Assembly (NCBI RefSeq): GCF_000429865.1
Contig: NZ_AUCR01000010.1
Location: 1-64,000 of the forward strand
DNA: 64,000 bases
Direction: 5' to 3'
Origin: Cucumibacter marinus DSM 18995
Lineage (GTDB): Bacteria; Pseudomonadota; Alphaproteobacteria; Rhizobiales; Devosiaceae
Made by a program: the position numbers and the translations under genes. Positions 1 to 64,000 of this stretch are shown here, piece after piece. The notes below the pieces were generated by a model. It made no database searches and was not told where the DNA came from. It saw only the letters and a program-made list of their open reading frames with translations. The first letter of the stretch is position 1. The number at the start of each line of letters is the position of its first letter.

Positions 1-52
1 AGCGGGGATTGACCCCAGCCCGTTGACGCAGTCCAAGCCCAAAACCCCGGGT

Positions 53-113
53 GAGAGAGGCGCTGGCCGTCTCATTGTTTTAGTTTTGCGACGAGACGCC
101 CTGCGCCTCTCTC
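53..113. repeat. Two-step inverted repeat, possible terminator or cruciform
   Basis: GAGAGAGGCGC at 53-63 is exactly complementary to GCGCCTCTCTC at 103-113. Inside it, CGTCTC (68-73) pairs with GAGACG (93-98), closing over an AT-rich loop containing TTTTAGTTTT. It may terminate a transcript that starts outside the window. No adjacent U-run proves this. Confidence 0.5.
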
Positions 114-256
114 CCGCTCTGCCCTTTGATACCTTGGAGACGTCAGTCTGCCGGGCCTTGAGGCATGTCCGATAGAAACAAAAGAAGCGTTGCGAGGGAA
201 AAGAAGGACGAGGCTCACTCGAGCCGAGGAGTTATGACCGTCCCGCTTTGCGGGGC

Positions 257-277
257 AATCGGTCCGGTGGACCGATT
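257..277. repeat. Perfect hairpin with GGT loop
   Basis: AATCGGTCC (257-265), loop GGT, GGACCGATT (269-277). The shape and the CCGGTGG centre recur in the hairpin after dnaJ (48930-48954), which suggests a dispersed element family. Confidence 0.6.
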
Positions 278-476
278 GAAGGGAAGAACGCCCGGAGCGC
301 TACGCGCGCAGGGCTGTGGGCCAACTTTTGCGCCGCGCCGTCGCAGGCGCAGCGAAGGTCACAGCGACCAGCGTCGTGACCGGAGCGGTACGCGCCGTGA
401 GACAAAGAGAGAGCCGGGACCTCGTGTAATGTCTAGGCCCCGGATCAGGTCCAGGGCGGCCCGGCAGGTTGCACCC

Positions 477-565
477 CGAGCCCTCACCCTGAGGTGCGAG
501 GTGAAACCGAGCCTCGAAGGGCGAGGGTGACCCGAGTGGCCCATCCTTCGACAAGCTCAGGATGA
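477..565. repeat. REP-like intergenic repeat (CTCACCCTGAGG / GACAAGCTCAGGATGAGG family)
   Basis: This block contains CCCTCACCCTGAGGTGCGAG, then CCTCGAAGGGCGAGGGTGA, then CCTTCGACAAGCTCAGGATG. The same modules, in the same order and with variable spacers, recur near 27346-27452, 41612-41692 and, in fragments, 42177-42236 and 52888-52920. It is a mosaic palindromic repeat of the kind common between genes in this order. Confidence 0.65.
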
Positions 566-692
566 GGACAGAGTGTGTTGCAGCGCCGAACAAACACAGC
601 GCGCTGTCGCAGGCGCAGTGGAGGTCACAGCTCTCAGGGTATTCGGGCCGACAATCGTGTCACAGGCACGATTGTGCCAGAAGGCAAGGCCC

Positions 693-1145
693 TCACTCCT
701 GGATCTTTTTCCGGGTCGGCTCGAGGGCGTTGAGGAACTGCCCGAGCGAGGACTGCAGCTTGTTGGCCATGGCCCGGGCCAGTTCGGGATAGGCATCGAG
801 CAGTTTGCGATACCCTTGCCGCGGCACGAAGATCACGTCACACGATCCGTCGGCCTTGACCGTGGTCGGGCGTGGCCGGGTCAGAATGAGCGCCATCTCT
901 CCCACGGTGGAATAGGGTTCCTCGACACTGGTTGGCTTGGCATCGCCCCGCTCGTCGATCACACTGAGTTTGCCAGAGACCAGCACAAAGGCCCCTTCAG
1001 GTTCGGTACCGGATTCATAAAGGACCGCGCCGTCTGTGTAGGTTTTGCGTTCGGACGAGAACGCAAGCAGCCTGAGCTGCTCGCTATCGAGCCCGGCGAA
1101 GGCCTGAGCCTTACCCAGTGCATCAGTAATGGTATCGAGTGACAT
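693..1145 (-). CDS. Cyclic nucleotide-binding domain protein (Crp-like sensor domain only)
   Basis: This 150-residue protein consists almost entirely of one cNMP-binding beta-barrel. Recognisable parts are a hydrophobic start around AFAGLDSEQL, the glycine turns of the barrel (VLYESGTEPEGAFVLVSG) and a degenerate phosphate-binding cassette (TVGEMALILTRPRPTTVKA). There is no C-terminal helix-turn-helix, so it is unlikely to bind DNA itself. It lies 33 bp downstream of the CenR-like regulator on the same strand and is probably co-transcribed. A role as a stand-alone nucleotide sensor or as an adaptor is inference; the ligand is unknown. Confidence 0.85.
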   Translation of the reverse strand: MSLDTITDALGKAQAFAGLDSEQLRLLAFSSERKTYTDGAVLYESGTEPEGAFVLVSGKLSVIDERGDAKPTSVEEPYSTVGEMALILTRPRPTTVKADGSCDVIFVPRQGYRKLLDAYPELARAMANKLQSSLGQFLNALEPTRKKIQE

Positions 1146-1178
1146 GGGCCCCCATCAGCCTCGAGCCCCCCAAAAGGG

Positions 1179-1862
1179 CTATGGCACCAGACGATACCCG
1201 CCTTCCTCGGTCACCAGCAAGCGCGCATGTGATGGATCACGCTCGATTTTTTGCCGCAAGCGATAGATATGGGTCTCAAGCGTGTGGGTGGTGACCCGGT
1301 TGTTATACCCCCAGACCTCCTGAAGCAGCACATCGCGCGAGATCGTCTTGGGGCCCTGGCGGTAGAGATATTTGAGGATCGAGGTTTCCTTGTCGGTCAG
1401 CCTGATCTTCTGCCCGGTCTCGTTTTCGAGCAGTTTGGCCGCCGGCTGGAAGCTGTACTGCCCGATGGTGAACACCACATCCTCGCTCTGGTCGTGCTGA
1501 CGAAGCAGCGCCCGGATACGCGCCAGCAGCACCGAAAACCGGAACGGTTTGGTCACATAATCATTGGCGCCGCTTTCAAGGCCGAGGATTTCATCGGAAT
1601 CCGTATCATGCCCGGTCAGCAACAGGATTGGCGATTTGAAACCGTCCTGCCGCATGATCTTCACCGCCTCGCGGCCGTCCATATCCGGCAACCCGACATC
1701 GAGAATGATGAGATCGAGATGCGCCTGCTTGGCGGCCTCCATCGCCTCGCGGGCATTCTCCGCCTGGGAAATGTCGAATTCGCGGTAATGGGTGAGCTGT
1801 TCGACAAGAGCCCCGCGCAGATCGGCATCGTCATCGACGATCAGTACTCGCCGTTTGGTCAT
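1179..1862 (-). CDS. cenR: OmpR-family response regulator, CenR-like
   Basis: Residues 1-120 form a receiver domain with acidic residues D10-D12, phospho-acceptor D55 (ILDVGLPDMDG) and the conserved TKPF lysine. Residues about 130-227 form an OmpR-type winged helix (RLTDKETSILKYLYR, then THTLETHIYRLRQKIE). The linker and C-terminus closely match what I remember of CenR, the essential cell-envelope regulator of Caulobacter, so I give that symbol with caution. No histidine kinase is adjacent, so the partner must be encoded elsewhere. The gene probably heads a two-gene transcript with the cNMP-domain gene. Confidence 0.85.
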   Translation of the reverse strand: MTKRRVLIVDDDADLRGALVEQLTHYREFDISQAENAREAMEAAKQAHLDLIILDVGLPDMDGREAVKIMRQDGFKSPILLLTGHDTDSDEILGLESGANDYVTKPFRFSVLLARIRALLRQHDQSEDVVFTIGQYSFQPAAKLLENETGQKIRLTDKETSILKYLYRQGPKTISRDVLLQEVWGYNNRVTTHTLETHIYRLRQKIERDPSHARLLVTEEGGYRLVP

Positions 1863-1989
1863 CGCTTGTCTCCTTGTCGGCGGCTTGCCGGGCGCAAGAA
1901 CCGTTTCACCAACGGCTTGATTGCATTATCGCTTTTCCGCCAAATCCTTCATCGCGCGCCAATCAAAAGCCCGTGACGCCAATTTACCA

Positions 1990-2649
1990 TTAATGCCGCG
2001 AGCCGAAAATGGCCGAGCCAACCCGCACATGAGTAGCACCCATTTCCACTGCTTTGGGGAAATCCGCGCTCATGCCCATCGATAGGCCTCCGAGGCCGAC
2101 CTGTTCGCCGAGCTGTCGCAACAGCGCAAAATAGGTGCCCGCCGGTTCCCCTGCCGGGGGAATGCACATCAGCCCTTTGACATCGAGCCCGATCTCGTCC
2201 CGGCACAACCGGACAAACGCCGGCGTATCATCGACCGGTATGCCGGCCTTTTGCTCTTCGGCCCCGATATTGACCTGGATGAAGACCGGCAGATGCCGAT
2301 TCTGCGCATCCATCTCCTTCTTGAGCGCGCGGGCCAGCTTCTCCCGATCGACCGAGTGGATGACATCGAACAGCGCGACCGCATCCTTGACCTTGTTGGT
2401 CTGCAGGGGCCCGATCAGATGCAACACCGTGCCGGGATATTTTTCCTTGAGCGCCGGCCACTTGCCCTTGGCTTCCTGCACGCGGTTCTCGCCGAAATCG
2501 ATCTGTCCGGCCTCAAGCACCGGTTCGATATCCACCGGCTCGAAGGTCTTTGATACCGCGATCAGCGTCACCGCCCGGCCTTCCGGATGGTAGCGTTTCG
2601 CCGCCTTGGCGATCTGAGCCTTGACCGCGTCGAGCCTGTCATTCGCCAT
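1990..2649 (-). CDS. yggS: YggS/PLPBP-family PLP-binding protein
   Basis: The protein has 219 residues, typical for the family. It is a single alanine-racemase-like TIM barrel. PLP would be bound by K34 in TLIAVSKTF, followed by FGENRVQEAKGKW and the C-terminal MGMSADFPKAVEMGATHVRVGSAIFG. Family members carry PLP and maintain vitamin B6 and amino-acid homeostasis without a known catalytic reaction. It is divergent from leuS, a common arrangement in Rhizobiales. Confidence 0.93.
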   Translation of the reverse strand: MANDRLDAVKAQIAKAAKRYHPEGRAVTLIAVSKTFEPVDIEPVLEAGQIDFGENRVQEAKGKWPALKEKYPGTVLHLIGPLQTNKVKDAVALFDVIHSVDREKLARALKKEMDAQNRHLPVFIQVNIGAEEQKAGIPVDDTPAFVRLCRDEIGLDVKGLMCIPPAGEPAGTYFALLRQLGEQVGLGGLSMGMSADFPKAVEMGATHVRVGSAIFGSRH

Positions 2650-2789
2650 AAGCTTTGCCGGCCGTTCGGGCCGTCTCCCTGTGCCTTCGATACCGCGTTG
2701 CCGGGGATTTTGTTGACCCCTTTACGCTTTTCTGGTGAAGGTCCCCCTAAATCAAGACCCATACCGTTTTCAAGCCGACGCGAGGATCC

Positions 2790-5417
2790 GTGAGCGAGCA
2801 GGATATCGAACGCTACAACCCCCGGGAGATGGAGCCTCACTGGCAATCCGTCTGGGCGGAACGCGACACCTTTGTCATCGACAATAACGACCCGCGCGAG
2901 AAATATTACGTCCTCGAGATGTTCCCCTATCCTTCGGGCAACATCCATGTCGGCCATGTCCGCAATTACGCGATGGGCGATGTCGTGGCGCGATATCACC
3001 GTGCCCGCGGCAAGAACGTGCTGCACCCCATGGGATGGGACGCGTTCGGCCTGCCGGCGGAAAATGCCGCCAAGCAGAAGGGTGTGCACCCCGCCGAGTG
3101 GACCTATGCCAATATCGCCGCGATGCGCGACCAGCTGAAGCTGATGGGCCTGTCGCTCGACTGGACCCGTGAGCTCGCCACCTGCGATCCCGACTATTAT
3201 GGCCAGCAGCAGAAGCTGTTCCTCGATTTCCTCGAGGCCGGCTTCGTCCGCCGCAAGAAATCAAAGGTCAATTGGGACCCGGTCGACGAGACCGTGCTCG
3301 CCAATGAGCAGGTGATCGACGGGCGCGGCTGGCGTTCGGGTGCCGAAGTCGAGCAGAAAGAACTCACCCAGTGGTTCTTCACCATCTCCGATTTCGCTGA
3401 GGATCTGCTCGATTCCATCGATACCCTCGATGGCTGGCCGGACAAGGTCCGCCTGATGCAGCGCAACTGGATCGGCAGATCCGAAGGCATGCTGATCCGC
3501 TGGGAGATCGTTGAGGGCACAGCCCCAGAAGGCCACACCGCGCTTGATGTGTTCACCACAAGGCCCGACACCCTGTTCGGCGCGTCCTTCATGGCCGTGG
3601 CCGCCGACCATCCGCTCGCCCGCGCCGCCGCCAAAGCCGACCCCGAGCTCTCCGCCTTTATCGACAAGTGCCGCCGCATGGGCACCTCGGTCGCCGCGCT
3701 CGAGACCGCCGAGAAGGAAGGCTACAAGACTGCGATTCACGTGAAGCATCCCTTCGATCCCGAATGGGAGCTGCCGCTTTATGTCGCCAATTTCGTTCTG
3801 ATGGACTATGGCACCGGCGCGATTTTCGGCTGCCCGTCAGGCGACCAGCGCGACCTCGATTTTGCGCGCAAATATGACCTGCCGGTCACCGCCGTCGTCA
3901 AACCCGAGGACGCGGATGATGATTTCACCATCACCGACACCGCCTATGTCGGCGACGGGGTGATGATCAATTCGCAGTTCCTTGACGGGCTGAGCCCGAA
4001 AGACGCGTTTGACGAGGTCGCCCGACGGCTCGAGAACGCGCAGTTTGAAGGCAAACCGCAAGGCGAGCGCCGCGTCAATTACCGCCTGCGCGACTGGGGT
4101 ATTTCACGCCAGCGCTATTGGGGCTGCCCGATCCCGATCATCCATTGCGATAATTGCGGCACCGTGCCCGTATCGGAGACAGATTTGCCGGTCAAACTGC
4201 CCGAGGACGTCACCTTTGACCGTCCCGGCAATCCGCTCGATCACCACCCGACATGGAAACACGTCTCCTGCCCGAGCTGCGGTGCCGATGCGCTGCGGGA
4301 GACCGACACCATGGACACCTTTGTCGATTCGTCCTGGTACTTCGCCCGCTTCACCGCCCCCAAGGCCGCTTCGCCCACCGAGCCGGCCATGGCCACCGAC
4401 TGGCTGCCCGTCGATCAGTATATCGGCGGCATCGAGCACGCGATCCTGCACCTCTTGTATTCGCGCTTCTTCACCCGGGCCATGCACCGCACCGGGCATC
4501 TCAAGCTCGACGAGCCCTTCAAGGGTCTGTTCACACAGGGCATGGTCACCCACGAGACCTACAAAGACAAAGCCGGGGAATGGCTGTTTCCCGAGGATGT
4601 CGTGCTGGCCAATGACGCCGGCAAGCGTTCGGCCACCCACGCCAAGACCGGTGAACCGGTCTCGATCGGTTCGATCGAGAAGATGTCGAAATCCAAGCGC
4701 AACGTGGTCGCGCCCGAGGACATCGTCAAAACCTATGGCGCCGACACGGCCCGCTGGTTCGTGCTGTCCGACTCGCCACCCGAGCGCGATGTGCAATGGA
4801 CCGATGCCGGCATCGAAGGCGCCTGGCGGTTTGCCCAGCGCCTGTGGCGCCTGACTGCCGAAGCCGCCGCGATCCTCGATGCCCCGCAGCGTGATGCCGG
4901 CGAAACCCGCATCGACACCGCGGCGCTGGTCCGCGAAGCCCACCGGGCCACCCGCGAAGTCGGCAAGGCGATCGAGACTATCCGCTTCAACGTCGCGGTC
5001 GCCAATATCTATGAACTGGCCAACACCGTCGGTAAGGCGATCTCCACCCTGGGTGACGCCGCCAATGGCGAGGAACGCCAGGCGCTTTCGAGCGCCATTC
5101 GCCGTCTGGTCATGCTGGCCGGCCCCTTCGTGCCGCACCTGGCCGAAACCTGCTGGCGCCGCCTCGGCGAAGAAGCGCTTCTGGCTGAAACCAAATGGCC
5201 CGAAGTAGATGAAGCGCTGTTGGTCGAAGACACGGTAACCCTGCCGGTTCAGGTCAATGGCAAGCGCCGCGGTGAGATCGCTGTGGCGCGTGGCGCTCCG
5301 CAGGCCGACATCGAGGCGGCAACCTTGTCATTGGATGCGGTTCAGCGCATGCTTGAAGGGCGCGCGCCAAAGAAGCTGATCATCGTTCCCGACCGGATCG
5401 TCAACGTTGTGATCTGA
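2790..5417 (+). CDS. leuS: Leucine--tRNA ligase
   Basis: This 875-residue class I aminoacyl-tRNA synthetase charges tRNA-Leu in the cytoplasm. The HIGH motif is HVGH at residues 53-56 ([11 protein letters not shown]), the KMSKS loop lies at about 631-635, and the CP1 editing insertion sits at about 225-420 ([20 protein letters not shown]). A zinc-like CDNCG...CPSCG pair lies at about 452-495. The start is GTG, preceded by GAGG at 2782-2785. lptE and holA follow on the same strand. The order leuS-lptE-holA is standard in alphaproteobacteria. Confidence 0.97.
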
Positions 5418-5532
5418 TTCCGGTGGCAATGCGCGCAAGGGTTTCGCGGCGCGCGAGCCAGATGTGTTGAGCGGGCCGGCGGATGCGCCGGCCGCATTCG
5501 GATATGAAACGCGAATGAGGGCGCACCGCGTC

Positions 5533-6036
5533 ATGAAACCTGTCTCCATGCCGCGTGCCGCGGCAATCATGGCCGCGCTGACGGCACTCGTGTTCACCCT
5601 TGCGGCCTGCACGCTGACCCCGGCCTATCAGAACCGGGGCGCAGCTGTGCTTGACCGTGTGTCATGGGCGGAACCGGGCAATCGGGAATCCCAGATCGTT
5701 CTCAACGCGCTCAAACGCCGTTTCGGCGATGGAGGCACGGCAGCACCTTACACCGCCAGCGTGAGCACCAGCACCAGTGGGAGCCGCATCAGCAAGATCG
5801 ATGGCGACGATCCCGCCGAGCTCTATGAAATGAAGATTTCCGGCACCTTGACGGTCCGCGACGCCGTGACCGGAGAGACCGTGCTGAGTGAAGGCCGCAA
5901 CGCATCGGCACAATACACAACCGGTCCGCAATCATCCGCCAACCGCGCCAATGTCGAGGATGCGCAAGAGCGCGCAGCCGCGCGACTTGCTGAGGTCTTG
6001 AGTGCTAGGCTGTTGATTTTCCTAAATAATTCATGA
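5533..6036 (+). CDS. lptE: LPS-assembly lipoprotein LptE
   Basis: From the ATG chosen here the protein has 167 residues. A signal peptide ends in the lipobox TLAAC, with the lipidated cysteine at residue 26. The remainder resembles the short alphaproteobacterial LptE, which plugs the outer-membrane LptD channel. Assignment rests mainly on the lipoprotein signal plus its position between leuS and holA. An in-frame GTG at 5464 and ATGs at 5515 and 5548 are alternative starts; none has a strong ribosome-binding site. Its stop overlaps the holA start by 4 bp (ATGA). Confidence 0.85.
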   Translation: MKPVSMPRAAAIMAALTALVFTLAACTLTPAYQNRGAAVLDRVSWAEPGNRESQIVLNALKRRFGDGGTAAPYTASVSTSTSGSRISKIDGDDPAELYEMKISGTLTVRDAVTGETVLSEGRNASAQYTTGPQSSANRANVEDAQERAAARLAEVLSARLLIFLNNS

Positions 6037-7043
6037 CCGCCCTCAAAGGCAAAGCCATCGAGAATTTCGTCGCGCGGCCAGATCTCGCTGCCGGCGTCAT
6101 GCTGGCCTACGGCCCCGATGCGGGTCTTGTGCGCGAGCTCGCCGACCGTCTGGTGGCCGCATTCTCCAGAAATGGCGATACCGATCTCGTCAATCTGCAC
6201 TTCGCCGACATCGATTCCGACCCCGGTCAGCTCGCTGTCGAAGCGAAATCGGTTTCACTATTCGGCGGCAGCCGGATTATTCGCCTGCGCGGCGCCGGCA
6301 ATCCCATCGCGCCGGTCCTCGAACAGCTTCTCGATGAAGGCTTGACCATCCCCGTCATTGTCGAGGCCGGATCGCTGACCCCACGCGACGGATTGCGCAA
6401 GCTCGCCGAAAAGCATGCCGGCGCCCGCGCCCTGCCCTGCTATGCGGATAATGCCCAGGCACTCAACCAGCTTGTACTCGACACATTTCGTCAGCATGAA
6501 ATCGCCATCGACAATGATGCCGTCCAGGCCTTGCGCGACATTCTGGGCAATGACCGGGCCATCACCCGCTCCGAGCTTGAAAAGCTGACCCTTTATGCAG
6601 CAGAGACAAAAAGGGTCACCCGGGAGGACGTGATCACCCTTTGTGGCGACAACGCTGCCCTCGCGCTCGACCAGATCGCCGACGCGGTGGGCACAGGCCA
6701 CGCGGAAAAACTCGACGACGCTTTCAATCGGGCGCTGGCCAGCGGCATGGATGTCGCCGCCATTCTTGCGTTCATGCAGAATCATTTTTCGGGTCTGCGA
6801 GCCATGCGCCGTCAGTTCGATGCCGGTACCGCCCCGGCACAGCTTGTGCGTTCGGGCCGCATCCATTTCAGCCGCTCATCGGCCGTCGAAACTCAGATCC
6901 GGTCCTGGTCAGACAGGGCGCTGTCAAAGGCTGGAGAGCGCATTCGGGAAACCACGGCAATCACGCGTACCCAGCCCGACCTCGCGGTCAGCGCCACGCG
7001 CCATGCACTTTTATCATTGTCGGTGATGGCCGCCCGGCTCTAG
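6033..7043 (+). CDS. holA: DNA polymerase III subunit delta
   Basis: This 336-residue clamp-loader subunit opens the beta sliding clamp. The N-terminal part has the delta signature GYGPDAGLVRELADRL-like segment (here MLAYGPDAGLVRE) and SLFGGSRIIRLRGAG. The C-terminal half is helical and includes the lid and collar regions (NDRAITRSELEKLTLYA). Overlap with lptE suggests translational coupling. It converges on parB across a gap that contains a parS-like site. Confidence 0.93.
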   Translation: MTALKGKAIENFVARPDLAAGVMLAYGPDAGLVRELADRLVAAFSRNGDTDLVNLHFADIDSDPGQLAVEAKSVSLFGGSRIIRLRGAGNPIAPVLEQLLDEGLTIPVIVEAGSLTPRDGLRKLAEKHAGARALPCYADNAQALNQLVLDTFRQHEIAIDNDAVQALRDILGNDRAITRSELEKLTLYAAETKRVTREDVITLCGDNAALALDQIADAVGTGHAEKLDDAFNRALASGMDVAAILAFMQNHFSGLRAMRRQFDAGTAPAQLVRSGRIHFSRSSAVETQIRSWSDRALSKAGERIRETTAITRTQPDLAVSATRHALLSLSVMAARL

Positions 7044-7101
7044 GTGTCACACCCGTGTGTCGAGCGGCACCCGCACATTCCAAAACGGTGAATCTACACC
7101 C

Positions 7102-7117
7102 CGTTTCCCGTGAAACA
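7102..7117. promoter_or_regulatory. parS-like centromere site
   Basis: CGTTTCCCGTGAAACA matches the bacterial parS consensus TGTTTCACGTGAAACA at 14 of 16 positions. It lies just downstream of parB, between convergent genes. Confidence 0.65.
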
Positions 7118-7188
7118 TAATATTTAACACATAACGAAAACGACATCTCTCGTCGATCTGAACCGCGATTGCCGCCTCTATACACGAA

Positions 7189-7208
7189 GGGCGGCCTCTC
7201 AGCCGCCC
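7189..7208. terminator. Hairpin between convergent holA and parB
   Basis: GGGCGGC (7189-7195), loop CTCTCA, GCCGCCC (7202-7208). The stem is perfect at 7 bp and lies 30 bp beyond the parB stop. No clear T-run follows on either strand, so termination is only plausible. Confidence 0.4.
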
Positions 7209-7238
7209 GGATTCAGATAACCAATATATTTCAGAGAG

Positions 7239-8120
7239 TTAGGAGCCCTGCAAAAGTCGGCAAATCGCATCGAGCTGCTCAAGTGTGCGATATTTGATCT
7301 CCACCTTGCCGCCGCGCTCCTTGTGGTCGATGCTGACTTTGAGACCCGTTGTATCACTCAACGTCTTCTCGAGCGCCAGGGTATCGGCAGATTTGGTCTC
7401 TGCCGCCCGGCCGCTTTCGCCGGTCTTTTTCTGTGCCGACATCTTCTGTTGCAGCACTTCGGCTTCGCGCACGCTCAGCCCGCCATCGACGATCCGCTTG
7501 GCCAGGGCTTCGGGATCGTCTGCCGTGATCAAGGTCCGCGCATGGCCGGCGGTCAACTCGCCTCTGGCCACATAGTCGCGCACCTTCTCGGGCAGCTTCA
7601 TGAGTCGAAGCGTATTGGCCACGTGACTCCGGCTCTTGCCAATCACCTGGGCCAGTTCGTTTTGTGAATAGCTGAACTGATCGACGAGCTGCTGGTAACC
7701 CTGGGCCTCTTCGAGCGGATTGAGATCGGCACGCTGGACGTTCTCGATGATCGCCAGCTCGAGTGCTTCGCGATCGTCGACATCGCGAATGATGACCGGC
7801 ACTTCGTGCAGGCCCGCCCGTTGCGATGCCCGCCAGCGCCGCTCCCCGGCGATGAGCTCGAACCGGTCCGGATCCTGGCGGCCCGGCCGCACCAGAAGCG
7901 GCTGCATCACCCCCTTCTCGCGGATTGATTCAGTCAGTTCATCGAGATTCTCAGCATCAAAATCGCGCCGCGGATTATTGGGGTTCGGCACGATGAATTC
8001 GACGGGCAGGCGCTTGACGCCGCTCCGGTCCGCAACCCGCGGCGCTTCCGCCGGTGCAACATCTCCGATAAGGGCGGCAAGGCCGCGCCCCAGGCGCTGA
8101 TTGGTCTTCTTCTCGTTCAT
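7239..8120 (-). CDS. parB: Chromosome-partitioning protein ParB
   Basis: ParB binds parS, uses CTP to slide along DNA and builds the centromere complex for origin segregation. This 293-residue protein has the ParA-interacting N-terminus (NQRLGRGLAALIGD), the ParB box with GERRWRA, an HTH (NELAQVIGKSRSHVANTLRL) and a C-terminal dimer domain. The ATG at 8120 matches the family N-terminus; an upstream TTG at 8141 is the alternative. It lies 42 bp downstream of parA. Confidence 0.95.
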   Translation of the reverse strand: MNEKKTNQRLGRGLAALIGDVAPAEAPRVADRSGVKRLPVEFIVPNPNNPRRDFDAENLDELTESIREKGVMQPLLVRPGRQDPDRFELIAGERRWRASQRAGLHEVPVIIRDVDDREALELAIIENVQRADLNPLEEAQGYQQLVDQFSYSQNELAQVIGKSRSHVANTLRLMKLPEKVRDYVARGELTAGHARTLITADDPEALAKRIVDGGLSVREAEVLQQKMSAQKKTGESGRAAETKSADTLALEKTLSDTTGLKVSIDHKERGGKVEIKYRTLEQLDAICRLLQGS

Positions 8121-8162
8121 GGTCTCACAGTCTTGCTGCAAACACTGTTACGGCCGCACTCA

Positions 8163-8963
8163 TCAAGCCGCGCGCAACTTCTTCTCACGCTTGATCACTT
8201 CGGTCGCGAGCCGAAGATAAGCCTGGCTACCCGCGCAATTGAGATCGTAGAGCAGCGCCGGCTTGCCATAGGAAGGCGCCTCGCTCAACCGCACATTGCG
8301 GGGAATAACCGTGTCATAAACCAGGCCGCCCATATGCGACTTCACATCGCTAAGCACCTGTTCTGAAAGGTTATTTCGCTGATCATACATGGTCATCACA
8401 ACGCCCTGGATATAAAGTGCGGGATTGAGCGCCGTCTTGATCTGCTCGACAGTCTGCAAAAGCTGGCTGAGCCCTTCAAGCGCAAAGAATTCGCATTGCA
8501 GCGGGACAAGCACCGCATCGGCCGCAGCCAGGGCATTGATTGTCAACAGATTGAGCGAAGGCGGGCAATCGATCAGGATATAGCTCAAACCCCGATCGTC
8601 GAAGCCGGCATCCCCTGCATTCTCCAGCGCGTTGCGCAGCCGGAAAGCACGATCCTTCTCATTGGCGATGGCCAGCTCGAGCCCCAGCAGATCCATGGTC
8701 GAGGGAATAATGCCGAGCTGCGGCACCTTGGTCTTCACCATGGCCTCCGCGATCGTCACATCGCCGGTCATGAGGTCATAGGCAGAATACTGCCTGGCAT
8801 CGCGCTCGATACCGATCCCCGTACTCGCATTGCCTTGCGGGTCGATGTCGATGATCAGAACGCGTTCGCCGATGGCGGCCAGCGCGGTCGCCAGATTGAT
8901 CGCTGTCGTGGTCTTGCCCACCCCGCCTTTCTGGTTGGCCAGGGTCAAAATTCGCGGCCGCAC
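8163..8963 (-). CDS. parA: Chromosome-partitioning ATPase ParA
   Basis: This 266-residue Walker-type ATPase forms the nucleoid gradient that pulls ParB-parS complexes. The deviant Walker A motif NQKGGVGKTTT lies at residues 10-20, and YILIDCPPSL is the Walker B region. The start is GTG at 8963, with GAGAGG 7 bp upstream. It lies in the rsmG-parA-parB run, the usual origin-proximal order. Confidence 0.96.
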   Translation of the reverse strand: MRPRILTLANQKGGVGKTTTAINLATALAAIGERVLIIDIDPQGNASTGIGIERDARQYSAYDLMTGDVTIAEAMVKTKVPQLGIIPSTMDLLGLELAIANEKDRAFRLRNALENAGDAGFDDRGLSYILIDCPPSLNLLTINALAAADAVLVPLQCEFFALEGLSQLLQTVEQIKTALNPALYIQGVVMTMYDQRNNLSEQVLSDVKSHMGGLVYDTVIPRNVRLSEAPSYGKPALLYDLNCAGSQAYLRLATEVIKREKKLRAA

Positions 8964-8987
8964 GCTAAACCTCTCAAATTGCTTGGG

Positions 8988-9629
8988 TTACGGCTGGCGG
9001 CGCAAATTTCGGATTTCGAGGATAACACTGCCAGCTTCGATCCTGCTCTCATGTTCTACCAGATCGAACTGGAAAGCTGAATCCACCGCGTCGATTTCTT
9101 GGCGATAATCCCGACCTTTATGCAGCAAGGCGGTTGTTTCAACGCTCCAGAACGGCTCGATATGGCCGAAAAGCGCCGGCAATGGCGCAAAAGCACGCGC
9201 CGTAATCAGGTCGGGTGGGGGCAGTTTCGCCGGGTCGACCGATTCGATTCGCTCGGCGATCGCTTCCAGCGAAACCCCCAGCACCCGGGCGTTTTGACGC
9301 AGAAATGAGGCCTTTCGCTTGACGCTGTCGATGGTAATGACACGCGTTTCAGGCCCACAGGCGAGACCGAGCGGCAGGGCCGGGAACCCGCCGCCGCTGC
9401 CAAAATCGAGAAGAACACCCGGTTTTCCGGCCAGAAGCAGCAGAATCTGGAGGCTGTCGGCAAAATGCCGATCCCAGAGCGAATCGAGTGTTTCACGTGA
9501 AACCAGGTTCTGCACAGCGTTCCAGCGCCGAATCAGGGCTTCATATTGGTGCAGACCCGAGATCACCGCATCAAGCGGCTGTGCCCAGTCAGGAAGCAGT
9601 GGTGCGATCAGCGTTTCACGTGAATCCAT
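8988..9629 (-). CDS. rsmG: 16S rRNA (guanine527-N7)-methyltransferase RsmG
   Basis: RsmG methylates G527 of 16S rRNA using S-adenosylmethionine. The 213-residue protein has the SAM-binding motif LLDFGSGGGFPALPLGL, and the family signature WNAVQNLVS near residue 37. The ATG at 9629 overlaps the mnmG stop by 1 bp (a GTG at 9632 is the alternative). Two parS-like sequences lie inside this gene, at 9489-9504 and 9612-9627. Its codons there spell VSRET and DSRET, so the centromere sites are embedded in coding sequence. Confidence 0.95.
   Translation of the reverse strand: MDSRETLIAPLLPDWAQPLDAVISGLHQYEALIRRWNAVQNLVSRETLDSLWDRHFADSLQILLLLAGKPGVLLDFGSGGGFPALPLGLACGPETRVITIDSVKRKASFLRQNARVLGVSLEAIAERIESVDPAKLPPPDLITARAFAPLPALFGHIEPFWSVETTALLHKGRDYRQEIDAVDSAFQFDLVEHESRIEAGSVILEIRNLRRQP
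9489..9504. promoter_or_regulatory. parS site inside rsmG
   Basis: TGTTTCACGTGAAACC matches the parS consensus at 15 of 16 positions, and its 14-bp core GTTTCACGTGAAAC is perfectly palindromic. It is the best parS in the window. Confidence 0.85.
9612..9627. promoter_or_regulatory. parS-like site at rsmG 5' end
   Basis: CGTTTCACGTGAATCC matches parS at 13 of 16 positions and keeps the central TTTCACGTGAA intact. Confidence 0.6.
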
Positions 9630-11506
9630 CACCCGGCCTGTTTGCGGAGATAACCCCGCTTTATCACCGACAAGATCAAGGTGATCGCCGCGGGGGTCAT
9701 GCCCTCGATTCGTTGAGCTTGCGCAATGGTTTGCGGCTGCGCTGCCTTCAGCTTCTGGCGCATTTCTCCGGAAAGACCCGGCAACTCGTCATAATCCATC
9801 CAGGCAGGTACAGCACGCTCTTCATCCCGTCGCACAGCCTCAACGTCTGCACGTTGCCGATCGAGGTAGACCGCATATTGCGCATCAATCGCCAATTGAT
9901 CGAAGATGGCGTCATCCAGGGAATCGAGTGTCGGCCAGACGGCCTTCACCATGTCTGGCTCGACATGGGGATAAGACAGCAGCTCATAGGCCGAGCGTCG
10001 GGCACCATCTTCGTTCACATTGATTCCGGCCTTGCGGAGCACGGGCGGTGTTGCCGACAGCGCCTTCAACTCAGTCTCACCCTGCGCCAGGGAGTCGGCC
10101 CGCCTCGAATAGGCAGCCCAGCGCGTCTCACCGACAAGGCCGGCCGCGCGACCGCGTTCCGTCAGGCGCTGATCCGCATTATCGGCCCGCAGGAACAGCC
10201 TGAATTCGGCACGGGAGGTAAACATGCGATAGGGCTCGGTCACGCCGCGCGACACAAGATCATCGATCATCACCCCGAGATAGCTGTCCGTACGGGAGGG
10301 GACAAACCCCTCCGCGCCCAGGGCATTGGCCGCCGCATTGCAACCAGCCACAAGTCCCTGTGCCCCCGCCTCTTCGTAACCGGTGGTGCCATTGATCTGC
10401 CCCGCCAGGAACAGCCCGGGCAGTGCCTTCAACTCGAGATCCGGCCGCAGCGCCCGGGGATCGACATAGTCATATTCAATCGCATAACCAGGCCGCAGGA
10501 TCTCGACACTCTCAAGCCCGGGCAGGGCGCGCACGAAGGCGAGCTGAACGTCTTCCGGCAGCGAGGTCGACAGGCCGTTCGGGTAAATCGTATCGTCCTT
10601 CAGCCCCTCTGGTTCGAGGAAGATCTGGTGACTGTCGCGGTCGGCGAACCGCACGATCTTGTCTTCGATCGACGGACAATAACGCGGGCCTCGGCTTTCG
10701 ATCCGGCCGGAATACATCGCCGATTTTTCAAGGTTTGCAGCTATGATGTCATGCATCCCCTGGTGGGTTCGGGTAATGTGACACGACACCTGCGGAACGG
10801 TGATTTTCTCGGTGAGACGCGAGAAGGGTTCGGGTGTTTCATCCCCCGGTTGCTCTTCTAAGACACTGAAATCAATAGTTTTTCCATTAAGGCGAGGTGG
10901 GGTCCCTGTTTTCAGACGCCCCAGCGCCAGCCCCAGCGCCTCAAGCCTGTCGGAAAGTCCGAGAACCGGGCCTTCCCCGGCCCGGCCGGCGGGGATCTGC
11001 TTCTCCCCGATATGGATCAGGCCGCGCAAAAAGGTCCCGGTGGTCAGCACGACACTCTTTGCCGGGATCCGGCTATCGTCCTTGAGGCAAACTCCAGCAA
11101 CCCGACCGTTCTCAACGACAAGATCATCAACCTCACCTTCGATGACCGTGAGGTTATCCTGCTCGGCAATGGCGGCCTGCATGGCGCGCTTATAAAGTGC
11201 GCGATCCGCCTGCGCTCTTGGGCCGCGCACCGCCGGACCCTTGCGCCGGTTGAGCATTCGGAACTGGATACCCGCCTGGTCTGCAACGCGGCCCATCAAA
11301 CCATCAAGCGCGTCGATCTCCCGGACCAGATGCCCTTTGCCCAACCCGCCGATGGCCGGATTGCAGCTCATCTCGCCAATCGTATCGATTCGATGCGTCA
11401 CCAGCGCCGTCCGTGCACCCCGGCGGGCGCTCGCCGCGGCGGCCTCGGTGCCGGCATGTCCGCCCCCAACGATGATGACGTCAAATCTGTCAAATTGGCT
11501 GTGCAT
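9629..11506 (-). CDS. mnmG: tRNA uridine-5-carboxymethylaminomethyl modification enzyme MnmG
   Basis: This FAD enzyme works with MnmE to install the cmnm5 group on wobble U34. The protein has 625 residues, normal for the family. The FAD-binding motif is [15 protein letters not shown] at residues 9-23, and [19 protein letters not shown] and [12 protein letters not shown] are further MnmG signatures. The chosen ATG has AAGGA 7 bp upstream, and the encoded [12 protein letters not shown] matches the family start. A further 32 in-frame codons upstream would run through the parS pair and are unlikely to be translated. Confidence 0.96.
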
Positions 11507-11567
11507 CTGCCTGTCCTTTGCGGCGCGTTGCATACGCGCTCCGGCGCCGGCTTTCAATCCATTTGGT

Positions 11568-11583
11568 CGTTTCACGTGAATCC
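11568..11583. promoter_or_regulatory. parS-like site between mnmG and mnmE
   Basis: CGTTTCACGTGAATCC matches parS at 13 of 16 positions and is the same variant as at 9612. It is paired with a second site 27 bp away. Confidence 0.6.
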
Positions 11584-11594
11584 GCTCCTGCGGC

Positions 11595-11610
11595 CGTTTC
11601 ACGTGAATCT
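11595..11610. promoter_or_regulatory. parS-like site, second of a pair
   Basis: CGTTTCACGTGAATCT matches parS at 13 of 16 positions. Its centre lies 27 bp from that of the preceding site, and its edge overlaps the mnmE stop codon. Confidence 0.58.
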
Positions 11611-12940
11611 ATTTCCCGATGCAAAACCCGGCAAACAGACGATCAAGCACATGCTCCGCGTCGATAACGCCTGTCATCCGGCCAATGGCGTCCCCGGCCA
11701 ACCTCAGTTCTTCCGCCAGCAACTCATTGACCTCATGGAAGTCGCGGGCACGGTTCAGGTGCTGGAGGCATTCACTCAGTAGCACACGGTCCCGCTCGCG
11801 TGAGACCAGTACCGCTTCGCCTTTCGCCGCCGCAGAGGCCTGCCGGGTGACAAGCGACTGCAATTCGGCCATCAGCGCCTTCATACCGAACCCGGTTTTC
11901 GCGGATATGGCCAGGCATTCCCCGCTAACGGGCTGATCACTTCTGTCCGATTTGCTGCGCACGATCCAAACAGGACAATCCGCCTTGATCTCTGGCACCG
12001 GATGGCCACCCGGCACCAGCACGATCACGAGATCGCTCTCCGCCATCCGGCGCTGGGCCCGGCGCACCCCTTCTGCCTCCACGACATCCGGTGTATCCCG
12101 CAGCCCCGCCGTATCCGCCAGCAGCACGAGCTGTCCGCCGATGTCGAGCGGCACCTCGAGCACGTCGCGGGTGGTCCCTGCAATCTCTGTGACAATGGCG
12201 ACATCCGACTGCGCCAGCGCGTTCATCAGGGTCGATTTGCCGGCATTCGGTGCCCCGGCAAGCGTGACGCGGAACCCGTCACGCACGATCCGGCCAACCG
12301 CGACATCGCGAATTGCCGACTTCAATTCACCAGCGAGGGCATCGAGATTCTGGACGAAATCGTGCGGTAATGCGTCGGCAACGTCGCCTTCATCGGAGAA
12401 GTCGAGCCGGGCTTCAACTTCTGCCCGCAAATCGATGATCTGGACCCGCCAGTCAGTCAGCAGCTCGGAGAGCCGCCCCCGCATCCGCCCCAAGGCCTGT
12501 TGCCGCTGCGTTTCGGTCTGGGCGGCGATCAGATCTCCGAGGCCTTCGACCTGGGTCAGATCGAGCTTGCCGTTCTCGAAGGCGCGCCGGCTGAATTCAC
12601 CCGCATCCGCCAACCGGCAATCCGGTAATCTGCTGATTTCACGGAGAATGGCCGACACCACCGCTGCGCTGCCATGGCATTGAATTTCAACGCAATCCTC
12701 GCCCGTGAAACTGGAGGGAGCGGGAAACCAGGCCACAAGTGCTTCATCGATTTCACGTGAATCATGTCCGGTGATCTGCCGCAAAGCCAGATGCCTGGGC
12801 GAGGGCAATGATCCTGCCAACCCGGTCAGCACTTCGCCCGCCTTGGGTCCCGACAATCGGATAACAGCCACGCCGGATGGCACGCTGCCAGAGGACAGCG
12901 CAACGATCGTGTCATGATGATGCATGTCGGCAGCGGCCAT
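11609..12940 (-). CDS. mnmE: tRNA modification GTPase MnmE
   Basis: MnmE is the partner of MnmG in U34 modification. This 443-residue protein has the N-terminal tetrahydrofolate-binding domain, a helical domain interrupted by a G domain (G1 GAPNAGKST at about 227-235, G3 DTAGLRDT) and the terminal catalytic motif FCIGK. The start is the ATG at 12940; a second ATG at 12925 is an alternative. It lies upstream of mnmG, and a parS-like sequence lies near its 5' end. Confidence 0.96.
   Translation of the reverse strand: MAAADMHHHDTIVALSSGSVPSGVAVIRLSGPKAGEVLTGLAGSLPSPRHLALRQITGHDSREIDEALVAWFPAPSSFTGEDCVEIQCHGSAAVVSAILREISRLPDCRLADAGEFSRRAFENGKLDLTQVEGLGDLIAAQTETQRQQALGRMRGRLSELLTDWRVQIIDLRAEVEARLDFSDEGDVADALPHDFVQNLDALAGELKSAIRDVAVGRIVRDGFRVTLAGAPNAGKSTLMNALAQSDVAIVTEIAGTTRDVLEVPLDIGGQLVLLADTAGLRDTPDVVEAEGVRRAQRRMAESDLVIVLVPGGHPVPEIKADCPVWIVRSKSDRSDQPVSGECLAISAKTGFGMKALMAELQSLVTRQASAAAKGEAVLVSRERDRVLLSECLQHLNRARDFHEVNELLAEELRLAGDAIGRMTGVIDAEHVLDRLFAGFCIGK
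12749..12764. promoter_or_regulatory. Weak parS-like site inside mnmE
   Basis: GATTTCACGTGAATCA matches parS at 13 of 16 positions, with the CACGTG centre intact. It is the sixth site in a 5.7-kb cluster. Confidence 0.5.
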
Positions 12941-12974
12941 TTAAAATCCGGAAGCGAACCCGGCGCCGCCGGCC

Positions 12975-14240
12975 TTATGTATTCATCGAATCGAAGAAAT
13001 CGGAATTGGTCTTGGTCTGCCTGAGCTTGTCGAGCAGGAACTCGATGGCATCGACCGTGCCCATCGGGTTGAGGATCCGGCGCAGCACATACATCTTCTT
13101 GAGCTGATCCGGCGCCACCAGCAGCTCTTCCTTGCGGGTCCCCGATTTGGTGACATCGATCGCCGGGAAAACACGCTTGTCGGAGACCTTGCGGTCGAGA
13201 ACGATTTCAGAGTTACCCGTACCCTTGAACTCTTCAAAGATCACTTCGTCCATGCGCGACCCGGTGTCGATCAGCGCTGTCGAGATGATGGTTAGCGAGC
13301 CACCTTCCTCGACATTTCGCGCGGCACCGAAAAAGCGCTTCGGACGCTGCAGTGCATTGGCATCCACACCACCGGTCAACACTTTGCCCGAGGAGGGCAC
13401 TACCGTGTTGTAGGCGCGGCCAAGGCGGGTGATCGAATCGAGAAGGATCACCACGTCTCGCTTGTGCTCGACCAGGCGTTTGGCTTTTTCGATAACCATT
13501 TCAGCAACTTGCACGTGGCGGCTGGCCGGTTCGTCAAAGGTCGAGGAAATCACCTCGCCCTTCACCGAGCGCTGCATGTCTGTCACTTCTTCCGGCCGCT
13601 CGTCGATCAGCAGAACGATCAGATAGCACTCGGGATGATTGCTCGCGATCGACTGGGCAATATTCTGCAACAGTACCGTCTTACCCGTCCGCGGCGGCGC
13701 CACGATCAGGCCGCGCTGGCCTTTGCCGAGCGGCGCCACCAGATCGATGATCCGCGCGCTGCGATCCTTGATCGTCGGATCGGTGATCTCCATGCGCAAC
13801 CGCTCATCGGGATAAAGCGGGGTCAGATTGTCGAAATTGATCTTGTGCCGCGCCTTTTCGGGCTCCTCGAAATTGATCGTATTGACCTTGAGCAGCGCAA
13901 AATAGCGTTCGCCTTCCTTGGGCGAGCGAATCTGGCCTTCAACCGTATCGCCTGTACGCAGCGAGAATCGCCGGATCTGCGACGGGCTGACATAAATATC
14001 GTCAGGACCCGGCAAATAGTTTGCATCCGGCGAACGCAGAAAACCGAAACCATCTGGCAAGACTTCAACAACGCCTTCGCCAGTTATATCGATATCTTGA
14101 CTGGCAAGTTGCTTGAGAATTGCAAACATCAACTCCTGCTTACGCAGGGTGCTTGCATTTTCAACTTCAACTTCTTCCGCGAATGCGAGAAGTTCGGCCG
14201 GATTCTTGGCCTTGAGCGCGCTGAGCTTCATATTGTCCAT
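12975..14240 (-). CDS. rho: Transcription termination factor Rho
   Basis: Rho is the hexameric RNA helicase that ends factor-dependent transcription. The 421-residue protein has the N-terminal helix bundle ([18 protein letters not shown]), a cold-shock-like RNA-binding fold ([22 protein letters not shown]) and the RecA-like ATPase with Walker A APPRTGKT at about 178-185 and the Q/R loops near the C-terminus. The chosen ATG encodes [10 protein letters not shown], close to the family start; 27 in-frame codons upstream lack family similarity. The 172-bp leader to hemJ may carry Rho autoregulation. Confidence 0.97.
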
Positions 14241-14412
14241 GATAGTCGTGTCCCGTACACGGCAAAGGAGTTGTTTCAAAGGCGGGAGGAGGGATCGCGG
14301 CGGCGCTTGAGAAGGCCGCATCGCTTTGGGTTGGTGCCGCTCTCATAGCGCGAACCACCATCGCATTCAAGTCGATAACGCGATGCGCCCCAGGCTAGTC
14401 CCGATCCGACGG

Positions 14413-14838
14413 TCAGAACGGCTTCACGATCACCATGATGACGATGATGATCATCATCACCGTTGGCACTTCGTTGATCATGCGAAAATAGCGAGACGGC
14501 TTGTCGTTCCGGTCCTCGGCAAATGCCCGCAAATGCCGGGCCATCAACCCGTGATAACCCGAAAGCGCGAGCACCAGCACCGCCTTGACCCAGACCCAGA
14601 TATCGAGAAATGAAACGGCCTGGTAGCCGATCACCAGCCACAGCCCGAAGATCCAGGTCGCGATCATCGCCGGCGTCATGATCGCCTTCATCAGCCGGCG
14701 CTCCATGACCTTGAAGGTTTCCGACTTGTCCGAACCCGGCTCGGCATCCGCGTGATAGACGAACAGCCGCGGCAAATAGAGCGTGCCCGCCATCCACGCG
14801 ATCACGGCAATCACATGCAGTGCCTTGACCCATTCCAT
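14413..14838 (-). CDS. hemJ: Protoporphyrinogen IX oxidase HemJ
   Basis: HemJ is an inner-membrane enzyme that oxidises protoporphyrinogen IX, the penultimate heme step in many alphaproteobacteria. The 141-residue protein has four hydrophobic segments, the N-terminal heme-ligand candidate H8 (EWVKALHVIAVIAW) and conserved K85 (IWVWVKAVLVLAL). It lies directly between hemE and rho and starts 1 bp past the hemE stop codon. No hemH lies between hemE and hemJ, although many relatives have one there. Confidence 0.92.
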   Translation of the reverse strand: MEWVKALHVIAVIAWMAGTLYLPRLFVYHADAEPGSDKSETFKVMERRLMKAIMTPAMIATWIFGLWLVIGYQAVSFLDIWVWVKAVLVLALSGYHGLMARHLRAFAEDRNDKPSRYFRMINEVPTVMMIIIVIMVIVKPF

Positions 14839-14839
14839 C

Positions 14840-15901
14840 CTAGCGGCCCTTCACATGCTCGATCAGCGCTTCGACATGCGCAATCGGGGTTTGCGGCACG
14901 ATCCCGTGCCCGAGATTGAAGATATGCGGGCTCCCTTCGAAAGCCGAAAGGATCTCATCAGTTCGCTCAAGCATCTGTTTGCCCCCCGCAACAACCCGAA
15001 GCGGATCAAGATTGCCCTGCACACAGGCCAATGGGGATATCTCCCGGCGCGCAAACTCGAGCGGTACCGCATAGTCAAGCCCCACGGCATTCACGCCCGT
15101 CGCCTTGATATAGCCGGGGATCAACGGACCCGCGCCCCGCGGAAAACCGATAATCGGCGCATCCGGGATTTCGGCACGTACCGTGTCGATCACCCGCCGG
15201 GTCGGTTCAACGATCCAGCGAGCGAAAAAAGCCTCGTCGATATTGAGCGCCCAGCTTTCGAAGATCTGCACAACATCGGCGCCCGCCTTGAACTGACGGA
15301 TCAGATAATGCGCACTCGCCTCCACAATCATGTCGATCAGCCGGCCAAAGGTCTCGGGCTCGGAAAGCGCCAACAAACGAGCCGGGGCCTGATCGCTTGT
15401 GCCTCGGCCCGCCACCATATAGGTCGCCACTGTCCAGGGAGCGCCACAGAAACCGATCATGGTCTTTTCAGGGGGCAGCGCCGCTTTCACACGCTCAACC
15501 GTCTCATAGACCGGTCCAAGCGTCTTATCGATGCCATCCACACTCAGCCTGCCAATGGCATCAGCGCTGGTGACAGGATCGAGAACCGGCCCTTCTCCCT
15601 TTTCAAAAGCCACGTGCTGACCCAGCGCATCGGGAACCAGCAGAATGTCGGCGAACAGAATGGCCGCATCGAGATCAAAGCGCCTCAGGGGCTGAAGGGT
15701 GACCTCTGCCGCGAATTCGGGTGAATAGCACAACGACAGGAAATCGCCTGCCTTCTCCCGCACTTCCCGGTATTCGGGCAGATAGCGGCCCGCCTGGCGC
15801 ATGATCCACACCGGCGGCCGTGCCGCTACTTCCCCTCTCACGGCCTGAAGCAGGGGTTTGCGCGCTGCCGTCCGCGCCGTGTCTTCCAACGACCCGCTCA
15901 A
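14840..15901 (-). CDS. hemE: Uroporphyrinogen decarboxylase
   Basis: HemE decarboxylates uroporphyrinogen III to coproporphyrinogen III. The 353-residue protein has the signatures PPVWIMRQAGRYLPEYR and GFCGAPWTVATYMVAG. The start codon appears to be TTG at 15901: a strong AAGGAG stands 6 bp upstream, and no ATG or GTG fits between them. Its promoter must lie in the putative oriC segment, as for Caulobacter hemE. This gene is the last of the leftward block that runs away from the origin candidate. Confidence 0.95.
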   Translation of the reverse strand: MSGSLEDTARTAARKPLLQAVRGEVAARPPVWIMRQAGRYLPEYREVREKAGDFLSLCYSPEFAAEVTLQPLRRFDLDAAILFADILLVPDALGQHVAFEKGEGPVLDPVTSADAIGRLSVDGIDKTLGPVYETVERVKAALPPEKTMIGFCGAPWTVATYMVAGRGTSDQAPARLLALSEPETFGRLIDMIVEASAHYLIRQFKAGADVVQIFESWALNIDEAFFARWIVEPTRRVIDTVRAEIPDAPIIGFPRGAGPLIPGYIKATGVNAVGLDYAVPLEFARREISPLACVQGNLDPLRVVAGGKQMLERTDEILSAFEGSPHIFNLGHGIVPQTPIAHVEALIEHVKGR

Positions 15902-16059
15902 TCCACACTCCTTGGGGTAAAGGATTCTTGTTTATGAATCTGTTGTTGTTGTTTGGCTGTGTTTTGCATGAATTCCATCACGTCCACAACCGCATCCACC
16001 GCGGCATCTCGCCCGGCTTTCCGGTGGGTTTCGTTCAAAGGCCGTGCGCCGGCCACCCG

Positions 16060-16074
16060 TTAACAAGCCCTTAA
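16060..16074. promoter_or_regulatory. CtrA binding site (full consensus)
   Basis: TTAA-CAAGCCC-TTAA, followed by C, fits the CtrA consensus TTAA-N7-TTAA(C) exactly. In Caulobacter such sites in the origin repress replication. Confidence 0.7.
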
Positions 16075-16083
16075 CGGCAATGG

Positions 16084-16098
16084 TTACCGGGGCGTTAA
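16084..16098. promoter_or_regulatory. CtrA-like binding site
   Basis: TTAC-CGGGGCG-TTAA has one mismatch to TTAA-N7-TTAA and lies 24 bp from the first site. Confidence 0.55.
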
Positions 16099-16173
16099 CC
16101 ATTGGCCATGCCCGTGCATGGCGCGGGTATATCCGGGGGATAGCCTGTGCGCAGATGTGAACACAGCGGGTTG

Positions 16174-16188
16174 TTAACGATTCGCTAA
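16174..16188. promoter_or_regulatory. CtrA-like binding site with a GANTC inside
   Basis: TTAA-CGATTCG-CTAA has one mismatch to the consensus. Its spacer contains GATTC, a CcrM methylation target, which could couple methylation state to binding. Confidence 0.5.
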
Positions 16189-16280
16189 CTGTTCGGCGCG
16201 CTCGTCCCCAGGCCGTCACTGCTGTGGGCAAATCGACGGTTATCGGGCACAAATCAGGGACGCGTCCGGCCGGCGGCGGC

Positions 16281-16289
16281 TTATCCACC
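16281..16289 (+). promoter_or_regulatory. DnaA-box-like 9-mer
   Basis: TTATCCACC differs from the DnaA box TTATCCACA only at the last base. It is the only close match I found in the segment. Confidence 0.5.
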
Positions 16290-16358
16290 ATCCGTCCCCT
16301 TGGCGGCGAACAAACTGTGTGAAACAAGGCATTCCATACCCATGGCAGGACCCATTTC

Positions 16359-16994
16359 ATGAGTGCAAAACCCTTGCTGATCCTGGCCTCCAAGAGCCGG
16401 ACCCGGCTTGATTTGCTGGCCGGAGCGGGACTGACCGCGACCCCGGTTCCCGCCGATATCGACGAACGCGCCATCGAGGATCGCATGGGGGCCGCCGCAC
16501 CGCGCGACCATGCCATCGCGCTGGCCGAGGCCAAGGCTCTGGCCGTCAGCCAGATGCGCCCGGGCACCACCGTGATCGGCGCCGACCAGGTGCTCGATTG
16601 CGACGGTGAACGGTTCCACAAGCCGGAAAATCGGCAGCAGGCGGCCCGCAATCTCGAAAAACTGCGCGGGCGCACCCACCGTCTGACTGCGGCTGCCGCC
16701 CTGGCCGCGGATAATCAGATCCTGTGGTCCGCATCCGCCGAAGCACGGCTGACCATGCGCGATTTTACCCCGCAGGACCGCGATACGGTTCTCGATCTTG
16801 AGGGCGATGCCATCCTGTCGAGTGTGGGCGCCTATCGGCTGGAGGGCCCATCGATCCGTCTGTTCGAGGCGATCGACGGCGATTATTTCACCATTCTCGG
16901 CCTGCCCCTGCTGCCGCTGCTGGCCGCCCTGCGTCATCATGCGCCCAGGATCATGCAGACCGGTGCCTCCCCCAAAAAAGTCAGCACCTCATGA
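16359..16994 (+). CDS. maf: Maf-family nucleotide pyrophosphatase
   Basis: Maf proteins hydrolyse non-canonical or specific nucleoside triphosphates. This 211-residue protein begins with the family signature LILASKSRTRLDLL and has GADQVLDCDG. AGGA lies 9 bp upstream of the start. It is the first gene of the rightward block from the origin candidate and overlaps aroE by 4 bp. In many relatives the PPDK-regulatory gene ppsR (DUF299) precedes maf; here it is absent. Confidence 0.92.
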   Translation: MSAKPLLILASKSRTRLDLLAGAGLTATPVPADIDERAIEDRMGAAAPRDHAIALAEAKALAVSQMRPGTTVIGADQVLDCDGERFHKPENRQQAARNLEKLRGRTHRLTAAAALAADNQILWSASAEARLTMRDFTPQDRDTVLDLEGDAILSSVGAYRLEGPSIRLFEAIDGDYFTILGLPLLPLLAALRHHAPRIMQTGASPKKVSTS

Positions 16995-17839
16995 CCCGAC
17001 ACGCCTTCGTCATCGGCCAGCCGATCGCCCATTCACGCTCGCCGCTCATCCACCGGCACTGGCTGCAGGTTTACGAAATTGCCGGCGAATACGATCCGAT
17101 CGAAGTGACACCCGAAGGGCTGCCGGATTTCTTTGCCCGCATCCGGGCCGGCGAGTTCGTCGGCGGCAATGTCACCCTGCCCCACAAGGAACAGGCCTGG
17201 GCACTGGCCGACACCCATGATCCTGCCTCCCGCGCCATCGCTGCCGCCAATACGCTGGTGCTGAAGGCTGGGCAAATCCACGCCTCGAACACCGATCATA
17301 TCGGCTTTCTCGCCAATCTCGATGACCGTGCACCGGGCTGGGATGAAAATCTTGAGACGGCTGTCGTTCTGGGGGCCGGCGGCGCGTCCCGGGCCATTAT
17401 CGCGGCCCTGTCGGCCCGCGGGGCCCGAACCATCCGCATCCTCAACCGCACGCCGGCCCGCGCTGGGGCACTAGCGGCCGAAATGCAGGACAAAACAGCC
17501 GCAAGGCTCAGCCCCGGCGGGCTTGACGATTTTGCTGGAGTGGCACCGAACACCGATATCCTCGTCAATACCTCGACCATCGGCATGCATGGCACGCGAT
17601 TTGAAGGCATCGATATCGCCGCCCTGCCGTCCCACGCCCTTGTCACCGATATCGTTTATACCCCGCTCGTCACCCCGCTTCTGGCCGATGCGGCAGCGCA
17701 CGGGCTGCGTATTGTTGACGGGCTCGGCATGCTCCTGCACCAGGCCGTGCCCGGTTTCGAGGCCTGGTTCGGCACACGACCCGAGGTCACCCCGGCGCTG
17801 CGCGCGCTGGTCGAAAAGGATATGGGGCTCGCCGGATGA
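16991..17839 (+). CDS. aroE: Shikimate dehydrogenase (NADP+)
   Basis: AroE reduces 3-dehydroshikimate to shikimate in aromatic amino-acid synthesis. The 282-residue protein has substrate-binding PIAHSRSPLIH, catalytic K67 in GGNVTLPHKEQAW and the NADP-binding GAGGASRAI. It is joined to maf and coaE by 4-bp ATGA overlaps, so the three are probably translationally coupled. Confidence 0.96.
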   Translation: MTRHAFVIGQPIAHSRSPLIHRHWLQVYEIAGEYDPIEVTPEGLPDFFARIRAGEFVGGNVTLPHKEQAWALADTHDPASRAIAAANTLVLKAGQIHASNTDHIGFLANLDDRAPGWDENLETAVVLGAGGASRAIIAALSARGARTIRILNRTPARAGALAAEMQDKTAARLSPGGLDDFAGVAPNTDILVNTSTIGMHGTRFEGIDIAALPSHALVTDIVYTPLVTPLLADAAAHGLRIVDGLGMLLHQAVPGFEAWFGTRPEVTPALRALVEKDMGLAG

Positions 17840-18429
17840 TCGTTCTGGGACTCACGGGCTCGATCGCCACGGGAAAATCAACCGTCGCCGGCATGTTCGC
17901 CGAAGCCGGCATCCCGGTCTATGACGCCGACAAGGCCGTGCATGAGCTTTATGCCGGCGAGGCGGTGGACGCGGTCGAAGCCGCTTTTCCCGGCACGACG
18001 CGGGATGGGCAGGTCGATCGCACCGCCCTCTCGCAACAAGTGCTCGGCGATCCCGAGGCCCTCAAGCGCCTCGAAGCGCTGATCCACCCGCTGGTACGCG
18101 AAAAGATGCTCGGGTTTATCGAAACCCGCCGCACGGCCGGAGCCGGGCTTGTCATCCTCGAAATCCCGCTCCTGTTCGAAACCGGGCAGGCCTATCCGGT
18201 CGATGCGATCGCCGTCACCTGGTGCGAGCCGGCGATCCAGCGCGAGCGGGCGCTGGCGCGCGACGGCATGAGCGAGGACAAGCTGGCAGCGATCCTGGCC
18301 CGGCAGATGCCGCAGGACGAAAAACGCGACCGGGCGGATTTCGAGATCGACACCTCGGGCGACTTCGCATCTGTGCGCAACCAGGTCGCCAAGGTCATCG
18401 AGGCTTGCCGCGACGGGCTCAAGCGCTAG
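17836..18429 (+). CDS. coaE: Dephospho-CoA kinase
   Basis: CoaE performs the final step of coenzyme A synthesis. The 197-residue protein has the P-loop GSIATGKST at about residues 8-16 and DADKAVHELY as the substrate motif. It overlaps the aroE stop by 4 bp. coaA, the first enzyme of the same pathway, lies in this window after hisE. Confidence 0.95.
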   Translation: MIVLGLTGSIATGKSTVAGMFAEAGIPVYDADKAVHELYAGEAVDAVEAAFPGTTRDGQVDRTALSQQVLGDPEALKRLEALIHPLVREKMLGFIETRRTAGAGLVILEIPLLFETGQAYPVDAIAVTWCEPAIQRERALARDGMSEDKLAAILARQMPQDEKRDRADFEIDTSGDFASVRNQVAKVIEACRDGLKR

Positions 18430-18470
18430 TCTCTCCCCCGATCACCGAAGAACTGGAGCAAGCTGCCGCC

Positions 18471-19175
18471 ATGGCCACGCGTGAGATCGTGCTCGACACC
18501 GAAACCACAGGCCTCAGCCCCCTCGAGGGCGACCGCCTGGTTGAACTCGGTTGCGTCGAACTGATCAACCACGTGCCAACCGGCGAGCATTTTCATGTTT
18601 ATTGCAACCCGCAACGCGACATGCCCGAAGGCGCCTTCAGGGTGCATGGGCTTTCAGCCGAGTTCCTGTCCGACAAGCCGCTTTTCGGCGATATCGCCCA
18701 GGGGTTTCTCGAGTTCATCGGCGACGCGACGCTGATCATTCACAACGCCCCCTTCGATATGGGCTTTCTCAATGCCGAGCTTGAACGGGTCACGCGACCG
18801 CCGCTGGGCAACAAGGTCATCGATACCGTGATGCTGGCGCGCAAGGTGCATCCGGGCGCGCGGGTCAATCTCGACGCCTTGTGCAAGCATTACGGGATCG
18901 ACAATTCCCGCCGCACCCTGCATGGCGCGCTTCTGGACAGCGAGATCCTCGCCGAGGTCTATCTCGAGCTGATCGGCGGGCGGCAGGTCGCCCTGGCACT
19001 CGGGCGCCAGCAGATGGAAGAAGAAGCGGCGAACCGTGCTGAAAAGCGCCCGGTCAGACAAAGACCCGGACCGTTGCCGGCCCGGGTCGATGATGAAACC
19101 TTGTCGGCCCATAAGGCCTTTGTCGAAACCCTGTCGGACGAACCAATCTGGGATCGCTATTTGGGCAAGTCCTGA
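18471..19175 (+). CDS. dnaQ: DNA polymerase III subunit epsilon (3'-5' exonuclease)
   Basis: DnaQ proofreads for the replicative polymerase. The 234-residue protein begins with ExoI (DTETTG, D9 and E11), followed by ExoII (IIHNAPFDMGFLN) and ExoIII-epsilon (HGALLDSEILAEVY). The ATG chosen encodes MATREIVLDTETTG; an upstream in-frame extension would overlap coaE and has no family similarity. It is the last gene of the maf-aroE-coaE-dnaQ run. Confidence 0.95.
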   Translation: MATREIVLDTETTGLSPLEGDRLVELGCVELINHVPTGEHFHVYCNPQRDMPEGAFRVHGLSAEFLSDKPLFGDIAQGFLEFIGDATLIIHNAPFDMGFLNAELERVTRPPLGNKVIDTVMLARKVHPGARVNLDALCKHYGIDNSRRTLHGALLDSEILAEVYLELIGGRQVALALGRQQMEEEAANRAEKRPVRQRPGPLPARVDDETLSAHKAFVETLSDEPIWDRYLGKS

Positions 19176-19200
19176 TCGGCTGGTGCCGACCGGCACCGCC

Positions 19201-19719
19201 TTAATTGGGGGCCGAGCCTGCCTCCGGGGCGTGAACCTGGCCCTTGGGCGGATGGTTCTTCTGGAACAGCGCCACGAAATCGATCGGCTGCAGCATGATC
19301 GGCGGAAAGCCACCCTGCTGAACGGTCGAGGCGATCACCTGGCGTGCAAACGGGAACAGCAGCCGCGGGCACTCGATCATCACCATCGGATAGATCTTGT
19401 CCTCGGGGATGTTCTTGACCTGGAACAGCCCGCCATAGACCAGCTCGATATTGTAAAGGACTTTGTCCTCACGCTCCGCCTTGACACTCAGGGTCAGTTC
19501 CGAGGCGTAGATCTCGTCGCTCTGCTTCTTGGCCGAAAGCGACACGCCGACATTCACCTTGGGCTGGTCCTTGCCCGGCAGGATCGACTGCGGGGCGTTC
19601 GGGTTTTCAAAGCTCAGATCCGAAATGTACTGACCCAGAAGGTTGAGCTGGGCCCCCGCCGCCTGCGCGGCCTGGGCAGCCGCATCGGCGGCGCCATTTG
19701 CGGGAATATCTTCAGCCAT
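19201..19719 (-). CDS. secB: Protein-export chaperone SecB
   Basis: SecB is a tetrameric cytosolic chaperone that delivers preproteins to SecA. The 172-residue protein has an Ala-rich N-terminal tail, then LNLLGQYISDLSFENPNAP, which is the SecB core start, and CPRLLFPFARQVIAS. It converges on dnaQ 25 bp away, a standard alphaproteobacterial neighbourhood. Confidence 0.95.
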   Translation of the reverse strand: MAEDIPANGAADAAAQAAQAAGAQLNLLGQYISDLSFENPNAPQSILPGKDQPKVNVGVSLSAKKQSDEIYASELTLSVKAEREDKVLYNIELVYGGLFQVKNIPEDKIYPMVMIECPRLLFPFARQVIASTVQQGGFPPIMLQPIDFVALFQKNHPPKGQVHAPEAGSAPN

Positions 19720-19824
19720 TGTGGTATTGCCTGCTTGAATTCGAAAAAACGGAAGTTTGCAAAAGCTGGGCGCTGGCTATCATCTTTGCCCCAGCCGGGC
19801 AAGCAAGCCTGCCCGGGCTCACTT

Positions 19825-20469
19825 TCAGCGCTGCCGGCGATCGCTGTCGTCTTCATCATCCTCGCGGCGCCATTGGTCCTCCTCGAGATCGATGGTTCCG
19901 CGCGGCGGCGCGTCCTGATTGGCAGCACCGGGCCGCGGGCCCGAACCGGTGGAAAAGCTGCCCGAGAAACCGCCCGAATACCCGCCCGGCCCGGATGCCC
20001 GGTAGGCGCTGACCGTGATCCGCGACCGCAGGAACTTGAACAGGGCGCGCCTGACCTGGGGCACGAAGAGCAAAAAGCCGATCGCATCCGTGAAAAAGCC
20101 CGGCGTCAGCAGCAGTGCACCGGCCACCGCCAGCATCACCCCGTCAACGATCGGGGTGGCGGGAAACTGGCCTTGCGCCAGGGCGGTCTGGATCCGCTCG
20201 AAGACCTTGAAGCCCTGCCAGCGCAAGAGCAGCGACCCGATGATCGCGGTCAGCACCACACCGCCCATGGTCGGCCAGAAGCCGATCAGATCACCCAGCA
20301 GGACGAACAGCGCGATCTCGATGACCGGAACGATGATGAACAGGGCGAACAGATAGCGGGCCAAAATATCTCCTTGGGCGGCTGATGGGTCTGTGGGCTG
20401 GCCATTCGGGCCGGGTTCCATGGGGGCGCCGGTCCGTTCACCGGCTCGTGATTGAGGAGAATTATCCAT
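19825..20469 (-). CDS. fxsA: FxsA-family membrane protein
   Basis: This 214-residue integral membrane protein has the FxsA core: RYLFALFIIVPVIEIALFVLLGDLIGFWP, then a stretch with VDGVMLAVAGALLLTPGFFTDAIGFLL. Roughly three to four membrane segments lie between residues 37 and 155. A Gly/Ser-rich, then acidic, cytoplasmic tail follows. In E. coli FxsA suppresses F exclusion of phage T7; the cellular role is unclear. It is divergent from the Tim44-domain gene. Confidence 0.88.
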   Translation of the reverse strand: MDNSPQSRAGERTGAPMEPGPNGQPTDPSAAQGDILARYLFALFIIVPVIEIALFVLLGDLIGFWPTMGGVVLTAIIGSLLLRWQGFKVFERIQTALAQGQFPATPIVDGVMLAVAGALLLTPGFFTDAIGFLLFVPQVRRALFKFLRSRITVSAYRASGPGGYSGGFSGSFSTGSGPRPGAANQDAPPRGTIDLEEDQWRREDDEDDSDRRQR

Positions 20470-20536
20470 TCTCCGGTTGACCGGTGGTCTTGCCTCAATC
20501 TTCCTCTATATATAGGGCAGCATGTAGACATTCAAA

Positions 20537-20555
20537 GCGCGGGCTTGATCCGCGC
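20537..20555. terminator. Leader hairpin before the Tim44-domain gene
   Basis: GCGCGG (20537-20542), loop GCTTGAT, CCGCGC (20550-20555). It lies 20 bp before the Tim44-domain ATG and is more likely a leader structure or REP remnant than a terminator. Confidence 0.35.
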
Positions 20556-20575
20556 TTCTTCGAACCGAGGCATTT

Positions 20576-21307
20576 ATGGCCGATTTTCTCGATCTTCCGA
20601 CCCTTTTCTTCCTGGTTCTCGCTGTCGTGATCCTGTGGCGCCTGCGTTCGGTGCTGGGCACCCGCACCGGCAATGAGCGCGAGCCCTATAATCCTTACGA
20701 ACGCAAGGAACGGCGTGAAAACCGGGAGCAGGGCACCGAAAACGTCATCAATATGCCGCGCCGCGAAGGCGGGGTGGAACCGCCCCAGCATGATGCCGAA
20801 ACCCGCGCCCTCAAGCTGGAGAGCGAGCTTGAGCGTTATGCGCCCGCGGATGAGGAGATCCGCAACACCCTCAAGGCGATGGCCGAGGCCGACCCCACCT
20901 TCACTCCCAAGAGTTTCCTCGATGGGGCCGTCAAGGCCTACGAGATGATCGTCTCCGCCTTTGCCGAGGGTGACCGCAAATTCCTCAAGACCCTGCTCGA
21001 CAAGGACGTGTTCGACAGCTTCGAAGGCGAGATCACGGCCCGCGAATCCCGCGGCGAGAAGATCGATTTCACCTTTGTCGGCTTCAACGACGTCAAGCTG
21101 GTGGGTGCCGAGCTCGACAAGCGCTCCGCTCAGGTCACCGTCGAATTCCACGCCCAGGTCGTGTCCGCCACCCGCAATCCGGATGGCGAGCTGATCGATG
21201 GCGATGAGGAAGCGGTGGTCACCATTGCCGACGAATGGACCTTCGCCCGCTCGGTGCGCTCGCGCGATCCGAACTGGAAGCTCGTCGCCACAAATCAGCT
21301 GAGCTGA
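20576..21307 (+). CDS. Tim44/TimA-like membrane-associated protein
   Basis: The 243-residue protein has an N-terminal membrane helix (FLDLPTLFFLVLAVVILWRL), a charged linker (residues 30-75) and a C-terminal Tim44-like fold (about 90-240; LDKDVFDSFEGEI, FHAQVVSATRNPDGELIDGD). The family includes mitochondrial import subunit Tim44 and Caulobacter TimA. The bacterial function is not settled. It is followed by the Smr gene. A murein transglycosylase gene (mltA), common at this place in relatives, is missing. Confidence 0.88.
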   Translation: MADFLDLPTLFFLVLAVVILWRLRSVLGTRTGNEREPYNPYERKERRENREQGTENVINMPRREGGVEPPQHDAETRALKLESELERYAPADEEIRNTLKAMAEADPTFTPKSFLDGAVKAYEMIVSAFAEGDRKFLKTLLDKDVFDSFEGEITARESRGEKIDFTFVGFNDVKLVGAELDKRSAQVTVEFHAQVVSATRNPDGELIDGDEEAVVTIADEWTFARSVRSRDPNWKLVATNQLS

Positions 21308-21324
21308 GCGCGAGGGAGGTTTTT

Positions 21325-21936
21325 GTGCCCCGGCGCCGCGCCCCGGTAAGCGACTGGCACTTGTGGCAGGACGTCACAAAGTCGGTCGAGCCCCTGCGCC
21401 GGCGTCCGGCAAGGCCAGGCCGCCGCGTGGCGACTGGGCCCGAGGCCGAGGCGCAACCGGATACCGCCCGGACGGCCGCCATCGAGCCGGCGGCCCCGCC
21501 GCCCCTGCCGCGAAAGCGCGTCACCGTGCGGCCCGACCCCGATACCCCGCCACCGGGCCATCGTTTCGTCGCCCAGCCGCTGCCTGCCACCATCGACACG
21601 CGCACCCAGCGCCGGATCGGGCGCGGCCGCGATCCCATCGATTCGACCCTTGATCTGCATGGCATGCGCCAGCACGAGGCGCATCCCGTGCTGATCCGCT
21701 TTATCAAGGCGGCCGTGGCGCGCGGCGACCGCACCGTCCTGATCATCACCGGTAAGGGGGTGAAGCGCACCGGCTTCGCCCAGTTCGAGCAAATCGGCAT
21801 TCTGCGTCATCTGGTTCCGGCCTGGCTGGCCGATCCCGGGCTCAAACCCTTTGTCGCCGGCATCGGCACCTCGGCCCAGTCCCATGGCGGCACCGGTGCC
21901 ATCTATGTGCGGCTCAAAAGGGCAGGGCGCCGATGA
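21325..21936 (+). CDS. Smr-domain protein
   Basis: I chose GTG at 21325 because GGGAGG stands 5 bp upstream; a longer frame would overlap the preceding gene. The 203-residue protein has an Arg/Pro-rich N-terminus and a C-terminal Smr domain (about 108-200) with STLDLHGMRQHEAHPVL, the TGKG loop (LIITGKGVKRTG) and GGTGAIYVRLKR. Smr domains are nucleases or nucleic-acid binders, in bacteria often linked to ribosome rescue or mismatch processing. The role here is not known. Confidence 0.88.
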   Translation: MPRRRAPVSDWHLWQDVTKSVEPLRRRPARPGRRVATGPEAEAQPDTARTAAIEPAAPPPLPRKRVTVRPDPDTPPPGHRFVAQPLPATIDTRTQRRIGRGRDPIDSTLDLHGMRQHEAHPVLIRFIKAAVARGDRTVLIITGKGVKRTGFAQFEQIGILRHLVPAWLADPGLKPFVAGIGTSAQSHGGTGAIYVRLKRAGRR

Positions 21937-22313
21937 CCCCGCTTGGCCAGAAACTGCGGCAGATGCGTGCCGAGCGCGGCATCAGGCTCAAGGACATGGC
22001 CGAGGCGCTCGACGTCTCGAGCGCCTATCTGTCTGCGCTTGAACACGGGCACCGGGGCAAGCCCACATGGTTCCTGCTGCAGCGCATCATCGCCTATTTC
22101 AACGTCATCTGGGACGAGGCCGAAGAGCTCCAGCGCCTGGCCGACATCTCCGACCCCAAGGTTACTGTGCCCACCGCCGGCCTGCCGCCCAAGGCGACCG
22201 AGCTCGCCAACCGCCTTGCCGCCAACATCGATTCGCTTTCCGAAGAAGACCTGGCCTATTTGACCGAGGAAGTCGTTCACCGCGCCGCCCGCCGGCGGGC
22301 GGGACGGTCTTAG
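21933..22313 (+). CDS. XRE-family transcriptional regulator
   Basis: The 126-residue protein has a helix-turn-helix at residues 6-62 (LRQMRAERGIRLKDMAEAL, SSAYLSALEHGHRG) and a C-terminal helical stretch. It starts within the Smr stop codon (ATGA), so the two are probably co-translated. Its targets are unknown. The nested palindrome at 22345-22442 follows immediately. Confidence 0.9.
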   Translation: MTPLGQKLRQMRAERGIRLKDMAEALDVSSAYLSALEHGHRGKPTWFLLQRIIAYFNVIWDEAEELQRLADISDPKVTVPTAGLPPKATELANRLAANIDSLSEEDLAYLTEEVVHRAARRRAGRS

Positions 22314-22344
22314 CCTGGGCACTCGTACCCGCCCCGCTCAACAA

Positions 22345-22442
22345 GAAAGGGCGCCGTTCGAGCATCGTGCGAAAAAGTGGGTACCGGTTTTTCTCAAGAA
22401 CGATGCGACGACCAAAACCTCAGCGCCCTTTCGTCTTCGATC
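22345..22442. repeat. Nested palindromic element, probable bidirectional terminator
   Basis: Three arms nest: GAAAGGGCGC (22345-22354) with GCGCCCTTTC (22433-22442), GCATCGT (22362-22368) with ACGATGC (22400-22406), and GAAAAA (22371-22376) with TTTTTC (22388-22393) around GTGGGTACCGG. The inner part looks like the GTGGGNACCGGTTTTTC hairpin repeat that is abundant in Rhizobiales. It separates the convergent XRE and hslU genes. Confidence 0.65.
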
Positions 22443-22452
22443 CTGACGATCC

Positions 22453-23763
22453 TTAAAGGATGAACTTCGACAGATCCGCGTTCTTGGCCAGGCTCGCCAC
22501 TTGTTCGCGGACATAATCGCCATCGATCTTGATGGTCTGGCCCGATTTGTCGGGCGCATCGAAAGAGATGTCCTCGACGAGCTTTTCCATCACCGTCATC
22601 AGCCGCCTTGCGCCGATATTCTCGATCGAGGCGTTGATCTCCACGGCAAGCTGGGCAATCGCATCGATCGCGTCATCGGTGAAATCGAGGGTCAGCCCCT
22701 CGGTTTGCATCAGCGCCACATATTGCTTGATCAGGCTCGCATCTGTGTCCGACAGGATCTCGACGAAATCCTGCTTTTCGAGGGCGCGCAGGCTCACCCG
22801 GATCGGCAGCCGCCCCTGCAGTTCGGGCAACAAGTCCGAGGGCTTGGCGACATGGAAAGCGCCCGAGGCGATGAACAGGATATGGTCGGTCTTCACCGGC
22901 CCGTGCTTGGTGGCGACCGTCGTGCCTTCGATCAGCGGCAACAGATCGCGCTGCACCCCTTCGCGGCTCACCTCGCCGCCACCGCGCCCTTCGCGCACGG
23001 TGATCTTGTCGATCTCGTCGAGAAAGACGATGCCGTTATTCTCGACAAGGTCGACGGCGTCCATCACCAGCTTGTCCTGGTCCAAGAGCTTGTCGGCCTC
23101 TTCATTGACCAGCAATTCATAGCTGTCCTTGACCCGGACCGTGCGCTTGACGCCCTTCTGTCCGAAGGCCTTGCCCAGCATGTCCGACAGATTGACCATC
23201 GACACATTGCCGCCCATGCCCGGAATATCGAACATCGGGTTCGACTGGCCGCCCCCCGAAACCTCGATCTCGATTTCCTTGTCGTCGAGCTCGTTGTCCC
23301 GAAGCTTTTTGCGGAAACTGTCGCGGGTCGAAGGCGAGGACGAGGCGCCCACAAGCGCATCGAGCACCCGTTCTTCGGCATTGAGATGGGCCTTGGCCTT
23401 CACCTCGCCGCGGCGCTTCTCGCGCAACAGCGATATCCCGGATTCGACAAGGTCGCGGATGATCTGTTCGACATCGCGCCCCACATAGCCGACTTCGGTG
23501 AACTTGGTCGCCTCGACCTTGATGAACGGCGCCTGCGCCAGCCGCGCCAGCCGGCGCGAGATTTCGGTCTTGCCGACCCCGGTCGGCCCGATCATCAGGA
23601 TGTTCTTGGGGCTGACTTCCTGCCGCATTTCTTCGGAGAGCTGCTGGCGCCGCCAGCGGTTTCTCAGCGCAATCGCCACCGCGCGCTTGGCGTCCTTCTG
23701 GCCGACGATATAGCGGTCAAGTTCGGAAACGATCTCGCGGGGGGAAAAGCTCACATCACTCAT
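22453..23763 (-). CDS. hslU: ATP-dependent protease ATPase subunit HslU
   Basis: HslU unfolds substrates for HslV. The 436-residue protein has [25 protein letters not shown] at its N-terminus, Walker A GPTGVGKT at 59-66, Walker [10 protein letters not shown] and the conserved C-terminal tail ending FIL that docks into HslV. The ATG at 23763 encodes [12 protein letters not shown]. It overlaps the upstream GNAT gene by 8 bp, so the hslV-GNAT-GNAT-hslU run is one tight operon. Confidence 0.97.
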
Positions 23764-24310
23764 TATCTTCATCCTTGGGTGCCTCATCGAAAAAGCGCAC
23801 CATTGCGTATTCATCGATATACCGGCCGCCGACCCTGAGGGCGCGCGGCTCTGTCGCGTAAGTCTGAAAGCCCATGCGTTCATAGAACCGCCGGGCTGTG
23901 TCATTATGGACCGCCACCACGAGGTGCATCTGCGTCACCCCGACTTCAAGCGCATGGGCAATCACGGTTTCGACAAGCCGTGCCGCGAGCCCGGTTCCCC
24001 GTGCCTCCGGCGCGACATACATCGAGATCAGCCGCCCCCGATGCTCCATCTTGGCGCCCGGATCGCGGATCATCGCCACCATGCCGGCGGGCGTTTCACC
24101 ATCCAGACCCATCTCGAAAGCCATGAACACCGGACGCGCGGTCAGCCAGTCCTCGAAATAGGACAGCGGCTCCTTGAGCGTATCCTCATGGCTTGCGCCG
24201 AACGCCTCCGGCGCTTCCTTGAGCGCGCGCAGCCGCATGTCGCGAAACACCGCCGCGTCACCCCGGCCAAGCAGACGGATGGCGTGATCCGATGCGCTGG
24301 GTTGCTTCAC
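23756..24310 (-). CDS. GNAT-family N-acetyltransferase (copy 2 of tandem pair)
   Basis: The 184-residue protein has a GNAT fold with [20 protein letters not shown] as the acetyl-CoA pyrophosphate loop and [23 protein letters not shown] at the C-terminus. It is clearly related to its upstream neighbour: both end YE...GF..Y..EPR.L..GGRY.DE. Substrate unknown. It overlaps hslU (8 bp) and the other GNAT gene (4 bp). Confidence 0.88.
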
Positions 24311-24819
24311 GAGGCCGCCTCTTTGTCGAGATGCAGGACCATCAAATGCTCGTCCACATAGCGTCCCCCGGCGAAAAGCCCGCGCGGCTCAAGCCCGTAG
24401 ACCTCGAACCCGAGGCTTTCATAAAGCGATCTGACCGCATGATTATACTCGCCAACGCCCAGATGCAGTTGCAGGATGCCCCGCTTCCGGCTGTCCTCGA
24501 TGGTGTGGGCCAGCAGCGAGCGCCCCGCCCCCTGCCCGCGCAGCGACCCATCGAGATAGACCGCAGTCAGCCAGGCTTTGTGCCGCGTCGCCGCGCTTTG
24601 ATAGCGATCGATCTGGGCCATGCCGGCAAGCGTCTCGCCGTCGAAAAGCCCGTAAATGCACTCGCTCTCCGCCCGGGTCTGCCATTCCGTTGCCGAAAGT
24701 CTTTCGGCATCGTCCAAGGCCTCGGCAAATGCCTCGGGGGCATCCGCCAGCGCTTTGAGGCGAAGGGCCCTGAGCGCCGCGCCGTCGGCGCGGGTCAATC
24801 GGCGGATCGCAAAGTTCAT
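24307..24819 (-). CDS. GNAT-family N-acetyltransferase (copy 1 of tandem pair)
   Basis: The 170-residue protein has AVYLDGSLRGQGAGRSLLAH as the acetyl-CoA loop and RSLYESLGFEVYGLEPRGLF at the end. Its start shares one base with the hslV stop (TGATG), and its stop overlaps the next GNAT. The likely origin of the pair is a tandem duplication inside the hslVU operon. Substrate unknown. Confidence 0.88.
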   Translation of the reverse strand: MNFAIRRLTRADGAALRALRLKALADAPEAFAEALDDAERLSATEWQTRAESECIYGLFDGETLAGMAQIDRYQSAATRHKAWLTAVYLDGSLRGQGAGRSLLAHTIEDSRKRGILQLHLGVGEYNHAVRSLYESLGFEVYGLEPRGLFAGGRYVDEHLMVLHLDKEAAS

Positions 24820-25379
24820 CAGGCCGTCTCGATGGTTTCAACCACCACCTGATTATTGGTGTAAACGCAGATATCCGCCGCGATCGCCATCGAGCGCCGG
24901 GCGATTTCCTCCGCGTCATAATCGGTGTCCATCAGCGCGCGGGCTGCCGCCAGCGCATAATTGCCGCCGGACCCGATGCCGATCACGCCGTGGTCCGGGG
25001 AGAGCACGTCACCCGTCCCGGTCAGCACCAGGCTGTCTGTTGCATTGGCGACGATCATCATCGCCTCGAGCCGGCGCAGATAGCGATCGGTCCGCCAGTC
25101 CTTGGCCAGCTCCACACAGGCCCGCATCAACTGATCCGGATATTGCTCGAGCTTGGCCTCGAGCCGCTCGAACAGGGTGAAGGCATCCGCTGTCGCGCCG
25201 GCGAAGCCGCCGACAACGCGGCCATCGCCGAGCCGGCGGACTTTCTTGGCGTTGTGCTTGATCACGGTCTGGCCCAGCGAAACCTGGCCATCGCCCGCCA
25301 CCACGACCTTGTTGCCTTTTCGCACGGTGACGATGGTGGTGCCGTGCCAGCCGGTGGGATCGTTGCTGTGTTCACTCAT
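24819..25379 (-). CDS. hslV: ATP-dependent protease peptidase subunit HslV
   Basis: HslV is the proteasome-like peptidase core. The 186-residue protein has a 13-residue propeptide ending at HG, so T14 of [11 protein letters not shown] would be the catalytic N-terminal threonine after processing. [15 protein letters not shown] and [14 protein letters not shown] are family signatures. The ATG at 25379 has GGAG 9 bp upstream. A weak RpoH-like promoter lies just upstream. Confidence 0.97.
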
Positions 25380-25404
25380 AAACTCATGCTCCCAAACGAA
25401 GCCC

Positions 25405-25435
25405 CTTATGTAGGCCGATGCATTGTGATTGCAAA
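25405..25435 (-). promoter_or_regulatory. Possible RpoH (sigma-32) promoter of the hslVU operon
   Basis: On the minus strand TTTGCA (25435-25430) is followed after 15 bp by CCTACATAAG (25414-25405). This resembles, but does not match well, the alphaproteobacterial heat-shock promoter (CTTGAA and a CYTATNT-type -10). HslVU is a classical heat-shock operon. Confidence 0.35.
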
Positions 25436-25611
25436 CCATCGCCCTCAATCGGCGGCAGAGCCGTGTTTTTGCGGGCGTAACTCAAGCCCCGCGCGTGACA
25501 GCGCCCCTCCTGCCCGGTATTGAACCGGCGGGACAATCAAGCCTTCGCCCACCTGTTGGGCAGCACAGCGCCACACCGGCGGCGAAGCGCAATCGATGTG
25601 GGGATCGAGAA

Positions 25612-26820
25612 ATGAGCGCTGCGGACACGAGCTGGATATTGACGGCAACCGCCCTTGTGTTGCTGATGACCCTGCCCGGGCTCGGCCTTTTCTATGCTGG
25701 CCTCGTGCAGGCCAAGAACGTGCTGTCGGTGCTCATGCACTGCATCGCCATCGCCTGTTTGATGTCGCTTGTCTGGGTCGGGGGCGGCTACACCCTGGCG
25801 TTGACCGCCGGCAATGACTGGATCGGCGGGTTTTCCCGGATATTCCTTTTGGGGCTCGACCGCGATTCCGTGGCGAGCGGCCTGCCCGAGGCGCTGGTGG
25901 TCAGCTTCCAGATGACCTTCGCCATTATCACGCCGGCGCTGATGGTCGGTGCCTTTGTCGAGCGCATCCGCTTTGGCGCGGTCATGCTGATCTGTGCCCT
26001 GTGGTTGATCCTTGTTTATGTCCCTGTCGTCCATTGGGTCTGGGGCGGCGGCTGGCTGGCGAAAATGGGTGTGATCGATTTCGCCGGCGGCATCGTCGTT
26101 CATGTCACCGCCGGTGTTTCTGCGCTGGTGATTGCCGTCATGCTGGGCGCGCGTTCAGGCTTTCCCGAAAAGGTTCTGCCCCCGCACGCGCCCTGGATGG
26201 TCATGGTTGGCGCTTCGCTTCTCTGGGTCGGCTGGTTTGGTTTCAATGCCGGCTCGGCCCTCGCTGCCAATGGCAATGCGGCCATGGCCATGCTCGTCAC
26301 CCACATTTCGGCGTCGACTGCCTCCATCGTCTGGCTGGTGATCGAAAAGCTCAAATTCGGCAAGCCGAGTCTTGTCGGCTTTGTCACCGGCACCATTGCC
26401 GGGCTCGCCACCATCACGCCCGCCTCGGGCACGGTCGGGCCGCTTGGCGGTTTCGCGCTCGGGCTATTGGGCGGTGTCGTGTGCTATTTCGCGGTCGATC
26501 TCATCAAGAACCGCTGGAAAATCGATGATTCCCTCGATGTGCTGGCCGTTCACGGTGTTGGCGGCGCCACCGGCACGCTGGCATTGGTGCTGTTCGCCGC
26601 GCCCGCCATCGGCGGCACCGGCTTTGCCGAGGGCCAGACGCTTCTTGGTCAGTTCGGGGTGCAGATCCTCGGGGTCGGGGTCACCGCCCTGTGGTCGATC
26701 ATCGCCACCATTGCCATCGTTCTGGTCACCCGCCGCCTGATCGGCCTGCGCGTCACCCCGGACGAGGAAACCCAGGGCCTCGATTACGCCCATCACGGCG
26801 AAACCGCCTACCGGCTCTAA
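25612..26820 (+). CDS. amtB: Ammonium transporter AmtB
   Basis: AmtB moves ammonium across the inner membrane. From ATG 25612 (GGGGA 7 bp upstream) the protein has 402 residues and about 11 membrane helices, starting WILTATALVLLMTLPGLGLFYAGLV. The pore histidines lie in FAGGIVVHVTAGVSALV and LAVHGVGGATGTL. The 61 in-frame codons upstream are not membrane-like. It precedes its regulator glnK. I found no convincing sigma-54 or NtrC site in the upstream 230 bp. Confidence 0.95.
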   Translation: MSAADTSWILTATALVLLMTLPGLGLFYAGLVQAKNVLSVLMHCIAIACLMSLVWVGGGYTLALTAGNDWIGGFSRIFLLGLDRDSVASGLPEALVVSFQMTFAIITPALMVGAFVERIRFGAVMLICALWLILVYVPVVHWVWGGGWLAKMGVIDFAGGIVVHVTAGVSALVIAVMLGARSGFPEKVLPPHAPWMVMVGASLLWVGWFGFNAGSALAANGNAAMAMLVTHISASTASIVWLVIEKLKFGKPSLVGFVTGTIAGLATITPASGTVGPLGGFALGLLGGVVCYFAVDLIKNRWKIDDSLDVLAVHGVGGATGTLALVLFAAPAIGGTGFAEGQTLLGQFGVQILGVGVTALWSIIATIAIVLVTRRLIGLRVTPDEETQGLDYAHHGETAYRL

Positions 26821-26841
26821 AAGACAGAAAGGACCGGACCG

Positions 26842-27180
26842 ATGAAAATGATCATGGCCGTCATTCAGCCGCACCGGCTCGACGCAGTGCGTGATGCCCT
26901 CGAGGCGATCAATGTCCACGGGCTGACCGCGTCCGAGGTCAAGGGCTTCGGCCAGCAGCGCGGGCACAAGGAGATCTACCGGGGCGCCGAGTATCAGATC
27001 AATTATGTGCCCAAGGTGAAGCTCGAGATCGTGGTTGCCGACGATATCCTTGACGATGCCGTCGACGCCATCCAGCAGGCCGCGCGCCAGGGCCGGGTGG
27101 GGGATGGCAAGATCTTCGTCTGGGACGTCGAAACCACCATCCGCATCCGCACCGGCGAATCCGGCGAGGGCGCGGTTTAG
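26842..27180 (+). CDS. glnK: Nitrogen regulatory PII protein
   Basis: The 112-residue PII trimer subunit senses 2-oxoglutarate and ATP/ADP and blocks AmtB when nitrogen is plentiful. The T-loop tyrosine for uridylylation is Y51 (IYRGAEYQINYVPKVKLE). GRVGDGKIFV is the B-loop. It lies 21 bp after amtB, the reverse of the usual glnK-amtB order. It could equally be called glnB; linkage to amtB favours glnK. Confidence 0.93.
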   Translation: MKMIMAVIQPHRLDAVRDALEAINVHGLTASEVKGFGQQRGHKEIYRGAEYQINYVPKVKLEIVVADDILDDAVDAIQQAARQGRVGDGKIFVWDVETTIRIRTGESGEGAV

Positions 27181-27591
27181 GTACCGCCTATCTCCTTCGG
27201 GCAGCCCCGGACTTGATCCGGGGTCTGTTCGAACCGGGAATAACACTGAGTTTCTGGATGTGCTTCGCCACACTCTCTGCCGTCGTTCCGGCGAAAGCCG
27301 GGGTGACGGGAGAGGACGTGGCTGGGCCAACACACAATCGCCAGCCTCACCCTGAGGTGCGAGCAGACGGCTGAGCCCCAAAAAGTTGGAGACTTTTCGG
27401 TCAAGGCGAAGCGCGAAAAAACAAGCCTCGAAGGGCGAGGGTATCTTGCACCCGCGTCACCACCCGGTTTATCCGGGTAATCCATTTGTTCGGTCTGGCG
27501 CCGTCACTTCATCTGGCACGGCCTTCACCCTCCCCTTGACGGGGAGGGCCGGGGTGGGGTGATCCGAAAACCGATCGGTCCGAAACCCCGC
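27181..27591. repeat. Repeat-rich intergenic region between glnK and the SnoaL-like gene
   Basis: No gene is seen. In order it holds a CCCCGGA-CTTGA-TCCGGGG hairpin (27205-27223), a 65-bp dispersed repeat (27236-27300; second copy 41996-42060, 54 of 65 identical), a CTCACCCTGAGG...CCTCGAAGGGCGAGGG block (27346-27452) and an ACCCGG-TTTAT-CCGGGT hairpin (27462-27478). The first hairpin may serve as the glnK terminator. Confidence 0.65.
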
Positions 27592-28011
27592 TCACCGCGT
27601 GTGCGCCTTCAATTGCGCCACCAGCGCCCCGATCGTATTGACGCTCCAATGCTCGGCATAGCGCCCATCCCGCACGATGACGATATCGATCACCTCGATC
27701 CGGACTGGCTCCCCGGTCGGTGCTGCACCCATCAGCGGCCCGGTCAACCGGCCCGTCAGCGATTTGCGGGTCACAACCTTCTCGCCTTCGCCAACCATAT
27801 CGTGGATGTCCACGCAAAGGTCCGGAATGGCCGGGCGCAATATGGTCTCGAAAGTCGTCCATAGGCCTTCGGGCCCGCGCTCGGCGCCGGGCAGTGCGGT
27901 GTGATTGACGAAATCCGGCGCCACCAACGCCTCGAACGCTGCCCGGTCGCCCTTCTCGATCACTTCGCGGTTGAACCGCGTGACGACGGCCTTGTTCTCG
28001 TTGATGGTCAT
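27592..28011 (-). CDS. SnoaL-like (ester cyclase family) protein
   Basis: The 139-residue protein has the NTF2-like SnoaL fold: NKAVVTRFNREVIEKGDRAAFEALVAPDFVNHTALPG, then PDLCVDIHDMVGEGEKVVTRKSLTG and a C-terminal RDGRYAEHWSVNTIGALVAQL. Such proteins bind or isomerise small hydrophobic compounds; no substrate can be named. It is a single-gene unit between the repeat field and hisB, pointing away from hisB. Confidence 0.85.
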   Translation of the reverse strand: MTINENKAVVTRFNREVIEKGDRAAFEALVAPDFVNHTALPGAERGPEGLWTTFETILRPAIPDLCVDIHDMVGEGEKVVTRKSLTGRLTGPLMGAAPTGEPVRIEVIDIVIVRDGRYAEHWSVNTIGALVAQLKAHTR

Positions 28012-28101
28012 AGCGCCAATCCCCGTGTTGCTTTTGGCAGGCTTCTAGCCTGTACTTTGGAGGAGGTCGAACGCTGAGGCGTTGGAGACCACCCTCGTGC
28101 T

Positions 28102-28145
28102 GTCCCGGACACCTTCGGCCTCACGCCGGAGGGCAGATCCGGGAC
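28102..28145. repeat. Long hairpin upstream of hisB
   Basis: GTCCCGGA (28102-28109) pairs with TCCGGGAC (28138-28145), enclosing a second stem CCTTCGGC/GCCGGAGG. It lies in the 248-bp gap before hisB. I see no leader peptide rich in His, so classical attenuation is not supported. Confidence 0.45.
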
Positions 28146-28259
28146 CTGTTGACGTTACTTTTGCCAGGCACGGCGACCCCCACCTTCCCCCTTGCCCAAA
28201 TTGCTGATACTCAAGCGCCGTTTCCGCCCCGCACCGGGGCGCGCGACGGAGAAGTGCTC

Positions 28260-28847
28260 ATGCGCAAGGCAGAGATCGCCCGCAAGACCAACGAAACCGA
28301 GATCAGCGTATCCGTCGATCTCGATGGCACCGGCAGCGCCGATATTAAGACTGGTGTCGGTTTTTTCGATCACATGCTCGACCAGTTGGCCCGTCACGGC
28401 CTGATGGATCTTGTGATCCGCGCCAAGGGCGATCTGCATATCGACCAGCACCACACCGTCGAGGATACCGGCATCGCCCTCGGCCAGGCTTTCCAGAAGG
28501 CCCTGGGCGACAAAAAGGGCATCCGCCGTTACGCAAGCTGCGATCTCGTGATGGACGAAGCCAGGTCTTCGGTCGCCATCGACGTGTCCGGCCGGCCATT
28601 CCTTGTCTGGCGGGTCGAGTTCCCGCGCGACAAGATCGGCGATTTCGATACCGAGCTGGTGCGCGAATGGTTCCAGGCTTTTTCGATGAATGCCGGCATC
28701 ACCTGCCATGTCGAAAATGCCTATGGCGAGAACGCCCACCACATTGCCGAAAGCTGTTTCAAGGCGCTGGCCCGAGCCCTGCGCGATGCGGTCGAGATCG
28801 ACCCGCGCGTCGGCGACCGCGTACCCTCGACCAAGGGCACGCTTTAA
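28260..28847 (+). CDS. hisB: Imidazoleglycerol-phosphate dehydratase
   Basis: HisB dehydrates imidazole-glycerol phosphate in histidine synthesis. The 195-residue monofunctional form has the two metal-binding HHT/HHI motifs ([17 protein letters not shown] and [18 protein letters not shown]). The ATG at 28260 has GGAGAAG upstream; 37 in-frame codons before it are not family-like. It is the first gene of the his run. Confidence 0.96.
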
Positions 28848-28869
28848 GGCGATGTGAGCGGAGGCGCAG

Positions 28870-29298
28870 ATGCGCATCTATTCGGTTTATGAGGGCAATC
28901 CGGGCAAGAAAGATCCGGGCAAGAAAGACAAGTCCGGCAGAAGCGGGGAACTGGCGCCGCTCGATACGCGCGAACTGACCGTTCTCGCCGAGCGCTTTTC
29001 CATTCCTGCCGCGCTTTTCACGCCGTTCTGGTGCATCTGGCACGGGCTCTGGCTCGAACTTCTGGCCTATTTCGGCGTCGCGGTCATTTTGGCCTTCATC
29101 GCTGCCGGCTTCGGTCAGGATGCGGCGGGCGGCATCGGGCTCGTCGTCGCCATCCTTATCGGTTTCGAGGCCGCCGCTATTCGCGGCAAGGCGCTTGTCC
29201 GGCGCGGCTACACCCACGCCACCGATCTGCGCGCACCCTCCGCCCGTGAGGCCGAACTGGTCTATGTCGCCGAAGCGCTCGAACAGGGACAGGCATAA
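28870..29298 (+). CDS. DUF2628 membrane protein
   Basis: The 142-residue protein begins [10 protein letters not shown], typical of DUF2628. A Lys/Gly repeat ([11 protein letters not shown]) lies at about residues 11-21. Three hydrophobic segments span about 50-100 ([20 protein letters not shown], then [13 protein letters not shown] and [16 protein letters not shown]). The family sits between hisB and hisH in many Rhizobiales; its function is unknown. It overlaps hisH by 1 bp (TAATG). Confidence 0.85.
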
Positions 29299-29963
29299 TG
29301 GCTGAAACCGTCGCCATCATCGACTACGGCTCGGGCAATCTGCATTCGGCCCATTCCGCCTTTGTCAAATCCGCCGAGCGGCTCGACCATTCACCTCGGA
29401 TCGTCGTCACCGACGATCCGGAGATTGTGCGCCGGGCCGACCGGCTGGTGCTGCCCGGTGTTGGCGCCTATGGCGATTGCCGCGCGGGCCTGTTCGCCGT
29501 TCCCGGTCTCGTCGAGGCGCTGACCGAAAATGCGCGGCAAAAGGCCAATCCTTTTCTCGGCATCTGCGTGGGCATGCAATTGCTCGCCACCAAAGGCATC
29601 GAGAAAGGCACGCATCAGGGTCTGGGATGGATTCCGGGCACGGTCGTGCCGCTGACCCCGGCCGATCCCGCACTCAAGATCCCGCATATGGGGTGGAACG
29701 AGGTAGCCGTAAACGAAAAGGCCCGCATTTACGGCCCCTTTTCGGACGGCGCGGGCACAGTTTTGGCTGGCCACGCCTATTTCGTGCACTCCTATCATTT
29801 CGTCGCCGACAACCCGGCCCATGTCATCGCCACGACCGACTATGGCGGGCCGGTGACCGCCGCGGTGCTCGACGGCAATATCGCCGGCACCCAGTTCCAC
29901 CCCGAAAAAAGCCAGCACTACGGCCTTGATCTGATTGAGAATTTCCTGAAGTGGACACCTTGA
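29298..29963 (+). CDS. hisH: Imidazole glycerol phosphate synthase glutaminase subunit HisH
   Basis: HisH releases ammonia from glutamine for HisF. The 221-residue class I glutamine amidotransferase has the nucleophile in [12 protein letters not shown] and the His/Glu pair in [10 protein letters not shown]. It begins on the last base of the DUF2628 stop and lies 4 bp before hisA. Confidence 0.96.
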
Positions 29964-29967
29964 CCCG

Positions 29968-30699
29968 ATGATCCTGTTTCCCGCCATCGATCTCAAAAAC
30001 GGCGAATGCGTCCGCCTCAAAAAGGGCGATATGAACGAGGCCACGGTTTACAACACCGACCCGCTGGCCCAGGCGAAAGCCTTTGCGGATCAAGGCTTTG
30101 AGTATCTGCACATGGTCGATCTCGATGGCGCTTTCGCCGGCGAGAGCGTCAATGGCAAGGCGGTTGAGGCGGTCCTTGGCGAACTCGATATCCCGGTTCA
30201 GCTCGGCGGTGGCATCCGCACGATGGCCCAGATCGAGGCATGGCTCGAAAAGGGCCTTTCGCGGGTGATTCTGGGCACGATTGCCTTGCGCGATCCCGAT
30301 CTCGTCATCGCCGCCTGCAAGGCCCATCCCGGCCATATCGCGGTCGGTATCGATGCCCGCGGCGGCAAGGTCGCCGTCGAGGGCTGGGCGGAGACCGCCG
30401 AACTTGAAGCCGTTGAAATGGCAAAGCAATTCGAAGGCGCCGGGGTGGCTGCCATCATCTATACCGATATCGATCGCGATGGTGTGCTCACCGGCATCAA
30501 CTGGGCCGCGACCCTCGAGCTGGCCCGCGCCGTCTCGATCCCCGTCATCGCTTCGGGGGGACTTGCCTCCATGACCGATATCGAGACCCTCGCCGGTCCC
30601 GACATGGCGATCCTTGAAGGTGCGATCACCGGCCGCGCGCTCTATGATGGCCGCATCGATCCCGCCAAGGCGCTGGAATTGTTGAGGAACGCGGCATGA
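29968..30699 (+). CDS. hisA: ProFAR isomerase HisA
   Basis: HisA isomerises ProFAR to PRFAR. The 243-residue half-barrel-repeat TIM barrel has catalytic D8 ([16 protein letters not shown]) and a second aspartate in [15 protein letters not shown]. Its stop TGA lies inside the ATGA start of a duplicated hisF 5' end rather than of the true hisF. Confidence 0.96.
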
Positions 30700-30821
30700 C
30701 CCTCAAGAACCGCATCATTCCCTGTCTCGATGTGGAGGACGGTCGCACGCGTCGCCCGCAGCGCGTCCTGCGCGAGGACGCGCAAGCCGGGAACACGACG
30801 CGGGAAGGGAAAAGTCGATGA
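30696..30821 (+). pseudogene. Duplicated, truncated hisF 5' end forming a 41-codon minigene
   Basis: The first about 50 nt (30696-30745) repeat the start of hisF almost exactly ([13 protein letters not shown]; differences G/A and T/C at two sites). The reading frame then turns into unrelated Arg-rich sequence. It ends with a TGA that overlaps the true hisF ATG (ATGA at 30818-30821). The unrelated part contains nested inverted repeats: CGCGTCG/CGACGCG outside and GCGCGTCC/GGACGCGC inside. Both junctions keep 4-bp overlap, so translational coupling from hisA to hisF could pass through it. Whether the peptide exists is unknown. Confidence 0.6.
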
Positions 30822-31600
30822 CCCTCAAGAACCGCATCATTCCCTGTCTCGATGTGAAGGACGGCCGCGTCGTCAAGGGCGTGCAATTCGTCGACCTGAT
30901 CGATGCCGGCGATCCGGTCGAGGCCGCCATCGCCTATGATGCTGCGGGGGCGGACGAACTCTGCTTTCTCGATATCACCGCCAGCCATGAAGACCGCGCA
31001 ACCCTGTTCGATCTGGTCGCCCGCACTGCCGAACATTGCTTCATGCCGTTGACGGTCGGGGGCGGCGTGCGCGCGGTCGAGGATATCCGCAAATTGCTTT
31101 TGTCAGGCGCCGACAAGGTCTCGATCAACACCGCCGCGGTGCGCGACCGTGATTTCGTCAACCGGGCCGCCGACAAGTTCGGCAATCAGTGCATCACCGT
31201 CTCGATCGACGCCAAGCGCGTCTCCGCCGAAGGCGAGCCTCCGCGCTGGGAGATCTTCACCCATGGCGGGCGCAATGAAACCGGCATCGATGCGGTGGAA
31301 TTCGCCGTTGAGATGGCCGAACGCGGGGCAGGGGAGCTCTTGGTGACCTCGATGGACCGCGACGGCACCCAATCGGGTTTTGATCTCGGGCTGACCCGCA
31401 CCATCGCCGATGCGGTGCCTGTGCCTGTGGTCGCCTCGGGCGGCGTCGGCAGCCTCGACGATCTGGCTGAGGGCGTCCTCAAGGGCCATGCCAGCGCCGT
31501 GCTGGCGGCCTCGATCTTCCATTTTGGCCGTTTTTCCATTGCCGAGGCCAAGGCCCATCTGGCAAAAGCGGGCATTCCCATGCGGCTCGACACCGCCTGA
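30818..31600 (+). CDS. hisF: Imidazole glycerol phosphate synthase cyclase subunit HisF
   Basis: HisF joins PRFAR and ammonia to give imidazole-glycerol phosphate and AICAR. The 260-residue TIM barrel has D12 ([15 protein letters not shown]), [17 protein letters not shown] with the second catalytic aspartate and the C-terminal [13 protein letters not shown]. The ATG has GGAAGGGAAAA upstream, provided by the inserted sequence after the hisF duplication. The full gene appears intact. Confidence 0.96.
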
Positions 31601-31654
31601 GCCGCGCGGCCCTGCCCCTGAGTTTTTCCGGAGGGGCCTTTCCTGGAGGGGACC

Positions 31655-31981
31655 ATGACATTCACGCTCGACGACCTCGAAAAGGTCATCGCCAATCGCG
31701 CCACCGCCTCGCCGGCGGAGAGCTACACCGCTAGGCTGATGGCCGAGGGCGTCGCCAAATGCGCGCAAAAGCTCGGCGAAGAAGCGGTCGAGGCAGCCAT
31801 TGCCGCGGTCAAACCCGACCGCGAGGAACTGATCCGCGAGACCGCTGACCTGCTCTATCATCTGCTCGTCACCCTGCGTGCCAGCGGGGTCGACCTCAGC
31901 GAGGTCTATGAGGAGCTTGGCGCACGCCAGCACCGCCAGGGCCTTGCCGAAGCCGGCATCGAACGCGAGGCCGATGCGTGA
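31655..31981 (+). CDS. hisE: Phosphoribosyl-ATP pyrophosphatase
   Basis: HisE hydrolyses phosphoribosyl-ATP to phosphoribosyl-AMP. The 108-residue all-alpha protein has [29 protein letters not shown], which contains the metal-binding EExxE-like acidic cluster, and [20 protein letters not shown] lies upstream of its ATG. It overlaps coaA by 8 bp. Confidence 0.95.
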
Positions 31982-32957
31982 AGACGGCGCGGGGGCCGGC
32001 CGAATGATCGAATCCATCTTCGGGGCGGAGCTCTCGCCCTATCACGAGTTTTCCGCTGCCGAATGGGCACGCCTGCGCGCCGACGAGCCGATGACGCTCG
32101 AGCCGGAGGATATCAAGCGCCTGCGTTCGCTCAACGACCCGATCTCGATGGCCGAGGCCGAGCAGATCTATCTGCCGCTTACCCGCCTGCTCTCGCTCTA
32201 TGTCGAGGCCATCCACGGGCTGCACCATGTCTCCTCGGCCTTTTTGCAGCACAATGGCGAACGGACTCCGTTCATCATCGGGGTCGCCGGCTCGGTCGCG
32301 GTCGGCAAATCGACTACCGCCCGCATCCTGCGCGCGCTTTTGCGGCGCTGGCCCGCCTCGCCCAAGGTCGATCTGGTCACCACCGACGGGTTCCTTCTGC
32401 CCAATTCAGAGCTCGAAAAACGCGGGCTCATGGAGCGCAAGGGCTTCCCCGAAAGCTATGATCGGCTGGCTTTTCTGCGATTCCTCGCAGCGATCAAGTC
32501 CGGCAAGCCCAATGTCGAGGCGCCGCTCTATTCGCACCTCACCTATGACGTGCTGGGTGAAACGGTCACCGTCGACCGGCCTGACATCCTGATCGTTGAA
32601 GGGCTCAATATCCTGCAACCCGGCGATTTGCCCAAAACCGGCAAGCCGGTGGTGTTCGCGTCCGATTTTCTGGATTTCTCGGTCTATATCGATGCGCCGG
32701 AGCCGCTATTGCGCCAGTGGTATGTCGAACGCTTCCTGTCCTTGCGCGACACTGCCTTCAAGGACCCGAATTCATTCTTCCATCGCTTTTCCAAGCTGAC
32801 CGAGACCGAGGCGCGCGAACTTGCCGCCGAGATCTGGACCTCGATCAACCTGCCCAACCTGACGGAAAACATCGTGCCCACCCGCGGCCGGGCCGATCTC
32901 ATTCTGACCAAGAGCCATGACCACGCCATCGATCGGGTGGCCCTGCGACGGCTGTAG
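31974..32957 (+). CDS. coaA: Pantothenate kinase (type I)
   Basis: CoaA phosphorylates pantothenate, the committed step of coenzyme A synthesis. From the ATG at 31974 (GAGG upstream) the protein has 327 residues; ATG 32004 gives 317, closer to E. coli. It has Walker [45 protein letters not shown] and the C-terminal [11 protein letters not shown]. It shares its start region with the end of hisE, linking CoA synthesis to the his run, an arrangement seen in relatives. Confidence 0.95.
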
Positions 32958-33176
32958 TTGTGAGATCGTCCTGAGGTTTCAAATTCGATGGCGGGTTTGC
33001 CGGGTGTCAGGCCTGACCCCCACCACCTCGTCACCCTCGGACTTGATCCGAGGGTCCATGAGGCCGCGCTGCTCGATTAGCACTTGCGATTGATGAGGGA
33101 CCGGTTCTTGAGCGTCACTTCATCATGGATTCTCGGGTCAAGCCCGAGAATGACGCAGTGTTGTTCCACCGGATGG
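32958..33176. repeat. REP-like hairpins between coaA and gshB
   Basis: This convergent gap has CCCTCGGA-CTTGA-TCCGAGGG (33034-33054) and TTCTCGGG-TCAAG-CCCGAGAA (33130-33150). Both are perfect 8-bp stems over 5-nt loops, in opposite loop orientation. They may end transcription from both sides. No gene is seen. Confidence 0.65.
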
Positions 33177-34136
33177 TCAATCTACCCGCCGCTTCTCGAT
33201 CGCGTCCCAGATCAATGGCGAGATATCCGGCCCGCCAAGATCGGTGATGTTGCGGATGCCGGTCGGGGAGGTGACGTTGATCTCGGTCAGATAGTCCCCG
33301 ATCACGTCGATCCCGACAAAGATCAGATCCCGCTCGACAAGCGCCGGCCTGATCGTTTCGCAGATCTCGCGGTCGCGTGCGGTCAGTTCGACCAGTTCGC
33401 CGCGTCCGCCCACATGCAGGTTCGAACGCGCTTCACCCGATGCCGGAATGCGGTTGAGCGCGGCCACCGGCTCGCCATCGACGATGATGATGCGCCGGTC
33501 GCCCTTGCGCACAGCCGGTAGATAGCCCTGCACGATATAGGGTTCACGCCAGGTTGCCTCGAAGATTTCGAGCAGCGCGTTGAGGTTCGAATCCTCTTCG
33601 CGCAGATGAAACACCCCCGCGCCACCATTGCCGTAAAGCGGCTTGATGATCACATCGCCATGCTCCTCGCGAAAGGCGCGCACCGCGGCCCGGTCCCGGG
33701 TGACGAGTGTCGGCGGCATGAGTTCGGGGAACTCCATGACGAGAATCTTCTCCGGCGCATTGCGCACATGGCCGGGATGATTGACCACCAGGGTCTCGGG
33801 ATGGATCACCTCGAGCATATGGGTCGTGGTGATATAGGCCATGTCGAAGGGCGGGTCTTGGCGGAGCAGAACGACGTCGAACTCGCGCAAATCCGTGCGC
33901 GCCGCATCACCCATCTCGTACCAGCGCTTGTCGTCGTCATTGACCGTGATCGGCGAGACGGAAGCGGAAACGGTGCGCCCGGTCTGCGCCAGCGTGTCGG
34001 GCGTGTAGTAGAACAGCGCATGCCCGCGCGTTTGCGCCTCGCGCATCAGCGCCACGGTCGAATCGCCTTCCGCATGAAGGCCCGCTGCCGGGTCGGCCTG
34101 CACTGCCACCTTGAGGGGTTTTCTCGTCAAAGCCAT
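33177..34136 (-). CDS. gshB: Glutathione synthetase
   Basis: GshB joins gamma-glutamylcysteine and glycine. The 319-residue ATP-grasp enzyme has [47 protein letters not shown] and the ATP-grasp core [16 protein letters not shown], and ends with [15 protein letters not shown]. It overlaps yraN by 10 bp; rsmI, yraN and gshB form a tight minus-strand run. Confidence 0.96.
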
Positions 34137-34504
34137 GACCCGGTTGTCCTTTCGCTCGTCTCGAATGCGTGTCTCACATGGCGCGGCCAGCGCGCGGACG
34201 CAAGTAGGATCACGTCAAATCGCATATCACGCCCCTGATGGTTGGGGTGCCGGCCCACCCAATACCGGGCCGCCTCGACGATCCGGTGCTGGTTGACCGC
34301 CATCAGCGCGGTTTCGGCGTTCCGCAAGCGGGCCTTTACTTCCACAAACACCAGTGTCCCGCGATGCAGCGCAATCAGATCGATCTCCCCGCGCGGGGTC
34401 CGCACGCGCCTGTCGAGGATCCGCCAGCCGCGCAGCCGCAGCCAAAGCGCGATGGCGGTTTCGGCGCGGCGCCCGAACTGCTCGGCGCGCTTGCGGTCAG
34501 CCAC
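34127..34504 (-). CDS. yraN: UPF0102/YraN-family protein
   Basis: The 125-residue protein has an endonuclease-like core: [46 protein letters not shown] (E/D-EVK pattern). The family is conserved but its function is unproven. It overlaps both rsmI (8 bp) and gshB (10 bp). In E. coli yraN also sits with rsmI and lpoA. Confidence 0.9.
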
Positions 34505-35462
34505 CGCGCTTGCCTTTCTTCAGTTCAAGCCCGGCTTGATAGACGTCGCGCCTGGGCAGCGAAAACGCCTCGGCAATCTCGGCTGCCGCCTGTTTGAGCG
34601 GCACATCGTTGAGCCGCACCGTGAGCGCATCGCGCCATTCGTCCGGGTTCGCTACCCTTTCCTCGGCGCCCGAAACCAGAATGACGATCTCTCCGCGCAC
34701 GGTCTGGTCCGCGAAACCCTCGGCGAGAGCGCCGAGCGTGCCGGTGTGAAAGGTCTCATGCGCCTTGGTCAGTTCACGCGCCACCACCGCCTGCCGGTCG
34801 CTGCCGAACACGCCCGCCATGGCGCCAAGGGTCTTGGTGACCCGGCGCGGGGATTCGAAAAACACCAGCGTTTCGCCACGCTCGGCGAGATCGCGCAACG
34901 CGGTCTCGCGAGCACCTGCCTTGGATGGCAAAAACCCGATAAAGGTGAAGGCGTCTGTCGGGAGACCCGCCCCGGACAGGGCCGTGACGACGGAAGACGC
35001 GCCCGGAATGGGGATGACCGGCAGTCCCTGGTCGCGCAACAGGCGCACCAGCACGAAACCGGGATCGGAAATCAGCGGGGTGCCGGCATCCGAGATCAGT
35101 GCCACCGCCTCTCCGCCGGCAATCCGCTCCGCCATCGTTTCGGCCTGCTGGCGTTCATTGTGTTCATGCAGCGCGCGTCTTGGTGTCGAGATGCCGAAAT
35201 GCGTCAGCAACACACCGGAGGTGCGCGTGTCCTCGCAAAGAATGAGATCTGCCCCCGCCAGGGTCCTGAGCGCGCGCAGGGTCATGTCGCCGAGATTGCC
35301 GATCGGCGTGGCCACGGGATAGAGCCCTTGAGGCAGCCGGGGCGCTTCGAAGGCAGACCCCTCGATCACATAACGCCGCCCGGCTTCGGGGGATTTTCCG
35401 CTCTCTGTCACGCTGCGATCCACCTCTTGCCCCATTTCCGGTGTCTGCATGGGGCGGGGCAT
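34497..35462 (-). CDS. rsmI: 16S rRNA (cytidine1402-2'-O)-methyltransferase RsmI
   Basis: RsmI 2'-O-methylates C1402 in the decoding centre. The 321-residue protein has VATPIGNLGDMTLRALRTL, EDTRTSGVLL and VALISDAGTPLISDPGF, all signatures of the tetrapyrrole-methylase-like fold. ATGs at residues 5 and 10 are alternative starts. It is divergent from the LpoA-like gene with a 168-bp promoter gap. Confidence 0.95.
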   Translation of the reverse strand: MPRPMQTPEMGQEVDRSVTESGKSPEAGRRYVIEGSAFEAPRLPQGLYPVATPIGNLGDMTLRALRTLAGADLILCEDTRTSGVLLTHFGISTPRRALHEHNERQQAETMAERIAGGEAVALISDAGTPLISDPGFVLVRLLRDQGLPVIPIPGASSVVTALSGAGLPTDAFTFIGFLPSKAGARETALRDLAERGETLVFFESPRRVTKTLGAMAGVFGSDRQAVVARELTKAHETFHTGTLGALAEGFADQTVRGEIVILVSGAEERVANPDEWRDALTVRLNDVPLKQAAAEIAEAFSLPRRDVYQAGLELKKGKRGG

Positions 35463-35630
35463 GCCCGCCCGCGCTGCTCGATCCCCTGATGCGTTTTGGG
35501 CGCGTTTCGGGATAAAAGCGCAATGACGTCTTTAAGCGCGGGGGCGGGTTTTGTATAGCTTGACGCCCGTACCGGGGCCGCCGGATGCATTCCGGACAAT
35601 CAGACGCGGCGGGGCAATAAGGGGAAGATC

Positions 35631-36929
35631 ATGTCGATGACAATGACCATGGGCACAGCAACCATGGAAAAAGGGGCGGGCCGTGCCATGACGCGCTGGC
35701 CGCGCGGGATGCTCACCGCCGCGCTCTGGGCCCTGGCCGCCATGATCCTGATGCAGGTCTCGACCTGTTCACCGGCAGGCGATGTCTTCGGCTCGCGCGG
35801 CGGTACGGTCGCCACCGGCATCGACGGACCCCAGACCGTGCAGATCCCTTCCAACCTGCCGCCGGCCGCCGGCGAGGTGCTGGGCACCGGGCCTGTGCGC
35901 GTGGCGCTGCTGTTGCCGCTCACCGGGGATGAAGGCCTTGCCAATGTCGGCACCTCCATGGCCAATGCCGCACGGCTGGCCATGCAGGCGATCGAGGGCG
36001 ACACCCGCATTCCGGCCAATATCCAGCTCACCATCAAGGACACCCAGGGCAGCTCCACCCGCGCCCGTCAGGTCACCTCCGAAGCCATCGCGGAAGGCTC
36101 GCAGCTTATTCTCGGCCCGCTTCTGGCCGAGAGCGTGCGTGCCGCCGGCGCCACTGCGCGGACCCAGGGCGTACCCGTGATCGGCTTTTCCAACCAGTCC
36201 GGGGTCGCCTCGGACGGCGTCTTTCTTCTCAATATTCTGCCCGAGACCGAAGCTCGCCGCTCGCTTGACTATGCACGTTCGCTCGGCCGCTCGAATATTG
36301 TCGCGCTGGTCTCCAATTCAACGGTTGGCGATGTGCAGATGGCTGCCCTGCAGGCGGCAACGGCCGCCACCGGGACTCCGATCCAGGGCGTTTATCGCTT
36401 TTCGGAAAATTCGCTCTCCGAGTTCCAGGACCAGGCCAATCTGATCATCCCGATCATCCAGTCGGGCCAGGTCGATACCCTGTTCCTGCCTGAACGCCGC
36501 TTTGCGCCCAATATCGCTTTGCTGCTCGAAAATGCGGGCGTCGACAAGAATGCCATCACCATTATCGGCTCGTCCGACTGGGATGGCGACAGCAAGATCC
36601 AGTCGACCCCCTATCTTGCCGGCGCGTTCTATCCGAGCGTCGATCCCACCGGCTACGAGCGCATGGCCGCGCAGTATGAGCCGGTTTTCGGGGCCAAGCC
36701 GCACCCGCTCTCGACCTTTGCCTACACCGCGGTATTGCTCGCCAATTCCGATGCGCTGGCCAAGGCGAACCCGCCCTTCTCGCGCACCGCGCTGACGCGC
36801 TCGAACGGGTTTGACGGCCGTGACGGGGTGTTCCGGTTCCTTTCGAACGGCACCAACACCCATGCGCTTGTCATGAAACAGGCAGAGCTCGGCGGTTCGC
36901 GCGTCGTCGACCCGGCCAAAATGCCTTAA
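35631..36929 (+). CDS. Penicillin-binding protein activator (LpoA-like lipoprotein)
   Basis: The 432-residue protein has a type I periplasmic-binding-protein fold (about 90-420; VRVALLLPLTGDEGLANVGTSMANAARLAMQA, IIGSSDWDGD). A signal anchor ends in a possible lipobox VSTC at about residue 46; threonine before the cysteine is unusual. E. coli LpoA, whose C-terminal half has the same fold, activates PBP1a from the outer membrane and lies next to rsmI/yraN, which supports this call. Several in-frame ATGs crowd the start. Confidence 0.85.
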   Translation: MSMTMTMGTATMEKGAGRAMTRWPRGMLTAALWALAAMILMQVSTCSPAGDVFGSRGGTVATGIDGPQTVQIPSNLPPAAGEVLGTGPVRVALLLPLTGDEGLANVGTSMANAARLAMQAIEGDTRIPANIQLTIKDTQGSSTRARQVTSEAIAEGSQLILGPLLAESVRAAGATARTQGVPVIGFSNQSGVASDGVFLLNILPETEARRSLDYARSLGRSNIVALVSNSTVGDVQMAALQAATAATGTPIQGVYRFSENSLSEFQDQANLIIPIIQSGQVDTLFLPERRFAPNIALLLENAGVDKNAITIIGSSDWDGDSKIQSTPYLAGAFYPSVDPTGYERMAAQYEPVFGAKPHPLSTFAYTAVLLANSDALAKANPPFSRTALTRSNGFDGRDGVFRFLSNGTNTHALVMKQAELGGSRVVDPAKMP

Positions 36930-36964
36930 GGGAAGATGCTCTAAGCCCGTTTCGGGATTTCAGA

Positions 36965-38131
36965 TCAGGCGGCGAGGTCGGCGACCACGGCGTCGAGCAC
37001 CGGAAAACCCTTGTCGGTGACGCGCAGATTGCCGTTTGGCAATTGGCTCAAAAAGCCGATCCCGGTCAGTTCCGCGATCTGCTCGTCTCTGAGCGTCCGG
37101 CCCGAAAGCGCCCGATAGCGCTCGGGGCTGATGCCTTCGGCCAGCCTCAGGCCCATGACGAGATATTCGTCGCCCTGTTCTTCCTGGTTGAGCGCATCGT
37201 CGAGCGTCATGCCATGCCCGCGCGCCTTGACCCGCTCGGCCCAGGGGAAGGGCATTTTCTCGTCAACGGTCGCGTGTCGCACCCCGTCGATCAACAGCCG
37301 CCCATGGGCGCCCGGTCCGATCCCGGCATATTCGCCATAACGCCAGTAAACCAGGTTATGCCGGCTTTCCTGGCCGGGGCGGGCATGGTTCGAGATCTCA
37401 TAGGCCGGCAGCCCGGTTTTCGCCGTCAGCTCCTGGGTAAGCTCATAGAAATCGGCGGAAAGATCCGGGTCGGGCATGATCAGTTTGCCCGCCTCATAGA
37501 GATCGAAATAGCGCGTGCCCTGTTCGATGGTGAGCTGGTAGAGCGACAAATGCCCGGCCGCAAGCGCCAGTGCCTCTGTCAGCTCGTATTCCCAGGCCTC
37601 CAGCGTCTGGTGTGGGCGGGCATAGATGAGATCGAAGCTCGAGCGCTCGAAGATCGATTGCGCCAGCCGGACCGCCGCCACCGCCTCCCCGACCGTGTGC
37701 AGACGCCCCAGGGCGGCCAGCGCGTCGGGGTCTAGCGATTGCACGCCCAGCGACACCCGGTTGACCCCGGCGGCGCGATAGCCGCGAAACCGGTCGGCCT
37801 CGACGCTGGTCGGATTGGCCTCGAGTGTGATCTCGACGCGATTGTCCATCTGCCAGTGGCGCTGGATCGCCGCAAGGATCCGCTCGACCGATTTCGGCGC
37901 CATCAGCGAGGGCGTACCGCCCCCGAAAAACACCGAGGCGACTGTCCGGTTGGGCAGGCGTTCGGCTAGCGTCGCAATCTCGGTCTCATAGGCGGTGACG
38001 AAATCCTCTTCGTCAAAGGCGCCGCGATGGACATGCGAATTGAAGTCGCAGTAAGGGCATTTGGCCGCGCAGAACGGCCAGTGCACATAGACCCCGAACG
38101 CATTGTCCCCACCGCGGGCCATCTCAAACAT
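36965..38131 (-). CDS. hemW: Radical SAM heme chaperone HemW
   Basis: HemW binds heme and an iron-sulfur cluster and delivers heme to membrane enzymes. The 388-residue protein has the radical-SAM cysteine motif CAAKCPYC in FGVYVHWPFCAAKCPYCDFN, GGGTPSLM, and the HNLVYW segment that separates HemW from HemN. The ATG at 38131 overlaps rdgB by 8 bp; ATG 38122 is an alternative. It is the last gene of rph-rdgB-hemW. Confidence 0.94.
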   Translation of the reverse strand: MFEMARGGDNAFGVYVHWPFCAAKCPYCDFNSHVHRGAFDEEDFVTAYETEIATLAERLPNRTVASVFFGGGTPSLMAPKSVERILAAIQRHWQMDNRVEITLEANPTSVEADRFRGYRAAGVNRVSLGVQSLDPDALAALGRLHTVGEAVAAVRLAQSIFERSSFDLIYARPHQTLEAWEYELTEALALAAGHLSLYQLTIEQGTRYFDLYEAGKLIMPDPDLSADFYELTQELTAKTGLPAYEISNHARPGQESRHNLVYWRYGEYAGIGPGAHGRLLIDGVRHATVDEKMPFPWAERVKARGHGMTLDDALNQEEQGDEYLVMGLRLAEGISPERYRALSGRTLRDEQIAELTGIGFLSQLPNGNLRVTDKGFPVLDAVVADLAA

Positions 38132-38765
38132 CGCAGCACGCCTCCACAAGCGCGGCAAAAGCGCGTGCCCGGTGCGAGAGCCCGACATGGCCCGGCGACC
38201 AGCTGTGTTTTTCTTCCGAGGTCATTTCACCAAAGGTGGTGTCGAATCCCTCCGGCTGGAACACCGGATCGAAACCGAAGCCTTTGTCCCCGCGCGGCGG
38301 CCAGACCAGCGTGCCCTCTGCCTTGCCCACATAGAGCTGGTCGCGCCCGTCGGGCAGGGCGAGGCACAGCGTGGCGTTGAACGAGCCACGCCGCTGCGCC
38401 GGCGTCTTCGCGTCTTTTTTCCTGAGCAGGTCTTCGACCCTTTGCATGGCGGCCATGAAATCTCGCGGCACCCCGGCCCAGTCCGCGGTATAGACTCCGG
38501 GATCGCCATTGAGCGCATCGATGCACAGCCCCGAATCATCGGACAGCGCCATCAGCCCCGAGGCTTCGGCAGCTACATGGGCTTTGGTGCGGGCATTCTC
38601 GGCGAAGGTCGTGCCCTCTTCCGCCGGCTCGGGCAGGCCCAGTTCACCCGCCGACGTCAGGTCGAGCCCGAATGGCGCGAACAATTCGCGGAACTCGGCA
38701 AGCTTGCCGTCATTATGGGTCGCGATAACGAGCTTTGTGCCGCGGGTGAGCCGGAAATCGTTCAT
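38124..38765 (-). CDS. rdgB: XTP/dITP diphosphatase RdgB
   Basis: RdgB removes deaminated purine nucleotides such as dITP and XTP. The 213-residue protein has VIATHNDGKLAEFRELF (substrate and phosphate binding), LSDDSGLCIDALNGDPGVY and GDKGFGFDPVFQPEG, and ends SHRARAFAALV. Its ATG follows the rph stop directly. Confidence 0.95.
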   Translation of the reverse strand: MNDFRLTRGTKLVIATHNDGKLAEFRELFAPFGLDLTSAGELGLPEPAEEGTTFAENARTKAHVAAEASGLMALSDDSGLCIDALNGDPGVYTADWAGVPRDFMAAMQRVEDLLRKKDAKTPAQRRGSFNATLCLALPDGRDQLYVGKAEGTLVWPPRGDKGFGFDPVFQPEGFDTTFGEMTSEEKHSWSPGHVGLSHRARAFAALVEACCDV

Positions 38766-39494
38766 TCAGTCCGCCACCGCTTGGGAAAGCGCCTGTTTCT
38801 GGCCTTCGATCAGTTCGCCGACGCCTTTTTGCGCCAGCGCCGTAAGCGCCGACAATTCGTCCGCTGAGAACGGCGCGCCTTCCGCAGTGCCCTGGATCTC
38901 GACGAATCGCCCGTCTCCGGTCATCACGAAATTCGCGTCGGTCTCCGCTTCCGAATCCTCGGCATAGTCGAGGTCGAGCACCGGCGTGCCGCGATAGATC
39001 CCGCAGGAAACCGCGGCCAGCTCGGTCGTGATCGCGTTCGGCCCGGCGAGCTCGCGCGCCTGCATCCAACCGATCGCGTCCGAGAGCGCCACAAAGGCGC
39101 CGGTGATCGATGCGGTGCGGGTTCCGCCATCGGCCTGGATCACGTCGCAATCGACCGTGATCTGGTTTTCCCCGATTGCCTTCATGTCGACAACGGCCCG
39201 CAGTGACCGCCCGATCAGGCGCTGGATCTCCTGGGTGCGGCCCGATTGCTTGCCCGCGGTCGCCTCGCGGCGGGTGCGCTGGCCGGTGGCGCGCGGCAGC
39301 ATGCCGTATTCTGCGGTCACCCAGCCGAGCCCCGCCCCGCGCCGCCAGGGCGGCAGCGAGGTCTCGACACTCGCCGTCACCAGGATCCGCGTGCCCCCGC
39401 ATGAGATCATGCAGCTGCCCTCTGCATAAGGGTTCACACCGCGTTCGATGGTAAGGGGGCGCAATTGGTCTGGCGCTCGACCGGAGGGTCGCAT
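38766..39494 (-). CDS. rph: Ribonuclease PH
   Basis: RNase PH trims tRNA 3' ends by phosphorolysis. The 242-residue protein has the start [41 protein letters not shown] and [19 protein letters not shown], which bind phosphate and RNA. The ATG at 39494 follows a GTG at 39497. It is divergent from hrcA, the standard arrangement in alphaproteobacteria. Confidence 0.96.
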
Positions 39495-39660
39495 CACTGA
39501 TTCACATCCTGTTAACCGTAGGGAACTGCCTCTTAGCCTGTTGCCTTGAGGCGGTAAAGCGGGCCGGTCGGGCCGGAACCGGCCTTTGGGGTCGTCTGCG
39601 GTTGGCGGCGCCCGGATTTAGGCCTAAATACAGGCGTATTGCGTCATTAACCGCGTCTGC

Positions 39661-40752
39661 ATGAAAACCGTGTCCAGCAACCATCCACAGGGCGACTTCT
39701 TTTCCGTGCTCAACGATCGGGCGCAGGAAATCTTTCGCCGGCTTGTCGAGCGCTATCTTGAGACTGGCGCTCCGGTCGGCTCGCGCCAGCTTGCGCGCAT
39801 GCTCGAGACCCAGCTTTCTCCTGCCTCGGTGCGCAATGTCATGGCCGACCTCGAGGATCTGGGCCTGATCGCGGCCCCGCACACCTCCGCCGGCCGCGCG
39901 CCCACCCAGCAGGGGCTGAGGTTCTTCGTCGATGCCATGCTCGAGATTGGCGCGGTCAACGAGACCGAGCGCCGCCGCATCGCCGACCAGATCGAGCATT
40001 CCTCCAGCGCCGGCCGGGTCGAGGAGGTGCTGACCGAAGCCAGCCAGGTGCTTTCCGGCCTCTCCCAGGGCGCCGGGCTTGTGATTACCGCGAAGGCCGA
40101 CACGGTGCTCCGCCATATCGAGTTCGTCCGGCTCGATCAGGACAAGGCGCTGGCGATCCTGGTGGGCGAGGACGGGCATGTGGAGAACCGCCTGTTTCCG
40201 TTGCCTCTCGGGCTGGCGGCGAGCGCTTTGACCGAGGCGGCCAACTACCTCAACCACCACGTTGTCGGACGCACCCTGTCCGAGGCCCGCGATGTGATCG
40301 AGGCCCAGCGTGCGCGCAAGCAGGCCGAGCTCGACGAACTGACCTCAAAGCTCATCGATACCGGGCTCGCCAGCCTCACCGAAGCGCGTGATTCTCTCAC
40401 CCCGACCCTGATCGTGCGCGGCCGCGCCAATCTCATCGGCGACACCATGGCCTCCGAGGATCTCGACCGGGTGCGTCAGCTTTTCGACGAACTCGAGAGC
40501 AAGAAGGCGCTGATCGACCTGCTCGGCGATACCGAGACCGCGCAAGGCGTGCGCATCTTCATCGGTTCGGAAAACAAGCTGTTTTCTCTTTCCGGCTCAT
40601 CGGTGATTCTCTCGCCTTATCGCGACACCAATCAGAAGGTGGTTGGGGTCGTGGGGGTGATCGGGCCGACCCGGATCAACTATTCGCGTATCGTGCCGGT
40701 GGTCGACTACACTGCAAATGTTGTCTCTGAACTGATCCGCCGGGGCCGGTAA
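39661..40752 (+). CDS. hrcA: Heat-inducible transcription repressor HrcA
   Basis: HrcA represses groESL-type genes through CIRCE elements. The 363-residue protein has an N-terminal winged helix (LVERYLETGAPVGSRQLAR, SPASVRNVMADLEDLGLI, HTSAGRAPTQQGLRFFVD) and a C-terminal GAF-like sensing region with IIGPTRINYSRIVPVVDY-like VGVIGPTRINYSRI. No CIRCE inverted repeat is visible in its own upstream gap, so it need not be autoregulated. grpE follows. Confidence 0.95.
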   Translation: MKTVSSNHPQGDFFSVLNDRAQEIFRRLVERYLETGAPVGSRQLARMLETQLSPASVRNVMADLEDLGLIAAPHTSAGRAPTQQGLRFFVDAMLEIGAVNETERRRIADQIEHSSSAGRVEEVLTEASQVLSGLSQGAGLVITAKADTVLRHIEFVRLDQDKALAILVGEDGHVENRLFPLPLGLAASALTEAANYLNHHVVGRTLSEARDVIEAQRARKQAELDELTSKLIDTGLASLTEARDSLTPTLIVRGRANLIGDTMASEDLDRVRQLFDELESKKALIDLLGDTETAQGVRIFIGSENKLFSLSGSSVILSPYRDTNQKVVGVVGVIGPTRINYSRIVPVVDYTANVVSELIRRGR

Positions 40753-40844
40753 CCGTGCGCGCGATCATGCGCGATGGTTGAAATTTCGGTTGGAATGCCC
40801 GATATGCGGCCCCGACAAACTTCAAACCAATGGACAAAGCAGCC

Positions 40845-41534
40845 ATGAGTGACGAACAGGACCGGCCGGCACCCGAAAACGAGGCCGCCGAAGCCCGTGC
40901 CGCCGAAGCCCATGCCACCGAAGCCCATGCCACCAAGGCGTCTGCCGCCTCTGCCGAGGCCGAGATCATCGCCGCGCTCGAAGCCGAGCGCAACGAGCTC
41001 AAGGACCGGCTTTTGCGTGCCGTTGCCGAAATGGACAATCTCAGAAAGCGCACCGAGCGCGAAATGCGTGACACCCGCGCCTATGCGATTTCCAATTTCG
41101 CCCGCGACATGCTGACCGCGACCGACAATCTGTCGCGTGCGCTGGGGACCCTGCCCGCCGAGGACCGCGAAACCGCGACCGACGCCATGAAGGGCCTCAT
41201 CGAGGGCGTCGAGATGACCGAGCGCGAAATGCAGCGGCTTCTCGAAAAGAACGGCGTCAAGAAGATCGACCCCAAGGGCGAACGCTTCGACCCGCATTTC
41301 CATCAGGCCATGTTCGAAATCCCGAACCCGGAGGTTCCCGAACAGACCGTCCTCGAGGTCATGCAGTCCGGCTATGTGATCGGCGAGCGCGTGTTGCGCC
41401 CGGCCATGGTCGGGGTCGCCAAGGGCGGGCCGAAAGCGGCCAAACCGGCCCCGGCGGCCGAACCGGCAGGTGAAACCGAGGCCGGAAACGGCGAGACCGG
41501 TGGCGCAGACCCGCATATCGACAAGGAAGTCTGA
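40845..41534 (+). CDS. grpE: Nucleotide exchange factor GrpE
   Basis: GrpE exchanges ADP for ATP on DnaK. The 229-residue protein has a variable Ala/Glu-rich head, a long coiled coil ([25 protein letters not shown]) and the beta-wing core ([38 protein letters not shown]). The start may be ATG 40830, 5 codons earlier; neither has a clear ribosome-binding site. Three tandem 15-bp units (40889-40933) encode [15 protein letters not shown]. Confidence 0.94.
40889..40933 (+). repeat. Three tandem 15-bp units in grpE
   Basis: The unit CGAAGCCCATGCCAC occurs twice perfectly (40904-40918, 40919-40933), after a variant CGAAGCCCGTGCCGC (40889-40903). It lies in the disordered N-terminus, so copy-number change would be in frame and tolerated. 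Confidence 0.7.
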
Positions 41535-42380
41535 GGCTTCCCCCAAGCCTGCAGCCTGCTTGCGATGAGGTCCCGGATCAAGTCCGGGAGGGCGCGCGAG
41601 GATCCCCCCAAGCCCTCGCCCTGAGGTAGCCGAGCCTCGAAGGGCGAGGGCGGGACGTGTGGCCCATCTTTCGACAAGCTCAGGATGAGATCAGACATTG
41701 TGTGTCGAGCTTCCAACCAGACCGCCGGCATTACCCGGTTGAGCCGGGTGATCCATCGGAGGCGGCCAGATGGACCACCCGAACGAGTCGGGTGGTGACG
41801 AGGCGGTTGGAGATAGGCGATACCATCCCCTCCGCGTCATTCCCGACCAGCCCGCCGGCGTGAGGCAAATTGCCGGAACCCAGTGCGCCATGTCATGGCG
41901 CGTGAGACACCGTGCTTGGCAGAAGTGGCCTTTTGGCGGGCTGGATAGCCCGCCGCTGGGTTCCCGTTAGCCGGCCGGCGCGAGACAATATTGGCGGGAA
42001 TGACACTGAATTTCTGGATGTGTTCTGCCCCACTCTCATCCGTCATTCCGGCGGAAGCCTGAATCAAGCCAACTCAGATGTATAGAACGAACGTTCGTTC
42101 GTTATGTGGCTGCGTTGATTACTCGACATCGGCCTGCGCCGGGGTGACGGCGGGGGGTAGGTGACAGGCGCCGCACACCCTTCGAGGGTCGTGCCAATGG
42201 CGCTCCCAACTCAGGATGAGGTCAGAGATTGTGTCTCGACCTCTCCAGGCACTAACCCGCCGTCATTCACGGCCAGCCCGCCGGCGTGAGGCAGACCAGC
42301 CCGGCCGGCGCGAGGCCAAGTTTTCACGGGAATGGCGGTCTTGTACACCGCTGGCTGCCACCCAGATCCGGTGGTGCGCC
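41535..42380. repeat. 846-bp repeat field between grpE and rsgA
   Basis: No gene is supported. It holds a CCCGGA-TCAAG-TCCGGG hairpin (41572-41588) and a CTCGCCCTGAGG/CTCAGGATGAG block (41612-41692). A double hairpin follows at 41733-41749 and 41774-41796. Two perfect 21-bp copies of CCAGCCCGCCGGCGTGAGGC(A) lie at 41847-41867 and 42273-42293, with diverged copies near 41969 and 42298. It also holds a 65-bp dispersed repeat (41996-42060), an isolated 16-bp palindrome (42085-42100) and a decayed CTCAGG block (42177-42236). Confidence 0.7.
42085..42100. promoter_or_regulatory. Perfect 16-bp palindrome, TetR-operator-like
   Basis: GAACGAACGTTCGTTC is perfectly palindromic and has the look of TetR-family operators. 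It sits in AT-richer DNA (TGTATAGAAC...GTTATG), but no regulator or target gene is adjacent. It may be a relic of a lost gene. Confidence 0.45.
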
Positions 42381-43457
42381 TCAATCCTCGAAGTAATTGC
42401 GCTTGTTGCGCACCGCCTGCACCCGCTTGGCCATCTTGCCGAAGCCCTTCGCCCTGGACCGGCGCTGGGCGATGCTGGCGGAGGCATGGAATTCCTCTGC
42501 CTTCAGCTTGAGATAGCGTTGCAGCTTGGCTTCATCGAGCGACCCGTCCTCGATGGCGGTTCTGACCGCGCAGCCCGGCTCGGTCTCGTGCTTGCAGTCC
42601 GAGAACCGGCACTGTGACGCGATCTCTTCGACATCGGCAAATACGTCGGCCAGCCCGGCTTCCATATCCGCCAATCGCAATTCGCGCATGCCCGGTGTGT
42701 CGATCAGCCAGCCGCCATCGTCGAGCGGAATCATCGCCCGCGCGGTGGTGGTGTGCCGGCCCTTGCCGTCGCCCTTTCGGGTGCCGCCGATCTCCTGGTC
42801 CTGCCGCCTTGTCAGCGAGTTAACCAGTGTCGACTTGCCCACCCCTGATGATCCCAGCAGCGCCACGGTCTGGCCCGCCCCGCACCAGGTCCGCAAGGGT
42901 TCGACGGCAGCCTGCTCGCGCGCATCGAGTGCTTCGACCATCAGGCCCGGCATCAGCCGCGCCGCCATGTCGATGAATTCATGCACGTCCTCGGCAAGGT
43001 CCGCCTTGGTCAGCACCACCACGGGAGTAACATCGGCTTCTCGCGCCAGCGCCAGGTAACGCTCGATCCGCGCCGGGTTGAAGTCCCGGTCGCAGCCCGT
43101 GACGATGAACAGGGTGTCCACATTCGCCGCGATCAGCTGAACCTTCGATTCGCCACGCTTGGCGCCGCGTTTGAACAGCGATTTGCGCGGCACCAGCGTG
43201 GTGGCGCGTCCGGCCTGCCGGTCGACAAGCACGAAATCGCCAACGGTTGCGGCCTCTGTTTCATCCGCGCGCGGCACCAGCGGCGGCACGCGCATGGCGT
43301 AGCCTTCGCCGACCACCTCGAGCGCGTCGCGATGGGTCGCCAGCACCCGCGCCGGCTCGGCGTGATCAAGCGCTTCGGGATCGATCTGGCGCACAAAGAA
43401 AGGGGACCAGCCCAGTTGGGCCAGCGTGTATTCAGTCGGATTGTCGGGTTCGGTCAT
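42381..43457 (-). CDS. rsgA: Ribosome small-subunit GTPase RsgA
   Basis: RsgA tests and matures the 30S subunit. The 358-residue protein has an N-terminal OB fold, then a circularly permuted GTPase in the order G4 (LTKADL), G1 (GSSGVGKSTLVNSL), G3 (DTPGMREL), and a C-terminal zinc finger (CRFSDCKHETEPGC). The ATG at 43457 gives the family-like MTEPDNPTEYTLAQLGW; 31 in-frame codons before it are not conserved. Unlike its neighbours it is flanked on both sides by gene-free DNA. Confidence 0.95.
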   Translation of the reverse strand: MTEPDNPTEYTLAQLGWSPFFVRQIDPEALDHAEPARVLATHRDALEVVGEGYAMRVPPLVPRADETEAATVGDFVLVDRQAGRATTLVPRKSLFKRGAKRGESKVQLIAANVDTLFIVTGCDRDFNPARIERYLALAREADVTPVVVLTKADLAEDVHEFIDMAARLMPGLMVEALDAREQAAVEPLRTWCGAGQTVALLGSSGVGKSTLVNSLTRRQDQEIGGTRKGDGKGRHTTTARAMIPLDDGGWLIDTPGMRELRLADMEAGLADVFADVEEIASQCRFSDCKHETEPGCAVRTAIEDGSLDEAKLQRYLKLKAEEFHASASIAQRRSRAKGFGKMAKRVQAVRNKRNYFED

Positions 43458-43876
43458 CGGTTTTCCCGCTTGGCCCGCACGCCGCCCCTGATGGGGCAAG
43501 GGCATGGGGCAAGAACTTCTAAGTCGAAACACAGTGCGTTGCCCCCGCATCCGGATGGGGATGGCGGGAACGGGGCTGACCGGGGTCCGGCGGGAGAACG
43601 CACCCTCAAAGGGCCGTCAGGCAAACAGGGCGCAAGATTCAAAAAGGGCGCAAGCCACCCGTCCGGCGCGCCGGTGCAGCGCGTGGGAACAAAGGACAGT
43701 CATGAAACGCTCTCCTTTCGTGGGTGGTTGAATGTCAATTATAGACCGCTCGCGGCCCGCTTGACCAGCGTTCCGGTGGTTTGTTTTCCGCTGGCCTTGG
43801 ATCGTGCCCGGCGTCAGAATGCTAGCTGGAGAGCTGCGAAGACCGCGCGGCCCGATATGTGCACAAGGAGGACGCC
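43458..43876. other. 419-bp gap between rsgA and a secreted-protein gene
   Basis: It holds a GCCCC-TGAT-GGGGC hairpin (43484-43497) close to the rsgA start and a possible 9-codon minigene (43702-43731) with AAAGGA 5 bp upstream. That AAAGGA can pair with TCCTTT inside the minigene. Otherwise I see nothing. Confidence 0.4.
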
Positions 43877-44326
43877 ATGCACAAACCCCTCGCCATCGCC
43901 CTGACCCTGACCGCCGGTGTACTGGCCGCCACCGCCCCGGCCCTGGCAGCGCCTGTCGATCAGGTCTGCGGTTATGCCGAGGTCCTGCGCGACAGCGGGA
44001 TCCAGTCGGCCAACCAGTACATGGAAAAGATGGCCGGACACTGGTCCGACGCCCAGCGCGAACAGCTTACCGTGGCCGTCGGCGCCCAGATGGCGCGCTT
44101 CAATTACCGGGATGCGCTCATCTACCGCACCGCCGACATTCCCGACGTCGCCGAGGAATATTTCCTGGTCCTCCGGCTCAAATCGACCGGCGCGGTCTAT
44201 CTGCGCATGTTCTTCGAAGGCAATGAAGTCGCCGAACCTCTCATCGAGGTCGACTTCAAGAGCTCTTATTATGCCGCCACCCAGGCGCCCTTCTTCCAGG
44301 ATCCCGAGCCGGTCACCTGCCCATAG
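43877..44326 (+). CDS. Hypothetical periplasmic protein
   Basis: I do not recognise this 149-residue protein. AAGGAGG 5 bp upstream of ATG 43877 decides the start. A signal peptide (HKPLAIALTLTAGVLAATAPALA) is probably cut after ALA. The mature part of about 125 residues has two cysteines (VCGYAEV and the near-C-terminal VTCP) that could form a disulfide, and mixed alpha/beta character (AEEYFLVLRLKSTGAVYLRMFF). It stands alone on the plus strand. Function unknown. Confidence 0.75.
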   Translation: MHKPLAIALTLTAGVLAATAPALAAPVDQVCGYAEVLRDSGIQSANQYMEKMAGHWSDAQREQLTVAVGAQMARFNYRDALIYRTADIPDVAEEYFLVLRLKSTGAVYLRMFFEGNEVAEPLIEVDFKSSYYAATQAPFFQDPEPVTCP

Positions 44327-44391
44327 CCGGTGGCGGCCTGAGCCAGTCAATGAGGTTGAGGCGGTCCGGATTCCGGGCCGCCTGTTTTCGT

Positions 44392-44772
44392 TCAGCGCGA
44401 CACATAGCTGACCTGGTCGTGGAATACGTCATTGCCGGTGCCCTTCATGTCAAAGGCCCCGCTTTGCAGATAGGTGATATGGTGCACGAGATCGCTGGCC
44501 GATGAGGCCGGCGCATAGCCGACAAGCGTGACGAGGTAATCCCGCGAGGGCGGCTGGTGCTGGGTATCGTAGATCGTGAAATGACCGCTGAGTTCGATCA
44601 GGTAGCGCGAATGCAGCGTGTCCCACCCCAGATACGAACCATTGACGGTAAAACTCTGGCCGAGCACACCCGACAGGGTGCCGGAGAGGGTCTGCTTGCT
44701 GGCGTCTTCGGCGTTGAGATCGAGTGTTACCCCGGTGCCTGAATTGGTGTACTGCCCTTGAAATACGCTCAT
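44392..44772 (-). CDS. Hypothetical small all-beta protein
   Basis: The 126-residue product starts at ATG 44772 with GGGGAG 6 bp upstream. There is no signal peptide and no cysteine. Alternating hydrophobic strands with Gly-Thr turns (GQYTNSGTGVTLDLNAED, LSGTLSGVLGQSFTVNGSY, HFTIYDTQ, DYLVTLVGYAP) suggest a small beta-barrel, loosely reminiscent of avidin or lipocalin folds. That resemblance is only visual. It is separated from alkB by 110 bp on the same strand. Function unknown. Confidence 0.7.
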   Translation of the reverse strand: MSVFQGQYTNSGTGVTLDLNAEDASKQTLSGTLSGVLGQSFTVNGSYLGWDTLHSRYLIELSGHFTIYDTQHQPPSRDYLVTLVGYAPASSASDLVHHITYLQSGAFDMKGTGNDVFHDQVSYVSR

Positions 44773-44882
44773 GATGTCTCCCCTTCGCGGCGGATCTGCC
44801 GCACGGCACTGTCGCGCGCGAAGGGGCGGAGCGCAGCCGTAGCCACGCTCACGCATTAACACCTATCGGCGGGCATTATCTG

Positions 44883-45512
44883 TCAACGCACAGACGCCTT
44901 GCCGGGAACGGTGACCCGCCGCAGCGTCAGGTTGAGCCGCCCGCCTGCCGGGAAAAGATCCGGCCAGCCGCCGAGAAGGTCCGAACTGCCCGGTTCCACC
45001 TTGTCGATACCGTGAAAGGCCAGCCGGGTCTTGCCTTCGAGCACGACAACATCGCCGCTTTCGAGCCAAACACTGTCGGTCGGCCCCTTGCGGCTGTCGC
45101 CCCCGAGCCGGAAACGGGCGCGGTCGCCAAGCGAGATCGACACCACCGGCGCGTCGACATCCGCTTCGTCCCTGTCCTGGTGCAGCCCCATCTTCGCGGT
45201 GGGTGCGTAGTAATTGACAAGGCAGGCCTCGGGCGGCGCCTCATAGCCTGATACTGCCTCCCAGAGGTCCAGCAATGCGCCCGGCATGGGCGGCCAGGGT
45301 CGGCCTGTGTCCGGATGGGTCGCCTGATAGCGATAGCCCGATTTGTCCGCCACCCACCCCAGCGGCCCGCAATTGCTCATGCGCACCGACAAAGGCGTGC
45401 CCCAGCGCGGCAGGAAGGGCTGGAACAATGGCGCGTGATGCAGTATGTCCGCGACCTTGCCGGCCAGCGCGTACTGGTCGGTCGAATCGAGATAGCCGGG
45501 TAGGTGGCGCAT
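44883..45512 (-). CDS. alkB: Alpha-ketoglutarate-dependent dioxygenase AlkB
   Basis: AlkB removes methyl groups from 1-methyladenine and 3-methylcytosine in DNA or RNA by oxidation. The 209-residue protein has the iron triad H111-x-D113 (LHQDRDE) and H167 (LAFHGID), and the 2-oxoglutarate arginines R192 and R198 (RLNLTLRRV). The start at ATG 45512 has GGAGG upstream. With nth and the Ada-like gene it makes three alkylation or base-repair functions in 12 kb, though not in one operon. Confidence 0.93.
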   Translation of the reverse strand: MRHLPGYLDSTDQYALAGKVADILHHAPLFQPFLPRWGTPLSVRMSNCGPLGWVADKSGYRYQATHPDTGRPWPPMPGALLDLWEAVSGYEAPPEACLVNYYAPTAKMGLHQDRDEADVDAPVVSISLGDRARFRLGGDSRKGPTDSVWLESGDVVVLEGKTRLAFHGIDKVEPGSSDLLGGWPDLFPAGGRLNLTLRRVTVPGKASVR

Positions 45513-45606
45513 GACGCCTCCGCACGCTGGAACCGGGCCCGGAAGGCTGCGCCTTCCAAACCCTGTTCGGCAACCCGAAAACGCCCGCAAATTGTGGGGT
45601 GGGGCG

Positions 45607-45635
45607 CTTGAAGCCCTCGGGCAGCCTCCTTATAT
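45607..45635 (+). promoter_or_regulatory. RpoH (sigma-32) promoter of dnaKJ
   Basis: CTTGAA (45607-45612), 15-bp spacer, CCTTATAT (45628-45635). This closely fits the alphaproteobacterial heat-shock promoter and lies about 130 bp upstream of the dnaK start. Confidence 0.7.
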
Positions 45636-45763
45636 AGCCTCCGAACACTCCCTTATGGGGTGACTTTCATACCCAAGAGGGGCTACAGCGGTCCGCAAGG
45701 ATCGGAAAGGCTGCCGGTTTCGGGGCCTTTGGAGAGCCCGCCAGACAAGAGGTAAGACGAAAA

Positions 45764-47692
<1,929 letters not shown>

Positions 47693-47708
47693 GTCTTCAT
47701 TCAAATCG

Positions 47709-47740
47709 GAACGGGCCGGCAGTTTTCTGCCGGCCCGTTC
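47709..47740 (+). terminator. Strong hairpin between dnaK and dnaJ
   Basis: GAACGGGCCGGCAG (47709-47722), loop TTTT, CTGCCGGCCCGTTC (47727-47740): a perfect 14-bp stem with no following T-run. It is more likely an attenuator or mRNA-stability element that sets the DnaK to DnaJ ratio than a full terminator. Confidence 0.65.
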
Positions 47741-47774
47741 TGCACGGCAACGCCAGCCCCAGGCCCAATAGCCG

Positions 47775-48908
47775 ATGTCCAAACGCGATTTCTATGAAAT
47801 CCTCGGTGTCGAGCGCAGCGCGGACGACAAGGCGCTCAAATCCGCCTACCGTAAGCTCGCCATGCAATACCACCCGGACCGCAATCCCGGCGATTCGGAT
47901 GCGGAGGCCCGCTTCAAGGAAGTCTCCGAGGCTTACGATGCCCTCAAGGATCCGCAAAAGCGCGCTGCCTATGATCGCTTCGGCCATGCCGCCTTCAATG
48001 GTGGCGGCGGCGGCGCCGGTCCCGGTTTCGGGGCCGATTTCAGCTCGTCGATGTCCGACATTTTCGACGATCTGTTCGGCGAGTTCATGGGCGGTGGACA
48101 GCGCCGCGGCGCCAATGCCCGCCATCGCGGTTCCGACCTTCGTTACAATCTCGAGATTGAGCTGATCGACGCCTTTGGTGGCCAGACCGTCGAGATCGAC
48201 GTGCCGACCATGGTGCATTGCGACACCTGTGAAGGCTCGGGCGCCAAGCCCGGCACCGGTTTTTCCACCTGCCGCACGTGCAACGGCATGGGCAAGGTGC
48301 GCGCCGCCCAGGGCTTTTTCACCATCGAGCGGACTTGCCCGCACTGCCATGGCCGTGGCGAGACCATGGACCAGGCCTGTTCCGACTGCCACGGCCAGGG
48401 ACGGCGGCAAAAGACCCGTAATCTGACCATCGACGTGCCCCAGGGCATCGAGGACGGCACTCGCATCCGCCTCTCTGGCGAAGGCGAGGCCGGCATGCGC
48501 GGCGGCCCGGCAGGCGATCTCTATGTCTTTGTCTCCATCAAGCCGCATGAATTGTTTCAGCGTGACGGCGCCGATCTTCACTGCCGTGCTTCGATCGCCA
48601 TGACCACCGCTGCGCTCGGCGGCGAATTCGAGGTGCCCTCGCTCGATGGCACCCGCGCCCGCATCCAGGTCCCGGTCGGCACTCAGCCCGGTCAGCGCAT
48701 CCGCCTGCGCGGCAAGGGTATGCCGGTACTGCGCTCGTCAAAGGTCGGCGACATGTATGTGCAGATGGATGTCGAGACCCCGCAGAACCTCACCAAGCGC
48801 CAACGTGAGCTCTTGGAGGAATTCGCGGCCATCGCCACCAAGGACAACAATCCCTCATCCACGGGCTTCTTCTCCAAGCTCAAGGGCATTTTCGAACGGT
48901 CTGATTAG
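47775..48908 (+). CDS. dnaJ: Molecular chaperone DnaJ (Hsp40)
   Basis: DnaJ stimulates DnaK and hands it substrates. The 377-residue type I protein has the J domain with HPD ([13 protein letters not shown]), a Gly-rich linker (about 75-95), four zinc-binding CxxCxGxG repeats ([32 protein letters not shown]) and the C-terminal substrate domains. It is the second gene of the dnaKJ unit. Confidence 0.98.
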
Positions 48909-48929
48909 TGAGCGCCGGGCCGTGAGGCA

Positions 48930-48954
48930 AAATCGTGCCGGTGGCACGATTTTA
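48930..48954 (+). terminator. dnaJ terminator hairpin with GGT loop
   Basis: AAAATCGTGCC (48930-48940), loop GGT, GGCACGATTTT (48944-48954). The 11-bp stem ends in TTTT, 22 bp after the dnaJ stop. It is related in shape to the hairpin at 257-277. Confidence 0.65.
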
Positions 48955-49161
48955 GGTGCGAACGCCTTGAGAGCTATGCTCGAAAGGCCGAAGCGGCAAG
49001 CGACGAACGCCTTGAGACTGAGAACCGTGCCGTCAGGCTGATTTGCTCCGGTGGCGCATATGAAGGGCCGAAGACTTTGAGAGCTATGCTCGAAGGGTGG
49101 CTCGAAAGGCCGCTCAAGCGCGCGCCGTTGTCCCCGGATCCAGCAATCATCTCCTTCGTCG

Positions 49162-49215
49162 CCACCCGGCTTGTCCGGGTGGTCCGGACTGGATCACCCG
49201 AATAAATCGGGTGAT
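49162..49215. repeat. BIME-like double hairpin
   Basis: CCACCCGG-CTTGT-CCGGGTGG (49162-49182) is followed by ATCACCCGA-ATAAA-TCGGGTGAT (49193-49215). The same pairing, with 5-nt loops, occurs at 41733-41796. Confidence 0.65.
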
Positions 49216-49369
49216 GACGCTTGAAGGTTTGGGGCTTCGCGTCACCAGAACGCGATCGTGACCCGATCGGCTTACCTCAAAGTGCAACCATTCTGGCCAG
49301 CGCTGCAAAGCCTTGATAGGTCTTCGGCACATTCCCGCCGCCCTAACGCATAATTGGATGGAGGACATC

Positions 49370-49918
49370 TTGGTCAAGGCTTTCACCCTGTCGGGCTCGG
49401 TCCGGCGCGACAGCTACAACGCCCGGCTCGCTCGCCTGATGGCGCAAAAGCTCGCCGAAGCCGGCGCCGACGCGGCTTATGTCGATCTGGGCGAGTACAC
49501 CCTGCCGGTCTTCAATGAAGACCTCGAGGAAAACGAGTTCCCCGACAAAGCGATGGAACTCGGCGGTCTGCTGCGCGAGGCCGACGCGATCTTTTTCGCC
49601 ACGCCTGAATATAATGGCGGCATCGCGCCCTTGACCAAGAACACCATCGACTGGCTGACCCGCACCCGGCTCAAGGTCTTCGCCAGACCCACTTTCGGGC
49701 TTGGCGCCTGCTCTTCGGGCAAGCTCTCGGGCGTGGTCGGGCTGTCGCATCTGCGCGAAACCCTCACCAAGATCGGCGCCCTGACGGTGCCGGCCCAGGT
49801 GCGGATCGGACCGATCGAGGACGATTTCGACGCCGAGGGGAACCTCGTCGATGAAGGCGCGTTGAGGGCCTGCGACCGCGTCGTCGAACAGCTCATGATC
49901 ACCCGCCGCCAGTTCTAG
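49370..49918 (+). CDS. NADPH-dependent FMN reductase family protein
   Basis: The 182-residue flavodoxin-like protein has the FMN phosphate loop LSGSVRRDSYNARLAR and the flavin-ring motif PEYNGGIAPLTKNTIDWL. I chose TTG 49370 because GGAGG stands 5 bp upstream and the resulting MVKAFTLSGS fits the family; ATG 49358 is the alternative. Such enzymes reduce quinones, azo dyes or chromate with NAD(P)H. The natural substrate here is unknown. Confidence 0.88.
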   Translation: MVKAFTLSGSVRRDSYNARLARLMAQKLAEAGADAAYVDLGEYTLPVFNEDLEENEFPDKAMELGGLLREADAIFFATPEYNGGIAPLTKNTIDWLTRTRLKVFARPTFGLGACSSGKLSGVVGLSHLRETLTKIGALTVPAQVRIGPIEDDFDAEGNLVDEGALRACDRVVEQLMITRRQF

Positions 49919-50011
49919 GCCGATCCGGCGCCGCCACCTTGCCCGCCACCCTTGCCAGTTGCGTACGCCGGGGGTATCACCGGGCGATCTCACAGAACCC
50001 GGAGCCGTCCC

Positions 50012-50743
50012 ATGCCCGCCGACACCCCGTCTGCTGCACTCACCATGCCTGCGGTCGATCGCAAGGATCGCCTGATCGTCGCCCTCGATGTCGAAAGCCG
50101 GGGGCAGGCCGAAGCCATGATCGAAGCGCTGGGCGATGATGCCGGCTTCTTCAAGATCGGCTACCAGCTGTTTTATGGCGGGGACGGCCTCAATCTCGGC
50201 AAGGCCCTGATCAGGGCCGGCAAGAAGGTCTTCTTCGACCTCAAGCTGCTCGATATCGACAACACGGTCGAGAAGGGCGTTGCCGCCATCGCCGAAACCG
50301 GCGCGCATATGCTGACCGTCCACGCCTATCCCAACGCCATGCACGCCGCCGTCAAAGGAGCAGAGGGGAGCGACCTTTGCCTTTTGGGGGTTACCGTTTT
50401 GACCTCCATGGATGAAGCCGATCTGTTACTGGCCGGCTATTCCCAGACACCGGAAGAACTGGTCACCAAACGCGCCTTTCAGGCCTTGGAGGCGGGTATG
50501 GGTGGTATTGTGTGCTCGCCCGTCGAGGCCCGACGCGCCCGGGCCGGCACCGGGCCTGGCCTTGCCATCGTCACCCCGGGCATTCGCCCGGCCGGTGCGA
50601 CGGCCGACGATCAGAAGCGCGTCGCCACACCCGAAATGGCCTTTGACCGCGGCGCCAGCCATATTGTTGTCGGCCGGCCGATCACCGCGGCACCCGACCC
50701 CGCCGCCGCCGCTCGCGCCATTCTCGATTCCATCCCCGAGTGA
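50012..50743 (+). CDS. pyrF: Orotidine 5'-phosphate decarboxylase
   Basis: PyrF makes UMP from OMP. The 243-residue TIM barrel has LIVALDVESRGQA, the catalytic DxKxxD in FFDLKLLDIDNTVE and IVTPGIRPAGA, the phosphate grip. GGAG upstream favours ATG 50012; ATG 50045 is possible. The downstream GNAT starts inside its stop codon (GTGA). Confidence 0.95.
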   Translation: MPADTPSAALTMPAVDRKDRLIVALDVESRGQAEAMIEALGDDAGFFKIGYQLFYGGDGLNLGKALIRAGKKVFFDLKLLDIDNTVEKGVAAIAETGAHMLTVHAYPNAMHAAVKGAEGSDLCLLGVTVLTSMDEADLLLAGYSQTPEELVTKRAFQALEAGMGGIVCSPVEARRARAGTGPGLAIVTPGIRPAGATADDQKRVATPEMAFDRGASHIVVGRPITAAPDPAAAARAILDSIPE

Positions 50744-51282
50744 GCACACGGACAGGCCGGTCAGCCGGGTTCAGGATCCGCCCGCTGGGCGAATCCGATT
50801 ATGCCCTCATTCCCGGTCTCGAGACCGAAGCCGACCGTCTCTATGCGACGGTGCCCGAGCTCGCCGGCTATCTTTTCGAAGCCAACGCATCCCCCGATAT
50901 CCTCAAATCCGCCTATCCGCCCGGCTCCGGGCTGATTGCCGAGATCGAGGGCGAGGTGGTGGCCTTCGCCGTGTTTCGGCCTGTCGACGATGCGCTCTAT
51001 CTCGGCCAGATCTCCGTCCATCCCGCCTGCCAGCAGCGCGGCATCGGCAGGGCGTTGTTGCGGGGCGTGCTTGATCATGCGCGGGGCGCCGGCTTTCCGG
51101 CGGTCAGCCTGCTGACGTTCGCCGCGGTGCCGTTCAACGGACCCTGGTATCGCCGGGCCGGCTTCGTTCCTTTCCCGGTCAGCGCGCAGGGCGAGGGGTT
51201 CAAAAAGCTCGCAACCTCCGAGATCGAGATCGCCATTGGCGCGCTTTCGCCGCGCGAGGCCTTGATTCGCTACCTCGACTAG
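50740..51282 (+). CDS. GNAT-family N-acetyltransferase
   Basis: The 180-residue protein starts at GTG overlapping pyrF by 4 bp. It has the acetyl-CoA loop ISVHPACQQRGIGRALLRG and ends with a GNAT beta-strand segment (WYRRAGFVPFPVS). Being coupled to pyrF may be chance packing. It is distinct from the hslVU GNAT pair. Substrate unknown. Confidence 0.87.
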   Translation: MSTRTGRSAGFRIRPLGESDYALIPGLETEADRLYATVPELAGYLFEANASPDILKSAYPPGSGLIAEIEGEVVAFAVFRPVDDALYLGQISVHPACQQRGIGRALLRGVLDHARGAGFPAVSLLTFAAVPFNGPWYRRAGFVPFPVSAQGEGFKKLATSEIEIAIGALSPREALIRYLD

Positions 51283-51389
51283 GCAATGCCTGTGCGGCCT
51301 GCAATTTCCAGGCGCCCATTTGCTTCATGGCAAAGGGCTGCTATAGCCCGGACACGATTTATCCCGCCTCTTTCGCCAAGGAGGGCGCA

Positions 51390-52205
51390 GTGAAAAAGCT
51401 GGCCGTCACCATTGCCGGAGCCGGCGGCCGCATGGGCCGCGCCAATCTCGCCGCCGTGTTGAGCGACGACCGGCTGAGACTCGCCGGCGCGCTCGACCGC
51501 ACAGACGCCCCGGCGCTCGGCAACGATGCCGGCATGTTGGCCGGCGAACCGCCTTTGGGCATCACTCTCACCGATGATCCGGCAATCGCTCTTGAAGGCG
51601 CCCAGGCGATCATCGATTTCACCTCCCCCGATGCCAGTGTCGCACTGGCCGAAGAGGCGGCCTCGCGCGGTCTGATCCACATCATCGGCACCACCGGCTT
51701 TGCGCCGGATCATGACAGCGCCATCGCCGAAGCCGCGAAAAACGGCGCCCGCATCGTCAAGGCCGGCAATATGTCGCTCGGGGTCAACCTTTTGATGGGC
51801 CTCGTTAAAAAGGCTGCCGAAGCGCTCGGGGACGATTTCGATATCGAAGTTCTCGAAATGCACCACAACCAGAAGGTCGATGCTCCGTCCGGCACTGCGC
51901 TGATGCTGGGTGAAGCCGCCGCCGAAGGGCGCGGTATCGATCTTGACACCCACGCCGTCAAATCCCGCGAAGGCATCACCGGCGCCCGCGAAAAGGGCAC
52001 GATCGGCTTCGCCACCCTGCGCGGCGGCGGGGTTATCGGCGAGCATTCGGTAATCTTTGCCAGCCCTTCCGAGCGGATCGAACTGACCCACAAGGCTCAG
52101 GACCGTTCGCTGTTCGCCCGTGGTGCCATCGCCGCCGCGCTTTGGGCGGCAGACCGACCGGCCGGACTCTACGATATGCACGACGTTCTTGGATTGCGGG
52201 ACTGA
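51390..52205 (+). CDS. dapB: 4-hydroxy-tetrahydrodipicolinate reductase
   Basis: DapB acts in lysine and diaminopimelate synthesis. GTG 51390 with AAGGAGG 5 bp upstream gives 271 residues, the family size. It has the NAD(P) loop [31 protein letters not shown] and the catalytic [18 protein letters not shown]. It is followed by gpmA 52 bp later. Confidence 0.96.
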
Positions 52206-52257
52206 CCGTCTCCCATCTCTTCACCACACGAATTCAACCCACCGGGGAATAGCTAAA

Positions 52258-52872
52258 ATGGACCGACGTCTCATCCTCGTTCGTCACGGGCAATCGGAAT
52301 GGAACCTCAGGAACCTGTTCACCGGTTGGCGTGACCCGGGCCTCACGGAAAAAGGCATCGATGAAGCGCGCAGGGCCGGACAGGCCCTCAAGGCGCGCCA
52401 TTACGAGATCGAGCTGTGCTTCACCTCGGCCCTCACCCGCGCCCAGCGCACCCTCGACCTGATGCTCGAGGAAATGGAGATCGAGAACATTACGATCATC
52501 CGCAACCAGGCGCTCAACGAGCGCGACTATGGCGATCTGGCCGGGTTGAACAAGGACGACGCTCGCAAGAAATGGGGAGACGAGCAGGTTCACATCTGGC
52601 GCCGGTCTTACGATACCCCGCCCCCGGGCGGCGAAAGCCTGAAGGACACCGCCGACCGTGTTCTGCCCTATTACGAGGCAGAGATCGCCCCGCGCGTTCT
52701 CGATGGCGGCACCATCCTTGTGGCCGCCCATGGCAATTCCCTGCGCGCGCTGGTCATGAAGCTCGAAAACCTCAGCCCCGAGGAAATCCTCAAGCGCGAA
52801 ATCGCCACCGGCGCGCCGATCATTTACGAGTTCGACGCCGAGGGGAAAGTCATCAAGGTCGAAGAAATCTGA
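52258..52872 (+). CDS. gpmA: 2,3-bisphosphoglycerate-dependent phosphoglycerate mutase
   Basis: GpmA interconverts 3- and 2-phosphoglycerate. The 204-residue protein, the short form usual in alphaproteobacteria, has the phosphohistidine motif [10 protein letters not shown] (RHG), the second histidine in [13 protein letters not shown], and [10 protein letters not shown]. The ATG encodes [11 protein letters not shown]; upstream in-frame codons overlap dapB and are rejected. Confidence 0.95.
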
Positions 52873-53015
52873 GGGGAAGCTGAGCCCTTGTCCTTCGACA
52901 GGTTCAGGACGAGGGCGTGGAATGCCACCCTCAGGCCGCCCCGGCCTCCGAGCCGGGGCTTGCCACCGCCAAATCCGGGGCGGCTCGTGATGGGAGCGCT
53001 TCCGCGCCCATCACG
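52873..53015. terminator. Bidirectional terminator region gpmA/adenosine kinase
   Basis: This convergent gap holds a CTTCGACAGGTTCAGGACGAG repeat fragment, GCCCCGGC-CTCCGA-GCCGGGGC (52938-52959) and CGTGATGGG (52986-52994) paired with CCCATCACG (53007-53015). The last stem abuts the adenosine kinase stop codon. Confidence 0.55.
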
Positions 53016-54020
53016 TCACCCCCCGAGCAGGCCCTCTTTCGTCGCCAGCGTCTTGAGATGCGCCACGGGCCGCGCCCCGACATGGGTGATCACCTCGGCA
53101 GCGCAAAGGCATCCGAGCGCCAGCGCGTCGTGATGCCTGCGCCCGGTCGCGAGCCCGTACAGAAACCCTGAGGCAAACAGATCACCGGCCCCGGTCGCGT
53201 CTTCCACTGTCTCGACGGGATAGACCGGCACCTCGGTCACCTCGCCATCCACAACCGTCATGGCGCCATTGGCGCCGCGGGTGATGGCCGCGCGGTTGCA
53301 ATCCGCCTTGAGCGCGGTCACCGCTTCGTCGAGCGTTGCTGTCTGATAAAGCGAGATCAGTTCTTCTTCATTGGCCAGCAGCGTGTCGATCGTGCCGCTG
53401 CGCAACAAATCGATGAACTCGGTGCGGAACCGGTCGACACAGAACGGGTCCGACAGGGTGATCGCCGCCGACCGGCCATGCTTGTGGGCAAGCTCCGCCG
53501 CCTTGACGAAGGCGCGCTTGGCCTCGGGGGGATCCCACAGATAGCCTTCCATGAAGGTAATGGCGGACCCGCCGATCTCGTCTTCGATAATGTCGTTGAC
53601 CGTCAGTTCCTGGCAGGCGCCAAGATAGGTGTTCATGGTGCGCTCGCCATCGGGCGTGATCAGGATCATCGAGCGCGCGGTCTCGCTGCCATGTTCGAGC
53701 ATCGGGGTTTCGAAATGGCATCCGATCCGGTGCATGTCCTTGGCGAAGAAACGGCCCCAATCATCCGCCGCGACCTTGCCGACAAACGCGCCCCGACCAC
53801 CAAGGCTCGCCACCCCGGCCGCCGTATTGGCCGCGCTGCCGCCCGAGATTTCCTGCACCCCGACCGGCAGGCGCTCATAAAAGAAGTTCATCCGGTCCGC
53901 ATCGATCAGATGCATGATGCCCTTCTTGAGCCCCTGGGAAACGATGAAATCCTCTTCCACGCGGGAGAGCACGTCGACAATCGCGTTGCCGATGGTCAGC
54001 ACGTCAAATCGGGTCTGCAT
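53016..54020 (-). CDS. PfkB-family adenosine kinase
   Basis: The 334-residue sugar-kinase-fold protein has FDVLTIGNAIVDVLS, ISGGSAANTAAGVASLGG and the catalytic GAGDLFASGFLYGLATG, with an anion hole at its aspartate. Alphaproteobacterial members are annotated adenosine kinases (AMP from adenosine). Other PfkB sugars are possible. GAAAGG lies 7 bp before the ATG. Confidence 0.9.
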   Translation of the reverse strand: MQTRFDVLTIGNAIVDVLSRVEEDFIVSQGLKKGIMHLIDADRMNFFYERLPVGVQEISGGSAANTAAGVASLGGRGAFVGKVAADDWGRFFAKDMHRIGCHFETPMLEHGSETARSMILITPDGERTMNTYLGACQELTVNDIIEDEIGGSAITFMEGYLWDPPEAKRAFVKAAELAHKHGRSAAITLSDPFCVDRFRTEFIDLLRSGTIDTLLANEEELISLYQTATLDEAVTALKADCNRAAITRGANGAMTVVDGEVTEVPVYPVETVEDATGAGDLFASGFLYGLATGRRHHDALALGCLCAAEVITHVGARPVAHLKTLATKEGLLGG

Positions 54021-54119
54021 TGATGGCCTTTCGATGGCTGAAGCCGAAGCCGCGAACTATAAGGGCCAGCGTCCGCATCGCAACGCCAAAGGCCCTCACT
54101 GCGGCAATTTTGGGCGGTT

Positions 54120-54779
54120 TCAGAGGGTCTTGTCCTTGAAAAGGCATTCCTCGGCGATGATGCAGCGATGGCATTCGGGCTTGCGCGCCTTGCACACATA
54201 ACGCCCATGCAGGATCAGCCAGTGATGGGCATGCAACAGGAATTGCGGGGGGATGACCTTTTCGAGCAGCGTTTCGACCGCCAGCGGTGTCTTGCCCGGC
54301 GCCAGCCCGGTGCGGTTGGCAATCCGGAACAGATGCGTGTCGACCGCAATGGTCGGCTCGCCAAAGGCGATATTGAGGACGACATTCGCGGTCTTGCGGC
54401 CCACCCCCGGCAGGGCCTCGAGCGCCTCGCGGCTGCGCGGCACGGCGCTGTTGTGATGCGCGATCAGGTCCTTTGAAAGCGCCAGCACATTCTTGGCCTT
54501 GTTGCGAAAGAGCCCGATCGTGCGGATATGTTCGGTGATCCCCTCGAGGCCGAGCGCCACCATTTTTTCCGGGGTGTCTGCAACCGCGAAAAGTCCTTTG
54601 GTCGCCTTGTTGACCCCGGCATCGGTCGCCTGCGCGCTCAACACCACCGCCACCAGCAGCGTGAACTCGTTGACATAATCGAGCTCGCCTTGAGGATGCG
54701 GATTGGCCGCCTCGAACTTTTCGAACATCGATTGGATCGCCGCCCTGGAGAGACGGGAGCGGGGACGCGCTGGGGCCAT
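54120..54779 (-). CDS. nth: Endonuclease III (DNA glycosylase/AP lyase)
   Basis: Nth removes oxidised pyrimidines and cuts abasic sites. The 219-residue protein has the HhH motif EALPGVGRKTANVVLNIAFG with catalytic lysine, the following VDTHLFRIANR with catalytic aspartate, and the FeS cluster motif CKARKPECHRCIIAEEC (C-x6-C-x2-C-x5-C). The ATG at 54779 gives family length. It is divergent from DUF2244. Confidence 0.96.
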   Translation of the reverse strand: MAPARPRSRLSRAAIQSMFEKFEAANPHPQGELDYVNEFTLLVAVVLSAQATDAGVNKATKGLFAVADTPEKMVALGLEGITEHIRTIGLFRNKAKNVLALSKDLIAHHNSAVPRSREALEALPGVGRKTANVVLNIAFGEPTIAVDTHLFRIANRTGLAPGKTPLAVETLLEKVIPPQFLLHAHHWLILHGRYVCKARKPECHRCIIAEECLFKDKTL

Positions 54780-54887
54780 GATCTGATGAACCGGATTTGA
54801 TGGGCGGTCGAATTGTTGTCGCTTTTCATTCGGAGCTATAGTCACCGAGGAGACGACAGGCAAATCCGCAACGCCCGGTGACCCGAA

Positions 54888-55394
54888 ATGATGACCCCCA
54901 ATCAGACCGATCCGGCCCTGGACCCCGCCGATTCGCCGCCCCTGTTCGCGGCGACCCTGTCGCCCTACCGCTCGTTGAGCGAAAAGGGGCTGCATTATCT
55001 CGTCCTATTCACGGCCTGCCTGGCGCTCATTCCCGGCACCATCTTCTACCTCTCCGGGGCCTGGCCGATTGTCGGCTTTCTGGGGCTCGACGTTCTGGCG
55101 CTTTACTGGGCCCTGCGCGCCTCGATGGTTGAGACGCGTCGACGCGAAAACGTCACCCTGTGGCGCGACCGGCTCGAGATCGACCAGATTTCGCCCCTGG
55201 GCAAACGCCGCCGCCACGCCTTCAATCCCTTTTGGGTGCGCTTCGGCATCGAGCGCGACCACGACGACAATGTCACCCGGCTGACCCTCGCCATGCGGCA
55301 AAAGACTGTCGAGATCGCCCGCTTCCTGGGACCCGACGAAAAGGCGGGCTTCGCCAAGGCCTTTTCCGAGGCGCTTCATCGCGCCAGGCGCTAA
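54888..55394 (+). CDS. DUF2244 membrane protein
   Basis: The 168-residue protein has the DUF2244 pattern: FAATLSPYRSLSEKG, two membrane helices (LHYLVLFTACLALIPGTIFYL and WPIVGFLGLDVLALYWAL), then VTLWRDRLEI and FLGPDEKAGFAKAFSEAL. The family often lies beside nth in Rhizobiales. Function unknown. Confidence 0.87.
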   Translation: MMTPNQTDPALDPADSPPLFAATLSPYRSLSEKGLHYLVLFTACLALIPGTIFYLSGAWPIVGFLGLDVLALYWALRASMVETRRRENVTLWRDRLEIDQISPLGKRRRHAFNPFWVRFGIERDHDDNVTRLTLAMRQKTVEIARFLGPDEKAGFAKAFSEALHRARR

Positions 55395-55451
55395 CACGAC
55401 ACCCGTCAAAACCGGGTCGCCGGCCGTCACGCCCGGGAGTAGATTGGCCCC

Positions 55452-56318
55452 ATGAACACGAGCTTTTCTTCCCAAATCGCCGGTGAAGGCGACTATCGCC
55501 TCGTCACTCGCGCCATCGAATATCTTTCGAACCACACCGCCGACGAGGTCGACATCGAGCGCCTTGCCGGTGATCTGGGGCTGACCCAGCGGCAGCTGAC
55601 GGCACTGTTCAAGCGCTGGGCCGGGCTGACCCCCACCGCCTTTGCTCATTGCGTGGCGCTCGACAAGGCCCGCCGCATGCTCACCGATTCGATGACCGTG
55701 CTCGACACGGCCTATGAACTGGGCATGTCCTCGACCGCGCGGCTGCACGATCTCTTCGTCACCCACGAGGCCATGCCACCGGGCATTTATCGCGCCCGCG
55801 GTGCCGGCCTCGACATTCGCTATGGCTTCCACCCCTCGCCTTTCGGCGAAGCCGTCATCATGATCACCGATTACGGGCTTGCCGCGGTCGGGTTCGTCGA
55901 TGACGGCGCCCGCGCCGCCGCTTTCGAGGACATTGCCGGGCGATGGCCCAATGCCCGCTACATCGAGGCGCCGGAGGAAACCGCGCCCTGGGCGTCGCGG
56001 GTTTTCGAGCCTTTGCGCTGGAAACGCGAACAGCCTTTACGAGTGGTTATGATCGGCACCGATTTTGAAGTGAGGGTCTGGGAGACGCTTTTGCGCATCC
56101 CTGCGGGCCTGGCCACGACCTATGGCGATATCGCCGCTCATCTCGGTCAACCCGGCGCTGCGCGGGCGGTTGGGCGTGCCGTGGGGCGCAATCCGGTCTC
56201 CTTTGTTGTCCCCTGTCACCGCGTTCTCGGCCGCCAGGGAACCCTCACCGGTTATCATTGGGGACTGGTCCGGAAACAGGCGATCCTCGGCTGGGAGGCC
56301 GGGCTGACAGAAGGCTGA
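55452..56318 (+). CDS. Ada-like bifunctional regulator / O6-methylguanine-DNA methyltransferase without the Ada zinc domain
   Basis: Residues 15-115 form an AraC-type DNA-binding domain (LSNHTADEVDIERLAGDLGLTQRQL; LDTAYELGMSSTARLHDLF). Residues about 125-288 form the methyltransferase with active-site C255 in FVVPCHRVLGR. The N-terminal zinc-binding Ada domain, which senses methyl phosphotriesters, is absent. Such shortened forms exist in alphaproteobacteria; signal sensing would need another route. It probably removes O6-methyl groups by suicide transfer. Confidence 0.9.
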   Translation: MNTSFSSQIAGEGDYRLVTRAIEYLSNHTADEVDIERLAGDLGLTQRQLTALFKRWAGLTPTAFAHCVALDKARRMLTDSMTVLDTAYELGMSSTARLHDLFVTHEAMPPGIYRARGAGLDIRYGFHPSPFGEAVIMITDYGLAAVGFVDDGARAAAFEDIAGRWPNARYIEAPEETAPWASRVFEPLRWKREQPLRVVMIGTDFEVRVWETLLRIPAGLATTYGDIAAHLGQPGAARAVGRAVGRNPVSFVVPCHRVLGRQGTLTGYHWGLVRKQAILGWEAGLTEG

Positions 56319-56354
56319 CAGCCCCTTCACCCATCGGTCAGCCGGGCTTTGACA

Positions 56355-56367
56355 AATTGACTCAATT
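56355..56367. promoter_or_regulatory. AATTG-ACT-CAATT palindrome with central GANTC
   Basis: AATTG-ACT-CAATT is palindromic about a 3-nt centre, and contains GACTC, a CcrM methylation target. TTGACTCAA recurs at 58422-58430. It lies about 110 bp before the secreted-protein gene, next to TTGACA (56350-56355). Confidence 0.45.
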
Positions 56368-56371
56368 GAAA

Positions 56372-56390
56372 GCCGCGCCTTTTGCGCGGC
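56372..56390 (+). terminator. Hairpin after the Ada-like gene
   Basis: GCCGCGC-CTTTT-GCGCGGC, a 7-bp stem lying in the 157-bp gap between the Ada-like gene and the secreted-protein gene. No long T-run follows. Confidence 0.45.
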
Positions 56391-56475
56391 ATTGACCCGA
56401 AGGGTCTAGTCCGGGAAGGGCGGACCCAGGAAGCGGATCCAACAGTCGGGTCAAAGACAAAGAGGCCAATTTGTC

Positions 56476-57417
56476 ATGACGATCAAACCCGTTAGCGCAC
56501 TGCGCCAGCTTGCGCTCGTCTCTCTTTCTGCTGTGGCACTTTCGGTTGCGATCCCGCCAGCGGCGAATGTTCTGCTTCATATCGATTCGGGCTCGGCCTA
56601 TGCCAAGTCCGAAAAGGCGAAAAAGAACCAGTCTTCAAAGAAGCCGAAAAAGTCCACCAGATCCTCGAAGTCGAACAAGCCGTCCAACGCCGGCTCCAAT
56701 CGTGGACAGGCCAAAAAGCAGGCTTCGCTGAGCAGCGAGATTTCTGCCGCGCCCGGCCAGGCCAAAGAGAAAAATATCCACGCCCAGCTTGCCGGGCTCA
56801 ATTCGCTCAAGCGCAACGTCAACGGGTTGATGAACAGCTCTGATCCGCGCATGACCCTTGTCCGGCAATATGTCGTCGACAATGCGGAATACGAGATCGC
56901 GCTGGCCAATCTTGCTGCGGCGCAGGAGACCCTCGGTGGCGCTCAGGACGACTTCAATGCACTGGTCGGCGGTGTGGTCGACACGCTCGATGATAGCTGG
57001 CCCGACTACGCCGGCGCCGGTTACCCGGACCTGCAAGCTGCCTATGACGACCTGCTGGCCAACCCGGTGCCTGAAGTCGCGCCCGAGGATCCGGCCTATG
57101 CCGACTACCTCGCCTATCAGGATGAACTCGCCGCGGTGGGGGGTGCCCTCGACACCATCAATGCGAGCCCCGAAGCCGCCGATCTGATTGCGGCCCAGAA
57201 CGACGTCACCATCGCCGAAGGCCAGGCACTGGCTGCCGAGGAAGGCACTGCCGACGAGGATCTGGTCGCCGCTCTCGAGGCCGCCGCCAACAAGAACCGT
57301 TTGAGCGACGATTATGTCTCGCCCGAGATTCTCGATTGGGCGAAGCAGACATTGGGAACCGGCGATTACGACGGGACCATTGACGACTATCTCAACCAGC
57401 TCCAGGTAGCGCAATAA
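56476..57417 (+). CDS. Hypothetical secreted helical protein
   Basis: I do not recognise this 313-residue protein by function. It has a long signal peptide (about 1-43, ending near GSAYA), a Lys/Ser-rich basic segment (44-82; KKNQSSKKPKKSTRSSK) and an acidic, Ala-rich helical part (about 95-310; YEIALANLAAAQETLGGAQDDF). The basic part could bind peptidoglycan, LPS or DNA, and the helices could form a coiled coil; this is inference. It ends with a strong intrinsic terminator. A GH25 muramidase gene lies opposite and downstream. Confidence 0.8.
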   Translation: MTIKPVSALRQLALVSLSAVALSVAIPPAANVLLHIDSGSAYAKSEKAKKNQSSKKPKKSTRSSKSNKPSNAGSNRGQAKKQASLSSEISAAPGQAKEKNIHAQLAGLNSLKRNVNGLMNSSDPRMTLVRQYVVDNAEYEIALANLAAAQETLGGAQDDFNALVGGVVDTLDDSWPDYAGAGYPDLQAAYDDLLANPVPEVAPEDPAYADYLAYQDELAAVGGALDTINASPEAADLIAAQNDVTIAEGQALAAEEGTADEDLVAALEAAANKNRLSDDYVSPEILDWAKQTLGTGDYDGTIDDYLNQLQVAQ

Positions 57418-57487
57418 GCCGGCATCCCCGGCCGAATGCGGAGCCCAGGAGAGGTTGATCTCCACGCCTACTGTCACGCAGGCTTAG

Positions 57488-57514
57488 GGGCGCCAGAAGG
57501 CGCCCTTTTCTTTT
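57488..57514 (+). terminator. Intrinsic terminator
   Basis: GGGCGCC (57488-57494), loop AGAA, GGCGCCC (57499-57505), followed by TTTTCTTTT. It is the clearest Rho-independent terminator in the window and ends the secreted-protein transcript. Confidence 0.85.
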
Positions 57515-57533
57515 GCCGTGCCGGTTGGAGAGC

Positions 57534-58385
57534 CTATTTCAGGCTCGAACACCGCCCCTGCGGGCCGAGGATATGCGCGGTCCGCGGGTCGCAGCCCGTC
57601 AGCAGGAACTGCACCCACTCGGTTTCCCCGCCATAAAAGACATTGCGGTCGACCTCGCCTCGAATGCCCGGCACCGTGCCGGTCTTGGTCCATTGCCAGA
57701 AGGCATAATCGCGCCGGCGATAGACTTCATGCGGTTCCGCGGCGGTCGAGCGCAGCCAGAACGGATTGTCGAAGCCGTGCCCTTCGAGCACATCGCGGTG
57801 GAAATTGATGTCGGTATAGATCACCGGCACCTTGCCGGTATGCCGCTCCATGGCCGCCAGGATGACCCGTGCCGAGCGCAGCGCTTCTTCGGGGCTCACC
57901 TTGCGCTTGCAGGTCTGTGAATGGCTGTTCCACTCGAGATCGAGCACCGGGGGCAGAGCGGTCGGGTCCGCAGGCACATTCTTGATGAACCACGCCGCCT
58001 GCTCTTCGGCCGGGCGGCACCAATACATGAAGTGATAGGCCCCGCGGGCCAGCCCCGCATCATGGGCGCGGCGCCAGTTGGAATGGAAATTGGGGTCGAG
58101 ATAGTCCCCGCCATCGGTCGCCTTGATATAGACGAAACGCATGCCGGCCTGCCGCGCGGCATAAAAATCCACATCCCCCTGATAGCGGGCGATGTCGATG
58201 CCCTGGATCGGCATGGTGTGTGCCCGTCGCACGCCGTGATGGGGGTCATTGTCGCCCTTCACGGTGTAGCCGCGCATCGCACCGCAGGCGGTGAGCGTGA
58301 ACAACAGCGCCACATAGAGAACCATGTGGCTGAGAACGGCGATATTCGACCGCACGAAGCGGAGAACGGAACGCAAGCGATCCAT
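57534..58385 (-). CDS. GH25 lysozyme-like lipoprotein
   Basis: The 283-residue protein has a signal peptide with lipobox LTAC (lipidated cysteine 34) and a GH25 barrel: GIDIARYQGDVDF with the first catalytic aspartate, FVYIKATDGGDYLDPNF, LPPVLDLEWN with the catalytic DxE pair, and FWQWTKTG. GH25 enzymes cut the MurNAc-GlcNAc bond. As a lipoprotein it would sit at the inner or outer membrane facing peptidoglycan. A palindrome at 58420-58436 lies 35 bp before its start. Confidence 0.9.
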   Translation of the reverse strand: MDRLRSVLRFVRSNIAVLSHMVLYVALLFTLTACGAMRGYTVKGDNDPHHGVRRAHTMPIQGIDIARYQGDVDFYAARQAGMRFVYIKATDGGDYLDPNFHSNWRRAHDAGLARGAYHFMYWCRPAEEQAAWFIKNVPADPTALPPVLDLEWNSHSQTCKRKVSPEEALRSARVILAAMERHTGKVPVIYTDINFHRDVLEGHGFDNPFWLRSTAAEPHEVYRRRDYAFWQWTKTGTVPGIRGEVDRNVFYGGETEWVQFLLTGCDPRTAHILGPQGRCSSLK

Positions 58386-58419
58386 TTGGTGGACGCACCC
58401 TGAAACTGAGAAATCGATT

Positions 58420-58436
58420 GGATTTGACTCAAATCC
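58420..58436. promoter_or_regulatory. GGATTTG-ACT-CAAATCC palindrome with central GANTC
   Basis: A 7-bp inverted repeat with a 3-nt centre lies just upstream of the muramidase gene. It shares TTGACTCAA with the site at 56355-56367 and contains the CcrM site GACTC. Operator function is inference. Confidence 0.5.
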
Positions 58437-58557
58437 AAATCAATTAACGGAACCTCACCGGGGCCCGCTTGTCGCTCAGGATGGTTAACGCCGCCGTGCC
58501 CGAACGGCCCGGTTTTCGGGGTCGCTTTCGCGCCGGTTGCCACCGCGATTTCGCGGC

Positions 58558-59394
58558 TCAGTCTCCGGCCCCGCCATCACCGCTTTCGTCCTCGTCATGA
58601 TCGTCGATTTCGCCGTCATCATCGTCGAGCGCGTGGCAGGCATCGGGCGAAAGGGAGGACCGCTCAAACCCCGCTGGCAGCAGCGTGGCGGCATCGACGC
58701 AGGCGAGGCGCAACTGGCTGATCTCGAGCGCATGTGCGGCCCGAATATCGGCACCTCTCAAGTCGGCATAATCGAGATTGGCACCGGCCAGACGGGCCTC
58801 GGTAAAATCGGTATCCCGAAGATCGGTGAACTTCAGGTCGGCATTGCTGAGGTCTGCACCTTCGAAATCCGCCCCTCGGAGTTCTGCATCCTCGAGATCG
58901 GCACCTGAGAGCCGGGCGTCCTCGAACTCGATCGCACCGAATGCGATGCCCTTGAGATTGGCACCGGTCAGATCAAGTCCCTCGAGATTGACCGAGAAGC
59001 GTTGCAGCAGGTCAAGCTCGTCGAGAAAGGTCAGGACGCGGCCTGAGCGGTCCCGGTCGGTGAGCCTGAGCACAACCGCGGTGTGCGCCCGCCCCACCGC
59101 ATCGATGGTCGCCGGGTCGGTTCGGGTTGCCGGTTCGAGCATCAGGGCGCTGATCCGGTCGATATATTGCTGCACGCCTTCTTCCTGGGCGCGGTCGAAC
59201 TGCAACTGGCTCTGAAAGGTCCCGACCCCGAACGAGGCGGTGGCCAGAATGCACGGCACCAGCAACAGCGACAGCCAGTCCCACACGGTCTTGTTCTGAA
59301 ATCCCAGAACCCGGGGGCGCAGCCAGAAAAGCAGCCCCAGCGCCAGTGCGAAGACCAGCGCCGCCGACATCAGGACAATGGCCCAGTCGATCAT
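58558..59394 (-). CDS. Membrane-anchored pentapeptide-repeat protein
   Basis: The 278-residue protein has two N-terminal membrane helices (about 5-25 and 39-60), a helical segment with RAQEEGVQQYIDRI, then pentapeptide repeats A(D/N)LxX from about 138 to 225 (GANLKG, GADLEDAELRGADFEGADLSNADL). It ends in an acidic tail (DDDDGEIDDHDEDESG). The repeats form a right-handed beta-helix. Related proteins include gyrase protectors, but most have unknown roles; nothing here shows gyrase binding. Confidence 0.85.
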   Translation of the reverse strand: MIDWAIVLMSAALVFALALGLLFWLRPRVLGFQNKTVWDWLSLLLVPCILATASFGVGTFQSQLQFDRAQEEGVQQYIDRISALMLEPATRTDPATIDAVGRAHTAVVLRLTDRDRSGRVLTFLDELDLLQRFSVNLEGLDLTGANLKGIAFGAIEFEDARLSGADLEDAELRGADFEGADLSNADLKFTDLRDTDFTEARLAGANLDYADLRGADIRAAHALEISQLRLACVDAATLLPAGFERSSLSPDACHALDDDDGEIDDHDEDESGDGGAGD

Positions 59395-59550
59395 CTTGCC
59401 GCCCTTCCTGCCTGCTGGGTCCGACTGTGCGCCCGGTTCCCGAAGGGGTCAAGGCAGACCCAGCAAGGCCGGGACGACCGGGCACCAGCGTTGATCCTCG
59501 GGTCAACCGCAATCAGGACTGATCGAAACAGAACCGGACTGTATTCAGAT

Positions 59551-59565
59551 GTTCTTTGAATGTTC
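59551..59565. promoter_or_regulatory. LexA (SOS) box upstream of comM
   Basis: GTTC-TTTGAAT-GTTC exactly fits the alphaproteobacterial LexA box GTTC-N7-GTTC. It lies 60 bp before the comM ATG and overlaps a possible -35 (TTGAAT, 59556-59561), with CATAAT at 59581-59586 as -10. comM is reported as a member of the alphaproteobacterial SOS regulon. Confidence 0.7.
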
Positions 59566-59624
59566 TTGTAGAGGATCAAGCATAATGCTAGCCTATGCAG
59601 ATGAGGGGAAATACGGATAAGTAA

Positions 59625-61145
59625 ATGGCCGTAAGGGTGCAGACGGTTGCCTTTCGCGGTATTGAAGCCGTGCCGGTCGATGTGCAGGTGCAGATCGCGC
59701 CCGGGATGCCGGGATTTGCCATTGTCGGCCTGCCGGACAAGGCGGTTGCCGAAAGCCGCGAACGGGTCCGCGCCGCGCTCATTGCCTCCGGTCTGTCCCT
59801 GCCGCCCAAGCGCATCACCATCAATCTGGCCCCCGCCGATCTCCCCAAGGAGGGGAGTCACTACGATCTGCCGATTGCGCTGGGGCTGATGATCGCGCTG
59901 GGTGCCGTGCCCGGCGATGCGGTGGCCGGCCATGTTGTCATCGGCGAGCTCGCGCTTGACGGGCGGCTGACCCCGGTCTCGGGCACCTTGCCGGCGGCTA
60001 TCGATGCGACGGCCCGCGATATGGGCATCATCTGCCCGGCCGATTGCGGGTCCGAGGCGGCCTGGGCCGGCGAGGATCTCGACATCATCGCCCCGCCAAG
60101 CCTGCTTGCCTTGGTCAACCACCTGGCCGGCACGCAATTGACCGCCCGCCCACAGCCGAAAAAGCGTGAGGCGGATGCGGTGCTGCCCGACCTTGGCGAA
60201 ATCAGGGGGCAGGAAGTGGCCCGCCGCGCGCTCGAGGTGGCGGCAGCCGGGGGACATAACCTCTTGATGATCGGCCCGCCAGGCGCCGGCAAATCCATGC
60301 TTGCCTCGCGCCTGCCCTCCATCCTGCCCGCGCTTAATCCGCGCGAACTGCTTGATGTGTCGATGATCCAGTCGATCGCCGGGGAACTGGCCGGCGGGCG
60401 GCTGAGCGACCGGCGGCCGTTTCGCGCTCCGCATCACTCCGCCTCCATGGCGGCGCTGGTCGGCGGCGGGCTCAAGGTCCGCCCGGGCGAAGTCTCGCTT
60501 GCCCATAACGGTGTCTTGTTCCTCGACGAATTGCCCGAATTCGCACCCGCCGTGCTCGACAGCCTGCGCCAGCCGCTCGAGTCTGGCGAGGCCGTGATCG
60601 CCCGCGCCAATGCGCGGGTGGCCTATCCCGCCCGTTTCCAGCTCATCGCGGCAATGAACCCGTGCAAATGCGGCATGGCCGGCACACCCGGCCACACCTG
60701 CCGGCGTGGGGATCGTTGCGCGGCGGATTATCAGGGCCGGGTGTCCGGTCCGTTTCTCGACCGCATCGATTTGCGCATCGACGTCCCCGCCGTCTCGGCC
60801 ACCGACATGATCGCACCGAACCGGTCGGAGCCCAGTGAGGCCGTTGCCAAAAGGGTTGCTGCGGCGCGCCGTGCCCAGGCCGAACGCTACCGGCAAATGG
60901 GCGTGCCCGGCACCTACACCAATGCTGCGGCATCCTCGGCACTCATCGAACAGGTTGCGGATCCGGATACAGAGTCTCGGGACCTGCTGGTCCGGGCGGC
61001 GGAGAAATTCTCGCTTTCCGCCCGGGCCTATCACCGCGTCCTCAAGGTTGCCCGCACTTTGGCCGATCTTTCAGGCGCCGACACGGTCGCCCGGCCCCAT
61101 ATCGCCGAGGCGCTGAGCTACCGTCTCGATTTTTCCGCCAGCTAG
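59625..61145 (+). CDS. comM: ComM/YifB-family Mg-chelatase-like AAA+ ATPase
   Basis: The 506-residue protein has an N-terminal Lon-protease-like fold (about 1-170; EIAVDVQVQIAPG-like VDVQVQIAPGMPGFAIVGLPD), an AAA+ core with Walker A GPPGAGKSM and Walker B VLFLDELPEF, and a C-terminal domain with cysteines in MNPCKCGMAG. In other bacteria ComM is a hexameric helicase that extends strand exchange during natural transformation. Its upstream LexA box suggests DNA-damage induction. It ends with a CTAG that is also the stop of the gene opposite. Confidence 0.93.
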   Translation: MAVRVQTVAFRGIEAVPVDVQVQIAPGMPGFAIVGLPDKAVAESRERVRAALIASGLSLPPKRITINLAPADLPKEGSHYDLPIALGLMIALGAVPGDAVAGHVVIGELALDGRLTPVSGTLPAAIDATARDMGIICPADCGSEAAWAGEDLDIIAPPSLLALVNHLAGTQLTARPQPKKREADAVLPDLGEIRGQEVARRALEVAAAGGHNLLMIGPPGAGKSMLASRLPSILPALNPRELLDVSMIQSIAGELAGGRLSDRRPFRAPHHSASMAALVGGGLKVRPGEVSLAHNGVLFLDELPEFAPAVLDSLRQPLESGEAVIARANARVAYPARFQLIAAMNPCKCGMAGTPGHTCRRGDRCAADYQGRVSGPFLDRIDLRIDVPAVSATDMIAPNRSEPSEAVAKRVAAARRAQAERYRQMGVPGTYTNAAASSALIEQVADPDTESRDLLVRAAEKFSLSARAYHRVLKVARTLADLSGADTVARPHIAEALSYRLDFSAS

Positions 61146-61534
61146 AACTGCGAGCGCCGCTCGCGCATCAAGAGCCGCAAACAGGCACCGCTCAAGAGCA
61201 GCGAGACGATCACCGAGACGGTGATGAAACCCGGGCCGTGAAAGGTGAATTCGAGTACAATATCGAGTATCGCCAACCCTAAAAGCACGGCAATTGCTAT
61301 CCGCCTGTGCTGCCAGACCCCGACAAGAGCGGCGAGAAAAGCCAGTGCATAGACAAGGTTGAGCCCGGCCATCACCGGCGCCGAAACATCGAACCGCTCA
61401 CCGATATCGGGCACGGTAAGCCCCTCGATCGGCGCCACGAACCAGAAGGCGGTCAGCCCGTGCTGGACGATCTTCTCAGCCCCGCCGAGAATGGCGATGG
61501 CATGGGCGATAGGCCGGTTCCGGGAATCCGCCAT
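61142..61534 (-). CDS. Hypothetical small membrane protein
   Basis: The 130-residue protein has about four hydrophobic segments (IVQHGLTAFWFVAPI, VMAGLNLVYALAFLAALVGVW, IAIAVLLGLAILDIVLEFTF, FITVSVIVSLLLSGACLRLL). I do not recognise it. ATG 61534 was chosen because codons further upstream would run into cfa. It converges on comM with overlapping stop codons (CTAG) and lies 25 bp downstream of cfa, so it may be transcribed with cfa. Confidence 0.75.
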   Translation of the reverse strand: MADSRNRPIAHAIAILGGAEKIVQHGLTAFWFVAPIEGLTVPDIGERFDVSAPVMAGLNLVYALAFLAALVGVWQHRRIAIAVLLGLAILDIVLEFTFHGPGFITVSVIVSLLLSGACLRLLMRERRSQF

Positions 61535-61559
61535 GGTGCCGGCTCGCCCCGATCTTGCT

Positions 61560-62675
61560 CTAGCGAATGCTGGGATAGCCGCCGGGCACCCCGTTCTTGG
61601 CAAAAACGATCTGCCAGAGCTGGGTCGAGCGGGCGCGGAACAGCGCGGCGGACATCAACAGATAATACCGCCACATGCGGTGGAACCGCTCATCGTAATT
61701 GTCCTTGATGGTGGGCCAGGCCGCCTCGAAATTGGCGTGCCAGGCCATCAAGGTGTGATCGTAGTCGGCGCCGAAATTGTGCCAGTCTTCCATCACGAAA
61801 TCGTCTTCCGCCGCGGCAGCGATCTGCTTGATCGAAGGCAGCATCGAATTGGGAAAGATGTATTTCTCGGTCCAGGGGTCGCCATGGCTGGTCGACTGAT
61901 TGCCCCCGATCGTGTGCAGAACGAACAAGCCATCATCGCGCAGGAGCTCGGCGACTTTTTCGAAATAGGCATTGTAGTTTTTGTAGCCCACATGCTCGAA
62001 CATGCCGACCGAGATGATCTTGTCGAACCGGCCGTCAACATCGGCATAGTCAACAAGGCGGAAATCGAGCGGCGCGTCCTTGTAGCGCTCTTGCGCATAG
62101 GCGACCTGCTGCTTCGAGATCGTGATGCCCATCCCGGTAATGCCGTAATTCTCGGCGGCATATCCGAGGAACCCGCCCCAGCCACAGCCGATATCGAGCA
62201 CCCGATCACCCGGCTTCAACCCGGCTTTGCGGCAAATCAGGTCGAGCTTCGCCCGCTGTGCGCCAGCGAGATCATCTGCCTCGCGCCAATAGCCGCAGGA
62301 ATAGATCATCAGCGGGTCGAGCATCGCCTCGAAGAGATCATTGCCGAGATCGTAATGCTTGCGCCCCACCTCGTCCTTGTTGAGCCGCTGCAGGTTCAAC
62401 AGCCGGCCCCGCACCAGCGACAGCATCAGTCCCAGATCGATCTTGATCCGGTTGCGCACGTCGTGATCGATCAGCCGGAACAGCGCCTGGTCGAGCGCTT
62501 CGGCGTCCCACCAGCCGTCCATATAGGCTTCGCCGAGCCCGAGCGTGCCTTGCAGCATTACCCGGTCGAACAACCGCTCGTCATGGATATGCACATCCCA
62601 GGGGCTCGGCCCGCCCACCGCGATGTCGCACTGGTTGAGAAGTTCGGTGATCAGCGTTTCCGCGCGGCCCGCCAT
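61560..62675 (-). CDS. cfa: Cyclopropane-fatty-acyl-phospholipid synthase family protein
   Basis: Cfa uses SAM to cyclopropanate membrane phospholipid chains. The 371-residue protein has MDGWWDAEALDQALFRL, HYDLGNDLFEAMLDPLMIYSCGYW, and the SAM loop VLDIGCGWGGFLGYA, and ends with YLLMSAALFRARSTQLWQIVF. The ATG at 62675 encodes MAGRAETLITELL; longer in-frame extensions cross into the promoter gap. Divergent from the PAP2-family gene. Confidence 0.9.
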   Translation of the reverse strand: MAGRAETLITELLNQCDIAVGGPSPWDVHIHDERLFDRVMLQGTLGLGEAYMDGWWDAEALDQALFRLIDHDVRNRIKIDLGLMLSLVRGRLLNLQRLNKDEVGRKHYDLGNDLFEAMLDPLMIYSCGYWREADDLAGAQRAKLDLICRKAGLKPGDRVLDIGCGWGGFLGYAAENYGITGMGITISKQQVAYAQERYKDAPLDFRLVDYADVDGRFDKIISVGMFEHVGYKNYNAYFEKVAELLRDDGLFVLHTIGGNQSTSHGDPWTEKYIFPNSMLPSIKQIAAAAEDDFVMEDWHNFGADYDHTLMAWHANFEAAWPTIKDNYDERFHRMWRYYLLMSAALFRARSTQLWQIVFAKNGVPGGYPSIR

Positions 62676-62800
62676 GGCTCCACCCACCCATGTTCTGCTT
62701 TTCTCATTATTGGTATTTTTGTCCGCGAATTCAATTCCTTGGATTGCGGATCCCGCGCGCTTAACCAAATCGAAGCAGGCGAATACTAGCATCGCGCGCA

Positions 62801-63844
62801 ATGAACACGCCGCGCCAACAAAGCTCAGACCCCGGCATATCCGCCGTCTCCGCCCCGGCGGGCCGCGCGCTCCAGCGCGATGCCGGCACCGCGCTGGCCC
62901 TTCTGGTGCTGGTCTATGCCGCGCTCGCTGCCGCCTTATCGCCGGCGATCTATTTCCAGCTTCTGCCGGTTTATGGCTTGCAGACCCTTATGGCAGTGCC
63001 CTTGCTGCTGGGCGTGGCCCTGCCGCTCGGGTGTCTGTCCAGGAACCCGGCTGCGCCGGTCTCCGAGGCGATTGCGCTGTTGAAACGGAGCACCGGCATC
63101 CTGCCCCGCAGTGCCGCCACCATCGCCTTGTTCATTCTCGGCATGGCCGGCTTCACCACCTTCAAGCTCTCCATCCCCGATCTCGTGCCCTTCTATGCCG
63201 ACCCGGTCCTCGCCGATATCGACGCGGCCCTTCATGGCGGCGATCCCTGGGTCTGGGCCCATGCAATATTGCCCCGGCAACTCGCCTGGGGGCTCGCCTA
63301 TATCTATTCCAAGATCTGGATGGTCTATTGGTTCGCCACTATTCTGGTCATGGCCTTCTGGCACGAGCGTCATCTGCGCCTGCGCTATTTGTGGACCATG
63401 GCTCTGGCGATTGTCGGGCTCGGCACGCTTCTTGCCGCTGCCCTTTCTTCGGTCGGCCCTGTCTTTTACGGGCCGCTTGTCGGTTCCGCCCGGTTCGCCC
63501 CGCTCGAGGCCGCACTGGCCGGCCCGGTCGGCGATGCGGTCGCCGGCTATCGCGATTACCTGCTCGCCGCCTATTACGGCTTCTCCGGGCAGGCCGGCAG
63601 CGGCATCTCGGCCATGCCGTCCATGCATGTGGCGGTCGTGACCTGCAATGCGCTGGTGCTTTCTTCGATCAATCGCTGGCTCGGCGCCGCCGCATGGGCC
63701 TTTGCCGGCGTCATCCTGTTTGGCTCGGTCTATCTCAGCTGGCACTACGCGATCGATGGCTATGTCTCGATCGTGGTCGTGCTGCTCATCTGGGCGGTGA
63801 CCGGCCGGGCGCTGCGCCCTTCTCCCCAACAGCATCAATCCTGA
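62801..63844 (+). CDS. PAP2-superfamily membrane protein
   Basis: The 347-residue protein has about nine membrane segments and the PAP2 core late in the sequence: SGISAMPSMHVAVVTC with the first catalytic histidine and SWHYAIDGY with the second. This arrangement is typical of the PAP2_3 or Aur1/Ipt1-like group, which remove or transfer phosphate or phospho-inositol on lipids. The lipid substrate is unknown. It pairs divergently with cfa, both acting on membrane lipids. Confidence 0.85.
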   Translation: MNTPRQQSSDPGISAVSAPAGRALQRDAGTALALLVLVYAALAAALSPAIYFQLLPVYGLQTLMAVPLLLGVALPLGCLSRNPAAPVSEAIALLKRSTGILPRSAATIALFILGMAGFTTFKLSIPDLVPFYADPVLADIDAALHGGDPWVWAHAILPRQLAWGLAYIYSKIWMVYWFATILVMAFWHERHLRLRYLWTMALAIVGLGTLLAAALSSVGPVFYGPLVGSARFAPLEAALAGPVGDAVAGYRDYLLAAYYGFSGQAGSGISAMPSMHVAVVTCNALVLSSINRWLGAAAWAFAGVILFGSVYLSWHYAIDGYVSIVVVLLIWAVTGRALRPSPQQHQS

Positions 63845-63855
63845 AAAAAGGAGCC

Positions 63856-63894
63856 AGACCCGTTCACCGATTCCGGGAAATCTTGAACGGGTCT
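63856..63894 (+). terminator. Hairpin after the PAP2-family gene
   Basis: AGACCCGTTC (63856-63865) and GAACGGGTCT (63885-63894) form a perfect 10-bp stem with a 19-nt loop. It is a candidate terminator without a T-run. Confidence 0.5.
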
Positions 63895-63973
63895 AGCGAG
63901 GGAGAGGTCGAATAGGGGGAGATGGGATCAGGACAATTCCGGTAACTGAACCGGTATTTCGTGAGGTGACCGC

Positions 63974-64000
63974 ATGCCCATGAGACCACGCGATCACCCG
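63974..64000 (+). CDS. Possible start of a gene cut by the window end
   Basis: ATG at 63974 with GAGGTG about 6 bp upstream opens a frame (MPMRPRDHP) that runs off the window. Too short to judge. Confidence 0.25.

Follow-up and report, generated by a model that had tools for sequence, protein, structure and literature searches.

The window analyzed here comprises 64,000 bases, that is, bases 1-64000 of contig C7 (212,273 bp) in a Cucumibacter marinus genome of 3.71 Mb (22 contigs, 99% complete). It contains a gene-free gap of 457 bp at which the direction of transcription changes, with the genes from parB to hemE running leftward and maf, aroE, coaE, and dnaQ running rightward. The strand switch at a gap between hemE and maf, which an earlier note on this DNA had pointed out, is borne out by the ORF list, and a motif search located all of the motifs named in that note within positions 15902-16358. 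The gap and the genes that define its setting are as follows.

15902..16358, unstranded: hemE-maf intergenic region between the annotated flanking ORFs (457 bp), candidate oriC
14840..15901, minus strand: hemE, left flank, with a TTG start in the ORF list
16359..16994, plus strand: maf, right flank, PF02545 (Pfam)
7239..8141, minus strand: parB (Pfam ParB_N, HTH_ParB, and ParB_C)
8163..8963, minus strand: parA, an ORF syntenic in Devosia

Apart from ParB and Maf, gene names were assigned by reading the ORFs and are backed by synteny, and the ORF at 8163..8963 (minus strand) is one that we take to be parA. Among the matches listed, the best ones for HemE came from Maritalea, Pelagibacterium, and Devosia. 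In Devosia, the genes of the left end of the window are followed by FtsK and TrmD (names by reading), and candidates for both are located on contig C8, the left neighbor of C7 by synteny. The gap adjoins hemE inside a rho-mnmG-parB cluster, as is expected of a hemE-type oriC, and its GC content is 57% versus 63% for the window.

The gap was compared with those of related bacteria using the best 80 of 251 HemE loci, 50 of which carry maf upstream of hemE in divergent orientation. Eighteen of these 50 hemE-maf loci, picked by HemE similarity and title, constitute the family set; L008, a close relative without a maf match, was left out of the 18-locus counts. The hemE-maf gap measures about 409 to 476 bp in the 18 family loci (among the best 80 of 251), with gap ends taken from tblastn matches, such that a few hemE codons may be included. 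In all five loci tested that have a longer hemE-maf interval, the extra gene belongs to PF03618, the ppsR-type kinase/pyrophosphorylase. This domain was found in genomes G015 and G017 and is absent from C. marinus and from 14 of 14 family genomes searched. Thus, maf has presumably become the neighbor of hemE through the loss of ppsR, which accounts for the earlier, correct statement that maf stands here instead of ppsR. In Caulobacter, maf, aroE, and coaE presumably lie beyond ppsR. Oricola (G016) is also devoid of PF03618, and its hemE-maf gap (L023, 436 bp) contains no CtrA-type site at up to one mismatch. The loss in Oricola is apparently an independent event, and the loss of ppsR that made maf the neighbor apparently happened more than once.

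CtrA-type sites, GANTC sites, and the AT-rich tract

Three CtrA-type sites, three GANTC sites, and an AT-rich tract were identified in the gap by motif search and from the AT peak.

16060..16074, unstranded: perfect TTAA-N7-TTAA, CtrA-type site, with an aligned site in most relatives
16084..16098, unstranded: CtrA-type site with one mismatch, with an aligned site in relatives
16174..16188, unstranded: CtrA-type site with one mismatch, not clearly aligned in relatives
15923..15927, unstranded: GANTC, CcrM type
15936..15940, unstranded: GANTC, CcrM type
16179..16183, unstranded: GANTC within the third CtrA-like site
15918..15957, unstranded: AT-rich, T-rich tract with 3-bp periodicity and two GANTC sites, candidate unwinding element

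To have three CtrA-type sites at up to one mismatch is rare, being reached by 2 of 5000 dinucleotide shuffles of this gap, and one perfect site was reached by 15 of 5000. Across the 18 family gaps, we counted 28 perfect TTAA-N7-TTAA sites, whereas shuffling gave 0.15 on average and never more than 2 in any of 300 sets; the remaining 348,501 bp of these loci contain none. A perfect site is present in 16/18 family gaps, a site at up to one mismatch in 18/18, and two or more of the latter in 17/18; the two Maritalea porphyrae strains have one-mismatch sites only. The one perfect and two near-perfect sites reported earlier are real, and the presence of several conserved TTAA-N7-TTAA sites is a feature of Cori-like origins.

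Only three perfect CtrA-type sites occur in the 212-kb contig, and the two outside the gap lie together at 205.76-205.80 kb. We considered the stretch at 205.4-205.8 kb, which holds these two sites and the most AT-rich 300 bp of C7, as an origin and rejected it, because the two sites are located 99 bp upstream of a 1360-amino-acid frame that reads as adhesin/autotransporter-like, only one GANTC is near, and no parS-like sequence at up to one mismatch is present. In the stretch from 205.76 to 209.94 kb, the perfect CtrA-type sites are 26 bp apart, and two frames nearby read as tail-collar-like.

That a perfect pair of sites (205.76 kb) lies so close upstream of a long open frame is in keeping with another view of the gap, namely, that it is an origin whose CtrA sites act on hemE/maf transcription only and do not gate initiation. 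Work on Caulobacter also lends this view some weight, as removal of the CtrA sites from Cori disturbed the cell cycle only mildly under constant laboratory conditions, and promoter activation is one of the roles proposed for CtrA at Cori (PMC4468827). On the other hand, two CtrA-type sites occupy alignable places in most of the 19 gaps (C. marinus included), on the maf side of the conserved core described below, an arrangement that fits origin control without proving it. We consider a purely transcriptional role unlikely and favor control of the origin by CtrA.

Three GANTC sites in 457 bp are marginal for the C. marinus genome alone (Poisson P of 0.048). Nevertheless, the earlier count of three sites, one of them in a CtrA-like spacer, is correct, and the enrichment is strong across relatives: the 19 gaps have 10.0 GANTC per kb and the flanks of the 18 loci have 1.4 per kb, an approximately 7-fold difference, and 19/19 gaps contain at least one site no more than 70 bp to the left of the core. 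The genome encodes CtrA (428 bits versus a cut-off of 350), GcrA, and DnaA, and a 382-amino-acid frame encodes a RAMA-domain, CcrM-like candidate protein. GANTC sites together with a candidate CcrM-type methylase are a further Cori-like trait.

The AT-rich tract mentioned in the earlier note was also confirmed. The 50 bp from 15925 are 68% A+T, a value unmatched among the 50-mers of the window taken at 10-bp steps, and the high A+T content is limited to the part of the gap next to hemE, with 58% A+T in 15902-15990 versus 39% in the remainder. The tract at 15918-15957 may serve in unwinding.

A family-specific core and the DnaA boxes

When the gaps were aligned, the most conserved block appeared at the hemE side, consisting of a T-rich tract, CTGTGTTTTGC or a near form, AATT, and TCCACAA or a near form. 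This block was condensed into a 31-bp core pattern, listed here along with the only DnaA-box-like sequence at one mismatch in the gap.

15959..15989, plus strand: core GTGTNTWG-N4-RATT-N10-CACAA, two divergent weak DnaA-box-like halves (alignment and pattern search)
16281..16289, plus strand: TTATCCACC, DnaA-box-like, one mismatch (motif search; position not conserved)

We searched 136 family genomes, none other of which belongs to the genus of C. marinus, and found the core pattern in 94 of them, representing 11/16 genera, never in more than one copy per genome; it is missing from the other 42. The reversed pattern, used as a control, gave 0 matches in the same 136 genomes. When 397 genomes sampled from the order were searched, all 17 matches fell among the 21 family members, with none in the 376 nonfamily genomes. 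The copy at 15959-15989 is the only one in C7 and C8, and wherever the locus is known the match lies beside hemE, as in Devosia ih3 (core at 1,966,181 and hemE at 1,966,286). Genomes grouped in one family with C. marinus have core positions that match the Devosia ih3 and Maritalea loci. The excluded relative L008 has no core (best match with 8 mismatches).

As to the nature of the core, its left half, TGTGTTTTG, is a poor DnaA box with 4 mismatches. A core-like layout (T-rich tract with GATTC, a TGTG half, and TCCACAA or a near form at 27 bp) is nonetheless present in four loci outside the family (L020, L021, L022, and L024), and there the halves are more box-like than in the family core. For this reason, we interpret the core as two weak DnaA boxes that have diverged and that border the presumed opening tract. 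It is possible, though we doubt it, that the core is instead the hemE promoter or a site for another protein, given its start 49 to 110 bp away from hemE in the gaps as extracted and the poor match of its left half to a DnaA box. The layout shared with the four nonfamily loci speaks against this, an argument limited by the box spacing in 41 nonfamily loci, for which 38 bp (9 loci) and not 27 bp is commonest. Since only 12/41 of these loci show a spacing of 26 to 28 bp, a fixed 27-bp spacing for all Alphaproteobacteria was rejected, and we regard it as a resemblance in a few Hyphomicrobiales. A more speculative and less likely possibility is that a family-specific module, GTGTTTTG-N4-AATT-N10-CACAA, might have replaced the usual hemE-proximal DnaA-box pair in Devosiaceae, that its reader might be a co-evolved DnaA or a second origin factor, and that it might be combined with gating by CtrA, which is missing in those members of the order that have been studied well.

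The TTATCCACC sequence singled out in the earlier note does exist at 16281-16289, but it has no conserved position in the family alignment, and a single copy is not beyond chance because 15 matches at up to one mismatch occur in 64 kb; the conserved element is the core at 15959-15989. The gap contains no perfect TTATNCACA box and one box with one mismatch, and thus no canonical DnaA-box cluster. We also applied the BUS rule, which calls for a DnaA box (up to 2 mismatches) within 16 bp of at least three NAN trios (PMC8287927). It yielded no match in the C. marinus gap on either strand, with a weaker second box left unscored; among the relatives, there was a plus-strand match in 5/18, none at the core, and a minus-strand match in 4/18. 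A BUS/DnaA-trio reading of the trio-like tract was rejected, as the published rule fails.

In addition to full dnaA, C. marinus (C9:61433-61627) and 14/14 relatives have another match to the C-terminal domain of DnaA, which binds the boxes. This further match lies mostly in frames of 123 to 222 amino acids, with one of 350; such a protein could compete for DnaA boxes. In Devosia aurantiaca (C1:661093-661299), the C-terminal domain of the main dnaA resides in a 173-amino-acid frame, compared with 516 to 609 for the best match in each of the other 13 relatives, perhaps due to a sequencing or assembly break.

parS, replichore polarity, and the place of the origin

To the left of the gap lies a cluster of parS sites, scored against a 14-bp sequence that we assume to be the parS consensus.

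9490..9503, unstranded: parS, perfect to the assumed consensus (motif search)
9613..9626, unstranded: parS-like, one mismatch (motif search)
11569..11582, unstranded: parS-like, one mismatch (motif search)
11596..11609, unstranded: parS-like, one mismatch (motif search)
7103..7116, unstranded: parS-like, one mismatch (motif search)

Seven matches at up to 2 mismatches were obtained versus 0.10 expected, and the sites are clustered at 7.1-11.6 kb, 4 to 9 kb from the gap. Those at 9490-9503, 9613-9626, and 11569-11609 fall in or at the ends of frames read as rsmG and mnmG.

Replichore polarity was then assessed with KOPS (GGGNAGGG), counted in window orientation in C. marinus and in 7/14 relatives chosen for long contigs. 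According to PMC2443382, the Azorhizobium origin was placed in the same setting by its conserved gene cluster, GC skew, and KOPS. In the eight genomes pooled, there are 37 plus and 137 minus KOPS left of hemE, 83 plus and 66 minus between hemE and dnaA, and 48 plus and 24 minus beyond dnaA. The left and middle segments differ strongly (P of 1.5e-10), whereas the middle and right ones do not (P of 0.14), at a resolution of tens of kilobases; the middle segment on its own gives a P of 0.19. These data indicated that pooled KOPS polarity changes at hemE and not at dnaA. In C. marinus alone, the counts are 8 plus and 27 minus on the left versus 24 plus and 13 minus on the right (Fisher P of 0.0004).

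The GC skew of C. marinus has a negative sign both before and after the gap, up to the end of C7, shows no sign change from C8 to C7, and stays negative after a crude gene-strand correction with crude ORF calls; it was discarded as an origin locator for this genome. The check by GC skew that the earlier note had suggested thus gave a divided answer. No minimum sits at the gap in C. marinus, but the skew does turn at hemE in both Maritalea species (M. porphyrae and M. myrionectae) and weakly in Devosia enhydra. No such turn is present in Devosia ih3, D. aurantiaca, and both Pelagibacterium genomes, and Devosia ih3 shows one skew sign in 18/20 samples round the chromosome. A set of 40 octamers trained on relatives for polarity gave 422 plus versus 509 minus right of the gap, following the skew and not KOPS. 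The missing turn could be due to an earlier inversion or to one replichore having little skew. Because hemE is indicated both by KOPS and by the skew of Maritalea, the skew of C. marinus was given less weight.

If the skew is taken at face value, the origin would lie elsewhere, near dnaA or further right, and the gap would be a CtrA/CcrM-controlled divergent hemE/maf promoter that sits beside parAB by old synteny. The negative skew right of the gap agrees with this, as do sampled sign changes at about +71 to +211 kb in D. aurantiaca and about +246 to +546 kb in Pelagibacterium xiamenense, and the KOPS between hemE and dnaA in the two Pelagibacterium genomes (9 plus and 17 minus) resemble the left side. 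The pooled KOPS change and the Maritalea and D. enhydra skew turns at hemE do not. Nor is the distance from hemE to dnaA constant: it varies from 51 to 162 kb, with dnaA on the maf side, in the 10/14 relatives that have both on one contig, and is about 106 kb in C. marinus, while the hemE-maf adjacency stays fixed. Moreover, a promoter would not usually, in our judgment, combine a family-wide single-copy element with a local AT peak.

A better DnaA-box cluster near dnaA, which the earlier note had named as evidence against the gap, was not clearly found. In 5/5 genomes, the 700 to 730 bp examined upstream of dnaA hold no perfect CtrA site and 0 or 1 DnaA box at up to one mismatch; one-mismatch CtrA sites occur in 3/5. 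The comparison covers five genomes because the P. xiamenense stretch has no dnaA match. In the C. marinus contig, however, a 500-bp stretch starting at 121,331, upstream of dnaA, contains two one-mismatch boxes, versus one in the gap. Three boxes lie within 500 bp from 194,123 of C7. We judged the region upstream of dnaA to be the weaker candidate on the five genomes, with its own two boxes from 121,331 standing against that judgment, and hold an origin outside the gap to be highly improbable.

Taken together, the conserved anatomy, the parS cluster, and the pooled KOPS make us confident that the hemE-maf gap is the chromosomal origin. The earlier reading of the gap as an oriC with CtrA and CcrM-type sites is thereby supported by the 18 family loci, the parS sites, and the KOPS change.

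Proposed initiation and comparison with known origins

Very probably, the gap represents a conserved origin of known type with lineage-specific anatomy. What is new is the family-wide conservation of CtrA and GANTC sites in a hemE-type origin of Hyphomicrobiales, together with the single-copy 31-bp core. Based on this arrangement, DnaA would assemble at the hemE-proximal core (15957-15989), starting from its weak boxes, and open the AT-rich stretch beside it (about 15918-15957); helicase loading would follow. By analogy with Cori as described in PMC4468827, phosphorylated CtrA on two to three TTAA-N7-TTAA sites at 16060-16188, 70 to 200 bp away, could block DnaA assembly in nonreplicating cells. 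CcrM methylation of GANTC in or near the opening tract may mark the replication state, and ParB at the parS sites 4 to 9 kb to the left would segregate the duplicated origin.

Among the matches listed, we found no paper on the origin or CtrA of Devosiaceae, with subscription papers mostly outside the search. With conserved CtrA sites in a hemE origin of Hyphomicrobiales, it becomes possible to test whether Sinorhizobium and Brucella lost an inherited control or whether the control was gained again. In addition, where GC skew fails in draft genomes of the family, the single-copy 31-bp element is a practical marker of oriC.

Comparisons with known origins rest on their descriptions in the papers cited. 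Cori of Caulobacter crescentus lies between hemE and ppsR and carries TTAA-N7-TTAA CtrA sites and weak DnaA boxes (PMC4468827, PMC1914354, and PMC10225481), and the gap resembles it in the hemE flank, the CtrA-type sites, and boxes that are weak instead of consensus. It differs from Cori in the loss of ppsR, with maf as the neighbor, in the family-specific 31-bp core, and in conserved CtrA sites on the maf side of that core.

Within the same order, the Sinorhizobium meliloti and Brucella origins share the conserved origin-linked gene cluster (PMC2443382). In S. meliloti, CtrA motifs and CtrA binding are stated to be absent from the origin (PMC4433202), and Brucella abortus CtrA is stated, citing earlier work, not to bind the origin (PMC2877005). 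In contrast, the family gaps described here have conserved CtrA-type sites.

Hyphomonas neptunium, of another lineage, is comparable in that a CtrA ChIP-seq peak is described next to its ori (PMC7200025). In four Hyphomonadaceae-labeled MAGs (L059, L062, L066, and L071), no CtrA-type site at up to one mismatch was found in the ppsR-hemE gap (4/4). Six Robiginitomaculum-labeled MAGs (L043, L045, L053, L054, L056, and L058) each have one perfect CtrA-type site at the ppsR end of that gap, and these sites may belong to the ppsR promoter and not to the origin.

Finally, the hemE origins of Wolbachia and Rickettsia, whose gap of about 400 bp has predicted CtrA and DnaA sites (PMC1914354), share the hemE flank with the C. 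marinus gap and differ in the neighbor (COG1253 or COG1806) and in their AT-rich genomes. We regard the hemE-maf gap as a lineage variant of the hemE-type origin.
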